Origin: a virus
IMG/VR virus record: IMGVR_UViG_3300025168_009084
Span: 1-31,327 of that record
Direction: 5' to 3' (one strand)
DNA length: 31,327 nucleotides
Shown: in pieces, positions 1 to 31,327 of the stretch
Numbering within the stretch: position 1 is the first letter of the stretch
Layout: each line of letters opens with the position of its first letter
The notes under the pieces: generated by a model
The model's input: the letters and a program-made list of their open reading frames with translations, nothing else
The model's database searches: none
What the model was told of the DNA's origin: nothing
Program-made: the position numbers and the translations under genes

Positions 1-1
1 A

Positions 2-745
2 CCGCTCTATGATACAGCCACAGGGAAACAGGTTGCGGGAGTTCCTACACCCGCGCCCCCCACTCACGACCCTAACTTTGAATACGATTTTTCAAATCAC
101 GGACCAGTTGAACCAAATGAGCGTTTTCTTTATCAATCCCCCAACCAAAAAGTGCGCGCAATAGTTGAATCGAAAGGCAAACATGCCACCATACCGCTTT
201 TCGCCACGCACAATGATGCAAGATACAAGGGTCGTGGGAGAGAAGCGTTGCGCGATATTAAAACAGAACTTCGTAGTATTCACCCGAATGTTGAACACAT
301 CGAACCAACAGGGGTGACAGCCGAGGCATCGGGGTTTTGGGATAAAATGCATGAAGAAGGACTTATTGAATATAGTGATGATGAAATGCGACCTATCGCC
401 AACATTGACAGGGAAACGGGTGAGCGATTTATGGGGGGTGAGCCATTTCTCGAACAAGATGAAATTGATTCGTCGCGTGATGCGTTGGCAAGATTGTTGC
501 AAAGGTTTGAGCGTAGCGAACCAATGGACATTGCTATGCGCTTGTTGAAAGAGCAGAAAAAACTCTTCGTTCAAGGACAGAAGACTCTTGACGGGCGACC
601 TGCCTTCGCGCAGACTGATTTTGTGGCAGAAGAACAACGAAGGCAAGCCACCCTTAAGCGGCAACAAGAGAGAGAGAATCGCGAAGCACAAAGGCGTAAG
701 AACGCCGTAGGTAACGCTACTCTTCCTCTTGAGAACCCGGAATAG
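2..745 (+). CDS. C-terminal part of a plus-strand protein with a possible GNAT-like segment (5' truncated by window edge)
   Basis: The frame is open from base 2 to a TAG at 743-745, so the gene starts outside the window; an internal GTG at 152 is not needed as a start. At least 247 residues remain. After a Pro-rich stretch comes IPLFATHNDARYKGRGREAL, in which RYKGRGREAL resembles the acetyl-CoA-binding R/Q-x-x-G-x-G motif of GNAT acetyltransferases, followed about 35 residues later by ASGFWDKMHEEG, which resembles the usual A-x-x-FYEKxGF strand. The last 50 residues are a charged Arg/Glu/Gln-rich helix. It is the only gene on this strand and converges on the replication block, so it may mark the start of the virion module. 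The GNAT reading is tentative; a virion-associated protein of other function is equally possible. Confidence 0.7.
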   Translation, partial: PLYDTATGKQVAGVPTPAPPTHDPNFEYDFSNHGPVEPNERFLYQSPNQKVRAIVESKGKHATIPLFATHNDARYKGRGREALRDIKTELRSIHPNVEHIEPTGVTAEASGFWDKMHEEGLIEYSDDEMRPIANIDRETGERFMGGEPFLEQDEIDSSRDALARLLQRFERSEPMDIAMRLLKEQKKLFVQGQKTLDGRPAFAQTDFVAEEQRRQATLKRQQERENREAQRRKNAVGNATLPLENPE

Positions 746-851
746 CAAGGTTAGACATCTTGCGCACGATTACATCGGTTAAGTAAAAACCGAACTCAAG
801 TAATATCAATACTGCAATTACTGTGATAAACGCGCCCAAGAAAGACACCAT
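717..851 (-). CDS. small single-span membrane protein
   Basis: This 44-residue protein starts at the ATG at 851, one base after the thermosome stop codon (853-855), with GAGGCG about 6 bases upstream inside the thermosome 3' end. A longer reading frame from 959 exists but would lie entirely within the thermosome gene. Residues 4-25 are a clear hydrophobic helix (FLGAFITVIAVLILLEFGFYL), followed by a basic residue pair and a polar tail ending in three Glu, suggesting one membrane segment with a short exposed tail. Its last 29 bases overlap, tail to tail, the plus-strand gene ending at 745. It is the last gene of the minus-strand block. It could be a holin-like or host-membrane factor, but nothing identifies its role. 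Confidence 0.6.
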   Translation of the reverse strand: MVSFLGAFITVIAVLILLEFGFYLTDVIVRKMSNLAIPGSQEEE

Positions 852-852
852 A

Positions 853-2349
853 TCATTCGCCTCTTCGGGCGATGATGTCATCAATCCGTAGGATAGAACA
901 AGACACTTCGGTCGCTGAATTGATAATCTGTTCAACAAGTGACGCTGGTTCCCACACATTCATTTCTGCTGTGCTGGTGATTTGACCTTCTCCTTTATGG
1001 TCAATGTAAAGACCGACATCAGCAGGGCAAGAGCGAAGTTCCATGACTACATCAAGAGGGTCCATTCCCGCGTTGCTTGCAATAGCGGCTGGGATGATTT
1101 CAAGTGAGTCAGCAAATGCTTCCATACACATACGCTCTCTTGCCGTCAACCCATTCTCGTTGAGGGCATAGTTGCGGATGACCATAGATAACTTCGATAG
1201 AACAGCACCACCACCCGGATAGACGCGCTTGTCATTCATGTAAAGACAAACCACACCAAGAGCATCTTCAAACGCGCGCTCGTATTCATCGAGCGTTTGT
1301 CGAGTTGCACCACGAATGATAAGTGTCAGTGTGTCACTTTCTTTCGATTCAACTGATACATAATCAAGGTCACCGATGCGTTTTGATTCAACAATACCTT
1401 CTATCCGTGGTGCTTCTTCGGGTGCTTCTGTAACACGATGATAGATTTGGATACCTGTGATTCTTGAGATAGCATCAATATCACTTTGATTGACGCGACT
1501 CACAACTCCGACATTTTGAGCATCAAGGTATTTAGCAACTGCTTCATGAACACCGTCACGAATAATAACAACATCACACATTTCAGCGATAGCATGAGCG
1601 ACCTCGGTTAATATCTGCATCTCTTGTTGTCGGATGTTGTTGAGTTGAGCGGGGTCTTGAATCTGCATTTGAACATCTTCATAGTTGAAACCGTCAAGTC
1701 CACCATCTAAAAGTAAGACGCGCGGATTCTTTTTGCCAACATATTCGGGGCTGGTAAATGTCTTGTTCAAAACAAGACCTCCATGAATGTATGAATCACT
1801 CATAGAGCCTCCCGATTGGGTTAGAATCCTTACTCGGTCTATATCTCCATTGACTCGATTAGCGGCTTGAGCGCACAGTTGAGCGGCGAAGTCGAGGTGC
1901 ATTTCTGCGGCTTTACCTCTCAAGGCTGTTGATGCGATGTTGGTTTTTTCAATCTTCGATGAGGCTTCGGGTAAGTTAAGAATTGCTAACTCCGATGCTT
2001 TGTTAAAGGCGCGCACAATAGTTTGTGGATGGATGCCACGCATGAGTAATCCTTCACTCAACGCTAACATCTGTCCAGCGAGAACAACAACACTCGTTGT
2101 TCCATCTTTGCACATTTCTTCTTGCGTTTGACTCGCTTGAACCATCATCTGCGCACCGGGGTGTGCTGTGCTTAGTTCTCGCATAATCGTTATGCCATCG
2201 TTCGTGACGATGCTTTCTCCGCGTTCATCAACAAGCATTTTGTCCATCCCCGCAGGACCAAGCGTTGACCTTACGGTTTCTGCTACCTGCACTGCGGCTC
2301 GTATATTGCTCATTTGGGCTTCTCTTCCAGTTTTTCTTTCTTCTGTCAT
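853..2349 (-). CDS. ths: group II chaperonin (thermosome subunit)
   Basis: ATP-dependent protein-folding chaperonin of the archaeal thermosome/CCT family, expected to form a closed double ring in the cytoplasm. Family signatures are clear: GPAGMDKMLV (residues 31-40), NDGITIM (50-56), KDGTTSVVVLAG (81-92), a GGGA turn near residue 380, AGMDPLDV near 430 and LRIDDIIA at the C-terminus. The apical domain, with the helical lid region (QDPAQLNNIRQQE), is present. At 498 residues it is shorter than the usual about 545, mainly because it lacks the C-terminal Gly/Met-rich tail. It starts 7 bases after the exonuclease gene, preceded by GGATGGTGA. A viral thermosome is typical of the magrovirus-type gene set; it may fold capsid or replication proteins, or build mixed rings with host subunits. 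The family assignment is firm; the client proteins are unknown. Confidence 0.95.
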   Translation of the reverse strand: MTEERKTGREAQMSNIRAAVQVAETVRSTLGPAGMDKMLVDERGESIVTNDGITIMRELSTAHPGAQMMVQASQTQEEMCKDGTTSVVVLAGQMLALSEGLLMRGIHPQTIVRAFNKASELAILNLPEASSKIEKTNIASTALRGKAAEMHLDFAAQLCAQAANRVNGDIDRVRILTQSGGSMSDSYIHGGLVLNKTFTSPEYVGKKNPRVLLLDGGLDGFNYEDVQMQIQDPAQLNNIRQQEMQILTEVAHAIAEMCDVVIIRDGVHEAVAKYLDAQNVGVVSRVNQSDIDAISRITGIQIYHRVTEAPEEAPRIEGIVESKRIGDLDYVSVESKESDTLTLIIRGATRQTLDEYERAFEDALGVVCLYMNDKRVYPGGGAVLSKLSMVIRNYALNENGLTARERMCMEAFADSLEIIPAAIASNAGMDPLDVVMELRSCPADVGLYIDHKGEGQITSTAEMNVWEPASLVEQIINSATEVSCSILRIDDIIARRGE

Positions 2350-2356
2350 GGGGGGT

Positions 2357-2959
2357 TCACCATCCTATTTGGTATTCTTCAATCAGTCCTGTTTCAGCAT
2401 TACGACCTTTCACAAAGCCTTCTGTTCTTCCATGAAGAAACAAGTCATAATTGAGTTTGCAATCTGCTATGCAGTATTTGATAACATCAGCGTAACGACC
2501 TTCTTGCCAAGCAATCGGCGCGTCTGCTGAATCCATAATCTCTTTCCCTACACCAAGTGTGTGCTTACATAGAGAATCGAGGTGGTGACTTTTGCCACTT
2601 GCGCTACGAACCTCCCAAGATGTGTCAACGATAGACTCCTTCTTGTTGAGGAGGACTCCGGCATAATGCATGTCAAGCGCATCACGGAGAACAGGTAGGT
2701 CAAAGCCTCGTATGTTGTGTCCAATGACGATGCCGCCATTGTCAACATGCTTCTTGAGATGCTCACCGAGGTCGCGTGGATGGAGAGGATGGATATGCGC
2801 GTCTGCTACAATTACATCATCGGCTTTGCTGAATACATGGGCTTCTTCACCATCCCATGTAGCGACAACAGTTGTGTCAAACATGTGGGTTTTATCCCAT
2901 CCACCAATCTCATGCGAGAAGTTACCCGTTTCAATATCGAGTGCCATTATTTTACTCAT
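2357..2959 (-). CDS. DEDDy-type 3'-5' exonuclease (RNase H fold)
   Basis: Predicted 3'-5' exonuclease of the DnaQ/PolB-exonuclease superfamily, 200 residues, a single domain. The three motifs are in order: Exo I LDIETG (D8, E10), Exo II HNIRGFDLPVL (D87) and Exo III YCIAD (Y162, D166), the Tyr marking the DEDDy subgroup. It lies between the AAA+ ATPase and the thermosome, only 3 bases after the ATPase stop, and AAGGAGG inside the ATPase 3' end serves as ribosome-binding site. PolB here carries its own proofreading domain, so this is a second, free-standing exonuclease, perhaps for primer removal, repair, or degradation of host nucleic acid. RNA versus DNA preference cannot be read from the sequence. 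Confidence 0.85.
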   Translation of the reverse strand: MSKIMALDIETGNFSHEIGGWDKTHMFDTTVVATWDGEEAHVFSKADDVIVADAHIHPLHPRDLGEHLKKHVDNGGIVIGHNIRGFDLPVLRDALDMHYAGVLLNKKESIVDTSWEVRSASGKSHHLDSLCKHTLGVGKEIMDSADAPIAWQEGRYADVIKYCIADCKLNYDLFLHGRTEGFVKGRNAETGLIEEYQIGW

Positions 2960-2962
2960 GAA

Positions 2963-4387
2963 TCATTCCTCCTTCAACTTGACATAAACTGCCTGTCCTA
3001 ACTTGAAAGACTTGAATAACTTTTCAACATCTTTGAATCGCTTATACACAGTTGGTTTGGTTTTACCAAGTTGGTTAGCGTATCGGTTAAACATATCATT
3101 CTTGAGAACCCAACCGTCACCTTTGCCTTCAATTTCAACAGTTTTACAAGGCTTCATAGCATTCACCCATTCACCTTTGCGCGCAATGTTTTCAGCGGCT
3201 TTCGCTCCAACTTCAACCTCGGACTCAAGCCAAAGGACAAGTTGCTCGTATATATCATAGAGGATTTCAGTTGCCATTTCAACATCGTCACCTGTGACTG
3301 TCCAATCACCATCTGCTGGTATGTTGTCACGCTCGACCCGAATCATTGCAAGATGCGTAGCGAACAATACAGTGTAGTTGAGAATGTTCGGAATGAATGA
3401 ACAGACAACATCACTCAAGTGTTTGTCCATACCACGCACAAGGGTGTAGTATTCATCGACGGATGCCATCAGTTGAGGATGAACTGATTCATCAACACTG
3501 AACATCTCATGCATACATCCACGCGCTACTTCTTCTTTACCTGCTGGGTTGAGTTCATCCCATTGTTGGTTTGTCATGTTAGCAAGTCCTAATAAGCGCG
3601 CTTGTGATTTTTCACGAATGCGAATGAAATGGTCAGCGATGTCTTGCAGTGAAGCAACTTCTGTCAACTTGTTTTGGAAGACACCGGACATCCTTTGTTC
3701 CGATACCATCTGTCGCATGTCTTCACTCCACGGTCGGTAAATCAAAAGCACGCGTTGGAATAGACCCTTTGTGAGAACATACTCTTTCACACCTGCTGGT
3801 GGGAATGAGGTAATCCAAAGTGATACTCGCGATTCTGTTTCAACTTTACCGTTCTTCATGTGCTTAGTTAGTGTGTTGCTGTGACTCCCAACAGGGTTCA
3901 TTGCTTGTTGCAGATATAAAATAACTTCCGAGAAGAATTGCTTAGGGTTCGATTGAAGAAGGATTGAACCTTCATCAAAGTTCAAGCACTTCTTACCACC
4001 GAGTAGTCCTTCGTTCTGCACAAGTTCGTATCCACCGTCACCGTCACTTACGGAGTCGATTGACCCGATTAGCGCACTGTCAGTTCCACTTGTGAACATA
4101 TCAATATCAAGACCTGCGAGTTCAGCGACTTCTCCGGTGAACTCCCAAGCGATTGACTTGCCGGACCTTGTTGCTTGAATCCAAAACACATGGATGCGCG
4201 GGTCGAGTGCCGAAGCCCATACGGGTATTCGCACATAGTCAACAAGGGCTTGTCCTTGTAGGTAAAAGAAGGATATGAGGCCGGGTATTTCGTTGAAAAA
4301 CGAAGTCGTCCGAAAACGCTCAAGGTAATCCTTCATTACGGGGTATTCTTTTACTGCTGTATATTGGTTCCATTGTCTTTGGGGCAT
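2963..4387 (-). CDS. AAA+/P-loop ATPase, probable replicative helicase (DUF3987- or MCM-like)
   Basis: A 474-residue P-loop ATPase. The chosen start is the ATG at 4387, preceded by AAGGAGATGA; a GTG at 4435 lies in the upstream small gene. Visible motifs are a variant Walker A QATRSGKS (71-78), Walker B CLNFDEG (134-140), a sensor-like ITSFPP (192-197) and a probable arginine finger in KGLFQRVLLIYR (R212), an arrangement seen in MCM and in DUF3987/SF3-like phage helicases. The C-terminal 60 residues (NDMFNRYANQLGKTKPTVYK region) look like a winged helix, as in many replicative helicases. No other obvious ring helicase is present in this window, and the primase and ERCC4 nuclease lie just upstream in the same transcript, so the replicative helicase role is a reasonable inference. 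A DNA-packaging or other AAA+ role cannot be excluded. Confidence 0.6.
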   Translation of the reverse strand: MPQRQWNQYTAVKEYPVMKDYLERFRTTSFFNEIPGLISFFYLQGQALVDYVRIPVWASALDPRIHVFWIQATRSGKSIAWEFTGEVAELAGLDIDMFTSGTDSALIGSIDSVSDGDGGYELVQNEGLLGGKKCLNFDEGSILLQSNPKQFFSEVILYLQQAMNPVGSHSNTLTKHMKNGKVETESRVSLWITSFPPAGVKEYVLTKGLFQRVLLIYRPWSEDMRQMVSEQRMSGVFQNKLTEVASLQDIADHFIRIREKSQARLLGLANMTNQQWDELNPAGKEEVARGCMHEMFSVDESVHPQLMASVDEYYTLVRGMDKHLSDVVCSFIPNILNYTVLFATHLAMIRVERDNIPADGDWTVTGDDVEMATEILYDIYEQLVLWLESEVEVGAKAAENIARKGEWVNAMKPCKTVEIEGKGDGWVLKNDMFNRYANQLGKTKPTVYKRFKDVEKLFKSFKLGQAVYVKLKEE

Positions 4388-4394
4388 ATATTTT

Positions 4395-4532
4395 TCATCT
4401 CCTTTGGGGGGTGGCAGACGCTTGAGGGTATTCACCCACGGTGCGAGTCAGCCTATAACCGTTTCTCATTTTATTGTTTATCGCCATATTATAATAGAAA
4501 TAAAAAGGATTTTCACGCGAAGTTTTTATCAT
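4395..4532 (-). CDS. small basic protein, unknown
   Basis: This 45-codon frame fills the gap between the ERCC4 nuclease and the AAA+ ATPase. Its ATG is 4 bases after the ERCC4 stop and has a strong AAGGTGA ribosome-binding sequence; its TGA lies 7 bases before the ATPase ATG. The product is Tyr/Phe/Asn-rich at the N-terminus (NPFYFYYNM) and Arg-rich at the C-terminus, and resembles nothing I know. The first third is unusually AT-rich (TTTTTATTTCTATTATAATATGG), so the stretch could equally be an internal promoter with a chance open frame. Placement and ribosome-binding site favour a gene, with moderate confidence. Confidence 0.4.
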   Translation of the reverse strand: MIKTSRENPFYFYYNMAINNKMRNGYRLTRTVGEYPQASATPQRR

Positions 4533-4536
4533 AGAA

Positions 4537-5226
4537 TCACCTTTCAAAGCGAACTTCTTCTTCGCTTGTTAAAACTTCAATCACGCGGTTGCGCAAAATC
4601 TTACCCATACGGGGAACATCTCGCAAACAATCACCACACGCGGCCTCTTCAATTGAGCCACACGCGTTGAGAATTGCTTCGGCCATGTCCGGCCCGATAC
4701 CGGGTATCGTTAGTATCATATCCATACGGACATCATTTGTGGATACGCGTTTAACTGCTTGCGCACCATGTCTGCTTGCTTTCTTGTATGTTTTTTCATG
4801 TAAAGCGACCATGAAAGCCGACGCTTCACTTGCGTTAGGGGCGCGGTAAATGAGGCAACCGAAGTCGGCTACAACCCTACCGAGGAACCCTGTCATTTGT
4901 TTGAGGGCTTGACTGGCTGTGATTGTTGAGCCACGCTCACGCGCTCGGTGAATATAGCCACCGATTTCTCCCCATATCACCAACCCATAGTTACCATCGT
5001 TGGCATCCATGTTATCGAGTTGACGCATTAGGTGACCGCTTCTCATTGAGTTAAACAAGTCATCTATGCTCTTGGCTTCAATCAACCAATCACCACATTT
5101 GTAATCACCGTTGACTAATTTCTGTCTAAGGGTATTGATACGGGGTGACCTTGATTTAGCGCGGCGTTCAAGTGCGGACACAAGTGTGCCTCTTTCATTG
5201 GTATCAATAATCAAAGGTGGTATCAT
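4537..5226 (-). CDS. XPF/ERCC4-family structure-specific endonuclease
   Basis: Nuclease of the XPF/Mus81/Hef family, which cuts branched DNA near ss/ds junctions during replication-fork repair and recombination. The 229 residues contain an ERCC4 nuclease domain (1-140) with IIDTNERG (D8, E11), VNGDY (38-42) and LIEAKSIDDL (48-57). The last corresponds to the family ERKxxxD signature, with Arg replaced by Ala. A tandem helix-hairpin-helix region follows: ILTIPGIGPDMAEAIL (171-186) and a second copy near 200-217. This is the short archaeal XPF layout without a helicase domain. The start overlaps the stop of the winged-helix gene by ATGA. Many such enzymes act with PCNA, and a clamp is encoded here, but I see no convincing PIP box. 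Confidence 0.88.
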   Translation of the reverse strand: MIPPLIIDTNERGTLVSALERRAKSRSPRINTLRQKLVNGDYKCGDWLIEAKSIDDLFNSMRSGHLMRQLDNMDANDGNYGLVIWGEIGGYIHRARERGSTITASQALKQMTGFLGRVVADFGCLIYRAPNASEASAFMVALHEKTYKKASRHGAQAVKRVSTNDVRMDMILTIPGIGPDMAEAILNACGSIEEAACGDCLRDVPRMGKILRNRVIEVLTSEEEVRFER

Positions 5227-5573
5227 GCCACTCGCCCCTCATGTGCTGGGAACTTATGAGTCCGTCTGTATTGAGTATGTTCACGACCCTCTTTCTTTGA
5301 TTCAACTAAACCTTGTGCTTCAAGTCCTTTCAACATCTGTGATATTTTTGATGAATCCATCAATCTCAATGGTGCTGAATACTTACAAAGCACGCGTGGT
5401 GTTCTCCATTCATCATCAATCATCAATAATAGTTCAACATAATCAGCATTAAACCATTCAGTTTTACTCGGCAATTTGTCGGGTTTGATTATCTCGGTAT
5501 GTATCTCGGTGCGCGTTATTCTTATGGATTGCAGGAATCCTTGTTTTTCTCTATATTCGTATTTGCGCGTCAT
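5223..5573 (-). CDS. winged-helix DNA-binding protein
   Basis: The 116-residue product has a C-terminal half that fits a winged helix-turn-helix: a helix around VELLLMIDDEWRTP, then SSKISQMLKGLEAQGLV as recognition helix and following turn, and ESKKEGREHTQYRR as the wing, resembling MarR/ArsR-like or phage wHTH regulators. The N-terminal 40 residues are charged and not recognised. It overlaps the primase stop and the ERCC4 start by ATGA on both sides, so it is translationally coupled within the replication block. It could be a transcription factor or an origin/primase accessory protein; the context suggests the latter but does not prove it. Confidence 0.6.
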   Translation of the reverse strand: MTRKYEYREKQGFLQSIRITRTEIHTEIIKPDKLPSKTEWFNADYVELLLMIDDEWRTPRVLCKYSAPLRLMDSSKISQMLKGLEAQGLVESKKEGREHTQYRRTHKFPAHEGRVA

Positions 5574-6667
5574 TGTATCATCTCCTTATCTTCATGATTG
5601 CCTGTTCCATCCCACAGTTGACATCGACCGATACAAAGACCCTTACCAATAAGGCTCTCGCATCGTTCCATGTATCCTGTTTCAACTATTGAACGCAATT
5701 GGTATTCAGTAACACCGGGGTTGTAGTCAGCCCATTGTAGCGTTTCAATAAAGTTGTGGAGTGTGAGTATATGCTTCTCTCTCATCTGCACAGTAGTTCG
5801 CTGGACAGGGAGGAAGTTGCGTAGTCGCGATGCAAGGTAAATAGCAAGACTCGCGCGGCTGATATGTGGAGGATTGCTCCCGACTTGACAAGCCGATTCC
5901 ATAAGGCATGGGAGAATCTTGATGCTCCCCATTTTAACAGTATCAAAGTTCACTGGTTCGCCTGTAACTTTGAATTGACTTTTGCGAACTTCGCTCACAG
6001 GGAGATTGACTCCTTTATGACCATAGAAGTGCGCGGTGTTGAGTGGGTTTTCTGCTTTCTCGCAAATCTCATCCCACGACATAGTAAGTAGTTGCTCACT
6101 GGTTAGAGGGATACTCCACCGTAAGACATGTTGCTTGGCGTTGTAAGAGTTAGGCACTCGTATCATACGCGCAGTATCAAATGGCACTGTTGGGTCCATG
6201 CAATACAACTCCATGTCTTTTTTCCACTTGTTGATAACTTTCTTACCTGCGGCCTTAATGTGCGACACCTGTGTTCCGCTCGATGGTAAGTGGGTCTTAT
6301 CAAGCGATGTCCAAATGTGAAACCCGTTGCCACTAAACCACACACCGTGATTGATTTGTTCATCCATCATAAATTGATGAAGGCGGCGAACTTGTTGAAC
6401 AACCTCGTCACCCTCAACTTCAATCATGTTGCTTCCTTTACGATACTTCTTATCAAAGTCAAGAACAAAGTGTTTGATGATGGCTGTGTTGTATTCAGCG
6501 CGACGACCGTTAGGTTTCACTGCTCGGAAACCATACACGGACATATACGCGCACTGTGAGTTTTGCAATGCAGACCAATACCGTTCAAACTCATCCTTGT
6601 CGTTGATAATTTTACGGAACAGACCTGCTTCTTTGGGGAAATCAAAGTTAAGAGGATTCATCGTCAT
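5570..6667 (-). CDS. archaeo-eukaryotic primase, PriS-like catalytic domain fused to a PriL-like Fe-S domain
   Basis: Makes primers for the PolB replisome. From the ATG at 6667 (GAGG 5 bases upstream; a TTG at 6670 is less likely) the protein has 365 residues. The catalytic AEP domain shows motif I HFVLDFD (D70, D72), motif II FSGNGFHIW with H117, and motif III DTARMIRVP (164-172). The C-terminal region (about 250-352) has KILPCLMESAC, then ADYNPGVTEYQLRSIV, then YMERCESLIGKGLCIGRC. The order C254, C336, C345, C349 and the intervening NPGVTEYQ match the C-terminal 4Fe-4S domain of the primase large subunit PriL. Fused PriS-PriL proteins are known on archaeal plasmids and viruses. The gene overlaps the upstream zinc protein by 20 bases and the downstream gene by ATGA. 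Confidence 0.85.
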   Translation of the reverse strand: MTMNPLNFDFPKEAGLFRKIINDKDEFERYWSALQNSQCAYMSVYGFRAVKPNGRRAEYNTAIIKHFVLDFDKKYRKGSNMIEVEGDEVVQQVRRLHQFMMDEQINHGVWFSGNGFHIWTSLDKTHLPSSGTQVSHIKAAGKKVINKWKKDMELYCMDPTVPFDTARMIRVPNSYNAKQHVLRWSIPLTSEQLLTMSWDEICEKAENPLNTAHFYGHKGVNLPVSEVRKSQFKVTGEPVNFDTVKMGSIKILPCLMESACQVGSNPPHISRASLAIYLASRLRNFLPVQRTTVQMREKHILTLHNFIETLQWADYNPGVTEYQLRSIVETGYMERCESLIGKGLCIGRCQLWDGTGNHEDKEMIQ

Positions 6668-6800
6668 CAAACCTCATCCCCGCAGTCACGGCAAACTCAA
6701 GCATTTTATCAATACAGGTGAAACATACGGCGTGCTTTGCATATCGCATAGCGATACCACCTTTGTCCCATCCACATAGTTCACACGGTCTTCCACTCAT
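6648..6800 (-). CDS. zinc-ribbon miniprotein (50 aa)
   Basis: The start is the ATG at 6800, which overlaps the stop of the Fe-S nuclease (ATGA). The product has two CxxC pairs, RPCELCGW (C6, C9) and AVCFTCID (C26, C29), spaced 16 apart as in small treble-clef or ribbon zinc proteins, and an acidic C-terminal DDDESS. Its last 20 bases overlap the primase start, whose ribosome-binding GAGG lies inside this gene. Wedged between nuclease and primase, it may be an accessory subunit; no family is recognised. Confidence 0.7.
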   Translation of the reverse strand: MSGRPCELCGWDKGGIAMRYAKHAVCFTCIDKMLEFAVTAGMRFDDDESS

Positions 6801-7717
6801 TCGCTCACCTGTATTGCATATTTTGGACATAGTTCAAGGTAATCACAATAGCCACACTTGAAGTCCTGTTTGGTCGGGGGGAACTCGTTGTCAAGATACA
6901 TCTTTATCAAATCTTTGACACGCTTCATTAGCCCTCGTTGGCTTATGGTCTTGACCTTTTCACTCATCCAGTTATCTGCGGCTGAATATCTCCAACCCCA
7001 ATGTGTAACCGGACGGTCAATGTTGCGCTCTTTCAAATAATCACTGTCGCAATTCTCAATCAAAAACTTGTAGTATGACATCTCTTTTCTCATCTCACTC
7101 GCTTTAGCGTCACTCCATTTACCAGTCTTCAACTCAAAGAGTAGTAGTCCACCGTCAGTAGCCTCGAAAATACGGTCAATGATACCAACAAACTGAACGG
7201 GTATAGTTCCATACCCTTCAATCTCCATATCAATCTTTACTTCAAGGCGAACTTCATTAGCCAGCGGTAAAGGGTTGTTAGGTGAGAGTTTCATTCGCGC
7301 GTTCTCATATTCCATCAACCAGTTCATGTTGTAGTAATAGTCGTCATGATAGAAAGGGAAGTCTTTGTTCTCCGCGCGGCGATTGCTAACAATAGCCTTC
7401 TCGGATGGAATCAACTTCTTAAGATAATCTGTCACTTCCGCTCCTTGTTCAAGCATCTTGATGATGATTTCTTTTTGATGAGTGTTCTTCTCAATTGATT
7501 GATAGAACAAGTCAAGACCGTTGTGAACATCGTCACCAAGAACAAGGTGTTTAACCAAGCCTTGAGGTTTAGGATAGTTATGTTGCAACCACATCTGTTG
7601 CGCGCACCACCCAAGTGAACCAGCAGTTGACTTGCTCATCCGAATGATGATGCCATCTTCTCCCATTTCGGGTGTCCAAGCATAGGAGGAACCGTCGTCG
7701 TAAACCTTGACGCTCAT
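6797..7717 (-). CDS. Cas4/RecB-like PD-(D/E)XK nuclease with Fe-S cluster
   Basis: A 306-residue exonuclease of the RecB/AddB/Cas4 group (PDDEXK_1). Nuclease motifs: GDDVHNGLD with H65, GIIDRIF with D181, LLFELKTGK with E195 and K197, and EMSYYKFL (QxxxY-type motif, Tyr near 215). Four cysteines suit a 4Fe-4S cluster: C38 near the N-terminus (LGWCAQQ) and CGYCDYLELC near the C-terminus (C288, C291, C297), the split arrangement typical of Cas4 and AddB. No CRISPR array or Cas1 is present, so a role in DNA-end processing or recombination with the RecA-like ATPase is more likely than adaptation. The start overlaps the upstream Cys-rich miniprotein by ATGA; the stop overlaps the next zinc protein. 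Confidence 0.85.
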   Translation of the reverse strand: MSVKVYDDGSSYAWTPEMGEDGIIIRMSKSTAGSLGWCAQQMWLQHNYPKPQGLVKHLVLGDDVHNGLDLFYQSIEKNTHQKEIIIKMLEQGAEVTDYLKKLIPSEKAIVSNRRAENKDFPFYHDDYYYNMNWLMEYENARMKLSPNNPLPLANEVRLEVKIDMEIEGYGTIPVQFVGIIDRIFEATDGGLLLFELKTGKWSDAKASEMRKEMSYYKFLIENCDSDYLKERNIDRPVTHWGWRYSAADNWMSEKVKTISQRGLMKRVKDLIKMYLDNEFPPTKQDFKCGYCDYLELCPKYAIQVSE

Positions 7718-7830
7718 TCTTCCTCATCCTCACATTCACAACATGATGCTCTTTGGTCACAACACTCTAAAACAGGGTCGTGGTAGTCGTCATAGGCTTC
7801 CCAATCCATACCGTCCGGGTAGTTATCCAT
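7714..7830 (-). CDS. acidic Cys-rich miniprotein (38 aa)
   Basis: This small frame fills the junction between the 98-aa protein and the Fe-S nuclease. The start is the ATG at 7830, inside the 3' end of the upstream gene; the stop at 7714-7716 overlaps the nuclease ATG (ATGA). The product is Asp/Tyr-rich at the front (MDWEAYDDYHD) and ends ECCDQRASCCECEDEEE, with five Cys in ten residues. The cysteines could bind zinc or another metal. The GAGGAAGAATGA end doubles as the nuclease ribosome-binding region. No family is recognised. Confidence 0.6.
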   Translation of the reverse strand: MDNYPDGMDWEAYDDYHDPVLECCDQRASCCECEDEEE

Positions 7831-8119
7831 GAAACGGCCTCCCCGAATCGTCTTGTCTTAGTAGTTCAGTATCCATTCTTTTTAGCGCGGCTATTTTTGA
7901 ACGCTTCATGCTTTCAGTATCAACCATGTAAAGTTCTTCATCCAACTCATAGGTTTGAATTGTAATGACTGTCGCTGACGGTATGAGAAGATAGTCTCCT
8001 TCACCATCTCTCTTCAATCCAATGTAGTCTGTGAGTAGCGCATCACCAAAGAAGAGTTGTCCTTCTGCGTATTTTATGCTCTTCGTTCCTGTTTCAAAGT
8101 ATTCTATTTTTGCTTTCAT
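7823..8119 (-). CDS. hypothetical protein (98 aa)
   Basis: The ATG at 8119 was chosen because AAGGTGA lies 5 bases upstream; a GTG at 8128 would overlap the preceding miniprotein further. The first 70 residues alternate hydrophobic and polar residues in short strands (KIEYFETG, EGQLFFGDAL, DYLLIPSATVITIQTYELD), suggesting a small beta-barrel; the last 30 are a charged helix (SMKRSKIAALKRMDTEL). No family is recognised. It sits in the PolB-to-nuclease interval, co-translated with its neighbours. Confidence 0.7.
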   Translation of the reverse strand: MKAKIEYFETGTKSIKYAEGQLFFGDALLTDYIGLKRDGEGDYLLIPSATVITIQTYELDEELYMVDTESMKRSKIAALKRMDTELLRQDDSGRPFHG

Positions 8120-8120
8120 T

Positions 8121-8228
8121 TTAATCACCTTGTAATGTCCTTGTTATTCTTCCATTCTTTTTGCATCTGCATCGAGGCACACGGTCTTTTCTAATGATTG
8201 AACCACACCTCTCGCATCGCTTATTCAT
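8121..8228 (-). CDS. basic zinc-ribbon miniprotein (35 aa)
   Basis: The ATG at 8228 overlaps the stop of the coiled-coil protein (ATGA); the TAA at 8121 is 1 base before the next ATG. The product has KRCERCGS (C5, C8) and PRCRCKKNGR (C20, C22), two cysteine pairs as in a minimal zinc ribbon or knuckle, in a strongly basic chain, so nucleic-acid binding is plausible. No family is recognised. Like its neighbours it is tightly coupled to the PolB transcript. Confidence 0.65.
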   Translation of the reverse strand: MNKRCERCGSIIRKDRVPRCRCKKNGRITRTLQGD

Positions 8229-8467
8229 TGCATACCCACCCTTGTCGGAGCGTCAATCTTGTTCGCTATGTAAATCGTAGGGAATTGCTTTACAAGTTCT
8301 TCTTGTAGTTCGCATACCGCGCGAGCCATTTTATGATTGCTCGTTATGTCGCCATTCATGTCTTCAAGTTCATCGTTCATCGCATCAATTTCATCGTTCA
8401 GTGTTTGAACAAGTTTTTCAAGTTCAGTTATTCGGGCTTCTAATTCTTTCGTTTTTTCGTTTGTCAT
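8225..8467 (-). CDS. coiled-coil protein (80 aa)
   Basis: Residues 3-40 form a nearly continuous heptad pattern (TKELEARITELEKLVQTL, NDEIDAMNDELEDMNG), predicting a dimeric coiled coil; the C-terminal 40 residues look globular (CELQEELVKQFPTIYIA). It starts 4 bases after the PolB stop with GGTGA upstream. Its position directly behind the polymerase suggests an oligomerising accessory factor, but no family is recognised. Confidence 0.75.
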   Translation of the reverse strand: MTNEKTKELEARITELEKLVQTLNDEIDAMNDELEDMNGDITSNHKMARAVCELQEELVKQFPTIYIANKIDAPTRVGMQ

Positions 8468-8471
8468 GGTA

Positions 8472-10835
8472 TCACCAATAAGTTGCGGGTCGGGGGGTTC
8501 CTATTGCGGCTTCAATGTCCCAACCCAAGACATCAAAGATTCCGCTGATTTTCTTTTCAATTGATTTGTTAAGAATGGTTTTTGTATCCAGTTCAAAGTT
8601 TTCAAGTTCAGCAGGTTCACGATACGCGACCACTTTGGTCGGTGGCAAACCACTTGGAACTGCTGAAACATAAGTCCATTGAACGGAGTCACCTGCAACG
8701 AATGGGTCATCTGTTGATATGTATTCGTTGTAGTAATGCGCGGCTTTTGAAGCACCGGATAAGACTTTGTAGTCCTTCGGATGCGCGCTTATTCTTGTTG
8801 ATTGTGTCACGCTCTTCAATGTCATCTCACCTTTTCGGACAGGTAAGGCGACATCAAGAACAACACTTCTTACATCGGATTCGGATGCACCATCGCATAC
8901 GAGGCCAAGCACTGTGCCTTCAATCTCCTTACTGATAGGTGCAAGACTGCTACCCTTCATGAAGTTAGCAGTCTTCATTTTACCAGCGTCTTCGGGAGGA
9001 TAGGACACCTTACCGGCGTAGCGATTCTTACCAGCCAATAACCAATAAGGCATGTATGCTTCAACCTCCGCAACAAGTTTAGTATTACCAGTTGTTTCTT
9101 GAACTACATTAGTAATACGCGCGGCCAGTGATTCTGCTTTGTCAAGTGGCACTTGAATAAAAGCGGAGTCAGTAAACCCATAGAGAACATTGTGTCCAAG
9201 ACGAGTAGCAACTGTATCAAGCAGTGCAATACATCGTCGTCCTTCGGAAAGAATTGTTTCAGCGATGTCGAGGTCAGCCCAGCCGAACCCAACACTCGCT
9301 GTCGCACCGTAAAGAGATGCCATCACACGCTTGACTGCGGCTTGAGTTGTGTTCCAAGCATCACGCTGTTGTATAGAATCTGCTTCGCGCATTCGCTTTT
9401 TACACAACGCTCGATAATCAAAGAGGTCATCAACCACTTGAGGGAGGATGCCTTTGTTTAGTTGGTCCCAGTAAGTTCCGTTCTCCATCTCGATAATTCC
9501 TTCACCCGGCCCATCTCGCTTCGTCGTATAGCATAGATTGAACCCTGTCATGAGTGATGGATACAGACCCTTGTAGTCAATAACGCACACATCTTCATAC
9601 AAACCGTTCTCTTTGAGAATAAACTCCGCGCCTTGTATATCGGGCTTCTGCACATTGATACGAGTAGGTGCAATCAAGTCAGTCTTACGACCAAGAAGAC
9701 CGCGCATGAAGTTTGATACATTCGTTGCTGATTGAATTGATACACCACAAAGGCGAACCATCTCAACAAAGAAGTCAGTCACATTGCGCGCTTCATCAAT
9801 ACCACGAAGCAGAACTGTGTCAAGTAAACAGTAGTCAACGAACTCGGTCCAATACTCATACCAGCCATTGTGGACATCCATGCCCTCAATCTCTTCGGTT
9901 AGTTTAGAACCAAGTCCAAGTGTTTCAGCAATAGTATTCAACTTGCGGTTAGGTAGTTGACCACCACCACTGTCCTTCCATACGCGCTCAAACCCTGTGC
10001 CACTTGTAGCAGGGGCGGCAGTATCAAACTGCCAACGACCTGCAATCGGTTGGTCATCAAATCGGTATCTGTCACCCTTCTTTGGGTATCGAATAACACC
10101 AAGAGGACTTAACTTAGACGCACCACCATGACCGTGAATCTTGTCGAGGCGTTCAATCATGTGGGGTATATCAAAGAATGTTCCCGCGTGAGCAATCATC
10201 ATGTCGGGGTTTCGCTCTTGTAGAAACGCAATGAAATGATGATAGAGGGCTTCTTCCGAATTGAAAATCTCAATATCAAAGGTGGTATCACGAACTGTTC
10301 TATCCAAGACACGATACGCGCCTGTTGGATTATCAAGTTTGTCAAGGTAAGGACAATTGGTTTGTTCATCAGCCCATGCAAAAACAATTGGTTTGTCAAG
10401 GTCGGAGTCAATGACAGCGATGACAGTAGTGAACTTGTCGTCACCTGTATTACATTCAATGTCATACCACCATTTGCGCGGCTTCCAATTAGGCATATTG
10501 GTTACATTCTCAACGAGGTATTGGTCAATGAATCTCATGTCACCTTCGTATGTCTTACTGAACATGTTTTTCATCTGCACGATTTCATAGGGATTATCCG
10601 TTTCAATGCGCCACAGCGTAGCACCATCAAGCCCTTCGTATGTTTTATCCTTGCGCACTTTAGAAGCAGGGAATGAACGCTTGAGATTCTTAAGTCGGAA
10701 CTCCGGTGTTGATACCGGAATATACATGTGAGGTTTGTAGTCATTCACCGTATCTTCACATAACTCACCATCAACTCGATAGCGTGTATAGATAGTAGGC
10801 GGCTCATCATCGTGGTAAATCGCATCAACAATCAT
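8472..10835 (-). CDS. polB: family B DNA polymerase with 3'-5' exonuclease domain
   Basis: Replicative DNA polymerase, 787 residues, a normal length for an archaeal or viral PolB. The exonuclease domain has Exo I WWYDIECN (D125, E127), Exo II AHAGTFFDIPHM (D222) and Exo III YCLLD (Y335, D339), so proofreading residues are intact. The polymerase domain has motif A VIDYKGLYPSLM (D420), motif B KRVMASLYG (K502, Y509, G510) and motif C LYGFTDSAF (D556). Two positions are unusual: motif B has Ala where most families have Asn, and motif C has FTDS instead of DTDS, losing the first of two Asp but keeping the second, more critical one. The start overlaps a zinc miniprotein by ATGA; the clamp gene is just upstream. 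The residues are read directly; the effect on activity is inferred. Confidence 0.97.
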   Translation of the reverse strand: MIVDAIYHDDEPPTIYTRYRVDGELCEDTVNDYKPHMYIPVSTPEFRLKNLKRSFPASKVRKDKTYEGLDGATLWRIETDNPYEIVQMKNMFSKTYEGDMRFIDQYLVENVTNMPNWKPRKWWYDIECNTGDDKFTTVIAVIDSDLDKPIVFAWADEQTNCPYLDKLDNPTGAYRVLDRTVRDTTFDIEIFNSEEALYHHFIAFLQERNPDMMIAHAGTFFDIPHMIERLDKIHGHGGASKLSPLGVIRYPKKGDRYRFDDQPIAGRWQFDTAAPATSGTGFERVWKDSGGGQLPNRKLNTIAETLGLGSKLTEEIEGMDVHNGWYEYWTEFVDYCLLDTVLLRGIDEARNVTDFFVEMVRLCGVSIQSATNVSNFMRGLLGRKTDLIAPTRINVQKPDIQGAEFILKENGLYEDVCVIDYKGLYPSLMTGFNLCYTTKRDGPGEGIIEMENGTYWDQLNKGILPQVVDDLFDYRALCKKRMREADSIQQRDAWNTTQAAVKRVMASLYGATASVGFGWADLDIAETILSEGRRCIALLDTVATRLGHNVLYGFTDSAFIQVPLDKAESLAARITNVVQETTGNTKLVAEVEAYMPYWLLAGKNRYAGKVSYPPEDAGKMKTANFMKGSSLAPISKEIEGTVLGLVCDGASESDVRSVVLDVALPVRKGEMTLKSVTQSTRISAHPKDYKVLSGASKAAHYYNEYISTDDPFVAGDSVQWTYVSAVPSGLPPTKVVAYREPAELENFELDTKTILNKSIEKKISGIFDVLGWDIEAAIGTPRPATYW

Positions 10836-10948
10836 TGACCCACCTCACTCAAAAGAAAAGACATGCCTCTCTCTATACAAAAGATACATTCAAAGGAGTA
10901 TGCAACTCCGATAGTATCACAATGCCAAGCACCGCAAATGCACCTCAT
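10832..10948 (-). CDS. zinc-binding miniprotein between clamp and polymerase (38 aa)
   Basis: This small frame exactly fills the gap between the clamp and PolB. Its ATG (10948) overlaps the clamp stop and its TGA (10832-10834) overlaps the PolB ATG, both as ATGA, and GAGGTGGG near its end provides the PolB ribosome-binding site. The product begins MRCICGAWHC and continues FECIFCIERG: C3, C5, C10 and C21, C24, with H9, could form one zinc site. The double coupling makes a real gene likely. No family is recognised. Confidence 0.65.
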   Translation of the reverse strand: MRCICGAWHCDTIGVAYSFECIFCIERGMSFLLSEVGQ

Positions 10949-11700
10949 TGGTCAGCACCTTCTTGATGTTTGAGGACAAGTAGTGCGGCTACCTCCGAGT
11001 GTCTTAGGATTAGCGCGCTCTTCATTCCCATATGAAACATGATTGTTCCGCTTGGCATGATGTTAACTAACTTAGGAAAATGTGAACCAAAGACGGTTTC
11101 ACATGAACCTGCGAAAGTGGTATCAATCTCAATTTGTCGAGTCATCCTTGCGCCTCGTTGAGTCCCAGCGGTTATTGTCATCTCTTGGTCTTCGATAGAT
11201 ACACGAACCGGAGCATCCTTACCAACAACCTTAGTCATTGATGAGATACCACGAAGTTCTTCCATCGTCATATTACCATGAGTCTGTATTTCAGCGCGAC
11301 CAAGAGACACCCACCCCTTTTGTTCGGACATAGCAAGTGCCAATACCGCGCGGTCCACAGTTGCGTAAGAGATAATGTGGTCATGTGTCGGTGTGCTGAA
11401 CTCGTCATTACCGTTAGTCAGTGTCAAGGTGTTACCTACATGTTGCATAACTGTGTTATCTTCTTTACATGTTTTGAGAAACGCGCCGACCTTGTGAACA
11501 TCGGGAATATATACAGTTCCGGGTTTGTAATCCTCCATATGGATACCGATACTTTTTTTGAAGTAATGTGTGGTAGTATCAACCTTACCTGTCAGTTTCA
11601 TGTTAGCAATGTCACAGCGAAGGTCATTAACACCTTCACCGAAGCCTGTCATGAAAGCCCAAAGAGAATCATTATTGAATGTCGCTTTAGCAAAACTCAT
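10945..11700 (-). CDS. pcn: PCNA-like sliding clamp
   Basis: Processivity clamp for PolB and probably other DNA enzymes of this block. The 251 residues match PCNA length (about 245-260). The two-fold PCNA pattern is visible: an N-terminal half ending near 118 (YATVDRAVLAL), and a second half with SIEDQEMTITAG, TFAGSCETVFGSHFPKL (the typical subunit-interface helix region) and the terminal strands SGTIMFHMGMKSALILR. Sequence divergence from cellular PCNA is high and the usual YLLAPR-type C-terminus is replaced. The position between PolB and the RecA-like/clamp-loader genes supports the call. The start is fixed by ATGA overlap with the upstream small gene. Confidence 0.75.
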   Translation of the reverse strand: MSFAKATFNNDSLWAFMTGFGEGVNDLRCDIANMKLTGKVDTTTHYFKKSIGIHMEDYKPGTVYIPDVHKVGAFLKTCKEDNTVMQHVGNTLTLTNGNDEFSTPTHDHIISYATVDRAVLALAMSEQKGWVSLGRAEIQTHGNMTMEELRGISSMTKVVGKDAPVRVSIEDQEMTITAGTQRGARMTRQIEIDTTFAGSCETVFGSHFPKLVNIMPSGTIMFHMGMKSALILRHSEVAALLVLKHQEGADQ

Positions 11701-11849
11701 TCAATCACTTCTCCTGTTTTAGCAAGGTGAATACACGCGCATTCTTTACAGATAGGCACTATGTCATTTGACCCAACGGGTTCATAACTTCCTTTAGCAC
11801 CGCATAGTCTTGGTTTTGTTTTTCCTCGTATGTGTATTATTTTATTCAT
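11697..11849 (-). CDS. zinc-binding miniprotein upstream of the clamp (50 aa)
   Basis: The ATG at 11849 overlaps the end of the DnaJ-type zinc gene by 8 bases (ATGAATAA), and the TGA at 11697 overlaps the clamp ATG. The product has RLCGAKG (C16) and VPICKECACIHL (C34, C37, C39, H41), enough ligands for one zinc. It ends AKTGEVIE. The basic N-terminus (HIRGKTKPR) suggests nucleic-acid contact. No family is recognised; the double overlap supports a real gene. Confidence 0.65.
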   Translation of the reverse strand: MNKIIHIRGKTKPRLCGAKGSYEPVGSNDIVPICKECACIHLAKTGEVIE

Positions 11850-12204
11850 TTGTAATCATCTCCTTAACAAGCCGTAGGCAAACGCAGTCGTGAAACTTGA
11901 TGTATTCTTCCTTCGTGTCGGGATGAATCAATCGTTCTTGAACCGCGCCTGTTCCTTTGCATTGAGGGCATGTGGTGTCTGCTTTCGCCACCCATCGCTG
12001 AAAGATACAATGACAAGGCTCGTTGATGAACTCAACATCAACAGCCTCACCTTCGTAGTTTCTCACTGGTGATTCTGTGCAAACAAATCCACTACCTCCA
12101 CAGTCTTGACAAGCGGGGTCGGCCTCCCATTCGGGTTCGTCTTCCGCGCTACGCTGAACTGCATTGTTGTGTGCCGGTGTGCCTGTTCTTTTCCACTCAT
12201 TCAT
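11842..12204 (-). CDS. DnaJ-type zinc-finger protein (120 aa)
   Basis: From the ATG at 12204 (overlapping the RecA-like gene stop by ATGA; longer frames run inside that gene) the product has two zinc modules of the DnaJ central-domain kind: CQDCGGSG (C32, C35) with CHC (C64, C66), and CPQCKGTG (C79, C82) with CVC (C107, C109). There is no J-domain HPD motif, so it is not a DnaJ co-chaperone by itself. Such free-standing CxxCxGxG proteins occur in phages and archaea. It lies between recombinase and clamp genes. A link to the viral thermosome or to DNA binding is possible but unproven. Confidence 0.75.
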   Translation of the reverse strand: MNEWKRTGTPAHNNAVQRSAEDEPEWEADPACQDCGGSGFVCTESPVRNYEGEAVDVEFINEPCHCIFQRWVAKADTTCPQCKGTGAVQERLIHPDTKEEYIKFHDCVCLRLVKEMITNE

Positions 12205-13220
12205 ATTTGACCCTCTCGTAGTTCCGGTAGTCCGAACCATTCGGGGGAGGCGTTTTGCTTCGTGACCATAATAGTTCGTCGCTGGTCGAGTAAGTCAGCG
12301 TTCGTTTTGCATTTGACGAACTCAACCTCGTAGCGTGTTTCTCCCGTAGGTTTGTTATCCTCTCCGCGCACCTTCTTCTTGTGAAAGTAAATGATTTGGT
12401 TGAGGTAATTTGCTGTGTGCTTTTCCCATGCTGGCTTCTTACCAATGACATTGCCACTCTTGTCTTGCAACTCTTTGAAGTGAGTTTCAAAATAGACGCG
12501 CACTCCAAGTGACATTAGCGTTCGGGCAATGGTAGTCAACTGGTGGAATCGAGTTGAACGGATTTGCCAATTGAACCGCATTCCCACTTGTAGGTGAGGT
12601 TCAACCTTAGCACCGATACCATCGGGTGCAGTTCCCAAGTCTTCAATGAACATGCAGTTCTTCGCAACTTCATCCCATAGGTCAATCGCTGTGAACAGCA
12701 CTGAATGTAGGCGTGGTTTGTCACCGGGTTTAGCGGCCCAATCAACAAGAGTCTGTCCAACTTTCATCACGCGTCTGTGTGTTGCTGGGTAGTCAATTGC
12801 TTCACGGATGTCACCATCTTCATCAAATGTTTCAAACATAACATTGGGGTTGAGACAACGGATGTTGTTAGCGAACTCACGGTGATGAGTCACGCGGGTT
12901 GTCTGTCCACCACCATCGAAGTCAAGGCAGAAGATTACATCTCCGCGCTTCTTTTCTTCAAGAGTCATGCTGTCAAGAACAATACCTGTCTTACCAACTC
13001 CTTCCGGGCCGATGAGTCCAGCGAACACCATGTTGTTAGGAACATGATTACCCGCGTTGACAATTTCATCCCAAACGGATTGGGCTATTGGTCTGCTATC
13101 GCTTTTCTTTTCTTCAACCAAAGCGAGCGGAACTGTTTCTCCGGTGCTTGGGTCAAAAGTTGCGGCGGTTAAGGTTAGGCTTTTGTCGGCTTCTGTTTTC
13201 AAATCGTTAAGGTTTGGCAT
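12201..13220 (-). CDS. RecA/RadA-like ATPase (Sak4-like recombinase candidate)
   Basis: A 339-residue P-loop NTPase of the RecA fold. Walker A is GPEGVGKTG (71-79), preceded by the hydrophobic strand MVFAGLI; a second strand DVIFCLDFDGGG follows about 20 residues later, as in RecA/KaiC-type and phage Sak4 (AAA_24) proteins. A Walker B-like strand is LHSVLFTAIDLWDE (around 172-185). The C-terminal part has LGVRVYFETHFKE, a probable third core strand. It lacks the N-terminal HhH domain of cellular RadA, which fits a Sak4-type single-strand annealing/recombination ATPase. It is flanked by the putative ssDNA-binding protein and the DnaJ-type zinc protein. A motor for another process is possible. 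Confidence 0.7.
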   Translation of the reverse strand: MPNLNDLKTEADKSLTLTAATFDPSTGETVPLALVEEKKSDSRPIAQSVWDEIVNAGNHVPNNMVFAGLIGPEGVGKTGIVLDSMTLEEKKRGDVIFCLDFDGGGQTTRVTHHREFANNIRCLNPNVMFETFDEDGDIREAIDYPATHRRVMKVGQTLVDWAAKPGDKPRLHSVLFTAIDLWDEVAKNCMFIEDLGTAPDGIGAKVEPHLQVGMRFNWQIRSTRFHQLTTIARTLMSLGVRVYFETHFKELQDKSGNVIGKKPAWEKHTANYLNQIIYFHKKKVRGEDNKPTGETRYEVEFVKCKTNADLLDQRRTIMVTKQNASPEWFGLPELREGQI

Positions 13221-13225
13221 TCATT

Positions 13226-14548
13226 TCACTCTCCATATTGTGTTGTTGATGTGTCGCCGCCTTCACCAGCAGGGATGACAAGGCGTGGGACTGCGAAGAC
13301 TCCGAAGGTCTTGATGGCGGGTTGTGGCCCATCGTCTGTGACGCGCACACTCAATCGTCCAAAGACAATGACTGTAGATTTAACAGCGAATGGTTTCCAA
13401 CCTTCATCGGTAGCATAGTCGAATGGGTGACCGTCATCACCGAGTAATCCGTGGACATAGCAAGGTAGATTCTGTCGTCGTCCTTCGTTGAAGGTGCGAG
13501 CAAGGTCGAATGATGTGACACTCATCGAGTAGTCGTGGCCTGTTGGGTCCCATTCTGTTTCACGCGCTTCTTTCCTCATGTCACTTACTTTACCACGGAT
13601 GAAAACAAGAGGGCCGACCGGATTGTAACCGGGGACATTTTCTTGTCGTGTTTCAAACACTTCATTGAGAGTTGACAAGTCCTTGATGTAGTTGTTGAGG
13701 TCGGGAATCAACTTGTCCGGCTTGATAGCGTTGCGGACATGTTCTTCAACGAAGTCGTTACCGTATGTCAATGCACCGGGTAGCGCAAAAGTGTTGTATG
13801 TATCAGCCCATTCGGGTTTGACATTAGGTGATTGAGCGCGCACTTTGATTGTGCATTCGCTGAACAATTGAGGGATGAACCACTCGTCGGGGTCACTTGA
13901 AGTAACAGTCAAGCGCAGGTTTCTTTGGTCATCTAAGAAGTTGTCCTTCTCGTTACCGAGGAAGTAGTAGGTTCGTTGGTATCGGTATGGTGTGATTGGC
14001 TCACCGTAGCGTGACCACTCGGAGTTGTTCTGTAAGATTGCGAGTTGAAGACCATTCTCTTCATACAAGAACCACGGCTTTGCGTCTGCTGATTCTTCAG
14101 TAGCAACTGTTCCGTCTTTCTTCTCAAGCATCCAAACACCGTTCTCGGTGTAAGCGCGTGCTACAAGTCCTTGTTGGATTGCACCATCAAGGTCATTGAT
14201 TGCGGCGGCAACGGCAGGGTTGCGCTTGCGTTCTTGTCCATCTCTCATCTTAGGGTCAACACCGACAAAGTATCCAACAAGTTCGCTTGCATTCTGCGCG
14301 CTTCCAGTCATGACTCGTCGCTCAACCACGAAGGTTTCTGCGGCATCAATCATGAAGTCGTCTTCTTCTTTGTCCGGTTTTTCGACACCGAGTTCAGTCT
14401 TGAGGTAGGTGAAAAACTCTCCTGTTGCGTCGTCAAGTGTCTTGTTGTGCTTTTCAGCCCACCACTTGAGGCGTTCCTCGACTTCGGGGTTCCACCCTTT
14501 GTCTGTTTGTTCATTGTTTTCGGCTTCGTTTTGGTTAAGGTTTGGCAT
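13226..14548 (-). CDS. putative OB-fold ssDNA-binding protein (RPA-like)
   Basis: The start is the ATG at 14548 with GGAGGA upstream; an open extension to 14632 lies inside the clamp-loader gene. The 440-residue product has a charged N-terminus (Asn/Glu-rich), a helical region around 40-115, and then long beta-rich stretches with OB-fold-like alternation: QRTYYFLGNEKD, NLRLTVTSSDPDEWFIPQLF, GPLVFIRGKVSDMR, STVIVFGRLSVRVTDDG. Its place between clamp loader and RecA-like ATPase, where no other ssDNA-binding protein is found, suggests an RPA analogue. No diagnostic motif is visible, so the role is inferred from context and fold impression. The first 15 bases are identical to those of the next gene (both encode MPNLN). 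Confidence 0.45.
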   Translation of the reverse strand: MPNLNQNEAENNEQTDKGWNPEVEERLKWWAEKHNKTLDDATGEFFTYLKTELGVEKPDKEEDDFMIDAAETFVVERRVMTGSAQNASELVGYFVGVDPKMRDGQERKRNPAVAAAINDLDGAIQQGLVARAYTENGVWMLEKKDGTVATEESADAKPWFLYEENGLQLAILQNNSEWSRYGEPITPYRYQRTYYFLGNEKDNFLDDQRNLRLTVTSSDPDEWFIPQLFSECTIKVRAQSPNVKPEWADTYNTFALPGALTYGNDFVEEHVRNAIKPDKLIPDLNNYIKDLSTLNEVFETRQENVPGYNPVGPLVFIRGKVSDMRKEARETEWDPTGHDYSMSVTSFDLARTFNEGRRQNLPCYVHGLLGDDGHPFDYATDEGWKPFAVKSTVIVFGRLSVRVTDDGPQPAIKTFGVFAVPRLVIPAGEGGDTSTTQYGE

Positions 14549-14550
14549 GT

Positions 14551-15435
14551 TTAGTCCTCCATTTTTTGTGTGTCTTCGGTGCATAGCGTCCCGATAAAGT
14601 AGTCGATAAACGACTCCGTTCCGAGAGGCCATTGGTGCATTCGTAATACGAAATTACCCCATACAGCGAAGAAGGCATATAAACTTTGTGAAGTCATTCC
14701 TATGGACTTCACATGTTCGTGTATTTTGCGCATCACCATGTGTAATGATACGCCTTCCCGAACCATCGTGAGCATAGTTCGGTGAGTTAACTCCCAATCA
14801 CCAGCGGCGATGTCGAGGGCGAGTGAGTCAAAGTTGGTTTGTGAATCGGATAATTTGCGACCACTCATAATGTGATTACCGATAGCGCGAAGGTCGCCAC
14901 CGAAGTGTGAATGCAGTGCGTCGGGGCTATCCTCCGAAGACAGTCCTTGCGTCGAAAGCAAGAGTTCTGCATACGCGCGCACTTGGTTTTGATTGTAAGG
15001 CTTGAATCTAAACTGCACACAGCGTGATTTGATAGCAGGGATTACACCACTCTCATCGTTGCATGTAAGAATCCACCAGCATTGGCTCTTCTCCATCATG
15101 CGCTTCAATGCTTCTTGTGCAGGTTTAGTCATCCCTTCAAACTCATCAAGAAGGATAAGTCGTCTTGACCAAAGCGAACTACTCAATGCAATCTCCTTGA
15201 TTTTGTTTCGCACTGCGTCGATACCTCGGTCATCGGATGCATTCATCTCGATGAGGTCAAGGTTCAATTCGTTCGCAATGAGATAAGCGGCTGTCGTTTT
15301 ACCGAGGCCGGGGTTGCCACTGAAAAGCAGACATTGGGGGCTATCACTTTCCCATTCGTCAAGATAGAAGAGCGGGTTGTTGGGGTCATTGTGGCCGATG
15401 AACTCGGCAATGGTTCGGGGTTTGTGTTCGGGCAT
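14551..15435 (-). CDS. rfcS: replication factor C small-subunit clamp loader ATPase
   Basis: AAA+ ATPase that loads the PCNA-like clamp. The 294 residues contain Walker A SGNPGLGKTT (39-48), the RFC-specific box EMNASDDRGIDAVR (63-76), Walker B LILLDEFEGM (93-102), sensor 1 LTCND (123-127), and the SRC arginine-finger motif IKSRCVQFRF (135-144), then a lid and helical collar. Cellular RFC small subunits are usually about 320 residues, so the collar is slightly short. No large subunit is seen in the window; a homopentamer or a mix with host RFC is possible. It is the first gene after the 173-base AT-rich gap, which has a TATA-like box 40 bases before this ATG, so it probably heads a transcription unit. 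Confidence 0.95.
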   Translation of the reverse strand: MPEHKPRTIAEFIGHNDPNNPLFYLDEWESDSPQCLLFSGNPGLGKTTAAYLIANELNLDLIEMNASDDRGIDAVRNKIKEIALSSSLWSRRLILLDEFEGMTKPAQEALKRMMEKSQCWWILTCNDESGVIPAIKSRCVQFRFKPYNQNQVRAYAELLLSTQGLSSEDSPDALHSHFGGDLRAIGNHIMSGRKLSDSQTNFDSLALDIAAGDWELTHRTMLTMVREGVSLHMVMRKIHEHVKSIGMTSQSLYAFFAVWGNFVLRMHQWPLGTESFIDYFIGTLCTEDTQKMED

Positions 15436-15608
15436 GTTTTTTCCTCAATCCCCCGGTAGGGTTTAGCGACTCTCTTATAAGGGGTCAACGACGCACGCCG
15501 TTTTTCCCATAGGTTTTCTCGATATTATCATATTATTATTATAAGAATAATAGACTTTATCTTTATCATAATAAAATGATATTATTGATAATCCAAAATG
15601 AATTAGCG
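15436..15608 (-). promoter_or_regulatory. AT-rich intergenic region with TATA-like promoter and inverted repeats
   Basis: This 173-base gap holds no gene of plausible length on either strand. On the minus strand TTATAA (15475-15480) sits about 40 bases before the clamp-loader ATG, the right spacing for an archaeal TATA box with a start near 15450 and a short leader carrying GGGGGATTGAGG. The distal part (15520-15590) is almost pure A/T with repeated TATTATT/AATAATA units, including an inverted pair at 15531-15537 and 15546-15552, and GATATTATCA near TGATATTATTGATAATC. The AT-richness is far above the surrounding genes. It may also serve as a replication origin or a regulator binding site. Confidence 0.6.
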
Positions 15609-15971
15609 TCAATCCGCACTTTCACTGTTGTCGATGAGGTCGATTATATCCTCAATCTTTTCGTGTGTGGGGTTACGGTGCTTGTAATCCATCAATCGAA
15701 TCATCTTGAGCATGTTATCTATGTCTGCAACATGCTGTTTGACAGGCGCAAGTATGCGTATCAGTTGCTTGATTAGTGTGGGGTCTTTGAGGATGCGTGC
15801 ATTGATACCTTGAGTGGATAGCCACATGTTGAGGGCGGGTTCATCCTTTCGTGACACCAGCACGCGTCTTACTACACGGTATCCTATTCGTGTCTTGGGT
15901 GCGAAGTGAACGCTAAGTTGGAATCGGCATTCTCTCGCCAGCCATCCGAGGAAGAAACTATCATCATCCAT
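15609..15971 (-). CDS. single-motif LAGLIDADG-like protein
   Basis: A 120-residue product from the ATG at 15971 (a GTG at 15974 overlaps the previous stop TAG). The N-terminus DDSFFLGWLARECRFQLSV aligns with the LAGLIDADG helix and first strand, with E14 in the catalytic acidic position, then GYRVVRRVLVSRKDEPAL resembles the family beta-sheet that contacts DNA, and LSTQGINARI the following helix-loop. Single-motif members act as homodimers, as homing endonucleases or DNA-binding regulators. It is not inside another gene, so if active it would be a free-standing homing-type nuclease; the LAGLIDADG glycines are largely replaced, so it may have become a binding protein. It is the last gene before the AT-rich gap. 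Confidence 0.5.
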   Translation of the reverse strand: MDDDSFFLGWLARECRFQLSVHFAPKTRIGYRVVRRVLVSRKDEPALNMWLSTQGINARILKDPTLIKQLIRILAPVKQHVADIDNMLKMIRLMDYKHRNPTHEKIEDIIDLIDNSESAD

Positions 15972-15973
15972 CA

Positions 15974-17275
15974 CTATCTCTCCATCAAGTCACCAATCTG
16001 CATTGCGTCGGACTGACCTATCGTTGTATCAATGCGTGTAAGATAAGGAGCGCGTAGTGTTTTCGTGTCATGGTCGTATGACAGTGCGTGGAATATACCG
16101 ATGAGTCCTTCGTCTATGTCCATCATACCCTGCGCATCATAGAGTCGTGCCAGTCGTTCGGGTATGTCGTCTGTTTTGACAAACGCATACCCTATCGGGA
16201 ATGGGTCGAAGCCGTCGAGGGCGGCAATCTTAATTCGTATTCCTTCGCCATCTCGGTATCCTCCGAGAATAATTAGCGGTAAGTCAAATGTTCTTCTTGG
16301 CACTATAAATCCTCCAACTGCTCCACTATGAAAGTAAGGTCGTTCAGCATCAGTTAAGCGCAACACTTCACCCTCTTCTAATGACTGCACAATCGCACGC
16401 AAATGCGCGCGGTCTTCAACCTTCTTGGGTTCGTGCGCACGCACATTCCTATTCTCCTTCCATAGATTCGGGTTGTCGTCTGTGTATAACCACTCAACGA
16501 TGTTGTCTGCTTCGTCCATCTCGCATACACAATCGTGCGTGCCTTCGATATTGGGAGAGCGTGCTACGCGTTGCGCGGTCGATGAAAAACAATAGACGGC
16601 ATCTCCCCTTCGGTGCGCGTAGTATCTCTTACCTCGCACGATGTCGTAGTGTGTGTGTTTGAACGGGAGTGACCACCTATTCCAACGAGAATAGTGTGGA
16701 GATTTGAATGGGTATGTGGGTTGAATAGTGTATTCGTGGGGCAGTGTTTCGTTTAGCGCACGCTGAATCACTTCACCTGCTGGCATGATAGAGCGCATTC
16801 GTTGAAGGTGATTGGTGTCATACTTGGTAGTGGATGCTATCGCTTGCATGATTCGTCTAAACGCTAATGAGTTTCGTCCAAACGCAAAACCCCAAAACAA
16901 CATTGCACTCAATTGTGACATCGAGTTGAATAGAATGTCAGCATTCACTTCGCCTTGAACAATCATCTCTTTGAGTTCGATGACCTGTCTTAGCGTGAGC
17001 GAGTTGGTAATTATATGCGGGGATTCGGATGCAAGTAGTGTTGGCATTTCGTGTTCGTCTATCAACGAATCGTATTCTTCGGGGAACAAACCGTAGGACT
17101 GCGCTAACATCTTTATGACATTGTGTGGCTTGATAGATGAGCGTGGGTTAGAACAGCAAATCGTGATGATGTCATGCGCGCTGTCTGTATTCGTGACGAA
17201 GAGATTAGCAAGCGTGTTTCCTTTACTCTCGTTTTGAGAGGCAAAGACCGCGTTCGCTAAGTCTTCAAACTTCAT
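15974..17275 (-). CDS. divergent ATP-dependent DNA ligase homologue, probably lacking the catalytic lysine
   Basis: The ATG at 17275 is fixed by ATGA overlap with the upstream gene and gives 433 residues. The order of features resembles ATP-dependent ligases: a helical N-terminal domain with LTLRQVIELKEM (93-104), a PTYPFKSP lead-in (186-193), a motif I-like KHTHYDIVRGKR (206-217) followed by YYAHRRGDAVYCFSS, a motif IV-like EEGEVLRL (300-307) with ERPYFHSGAVGGF, an OB-type segment DLPLIILGGYRDGEG (331-345), and a C-terminal LRAPYLTRID. In the motif I alignment the nucleotidyl Lys (KxDG) is His209, the motif V lysines are arginines, and the terminal RxDK is RIDT. So it may be an inactive or repurposed ligase. 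The ligase relationship is my reading of weak similarity. Confidence 0.5.
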   Translation of the reverse strand: MKFEDLANAVFASQNESKGNTLANLFVTNTDSAHDIITICCSNPRSSIKPHNVIKMLAQSYGLFPEEYDSLIDEHEMPTLLASESPHIITNSLTLRQVIELKEMIVQGEVNADILFNSMSQLSAMLFWGFAFGRNSLAFRRIMQAIASTTKYDTNHLQRMRSIMPAGEVIQRALNETLPHEYTIQPTYPFKSPHYSRWNRWSLPFKHTHYDIVRGKRYYAHRRGDAVYCFSSTAQRVARSPNIEGTHDCVCEMDEADNIVEWLYTDDNPNLWKENRNVRAHEPKKVEDRAHLRAIVQSLEEGEVLRLTDAERPYFHSGAVGGFIVPRRTFDLPLIILGGYRDGEGIRIKIAALDGFDPFPIGYAFVKTDDIPERLARLYDAQGMMDIDEGLIGIFHALSYDHDTKTLRAPYLTRIDTTIGQSDAMQIGDLMER

Positions 17276-17919
17276 TCCTCTTCCTCTATACCTTTCGTGT
17301 TGAATATCAATCCGCGTAGGTGTGGGGGAACTGGTTTCTCTTTCCACACAGACGGCATGATGATAACAGTGTTGTCTTCAAGAGCGCGCATTATAGTTCC
17401 TCCATCTGCCATGTCTATAATTTCGTGTCGCTCAAGGACTCGCATGTTATCCCATGTGAAGAAGAGTTCATCACCCGCAAGAAGATGATAGTCCATTGGA
17501 CTCAACGCTACTTCATCTGTGTCACCTTCATCGTGGTGACGAATAGCAACGCGCCACGACTCTTCATCGGGGTCAAGCAACATCCACTCCGCGCTTTCTA
17601 AATCAAAATTGACAAGAGGGATACCTGTGTTGGGTGATGTCCATTCTTCTGCGGCGGCTTGCGCGGCGGCTTGTGGGTCTTGAATCAGTTCTGCGTTATC
17701 AGCAACCAATTCAACGCCAATAATCTCACACACTTTCTTGATTCGTTCAAGAGGTAATAGAGATGCGGGGCTTGCTTTGAGAACGGTGAGTATGTTATCC
17801 TCGTCTTTGCGCAACACAGCATCAGCAACACCCCATGTGTCACCTATACTCATTTTTTCGTAGTGTTCACGCGTCCAGTTAATATCTTCTTCTTGTGGCT
17901 TCCAGTCGTCTGCTATCAT
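17272..17919 (-). CDS. hypothetical acidic protein (215 aa)
   Basis: An acidic 215-residue protein. It has a helical N-terminal half with LPLERIKKVCEIIGVEL (55-71) and an Ala-rich linker (DPQAAAQAAAEEW), then a beta-rich half with EWMLLDPDEESWRVAIRHH and NTVIIMPSVWKEKPVPPHL, and ends in four Glu that double as the ribosome-binding region of the ligase-like gene. No family or catalytic motif is recognised. Its coupling to the ligase-like protein (ATGA overlap) suggests a shared function. Confidence 0.75.
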   Translation of the reverse strand: MIADDWKPQEEDINWTREHYEKMSIGDTWGVADAVLRKDEDNILTVLKASPASLLPLERIKKVCEIIGVELVADNAELIQDPQAAAQAAAEEWTSPNTGIPLVNFDLESAEWMLLDPDEESWRVAIRHHDEGDTDEVALSPMDYHLLAGDELFFTWDNMRVLERHEIIDMADGGTIMRALEDNTVIIMPSVWKEKPVPPHLRGLIFNTKGIEEEE

Positions 17920-18212
17920 GTTTCATCACCTTTGAACCAACGGAACTTTTTACAGCATCGCGCGGGGACAAGGATAACTTCTCGCTTGTGGGTATGTAAA
18001 GCGATTTGATGTGGGTCTATTTGGTCACCACAAGAACACATGACTACATCACCAAGTAGGTGTGACACATAATCGAAACCTTCAATCATGTGTGACTCAC
18101 CATCATCAGTATCTATGATGATGCCTTTGAGATTCGCGTCTTCACCATTTGGTTTGATTAACCTTCCACAGTCCGTGAAATCGGACACGGCTATCTTGTA
18201 AGAAACGGACAC
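17916..18212 (-). CDS. hypothetical Cys-containing protein (98 aa), non-ATG start
   Basis: No ATG fits the start. The GTG at 18212, with GGGGGTGA just upstream, looks best; GTG at 18218 or TTG at 18224 would add only 2-4 residues. The product has KGIIIDTDDGESHMIEGF, then DVVMCSCGDQIDPHQ and LVPARCCKKFRWF: CxC and CC pairs plus HxH between them may bind a metal. The end overlaps the next ATG. No family is recognised. Confidence 0.65.
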   Translation of the reverse strand: MSVSYKIAVSDFTDCGRLIKPNGEDANLKGIIIDTDDGESHMIEGFDYVSHLLGDVVMCSCGDQIDPHQIALHTHKREVILVPARCCKKFRWFKGDET

Positions 18213-18238
18213 ATTCACCCCCAAGAGGGAGAAGGCTT

Positions 18239-18436
18239 TTATTGTTGCGCCATGAACATTGGCAACATATCGTATGTTACACCTGTAATATCACAGACAA
18301 TCTCAATCTTCTCAAAGATACCGTAAGGCACAGTTCGATAGATGAGCATGTCAACGAACGCGTCGGGGTGACCACCACATGGACAGTCTTTGTATGGTAG
18401 GATGATGACATCAAGTGGTTCTTGCGCGGGCATCAT
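18239..18436 (-). CDS. hypothetical small protein (65 aa)
   Basis: The start is ATGATG overlapping the upstream stop by ATGA. The product has KDCPCGGHPDAF near residue 16, a CxCGGH motif possibly contributing to metal binding, then a hydrophobic helix region (GIFEKIEIVCDITG). It lies in a run of small coupled genes downstream of the SNF2-type helicase. No family is recognised. Confidence 0.65.
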   Translation of the reverse strand: MMPAQEPLDVIILPYKDCPCGGHPDAFVDMLIYRTVPYGIFEKIEIVCDITGVTYDMLPMFMAQQ

Positions 18437-18720
18437 TCGCTCTCCCTCCCTATCCTCTTACCGCTTTCACACGATATGGTTTCAAAACTATGAAGACCTG
18501 TTATGGCATCAATCCATTCGTCAACACTTCTCTCTTTGATGAAACATGTGTAGCATGTCAGTTCGTCATCATCATTACGATAATAGAATGGAGAAAATTG
18601 GCATGGGTCAAGCGGAAAGGGGTTGCTTCGACGGGTCACTTTTTGGTAAAGATTTGGGTATCTGTATGTTTTACCATTCGCGCTCAACGATTTGATGCGT
18701 GGGTGTAATCTCCAACTCAT
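18433..18720 (-). CDS. hypothetical protein with one CxxC (95 aa)
   Basis: A basic N-terminus (MSWRLHPRIKSLSANGKTYR), then LTCYTCFIKERSVDEWIDA with one CxxC (C56, C59) and two isolated cysteines (C40, C84). The start overlaps the previous gene by ATGA directly after a GGTGAAGAAG stretch. It may bind zinc; no family is recognised. Confidence 0.65.
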   Translation of the reverse strand: MSWRLHPRIKSLSANGKTYRYPNLYQKVTRRSNPFPLDPCQFSPFYYRNDDDELTCYTCFIKERSVDEWIDAITGLHSFETISCESGKRIGRESE

Positions 18721-19031
18721 TCTTCTTCACCTCCTTTGATTTGATGGTTGTGTTGGTTCGTGCCAAGAATAGTTGAATGGGTCATCATTTGGAATATGTT
18801 GTATTCACTGTATGATGTCAAGTTAGCCAACGAGCCTCTATACTCGCGTCTTTCTAATTCTTCTTTCAACCTATTGAGGCGCATGACTTCAAACTTCAAT
18901 CTGCGCAATTGCTTGTGTGCAAAGTTCTTGAGAACCTTGTCACTCACATCAGTTATCGAACATTGTCTCCCACTTCTTAGTGTGAGATTGTATGTTTCAG
19001 CCGTTGGCATCTGCTCATTATCTTCTGTCAT
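18717..19031 (-). CDS. hypothetical helical protein (104 aa)
   Basis: The ATG at 19031 was chosen because AGGTGG lies 6 bases upstream; extension to 19103 would lie within the upstream zinc miniprotein. The product has a short beta segment (YNLTLRSGRQCSITDVSD) then a long basic helix (KQLRRLKFEVMRLNRLKEEL, about 48-67) likely to form a coiled coil, and ends in three Glu. It overlaps the upstream gene by 14 bases. No family is recognised. Confidence 0.65.
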   Translation of the reverse strand: MTEDNEQMPTAETYNLTLRSGRQCSITDVSDKVLKNFAHKQLRRLKFEVMRLNRLKEELERREYRGSLANLTSYSEYNIFQMMTHSTILGTNQHNHQIKGGEEE

Positions 19032-19164
19032 CTTTAACCACCTGCATTGTTCCTTTACATTTTTCAGTCGCGTGTCCGATAAGTAATTTACAGACTCCCG
19101 CACTTCTCATTCTTACGCTTCCGCATTCGCGGCATTTTCTTAATTTTCTTTTTCCATGTGTCAT
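19018..19164 (-). CDS. basic zinc-ribbon miniprotein after the helicase (48 aa)
   Basis: The ATG at 19164 overlaps the stop of the SNF2-type helicase (ATGA) and the frame ends TAA at 19018. The product starts MTHGKRKLRKCRECGSVRMR (C11, C14), then GVCKLL (C25) and TEKCKG (C36): a CxxC plus two single cysteines with H31, as in a small zinc ribbon. Nine of the first 20 residues are Lys, Arg or His, so it probably binds nucleic acid. No family is recognised. Confidence 0.65.
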   Translation of the reverse strand: MTHGKRKLRKCRECGSVRMRSAGVCKLLIGHATEKCKGTMQVVKDDRR

Positions 19165-21140
19165 AGTAATGCACCTTCTCCTTTCTTTAATTTCATCAAC
19201 AATGCTTTCCCGATTGCTTCACGCGTCTTTCCTGTTTCACCGTCAAGTATGCGGTCAACAAGTTCTGCCTTTTCAGCAACCACTTGGTCGAACATTGAAT
19301 CTATTGTGTCTTTAGCCGACAAAACAATCTTGTGGCATGTGGAGTCTTCTTGTGTCATACGGCGAACACGCGCCGCCGCTTGTTGTTCCCATGCTGGAAC
19401 CCACTCTCGCTCAACGAAGAGTGTGGTGTTAGCGTGGTCTAAGTTAACACCTTCACGCATAGCGTTGGTGGAACAGATGAGGAAAGCAATTTCTCCCTTT
19501 TGGAAACTCTCTATGATTGACTTCCTATCATCGTTATGTGTATCTCCTGTGATGATGTCCGATTTTCTCTCAAGGTCAAGACGCGTAAACAGTTGATTAA
19601 GCACATCTTTGTGATGCGCAAAAATAACCAACGGCTTTTTATTTTGGTCAAAGTAAGTTGTTGCCCACTTAACAGCCGCGTCTACCTTGAGGCGACCTGC
19701 GATATGTCGGAGTTCAGTCATCATGTTGAGAGAAAAGCCCGCGTCTGTTGAACCAAAGTCAGCCTGTTGCTTGACCCATTCCTGCATCCATGAGTTGTAT
19801 TCAACCTTGTATGCTTTCTGCGCTTCTTCGGGTAAGTCAAATGCTATGATTGTTTCAACCAACGATGGCATCTCACCTGCGATTCGTGGGTCATCCATAG
19901 AACGACGCAACATGAAGTCACGCAATATGTGGTTAAGTGGTGTGGTGATACCATCACGGCTTGTGTCTATGTTAGACGCGCCACTGAAATCCCAACCGAA
20001 AGAGTTCTTCTTAGCGTTGCAGTATTTCTTAGCGAAGGTGAAGTAGTTGGAGAAAGTTGCTGGCATCATCATGTTCAATGATGTGAAGAACTCGCTCGGT
20101 CTATTCGTAATTGGTGTTCCCGATAGCGCAATGATACCTTGAACACCCTCCGCTAATTTTAGCGCGGCTTTAGTTGAAGCGGCTTTTGGATTCTTAATAC
20201 GGTGAACCTCGTCAAAGATGATGCAGTCGTATTCGTTTGCTTTGAGATGTTCAAGACGCTTCTCCAATATGTCATAGTTGACAATGTTATAGCGCGTCTG
20301 TTCAATGTCACCCTCCCATCCGTTGATGATGAAGCATGAAGGGTTCAGCGCATCATTCATGCCTATCCATTTCTCAATCTCGTTCGCCCAATTGTGTTTG
20401 ACAATGGACGGACAGACAATCAGTGTGCGCATGTGTTGTCCAAGTATGACACAAGCGAGTGCTTGAAGTGATTTACCAAGACCCATTTCGTCTGCTATGA
20501 GGATTCGCTTACGCCCACCTGTCATATACATGACGGGTGCTACTGTTTGGTAAGGTCGCATACTGTTGAATGGTTCTTCGTCGGGTAGTTCGATGACAGT
20601 ATCAACCGCGCTTGACAGTTCCACTCGTTGTAGTGTAGCGGCGTGCGCTAACTGAACTTGTGGGTTGTCTTCGATAGCATCAGCGAGTGGGGCGTAGTGA
20701 GGACGAACCGCGTTTGCCACAGCCATAGCGGTAGCAATCGGAATCATCCAATTCTTATTCGCGTTCATCCACTTAGCGTTACCAGCCGCCGCGTCTTTCA
20801 TAGATGCGTTAATGTCTTTCCAGTTTGATTGAAAATCCCATTCGATGATGAGTTTGTCCGGCGCGGAGTATGTAGCCTTAGCACTGCCAACAGGTATGTC
20901 TATTGCATCTGCATCGTATTCTAAACCATCGACAGTGATGTCATGGTCTGCGAGAAATGTAACAGTCTTCTCAATAACATCCGCGCGGTCTTGAATTGTC
21001 CATAGACCCTTCTCTCCGTTCCATGTCATTTGAGGGAATGGTAGCGCGGCCTTCATGTCATCCTTCAAATTGAAGGGGACTTTGATGAGAGCGATGCGCG
21101 GCCCGTAGTTGTCAGTGTATCGTTCAAATGTTATGTTCAT
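19161..21140 (-). CDS. SNF2-family (SMARCAL1-like) DNA helicase/translocase
   Basis: A 659-residue superfamily 2 ATPase. The helicase core shows RPYQ (195-198), Walker A IADEMGLGKS (215-224), DEVH (310-313), ALSGTPITNRPSEF (motif III, near 340) and motif VI AARVRRMTQ near 590, all typical of SNF2 proteins. Two N-terminal modules, residues 21-50 (FNLKDDMKAALPF, then WNGEKGLWTI) and 100-133 (FQSNWKDINASMKD, then NKNWMIPI), resemble the HARP module that lets SMARCAL1-type annealing helicases rewind RPA-coated forks. A fork-remodelling role in viral replication is plausible; phage SNF2 proteins also serve in other DNA transactions. The start overlaps the upstream stop by ATGA. Confidence 0.9.
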   Translation of the reverse strand: MNITFERYTDNYGPRIALIKVPFNLKDDMKAALPFPQMTWNGEKGLWTIQDRADVIEKTVTFLADHDITVDGLEYDADAIDIPVGSAKATYSAPDKLIIEWDFQSNWKDINASMKDAAAGNAKWMNANKNWMIPIATAMAVANAVRPHYAPLADAIEDNPQVQLAHAATLQRVELSSAVDTVIELPDEEPFNSMRPYQTVAPVMYMTGGRKRILIADEMGLGKSLQALACVILGQHMRTLIVCPSIVKHNWANEIEKWIGMNDALNPSCFIINGWEGDIEQTRYNIVNYDILEKRLEHLKANEYDCIIFDEVHRIKNPKAASTKAALKLAEGVQGIIALSGTPITNRPSEFFTSLNMMMPATFSNYFTFAKKYCNAKKNSFGWDFSGASNIDTSRDGITTPLNHILRDFMLRRSMDDPRIAGEMPSLVETIIAFDLPEEAQKAYKVEYNSWMQEWVKQQADFGSTDAGFSLNMMTELRHIAGRLKVDAAVKWATTYFDQNKKPLVIFAHHKDVLNQLFTRLDLERKSDIITGDTHNDDRKSIIESFQKGEIAFLICSTNAMREGVNLDHANTTLFVEREWVPAWEQQAAARVRRMTQEDSTCHKIVLSAKDTIDSMFDQVVAEKAELVDRILDGETGKTREAIGKALLMKLKKGEGALL

Positions 21141-21511
21141 TCTTCTTCATCTCCTTCGTAGGGTTCTTCGGCTTGCTTCTCCGCTTGTCGTTCTTGCCAC
21201 CAAGTATCACCTTCAACAGCAATTTTGTGTAGCGCGTCTTTGACTAACTTATGATTACCGAAGTCAAGTGGTGGTAGTTGTCCACCAATGATACCTCCGT
21301 GTTCAGCAATCAAAGCCAATACTCTTTCCCCGCTTACCCAACCTTCGTTCTTCTCAACCTTGTTGTAGTGTTCGGGGTTGTTTGGTATGTCAATCATTAT
21401 CTCAACCATGCCGTAGGCAAAGGCCGCGTCGCTTCTTGGTGAGCAGTAGTGTGTGCTTGATGCTTGAACAGAAATGATTGTTCCGTCAGCGCATAGTATA
21501 GGAGTTCTCAT
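21137..21511 (-). CDS. conserved phage-type hypothetical protein (124 aa)
   Basis: The N-terminus MRTPILCADGTIISVQASS followed by THYCSPRSD resembles a phage protein family that I recall by its SVQAS...HYCSPR...VEIG-type signature but whose function is unknown to me. The second half (NPEHYNKVEKNEGWVSGERVL region) looks helical; the C-terminus is acidic and doubles as the ribosome-binding region of the helicase gene. Confidence 0.75.
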   Translation of the reverse strand: MRTPILCADGTIISVQASSTHYCSPRSDAAFAYGMVEIMIDIPNNPEHYNKVEKNEGWVSGERVLALIAEHGGIIGGQLPPLDFGNHKLVKDALHKIAVEGDTWWQERQAEKQAEEPYEGDEEE

Positions 21512-21837
21512 TCTTCTTCCTCTCCTATGAAATCCTTGACAGGTATTATAGTCGGCGCATGAAGGTCTTTGCTATCGAACTCGTCACTTAGTATCTCAAG
21601 GTCAACTTGCAGATTTGCGCGAACGAGAATGCCACTTTCGGCATCTCTTAGCACCATACTGCGAGCAATCAATCCATCTATGTCAAGCGCATCAACAACC
21701 CATCGGCGGTCACGGAAGTTCGTTTGGAACTCCGCCACCTTCTTTAGTTTATCAGCGCGCAAAGTCATTCTTTGTGCTTCTGCCATCATTTGTTCTTGTT
21801 TCAGTTTCAGTTTTTCTATTGCTTTTTCTGCATTCAT
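21508..21837 (-). CDS. coiled-coil hypothetical protein (109 aa)
   Basis: Residues 2-40 form a long charged amphipathic helix (AEKAIEKLKLKQEQMMAEAQ), probably a coiled coil. The remainder is beta-rich (DRRWVVDALDIDGLIARSM, ILVRANLQVDLEILSDEF) and ends GEEEE just before the next start. No family is recognised. Confidence 0.7.
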   Translation of the reverse strand: MNAEKAIEKLKLKQEQMMAEAQRMTLRADKLKKVAEFQTNFRDRRWVVDALDIDGLIARSMVLRDAESGILVRANLQVDLEILSDEFDSKDLHAPTIIPVKDFIGEEEE

Positions 21838-22334
21838 TCTTGTTCCCCTCCATACAGGGCTGGTTCGTGGTCACCCCACGACAGGTGTTTTCTTGTGCGT
21901 TCATAGTAAGCGCGGTTCGATTCTATTGAATCTTGCGAGAGTATGACAGCAGACTTCTCATCAACATAAAAGTTTCCGAAGAGAGTCCTTTGTCCATGCG
22001 GGATAGTGCCGTCAATGCGAGAAGCCACAGTGTTCAACTTCTCCATGACTTCTCTATACCCTTTGATTTCAAACTTCTCACCTTCACCCCACTTGATTGT
22101 AGCGGCGCGTGTGTATCTCATCATCCATCGAGCGTTGTCTGCTGATACGATAGCAAAGCGAACAAGCGGGTGATTATCGAGTGGTTCAAAACCAATGTCT
22201 TCGATTTCACCACCATGATGTTTGAATGCTGATACTATGATACGCGCACCTTCAAAGGCGGCACTCTCACAGTCAAGCCAACAAAGACGGTTAGCGGATT
22301 GAACAGGGTTCGCGTCAAGCACAAAGAAACTCAT
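21834..22334 (-). CDS. diverged paralogue of the DKH-motif phage protein at 23456-23968
   Basis: The N-terminus MSFFVLDANPVQSANRLCW aligns with MNIFVLDANPVEAARMMCD of the gene at 23456-23968, and the C-termini also match (SNRAYYERTRKHLSW against SAYRNYYSNDKRRFASW). The 166-residue product has lost the family signature: the DKHIPKMVVETAQ segment of the paralogue is WLDCESAAFEGAR here. It is therefore either a non-catalytic partner or a changed-specificity copy. It is coupled by ATGA to the zinc miniprotein upstream. Family function is unknown. Confidence 0.75.
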   Translation of the reverse strand: MSFFVLDANPVQSANRLCWLDCESAAFEGARIIVSAFKHHGGEIEDIGFEPLDNHPLVRFAIVSADNARWMMRYTRAATIKWGEGEKFEIKGYREVMEKLNTVASRIDGTIPHGQRTLFGNFYVDEKSAVILSQDSIESNRAYYERTRKHLSWGDHEPALYGGEQE

Positions 22335-22474
22335 TCTTCTTCACCATCCTGTCGGCAACAATCGCAGTAAAACTTAGAGCGCACTCGTTCCATTGTGTGT
22401 GGTTGTTGATATTCACTTTCGCAATCATCACACAGTTTCCATTGTATGCCATTTTCATCTGTGTAACTACTCAT
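22331..22474 (-). CDS. zinc-ribbon miniprotein (47 aa)
   Basis: Start and stop both overlap neighbours by ATGA (22474 and 22331). The product contains WKLCDDCES (C15, C18) and FYCDCCRQDGEEE (C37, C39, C40) separated by 18 residues, a typical two-knuckle zinc site. The terminal GGTGAAGAAGAATGA carries the ribosome-binding region of the next gene. No family is recognised. Confidence 0.65.
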   Translation of the reverse strand: MSSYTDENGIQWKLCDDCESEYQQPHTMERVRSKFYCDCCRQDGEEE

Positions 22475-22779
22475 GCTATCCTCTCCCATAAGAATGAAGA
22501 CTTGCTGTTACCCTTCGGAATCATTTTCCAGTGTTGAGGGAACTGTCGCAACTTGTGTGCAAGTGAAGCCGCGTTTGAAGGAATCCAATTAGCGGGAACT
22601 CTACCAAGTCGTGTTTCGGGAGTTTTTACATACTCCATGCGCTTGATAATATCAGCGGATGTATATGATTCACCTATTTCGGTAACCTTCAATGTGTATT
22701 TAACAGTGCGCGCACTTTTGTTTGCTCTTTTGTTTTGATGTCTAAAGACTCGTCCATTTCTATCACCGTATGTAGTCAT
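22471..22779 (-). CDS. hypothetical basic protein (102 aa)
   Basis: A basic N-terminus (RNGRVFRHQNKRANKSARTV), a beta strand (KYTLKVTEIGE), then YTSADIIKRM and NAASLAHKLRQFP, which could be a small helix-turn-helix-like domain near the C-terminus (residues 60-100). DNA binding is possible; the similarity is only an impression. Both ends are fixed by ATGA overlaps. Confidence 0.7.
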   Translation of the reverse strand: MTTYGDRNGRVFRHQNKRANKSARTVKYTLKVTEIGESYTSADIIKRMEYVKTPETRLGRVPANWIPSNAASLAHKLRQFPQHWKMIPKGNSKSSFLWERIA

Positions 22780-23048
22780 TCAGTCCACCCCTTAATCATG
22801 TCAACGATGTAGCCCCATTCAAAAGAATGGTTTGTGTCGCCCCATTCAAGAGCCATGTTTGTTTCAGCAAGACGGAGTATTTTCTGTTGTTGCTCACGCA
22901 ACCGCTTGACTTCTGCAAGAAGAAGTGGTGCGTCATCCATTAAGAGTGCATTAGCAATCATTACTTCTTCGGGGGTATCGGGAAGATGCCACCTTTCTAT
23001 GCGCATTCGCTCATATTCATGTCCTTCGTATTTGTCTGTGTCAATCAT
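22776..23048 (-). CDS. hypothetical protein (90 aa)
   Basis: An acidic-aromatic N-terminus (DTDKYEGHEYERMRIERW) precedes a helical segment likely to form a coiled coil (LLLAEVKRLREQQQKILRL, about 41-59), then SFEWGYIVDMIKGW. Start and stop overlap neighbours by ATGA. No family is recognised. Confidence 0.7.
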   Translation of the reverse strand: MIDTDKYEGHEYERMRIERWHLPDTPEEVMIANALLMDDAPLLLAEVKRLREQQQKILRLAETNMALEWGDTNHSFEWGYIVDMIKGWTE

Positions 23049-23452
23049 TTAATCAACTCCTTCAATCTCTTCATAGCCATCGTTACCCATTCTTCGTTGG
23101 TATCTGTTTCTGTATCATGTATGGCAAGTATGCCTTCACGCAAATGAATGAGTTCTGTAAGCAGTTTCGTTAGTGTATTTTCCCGCACCGATTCAAACTC
23201 TACAAGTTCGGGGTGGTCTTTTTCTTCGCTAACGCTCATTATAACAAGACGCGCACGCTTGAGTTCGGCAATAGCCAAGTCATTAGCGTGAATGATTTGT
23301 TTGATTGATGCGTTGTTCATCATCGGTTTCACCATACCGTTGTGTGGGTCAAAAACAGTGAGAAATTGCTTTTGTAGCAAATCTCTATCCTTCTCCAATT
23401 CTTTTATTCGTTCTTTCAGTTTCGTTTCGTTTATGTTTGTTTGTCGGGTCAT
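23045..23452 (-). CDS. coiled-coil hypothetical protein (135 aa)
   Basis: The N-terminal 35 residues (ETKLKERIKELEKDRDLLQK) and residues 55-125 are strongly helical with heptad character. GGAGG lies 8 bases before the ATG, inside the 3' end of the upstream gene; here there is a 3-base gap instead of an overlap. No family is recognised. Confidence 0.7.
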   Translation of the reverse strand: MTRQTNINETKLKERIKELEKDRDLLQKQFLTVFDPHNGMVKPMMNNASIKQIIHANDLAIAELKRARLVIMSVSEEKDHPELVEFESVRENTLTKLLTELIHLREGILAIHDTETDTNEEWVTMAMKRLKELIK

Positions 23453-23455
23453 TGT

Positions 23456-23968
23456 TTATTCCTCCATTGTTTCCCACCATTGAGGCGCGGGAGTTCCTTT
23501 GTTCCATGATGCAAACCTGCGTTTGTCATTAGAGTAGTAATTGCGGTAAGCGGAAACAGCATCTCCGCGCACCTTAAAATCATCGGGCATTGCTTGAGCA
23601 AACTCGGTGAGGATACCAACAGGTATCATGTGAAAGTATTGTTCCATGTGCTGAATAGCAGAACTACACGCGTGGATTTTACCGAAACGCATAGTGTATT
23701 CAGCGGAAAGCGTTCGACCATGTTCCGCGAGCCACAAGTAATTCATCTGTGATTCACCACACCATACAGTGCAAGGGTGATGGTGATAGCCCCCCTTGTA
23801 TGGGCGGCCTGTGGTCTTTGCTAATGGCATGATGTCATCATTAGCACCATGTCGTCTTAGCGCGCTCGCCATCATTTGCGCAGTCTCCACCACCATCTTC
23901 GGTATGTGTTTGTCGCACATCATTCGTGCCGCTTCAACAGGGTTTGCGTCTAATACAAATATATTCAT
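23456..23968 (-). CDS. phage-conserved DKH-motif protein (170 aa)
   Basis: The N-terminus MNIFVLDANPVEAARMMCD followed by DKHIPKMVVETAQMM matches a family that I recall as frequent in marine phages (MNIFVLDxDPxxAAxxxCDKHVVKMxxExAQ), often next to small early genes and sometimes annotated as a nuclease- or glycosylase-like protein; its activity is not established to my knowledge. The following segment has HHHPCTVWCGESQMNYLWL, rich in potential metal or catalytic residues. A diverged paralogue lies at 21834-22334. The start is fixed by ATGA overlap with the ART-like gene. Confidence 0.8.
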   Translation of the reverse strand: MNIFVLDANPVEAARMMCDKHIPKMVVETAQMMASALRRHGANDDIMPLAKTTGRPYKGGYHHHPCTVWCGESQMNYLWLAEHGRTLSAEYTMRFGKIHACSSAIQHMEQYFHMIPVGILTEFAQAMPDDFKVRGDAVSAYRNYYSNDKRRFASWNKGTPAPQWWETMEE

Positions 23969-24411
23969 TCTTCTTCATCTCCTATGTCATTCTTCATTGC
24001 TTCTGCGCCTCTTCTCATTAGCGCGTCTTGATTTTGTTTCAACATCTTGAGCATCATTTGTTCCGCTTCGGGTGTGTAGTGTGGATTTTGATACACCATA
24101 ACAGCACCCCATTCAATGTCTTCGGGTGGTATAGTTTCGCTTGATGTGAAGGATGCACCTTCTTCATCAATGCCAAACATCTTCGTCAATACAGGTGAGT
24201 GGTCTGTGCCTATGCGCATTCGCTTGTCGCCTTGAGGTCTGTTGAATGGTAGTGTCATTATCTCTTTACAACCCATCCGTGTAAAACACATCCAGCGCGC
24301 CGCAGAATCTTCTGCTGTTGAGCAATAGACTTCACCGAACCTCGTTTGGATACCATGTTGCATGATTGATGTTAAGTTCTCTTTAGGTGTAGCGTGGTAG
24401 TAGCGCGTCAT
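23965..24411 (-). CDS. possible ADP-ribosyltransferase-fold protein
   Basis: A 148-residue product whose N-terminus TRYYHATPKENLTSIMQHGI followed by FGEVYCSTAEDSAARW has the pattern YHxT-x-x-NL-x-x-I-x-x-x-GI...VYxS...A seen in ADP-ribosyltransferase-fold enzymes (DarT, KptA/Tpt1 and phage ARTs). H6 and Y29 fill the first two positions of the H-Y-E type triad, and SETIPPEDIEW (91-101) resembles the IPPExI strand that carries or precedes the third. NAD+-dependent modification of a host protein, RNA or DNA would be a typical phage use, but substrate and activity are unknown. It ends DEEE before the next ATG. Confidence 0.45.
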   Translation of the reverse strand: MTRYYHATPKENLTSIMQHGIQTRFGEVYCSTAEDSAARWMCFTRMGCKEIMTLPFNRPQGDKRMRIGTDHSPVLTKMFGIDEEGASFTSSETIPPEDIEWGAVMVYQNPHYTPEAEQMMLKMLKQNQDALMRRGAEAMKNDIGDEEE

Positions 24412-24740
24412 TCAAACTCACCCGTATCAACATTGAAACTCTTGTTCACTGTCACTTTGATGACAAGTTCGTTCAGCATACTGATGTGGCATTCATACAT
24501 GTCCCCATCATCTGTTATGACATCCGCTTTAGATACGCGGATGTCTGTAATCATTGCTTCAGTGTAGCCATACTTACCGTTATACCAAACTCTCATGCCA
24601 ACCTTGAGTGTCTTTTTCTTTTCGGCAGTGTCTTGCTTTCGTTTCCATTTGACTTCGTGAACAACCGCGTTGTTCAATTCAATCAGTTCATCTTTCGTCA
24701 TCGTGCGCAAGTGCGCGTATATTTTTTGTGTTGTTATCAT
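24408..24740 (-). CDS. SH3/KOW-like small protein (110 aa)
   Basis: The N-terminal 45 residues are helical and charged (MTKDELIELNNAVVHEVKWK). The middle, LKVGMRVWYNGKYGYTEAMI then TDIRVSKADVIT, has the VGxxVWYNGKxG-type pattern of small SH3-like barrels (KOW/Tudor-type) found in many phage proteins that bind nucleic acid or peptides. The start overlaps its neighbour by ATGA. The fold call is tentative. Confidence 0.7.
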   Translation of the reverse strand: MITTQKIYAHLRTMTKDELIELNNAVVHEVKWKRKQDTAEKKKTLKVGMRVWYNGKYGYTEAMITDIRVSKADVITDDGDMYECHISMLNELVIKVTVNKSFNVDTGEFE

Positions 24741-25240
24741 TGTAATACCTCTATTGGGAAAGGGTCAAGGCTTATCGGAGTGCCTTCATGTCCGCCGAAC
24801 TCGTCGCCAGTTCTTGGTGCTATGAGAATCCACCAGTCACCACAAGGTGTGATGAATCGAAGAGGCATGTCTTTGTCACCACGCAGTATAGAAAAGACAT
24901 CCTTAGCGCGGTTGTATTTTTTCGTGAACGATTTCAACAACACCCTGCAATAGTCTGTGCCAGCAAAGGTCAGCATACCGCTTGTGCCTTTGCAGTGTAA
25001 ATTGATAATCTTCGCCTTAACAGAACCGAGCGTTGTCATGGTGCTATTGTATAGCGAGTAATTCTTTTCATCCTCTAAAACATAACCATGATTCATCATC
25101 GCGTCTGTCTTAGCCTCATCGGAGCGAGGGATAATACCAACTGAATGTTCAGCATTAGTAAGACCCGAAAAAGCAATTGATTCTGTTGATACAAAATCAA
25201 ACCCTTGTGTCAGCCAGTCTTGTGTTGATACTCTCATCAT
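24737..25240 (-). CDS. hypothetical protein (167 aa)
   Basis: The start is ATGATG overlapping the upstream stop. The product is mixed alpha/beta; notable segments are GLTNAEHSVGIIPRSDEAKT and LRFITPCGDWWILIAPRTG. I recognise no family. Coupling on both sides places it in the early-gene run. Confidence 0.7.
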   Translation of the reverse strand: MMRVSTQDWLTQGFDFVSTESIAFSGLTNAEHSVGIIPRSDEAKTDAMMNHGYVLEDEKNYSLYNSTMTTLGSVKAKIINLHCKGTSGMLTFAGTDYCRVLLKSFTKKYNRAKDVFSILRGDKDMPLRFITPCGDWWILIAPRTGDEFGGHEGTPISLDPFPIEVLQ

Positions 25241-26145
25241 TCATCAACTCCTTCTTCGACTTCTTCGTAGCATTCAAAGCAATACTCAAATCCATTCGCG
25301 TCTGTCTGCATGTCGTTGTTGTCATACCATTCATCACAACCAACGCATTCGACTTTACCCAAATCATCATGAGTAGTGTGTCCATCGAGAGTCAGTGTGA
25401 CATGCGGGAAGTTGTCTGTATCAATATCAAAGACAGGGCGCATGAGGGAACGGACAACCGCACCACCATTCATGTCACCGTTGCAGATATCAATAGGGAG
25501 AACTGATAGCATTCCTGTATCAATGGACAACTTGTGTCCGTGAACATTAACTGAACCATCGCCACTAAGCCCACTGTTATACACATAGGCTTTGTATCCA
25601 TACTTCCATTCAAACTCAACACCGTTTCCTTCAAGCGTATCGTCAGTTGGTATAAGATTGATGAACTCTTCCCATTGATGGTCAGCGATTGCAATGTGCG
25701 GGTCACCGATATACCATTCGGGTCGTCGGTCATGGATAGTATCATCAAAGAGTTCTTCGATTTGCGCGTCGCTTAATCCGAATGTATCAGCGTAGTGTTG
25801 TCGGCCATCAGCGAGTTCAGTGTAGTCACCGTCGCTTGACAACTCGACACCATTAACCGCACGATACAATGCCATGTAGCAAGCAACAATGATGTAGTCG
25901 TATGGCTTACGCGCTGTCTTAGTGAAGGTAAAGAATACATCTCGACCAAGACTGTCATCGCATTCGCGCGGTATGACAAACCATTCATGATTACCTTTCA
26001 CTTGAATGAGGTCAGCAGTGATGTTCACTTCTTTCTCTTCCCAATCATCGGTAAGAGTCAAAGCCATGATTTGGTTTTGTAAGTAAGACCATTGCGCGTC
26101 TTCGATTGTTCCAACAGGAATGTATGCGTAGTGTGTGTAACCCAT
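25237..26145 (-). CDS. MGYTHY-type phage protein with C-terminal zinc ribbon (302 aa)
   Basis: The N-terminus MGYTHYAYIP is the hallmark of a widespread phage protein group of unknown function that starts MGYTHYW or similar. The body has many acidic and aromatic residues (EWKYGYKAYVYNSG) and a beta-rich domain with VNVHGHKLSIDTGML. The last 45 residues add a zinc ribbon: VECVGCDEWY and YCFECYEE (two CxxC pairs about 20 apart). The ATG overlaps the upstream stop as TAATG. The extra zinc ribbon is not something I associate with the basic family. Confidence 0.75.
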   Translation of the reverse strand: MGYTHYAYIPVGTIEDAQWSYLQNQIMALTLTDDWEEKEVNITADLIQVKGNHEWFVIPRECDDSLGRDVFFTFTKTARKPYDYIIVACYMALYRAVNGVELSSDGDYTELADGRQHYADTFGLSDAQIEELFDDTIHDRRPEWYIGDPHIAIADHQWEEFINLIPTDDTLEGNGVEFEWKYGYKAYVYNSGLSGDGSVNVHGHKLSIDTGMLSVLPIDICNGDMNGGAVVRSLMRPVFDIDTDNFPHVTLTLDGHTTHDDLGKVECVGCDEWYDNNDMQTDANGFEYCFECYEEVEEGVDE

Positions 26146-26408
26146 TACTCATCCCTCCTTCCGGCGTGTGGTAGGTCAATGCTTTTGATAGGCCAAACCT
26201 TGTTCGGCATACTGTCAAGTTCTGCTTGGTGAAAGTATCCCCATTCGGGATAAGTTCCTTGAACATATCCAAAGTGGTATCCATCCTCGCTAAGTTCAGT
26301 CGCGAACCAATACCAACCAGTCCATGACTCCCAACCTTTCAGCACTTTCTTGTCTTCGCCAAAGGCGCGTAGGTAAAGTTGTCCGTCAATTGTAATCAGT
26401 TCAGTCAT
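26145..26408 (-). CDS. hypothetical aromatic-rich protein (87 aa)
   Basis: The ATG at 26408 overlaps the upstream stop by ATGA (an extension to 26423 is within the upstream gene). The product is rich in Trp/Tyr/Phe (WESWTGWYWFATELSEDGYH, GYFHQAEL) and looks like a small beta domain with an exposed aromatic surface, of the kind described for YfbR/WG-like phage proteins, but I cannot assign a family. Confidence 0.7.
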   Translation of the reverse strand: MTELITIDGQLYLRAFGEDKKVLKGWESWTGWYWFATELSEDGYHFGYVQGTYPEWGYFHQAELDSMPNKVWPIKSIDLPHAGRRDE

Positions 26409-26959
26409 TCGTCCACCACCCAATCGCCACCAGTGCCTCGGCCAATTTCTGCGGTCGATACATTTGCATTCATGAAATTAGCCAAACCAATCTTATCAAC
26501 ATCGCCCCAGTGAGGTCTTTGGAATCGGTAAAACTGTTCGGGGTCTTGTCCGTAAGGTGCAGGGTAAAGCATACCCACAGACGGGTCAAAGATTGTAGCC
26601 TGTGCATCTTCACAAGGAACAGCCTTGAGGCTACCGCGATGACCTGTCATGTCAAGGTCACGCGCTTTCCACACCCAGCCCCAATTGGCACGACACTTCG
26701 CACCCATACAAGCGCAGTCACCAAGCATGACGGCTCTACCATCAAGCATGGCAATACCCATGACGCGTGTTGGTTCACCGTATATCTCAATGACAATGTT
26801 CAATGCTTCTGCACCGAACTTATCCATGAGGATGTCCATTCTGTTTTCATCATTCAAGTCAATGACTTGCTGAACTGCGCGAGTTAGTTCTCCATCTTGG
26901 GTGGCTCTATTCTCCGCGTTCAGTTTCCATTCTATTTTCTTTTTATTTTTATCGGTCAT
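26405..26959 (-). CDS. hypothetical protein (184 aa)
   Basis: The ATG at 26959, with GGAG 8 bases upstream, is preferred over a GTG at 26968. The N-terminal 75 residues are helical (LTRAVQQVIDLNDENRMDIL), then LGDCACMGAKCRANWGW has three Cys (CxC and a further Cys) and a C-terminal half rich in Gly/Pro/aromatics. It contains the tetrapeptide DMTG (RDLDMTGHRG), a weak echo of the FDMTG repeats of the two genes upstream. It is the first gene after the 204-base gap with inverted repeats. No family is recognised. Confidence 0.7.
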   Translation of the reverse strand: MTDKNKKKIEWKLNAENRATQDGELTRAVQQVIDLNDENRMDILMDKFGAEALNIVIEIYGEPTRVMGIAMLDGRAVMLGDCACMGAKCRANWGWVWKARDLDMTGHRGSLKAVPCEDAQATIFDPSVGMLYPAPYGQDPEQFYRFQRPHWGDVDKIGLANFMNANVSTAEIGRGTGGDWVVDE

Positions 26960-26984
26960 GTTAAACACTCCGTTCTTGCTACGC

Positions 26985-27002
26985 GCTCATCATTCCATGA
27001 GC
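26985..27002. repeat. short perfect hairpin near the 26405-26959 gene start
   Basis: GCTCAT CATTCC ATGAGC: a 6-base stem and 6-base loop, 26 bases before the downstream ATG at 26959 on the minus strand. It could be an operator or an RNA hairpin in the leader. Such a short stem can arise by chance. Confidence 0.4.
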
Positions 27003-27019
27003 AACAGTAGTCAAGGGGG

Positions 27020-27100
27020 TGGGGAGGCGTGCATCTATTCAAAAGAGATGATAAGTGAACAAATGAAAAGCGAGGGATGCAACGATGCACTACCTCCCCA
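27020..27100. repeat. long interrupted inverted repeat
   Basis: TGGGGAGG-CG-TGCATC (27020-27035) pairs with GATGCA-CTA-CCTCCCCA (27084-27100): 14 base pairs in two blocks with a small internal bulge, enclosing 48 bases. It lies wholly in the gap after the DUF932-like gene. A cruciform, a transcription terminator/attenuator or a structured small RNA would all fit; no U-tract follows on either strand. Confidence 0.6.
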
Positions 27101-27163
27101 TGAAAGGGTGATGATTTACGGTATCAACAAACGAGTATTGTTCAAGGGGTAGGGATTAGTAAA

Positions 27164-29218
27164 TCACTTGGTTGCGACCTTAACTTGTTCAACCTTGTAT
27201 TCCCATGTCTCCATGAAGGCAGGGATGTCAGTGATTGCAGTCATTACTTTCTTACCATTCGCTTTCGCGCTGTAAGGAATCTTCAATTGGTCGGGGTTGT
27301 CTGTCAACCACTGACCCATAGCATCGAAGTCATCAACAGGTTGACCTGTGTGTGCGGCGAAAGCATCAACAGCACCCTTAGCAAAGTCTTCAAGAAGGTT
27401 CGCGGCTTTGTCCGACTTCTTCATCAACAATTCAATGCCTTGTTTCGAGCCGTGAAGAACTCTCTTACCATCAGTGAAGATAGGGTTGTGAGTAATCGTG
27501 CCAGTCAAGACTTGCGCGGCGTGGAATGCACTACCGATTGCGGCCTTGTCTGCTTCGGTCTTATCCAAAGCGACATAATCAACATCGGGATTCATCCAGC
27601 CCTGCATCATTGCGTTGTAAGCGTGTCCGTGTCCAACCTTGACAGCATCCTTCGTCATCATAGCGGCAGTCACAACCAAGTTCCCATTCTTATCCTTCGG
27701 GATTTGGTCGAGGTCGCCAGCCTTGATAGTCAATTTCGGTTGAGATACAAGTCCATGCTTGGCGAATGATGTCATCACTTTGTCAAACACATTCGCTTCA
27801 ATAGGAATGTGTCGAAGGATGTGCATAGCAATCAAGTTCTTGCGAGATTCAAGAAGCGCGTCACCAAGTTGGCTGGCGAATAGTTGAGGGTCGAACTCCG
27901 AGACAACACCTTTCATGTGTCGAACCTTAGCGCGGTCACCAGCCATGAGTAATGCTTGAACTCCACCGCGTGCGGCAAGGTTGCCACAGTAGGTGCGAAG
28001 CACAGTCATGAATGCTTGAAGGGCTGACTTACCATCGTGAGCATTGATGATTGATACACCAACACGATGTCCACCTTCTTCTTCAACAAGCGCATCGCTG
28101 ATTCTGTTGGCAGACAGATTGACATAACCAAAGTTGTTGAGTGACTTAGCAGATTCGTTGCGTGTTTTGTTACTGTAACCAGTGAGGTCAAGATTAAGCA
28201 TAGCACGCGCACCTTTGTTGAAAGAGAATGCGTCGTGACTGATGAGTTCAGTCCCCGACTCAAGTTCATAGGTGAATGTGTTATCACTTGTCTCGACTTT
28301 CTTATAGACACAACCGTTCGCTTCGTTGATGCCTCGGCAAGTATCAATGACAGGGTTAAACACATCGGGGTGTTCAACTACTTCAAAACCAGCACCGGCG
28401 GCGCGGTTGATACAGTAACCGAGTGGGTTATCTTCGTCAGCGAGTGTTGGATTGAACACAGCATTGATTCGATTGTCACCTTTGTTTGTGGTGATGTCGT
28501 GGTAGGAAGTTACTTCTTGACCAGTAGTCGCATCAACAAGAACATTACGCGCAACCAAATCATATGTCTTGGTGCGGAAGTTCCATGCACCAACATTCTC
28601 ATGTCGCTTTCCGCTCACCATTGCTTTGCTGATGTCGGTTGCCATCGTTGCTTTGAGTGCTTCCGATTCAGCGAAGCGTTCTTGGCGTGCCTTTTCAGCA
28701 TCCTTGATTGCTTTAGACTTCTTCTTGGTTGTCTTGGCAGTGGCATCTTCAACTGTCTCATCCTCATCGAGAACAAAGTCTGCGAGTTCAACACCGAGCG
28801 CGTCACCAAAGTTCGGCACTTCATCGTCGGGTGTTGCACCTGTCATGTCAAACACAGGGGTGTCATCGTTGGGTGTTGCACCTGTCATGTCAAACACAGG
28901 GGTGTCATCGTTGGATGCTTGGTAGACTTCACCAAACTCAATCCACATATCAGCAATGTCTATCAGCACAGGGTCGTTGTCAGTATCGTAAGTGTAGTTT
29001 GAGGCTACACTAACATCAACACTGTTGACTCTCGCGTCTTCCAACAAAAACACATGCCAATTACTGCCGTGTTGTATGGTATGCTTGATGCACGCATTAG
29101 GAACGAACTTCTGTCCTTCCCATGCGTTAGATTCAATCACCTGCATGTCGTTCTTTTCTTCTTGCGCTACACCAATTACAATGGTGCGCGGGGCTTCGGT
29201 TTTCGGGGTATTTTTCAT
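27164..29218 (-). CDS. DUF932-like phage protein with FDMTG peptide repeats (684 aa)
   Basis: The start overlaps a small gene by ATGA. Residues 1-95 form an unrecognised domain. Residues 102-140 are an acidic linker carrying two 14-residue repeats containing TPVFDMTGATP (FDMTG at 109-113 and 123-127) and a diverged VPNFGDALG. A Lys-rich helical stretch (160-200) follows. The C-terminal 480 residues resemble DUF932, a phage/plasmid family of unknown function: GVSIINAHDGKSALQAFMTV followed by LRTYCGNLAAR (about 388-417) matches the family NSHDGS...RxVCxN core. The same FDMTG motif ends the protein two genes upstream, suggesting that both bind a common partner. The DUF932 match is from memory. 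Confidence 0.7.
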   Translation of the reverse strand: MKNTPKTEAPRTIVIGVAQEEKNDMQVIESNAWEGQKFVPNACIKHTIQHGSNWHVFLLEDARVNSVDVSVASNYTYDTDNDPVLIDIADMWIEFGEVYQASNDDTPVFDMTGATPNDDTPVFDMTGATPDDEVPNFGDALGVELADFVLDEDETVEDATAKTTKKKSKAIKDAEKARQERFAESEALKATMATDISKAMVSGKRHENVGAWNFRTKTYDLVARNVLVDATTGQEVTSYHDITTNKGDNRINAVFNPTLADEDNPLGYCINRAAGAGFEVVEHPDVFNPVIDTCRGINEANGCVYKKVETSDNTFTYELESGTELISHDAFSFNKGARAMLNLDLTGYSNKTRNESAKSLNNFGYVNLSANRISDALVEEEGGHRVGVSIINAHDGKSALQAFMTVLRTYCGNLAARGGVQALLMAGDRAKVRHMKGVVSEFDPQLFASQLGDALLESRKNLIAMHILRHIPIEANVFDKVMTSFAKHGLVSQPKLTIKAGDLDQIPKDKNGNLVVTAAMMTKDAVKVGHGHAYNAMMQGWMNPDVDYVALDKTEADKAAIGSAFHAAQVLTGTITHNPIFTDGKRVLHGSKQGIELLMKKSDKAANLLEDFAKGAVDAFAAHTGQPVDDFDAMGQWLTDNPDQLKIPYSAKANGKKVMTAITDIPAFMETWEYKVEQVKVATK
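28830..28913. repeat. two tandem 42-bp repeats inside the DUF932-like gene
   Basis: Two adjacent, nearly identical 42-base units (28830-28871 and 28872-28913) encode two 14-residue copies of the FDMTG-containing linker. The period is an exact multiple of three, so the reading frame is kept. Short related blocks (TGTCATGTCAAA) recur in the gene upstream at 29388-29452. Confidence 0.9.
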
Positions 29219-29373
29219 ACTTGTTCCTCCTTATTTTTTGTGTCCGTGGACTGTGATGCGCGAGCCTTCAATTGCTCGCAGTATGTTCTTAGCACTTGTG
29301 TAAATGCTATCATGGATGAATCCATGTCGGGTGTGATTGGTAGTAGTTGTTTGATTTCATCGTCGGGTTTCAT
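29215..29373 (-). CDS. small protein sharing a peptide with the DUF932-like protein (52 aa)
   Basis: The ATG at 29373 and TGA at 29215 overlap both neighbours as ATGA, with GGCGAAGAAG upstream; the next gene uses GGAGGAACAAGT inside this gene. Residues 22-37, IAFTQVLRTYCEQLKAR, resemble QAFMTVLRTYCGNLAAR in the DUF932-like protein encoded immediately downstream (11 of 17 identical). The remainder is acidic at the front and polar at the end. It could be a mimic or partner of one DUF932 helix. No independent family is recognised. Confidence 0.6.
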   Translation of the reverse strand: MKPDDEIKQLLPITPDMDSSMIAFTQVLRTYCEQLKARASQSTDTKNKEEQV

Positions 29374-30149
29374 TCTTCTTCGCCTCCTGTCATGTCAAAC
29401 GCACCTGTCATGTCAAAGTTCATGGTGGGTGTTGCACCCGTCATGTCAAATGTTTCTGCGGCGCGCGCCATAGAATCAGATTCGAGCGACGGTATATGAA
29501 CATTCTCATTCGCGCGGCTGGTATCACTCAATGCTTTCGCAAAGGCTTCGGGGTCAAAGTTATCCATCGCACCCTTCTCATGTAGGATTGGTGCAACACC
29601 TTTCTCTTTTAATGAGTCAGCAATTGCACCGATGTTTGTTGTGCAACCTATCCTTGCAGAAGTGTGAGTGATGTTAATGTCATTCGCAATCTCTTCATGC
29701 AGGTCACCTTCAAACTCGGAGAAGACAATCTCTTCTTCGGTCATCCGGTTGTCTTCGATGTCTTGAGCATCTTGTTCAGCGATGAGTTGTTCAATCGCTT
29801 CGGGTGTATGGTTGCGAGCGAACTTGTCAAAGGTGAGTGAGCAGATACTTACTCCGCAGTTAGAGTCTTCGCAACAGTAGTGCGTCTTCTCCATCTTACC
29901 TTGTTGAATCTTGTAAGTCAATGCTTTCCATTCTCCACCGCAACGAGGACAGTCGCGCACATACTGTGGTGGTATGTGTGCCATGTTCCTGTGTGGGTTG
30001 AGATACTTTTCCTTCAAAGGGCTTTGAGGTCGAACGAATCCATTCATAACAATCATGTATTCACCAACACCTGTGTTGTTGGTAGCCATGCTGATGACTG
30101 TGTGCTTGTCGTCAAGTAGCGTGTGAAAGTCTTGTGTGTCAAAAGTCAT
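29370..30149 (-). CDS. zinc-ribbon protein with C-terminal FDMTG repeats (259 aa)
   Basis: Residues 65-105 form a zinc ribbon: RDCPRCGGEW (C67, C70), then YCCEDSNCGVSIC (C92, C93, C98, C103). A helical acidic middle follows (MTEEEIVFSEFEGDLHEEI). A segment NFDPEAFAKALSDTSR (197-212) resembles EFDPQLFASQLGD in the DUF932-like protein. The tail is AETFDMTGATPT, NFDMTGA, FDMTGGEEE: three FDMTG copies in 22 residues. The two proteins therefore share two peptide types, which points to a common partner or to assembly with each other. The ribbon could bind nucleic acid. No family is recognised. Confidence 0.75.
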   Translation of the reverse strand: MTFDTQDFHTLLDDKHTVISMATNNTGVGEYMIVMNGFVRPQSPLKEKYLNPHRNMAHIPPQYVRDCPRCGGEWKALTYKIQQGKMEKTHYCCEDSNCGVSICSLTFDKFARNHTPEAIEQLIAEQDAQDIEDNRMTEEEIVFSEFEGDLHEEIANDINITHTSARIGCTTNIGAIADSLKEKGVAPILHEKGAMDNFDPEAFAKALSDTSRANENVHIPSLESDSMARAAETFDMTGATPTMNFDMTGAFDMTGGEEE

Positions 30150-30403
30150 ACAATCACAACCTGTGAGTATTGGTCAAGCGCGTGCTTGTTTATGACAACG
30201 AAAGTTCTTCGCGGTATCCAAGAGTATTCATGTCCTCCCGAAGTAACACGCAATCCTTTTGTTTCAGTGATGCGATAGATACCTCGACCTTCATGGTCTT
30301 CACCAAAGAACATGTAAGTTGGTGGTGCAACTTCTTGAAGGACACCATCAATCTCTCGATGCCATGTTGCGTTTGAGCGAATTAGAATTGAAGGCCAACT
30401 CAT
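30146..30403 (-). CDS. hypothetical protein (85 aa)
   Basis: The start overlaps the upstream stop by ATGA; GGGGGA lies 7 bases before it. The product looks like a compact beta domain: TYMFFGEDHEGRGIYRITE, LRVTSGGHEYSWIPRRTFVV. No family is recognised. Confidence 0.7.
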   Translation of the reverse strand: MSWPSILIRSNATWHREIDGVLQEVAPPTYMFFGEDHEGRGIYRITETKGLRVTSGGHEYSWIPRRTFVVINKHALDQYSQVVIV

Positions 30404-30750
30404 TGTGAATCCCCCGTAGGTTCAAAGCCAATCAAGTCGCGGGCCATCTGTTCCATCACATCGTTCACTGCTGAAGTCACATCAATATCTTCGACAACGG
30501 GTTGCATCTCATTCCACTTCGCTCGCATGTAAGTGTAAGCGTTTGGACTGTCACTAAAGTAGTTAGGATTAGCGCGGTATATTTCGAGGATTCTTTCTAA
30601 CGCTCGGTCATATGTTTCGTAACCATAGTTGGACATCAAATCCATAGCCTCACGCATGAGGCTATTGCTATCAGTGTTTCCATTATCAATCGCGTTGAGG
30701 TTATCAGCGGCCATGTTTCTTATATCTTCTTTCAATTCTTTTTCATTCAT
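30400..30750 (-). CDS. hypothetical helical protein (116 aa)
   Basis: The ATG at 30750 has AAGGTGA five bases upstream and overlaps the previous gene by 8 bases (ATGAATGA); an extension to 30774 is within that gene. The product is mostly helical and acidic (EKELKEDIRNMAADNLNAID, YDRALERILEIYRANPNYF). No family is recognised. Confidence 0.7.
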   Translation of the reverse strand: MNEKELKEDIRNMAADNLNAIDNGNTDSNSLMREAMDLMSNYGYETYDRALERILEIYRANPNYFSDSPNAYTYMRAKWNEMQPVVEDIDVTSAVNDVMEQMARDLIGFEPTGDSQ

Positions 30751-31003
30751 TTTTGTCACCTTCTGTGTCGTCATCCATGCTCATAATGTATTCATCATGC
30801 GCTTGGAGAATAGGAATGACATAACTCATGCGTGCGGCAAGCGCACCGAGTTCTGTCGCGGGGCCGATGTATTGACTGCCATCGGGAGCGTTGATGAACA
30901 CGATGTTATCTTTAACAAGCGTGCCGTGAGGCATCTTGAGAATAACTTCGCGCCCAATGTCTTCGTCTGTCCAACCATCTTCGGGAATAGGTGTGGGCTT
31001 CAT
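30743..31003 (-). CDS. hypothetical protein (86 aa)
   Basis: Starts with PTPIPEDGWTDEDIGREVIL, then PHGTLVKDNIVFINAPDGSQ and a helix (ELGALAARMSYVIPILQAHD). The first half looks like a small beta barrel. The ATG overlaps the upstream stop by ATGA. No family is recognised. Confidence 0.7.
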   Translation of the reverse strand: MKPTPIPEDGWTDEDIGREVILKMPHGTLVKDNIVFINAPDGSQYIGPATELGALAARMSYVIPILQAHDEYIMSMDDDTEGDKNE

Positions 31004-31326
31004 GCGTCCACCTCCAAGTATGAGTCTTCATAGACACCACCACAGATGATATTGGTTTGCACCATTGTCACCGGAGTAAGTTGAGCCTTCATGTATGCCA
31101 AGTGTTCGTTCCACTTGTCAAGGAATGCTACTGCATCTTCTTCATCCATGAAGTGTAAAGCACCACGCAATCTCCAACAAGCCTTGCTATCAAGTCCACC
31201 CATGAGTCCATCGGGTGACAGACAGAAGTTGTTGAGGTGATGAGCGAAGCCGGACATCTCCAAAGACTTGAAGTTGTTCACGCTCATCAGTGGTATGGTG
31301 TTGCGGAACTTGAATGTCTGTGGCTT
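31000..31326 (-). CDS. hypothetical protein, 5' end beyond the window
   Basis: The ATG at 31287 has no purine-rich sequence upstream, and the frame stays open to the window edge (adding KPQTFKFRNTIPL), so the gene most likely begins outside. The visible part includes MSGFAHHLNNFCLSPDGLMG, CWRLRGALHFMDEEDAVAFL and a helical segment. No family is recognised. Confidence 0.6.
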   Translation of the reverse strand, partial: KPQTFKFRNTIPLMSVNNFKSLEMSGFAHHLNNFCLSPDGLMGGLDSKACWRLRGALHFMDEEDAVAFLDKWNEHLAYMKAQLTPVTMVQTNIICGGVYEDSYLEVDA

Positions 31327-31327
31327 G

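Follow-up and report, generated by a model that had tools for sequence, protein, structure and literature searches.

Short peptide repeats that differ between related viruses are matched across unrelated proteins within each virus

Analysis of a 31,327-nucleotide viral sequence (IMG/VR virus record IMGVR_UViG_3300025168_009084, the whole of which is called the window) and of its relatives showed a short repeated peptide, hereafter the tag, that differs between viruses yet is matched within each of them. The tag of the window (genome G000) is FDMTG, present in both a DUF932-like protein and its zinc-ribbon-type neighbour. Up to six unrelated protein families were tagged per virus, of which only two are present in the window. 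On balance, we favour the reading that each genome has a private docking tag for a common partner, most likely the interior of the prohead, and that FDMTG is the tag of this virus.

Tagged genes of the window

Both genes named in a preliminary description of this DNA were recovered as open reading frames (ORFs) on the minus strand (Table 1), and its count of three FDMTG copies in the tail of the zinc-ribbon protein and two, in perfect 14-residue tandem repeats, in the linker of the DUF932-like protein was confirmed by ORF calling, pattern search and TRF. In the DUF932-like protein (684 aa), copies start at residues 109 and 123, within NDDTPVFDMTGATP repeated twice; the zinc-ribbon protein (259 aa) has the other three, with starts at 234, 245 and 251. 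The pattern TTYGAYATGACNGG occurred five times in the record, always on the minus strand, and the reversed control pattern did not occur in it.

Table 1. Coordinates of features in and around the two tagged genes of the window.
Feature	Position	Strand	Basis or remark
DUF932-like protein, 684 aa: N-terminal beta-rich domain, disordered tagged linker, DUF932-like domain	27164..29218	-	ORF call, Pfam, AF2
Pfam DUF932 match, residues 387-483, including FDPQLFASQLGD (27860-27895)	27770..28060	-	Pfam; kept in all relatives
Disordered acidic linker with tag array, DUF932-like protein residues 101-140	28799..28918	-	pLDDT about 26-32; different repeat here in relatives
Tandem array, 42-bp unit, 2.2 copies (NDDTPVFDMTGATP twice)	28821..28914	-	TRF, period 42 bp, 98% match
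FDMTG copy 2, DUF932-like protein residue 123	28838..28852	-	Pattern search
FDMTG copy 1, DUF932-like protein residue 109	28880..28894	-	Pattern search
N-terminal beta-rich domain of DUF932-like protein, residues 8-96	28931..29197	-	pLDDT about 75-84
Untagged 52-aa ORF between the two tagged genes	29215..29373	-	ORF call; small ORF here in relatives too
Zinc-ribbon-type protein, 259 aa, C-terminal tail tagged	29370..30149	-	ORF call
Tagged C-terminal tail of zinc-ribbon protein, residues 233-259: TFDMTGATPTMNFDMTGAFDMTGGEEE	29373..29453	-	Tag in the tail in all seven orthologues
FDMTG copy 5, zinc-ribbon protein	29385..29399	-	Pattern search
FDMTG copy 4, zinc-ribbon protein	29403..29417	-	Pattern search
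FDMTG copy 3, zinc-ribbon protein	29436..29450	-	Pattern search
142-bp segment recently moved between genes; FDPEAFAKALSD (29523-29558) starts at its end	29540..29681	-	96.5% identity to a different G001 gene

A second peptide, FDPxxFA, had also been described as shared by the two proteins, and this similarity was ruled out as a shared motif. The copy in the DUF932-like protein, FDPQLFASQLGD at residue 442, is part of the DUF932-like domain and is conserved in all relatives. The other, FDPEAFAKALSD at residue 198 of the zinc-ribbon protein, falls within a 142-bp stretch or at its end; in the close relative G001 this stretch belongs to another gene, to which it is more similar than the orthologous part is (96.5% vs. 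88% identity), and it is absent from G001's own orthologue.

The Pfam assignment of the 684-aa protein to DUF932 (PF06067) was marginal and partial, with 23.1 bits against a cut-off of 23 (E=7.4e-5; positions 65-154 of 227), and the protein of a distant relative scored below the cut-off (17.5 bits). The AlphaFold model of the DUF932 part was poor (mean pLDDT 44), and Foldseek with the model of the DUF932 protein gave no significant fold match. The N-terminal beta-rich domain matched Ten1, RuvA and RPA only at E>1, weak fold matches by which it might be OB-like. No Pfam or PHROG family was matched by the zinc-ribbon protein.

Tags in relatives and further tagged families

In the first relatives, with 64-75% identity in the DUF932 protein, another repeat occupied the same place in the linker, and within each virus the repeat in the C-terminal tail of the neighbour was that of the DUF932 linker. 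Linker and tail carried IDWGD (PDIDWGD) in G002, LD[IV]GDI (LDIGxI) in G003 and NDDMxIDFGN in G004. The tag of G001 was NTMPDL/NTMP, with NTMPDIGL and NTMPAM in the DUF932 protein matched in the neighbour, and both proteins carried F[VI]EEDMP in G008 and PLTEED in G015. G008 had been found by a search from the Snf2 helicase and G015 by one from the DUF932 protein of G008; the cysteines of the zinc ribbon were lost in the neighbour protein of both, and its tagged tail was kept. The tag was often of the type P-x-[I/L/F]-[D/N]-[F/W/I/M]-G, drifting to other sequences.

The expectation that FDMTG would persist in related genomes with varying copy number thus held in part: copy number varied and a peptide persisted, but FDMTG was not the conserved element. 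None of the other genomes in the main comparison had it, although contig G044 did. Syntenic homologues lacking the peptide, which the preliminary description had itself listed as evidence against its proposal, were literally what was found, each with its own matched peptide.

Core proteins of the window and G001 were mostly 87-99% identical, yet their tags were FDMTG and NTMPDL, respectively; the DUF932 proteins of G008 and G015 differed by about 12%. Intermediates were also present: PKIDFDMSGA links the FDMTG type to the IDFG type, and EEDMP is common to F[VI]EEDMP and PLTEEDMP. Judged from these sequences, tag change looks like drift in step rather than sudden replacement. An abrupt replacement of the whole tag between G008 and G015 was considered and softened, as the EEDMP core in both makes drift likelier. 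This raises the question of how a code used by up to six genes changes in step so fast.

By scanning each genome for its own tag, four families were added to the DUF932-like protein and the zinc-ribbon-type neighbour: a DEAD/ResIII helicase (Pfam), a ~400-aa protein of unknown family (~360-405 aa), a late-module protein of 2,000-2,300 aa (the large protein) and a late protein of 517-590 aa encoded next to the terminase (the terminase-adjacent protein). G002 and G003 have the helicase tag at the N-terminus, but in G008 and G015 it is C-terminal. PLT[DE][DEN] occurred 22 times in G015, on both strands and always in five of the six families, and not once in six other genomes. The ~400-aa protein of G002 reads VDFG, not IDWG; tagging of the large protein was weak in G008 and G015, and several more distant relatives showed no tag copy in this protein. 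Peptide sharing, proposed for two neighbouring genes, was therefore found in several proteins, but the system is wider and takes in as many as six families. The structural module encodes two of these; the other four lie outside it, which counts against capsid loading.

A terminase search yielded 68 relatives, 41 of them with a terminase-adjacent protein. In contig G044 (locus L126), this protein contained PEFDMTGATPT and VNFDMTGANPT, and the large protein contained FDMSGA twice, so that two proteins of the virion module on a different contig have the window's motif. NTMPDL was present in the helicase, large and terminase-adjacent proteins of G043, which comes from the same metagenome as G001, and DMNIDFG in G019, from the same metagenome as G004; going by sample numbers only, G043 and G019 are probably other parts of the G001 and G004 genomes. 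A DUF932 protein was sought in 32 late-module contigs and not found, as expected of fragments.

Disordered docking peptides should be modelled poorly, and AlphaFold confidence was indeed very low where the tags lie, at residues 101-140 of the DUF932 protein and residues 369-407 and 515-542 of the terminase-adjacent protein. The model of the latter protein was mostly helical and gave no significant fold match, and a sequence search against solved structures returned only weak, implausible matches.

Tandem copies inside one gene were near-identical at the DNA level, and such arrays look like products of slippage. The two genes of the window have 24-25 bp of near-identical DNA around the motif, so that the window alone cannot separate DNA copying from constraint at the protein level; recent copying between the two is likely. 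That ectopic copying between genes occurs can be read from the 142-bp segment of the window and from G001, whose neighbour gene has, flanked by two tag copies, 49 bp identical to part of the DUF932 gene. Codons differed, however, between genes of one genome in G002, G003, G008 and G015. The PLTEE of G015, for example, was spelled CCA CTC ACC GAA GAA, CCT CTC ACT GAG GAA and CCA CTT ACA GAA GAG in different genes. Such differences indicate that the match is kept at the peptide level, by selection on the peptide. Local slippage, which the preliminary description had considered as a finding that would undermine its proposal, accounts for local copy number but not for the same peptide written with other codons in distant genes.

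An unbiased scan for 4-mers repeated within 60 residues in at least two ORFs returned only FDMT, DMTG and MTGA among all ORFs of the window (0.0 in composition-shuffled ORFs), and only the tag in each of the seven genomes (about 0 in shuffled ORFs). Of two halovirus controls, HRTV-27 gave zero and HRTV-26 only its terminal repeats. A held-out test with substitution-matrix scoring took its queries from the DUF932 linker and the neighbour tail only. The own tag was the best of seven in 17 of the 21 held-out helicase, ~400-aa, large and terminase-adjacent proteins, vs. three expected, and best matches usually fell at the tag itself; the binomial probability of 1.4e-11 is nominal, as relatives share ancestry and are not independent. 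Permutation of genome labels over families (10,000 permutations) gave a mean of 62 and a maximum of 112 shared 5-mers, compared to 144 observed, and with the copied G001 fragment masked p was still about 1e-4. For single-contig genomes only, p was 0.0014 with G015; without G015 the exact 5-mer permutation was not significant (p=0.08), because the motif is degenerate and exact words miss degenerate copies, and the substitution-matrix test was used instead. Between the large and terminase-adjacent proteins of 17 contigs, the own tag was best in only three.

Possible roles of the tag

The preliminary description had read the repeats as multivalent docking motifs, and this interpretation agrees with the occurrence of the tag in several proteins, in disordered linkers and tails and in varying copy number, all of which suggest docking-like behaviour. 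Through a lineage-private tag, early proteins and two proteins of the virion are probably brought to a partner common to all of them, possibly the prohead. All tagged proteins of a virus would bind the one partner via the tag, and several tag copies, supplied by slippage and ectopic copying, would add avidity. The tag sequences would follow the binding site of the partner, so that all tags of a virus would drift together by coevolution. Docking to one partner would explain the restriction to six families, the multiple copies, the free position of the tag and the matching within a virus only.

The most likely site of docking, argued with less confidence, would be the inside of the prohead, where the tag may bring the helicase, the DUF932 protein and other tagged proteins so that they are delivered together with the genome. 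The prohead is suggested because two tagged proteins are encoded in the structural module and because the large protein has an N-terminal IVK-A site: it starts RFIRIVKA, like the DILKADAP (ILK-A) of the capsid protein. Hydrophobic-K-A/G/N sites near N-termini were enriched in late proteins (11 of 36 vs. 3 of 47), and we infer that they are maturation sites and that the large protein enters the prohead. A more far-reaching reading is put forward tentatively. The peptides may form a private code read by a co-evolving receptor, e.g., the prohead interior, by which a virus would assemble or package its own proteins only and exclude those of co-infecting relatives, with a code that turns over within about 10% protein divergence and is still matched across scattered genes.

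A common docking tag could also have its partner outside the capsid, in a viral or host hub, e.g., a replication or transcription complex, the viral chaperonin or the PCNA-like clamp, and would then assemble an intracellular factory instead of loading virions. With four of the six tagged families, including the helicase, outside the structural module, and with a family B polymerase (PolB), clamp loader, clamp-like protein, Snf2 helicase and chaperonin in the window that could act as the hub, this possibility carries some weight. We nevertheless regard it as doubtful, as it leaves the tags on the large and terminase-adjacent late proteins unexplained, and the core replication proteins of the window and G001 remained 87-99% identical despite the change from FDMTG to NTMPDL. 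Alternatively, the tags might be homotypic stickers that bind each other, in a kinked-beta or condensate-like manner, and co-assemble without a receptor. It is indeed tag identity within a genome that counts, and the context is hydrophobic-acidic, multivalent and disordered, but copies in some proteins are single or degenerate (IDWG beside IDFG, EEDMP beside EEDVP), and tags as acidic as PLTEED would stick poorly to themselves, which makes this explanation unlikely.

Giant phages (SPN3US, phiKZ) and T4 have a virus-specific motif that is common to several internal head proteins and in places repeated (PMC10052503). These motifs are cleaved by the prohead protease, are repeated in the propeptides of many head proteins and would change with the protease, a precedent by which the tags could be cleavage sites; an S78 prohead protease gene does adjoin the capsid gene. 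Whereas the phage motifs occur in capsid and portal, none of the Pfam-identified capsid, portal and protease ORFs of G003 contained a match to its tag, and for this reason the tag itself is unlikely to be a protease site. The capsid and several late proteins carry the different N-terminal hydrophobic-K-A/G/N site, and cleavage would release little at the sites of the tag arrays, which include extreme C-termini and early-module proteins. Taken as a whole, the protease explanation seems very improbable. Hardly any credence is given to the disfavoured view that the tags have no function and that slippage and ectopic copying spread a random peptide through low-complexity linkers. The near-identical tandem DNA within genes, the 24-25 bp common to the genes of the window and the copied 49-bp fragment of G001 would fit, but not one peptide spelled with different codons on both strands, in genes separated by up to tens of kb, always in the same six families and nowhere else.

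The docking tag that we favour has its closest parallel in encapsulins, the Family 1 cargo-loading peptides of which have the consensus SDGSLGIGSLKRS and TVGSL (PMC8346489). Short peptides in flexible cargo tails direct these cargos into an HK97-fold shell, and secondary cargos have peptide-like motifs also at their N-termini. The viral tags, too, are short motifs common to different proteins of one system and located in low-pLDDT stretches (DUF932 and terminase-adjacent proteins) or at termini (neighbour and helicase). FDMTG, NTMPDL, PLTEED and EEDMP are unlike the encapsulin consensus, and only LDVGDI/LDVGSI (LDVG[DS]I) of G003 is close to it by eye. In contrast to the encapsulin case, each virus has a tag of its own, which changes within about 10-35% protein divergence and occurs in up to nine repeats in proteins of the virus; binding to a shell would here be by analogy. 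The C-terminal tails of SSB-type proteins are likewise acidic-hydrophobic disordered peptides, but there one protein with a conserved sequence serves many partners, whereas here many proteins have one changing sequence.

Studies of short docking peptides usually treat them as conserved motifs. In these viruses, the tag sequence is not conserved but the matching within a genome is, a pattern that standard homology searches miss. A direct search is possible for peptides repeated in several ORFs of one genome, and it offers a route to which unknown proteins of uncultured archaeal viruses work together. The tag suggests that the virion may carry the helicase and the DUF932 protein, and the private peptides would offer a natural set of orthogonal protein-targeting tags.

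Gene content and virus affiliation

Magrovirales are viruses of Poseidoniales archaea. They have a family B polymerase and replication and structural modules that run in opposite directions (PMC12999244). The gene content of the window, with its own replisome, including PolB and the clamp loader, and a chaperonin, fits that of a magrovirus, a tailed virus of marine archaea, and opposed modules with capsid, portal, terminase and S78 protease were present in the relative G003. The accessible part of the magrovirus literature, including PMC12999244, mentions no repeats or tags. No relative of the DUF932 protein was found in bacterial and archaeal genomes, and phage records gave no match to the DUF932 protein or the large protein. 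In the comparison of PolB with the phage collection, haloviruses were matched at about 22%.

Coding segments moved or copied between genes

Within the zinc-ribbon gene, 142 bp were 96.5% identical to part of a non-orthologous gene in the relative G001 and were absent from that genome's own zinc-ribbon orthologue: this coding segment has recently moved from gene to gene. In G001, the tail of the zinc-ribbon-type gene neighbouring the DUF932 gene carried two tag copies flanking an exact 49-bp piece of the DUF932 gene (FRTKTYDMVARSVDPL).

Coordinates of the features discussed
Feature	Position	Strand	Genome
142-bp segment of zinc-ribbon gene	29540-29681	-	window
Counterpart of 142-bp segment	L020:1538-1679		G001
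49-bp exact repeat, DUF932 gene/neighbouring gene	L020:3748-3796 and 4557-4605		G001
Zinc-ribbon protein orthologues	L057:2796-3320 and L061:9331-9849		G008 and G015
52-aa ORF between the two tagged genes	29215-29373	-	window
Two proteins with common N-terminal peptide FVLDANPV	21834-22334 and 23456-23968	-	window

The 52-aa ORF included VLRTYCEQLKAR, resembling VLRTYCGNLAAR in the DUF932-like domain. A small ORF was also kept at this position in relatives (L007, L008 and L013). The G001 version was fused, at its end, to the tagged tail.

Tag, zinc ribbon and genome fragments

The tag does not depend on the zinc ribbon, since the G008 and G015 orthologues had lost the cysteines and retained the tagged tail. 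Early- and late-module contigs that came, pair by pair, from the same metagenome carried the same private tag (G001 with G043, and G004 with G019); the tag could therefore be of use in binning, by linking contigs that belong to a single virus genome.

N-terminal sites and a protein pair

Close to their N-termini, many late proteins of G003 (L026-L030) had a site of the form hydrophobic-hydrophobic-K-[A/G/N/Q/E/S], including DILKADAP (capsid), WKLLKANPE and IRIVKAEE. The hydrophobic-hydrophobic-K site, commoner in late than in early genes of this genome, is probably the prohead protease site of these viruses. The two FVLDANPV proteins are possibly paralogues; such a pair was also found in relatives.
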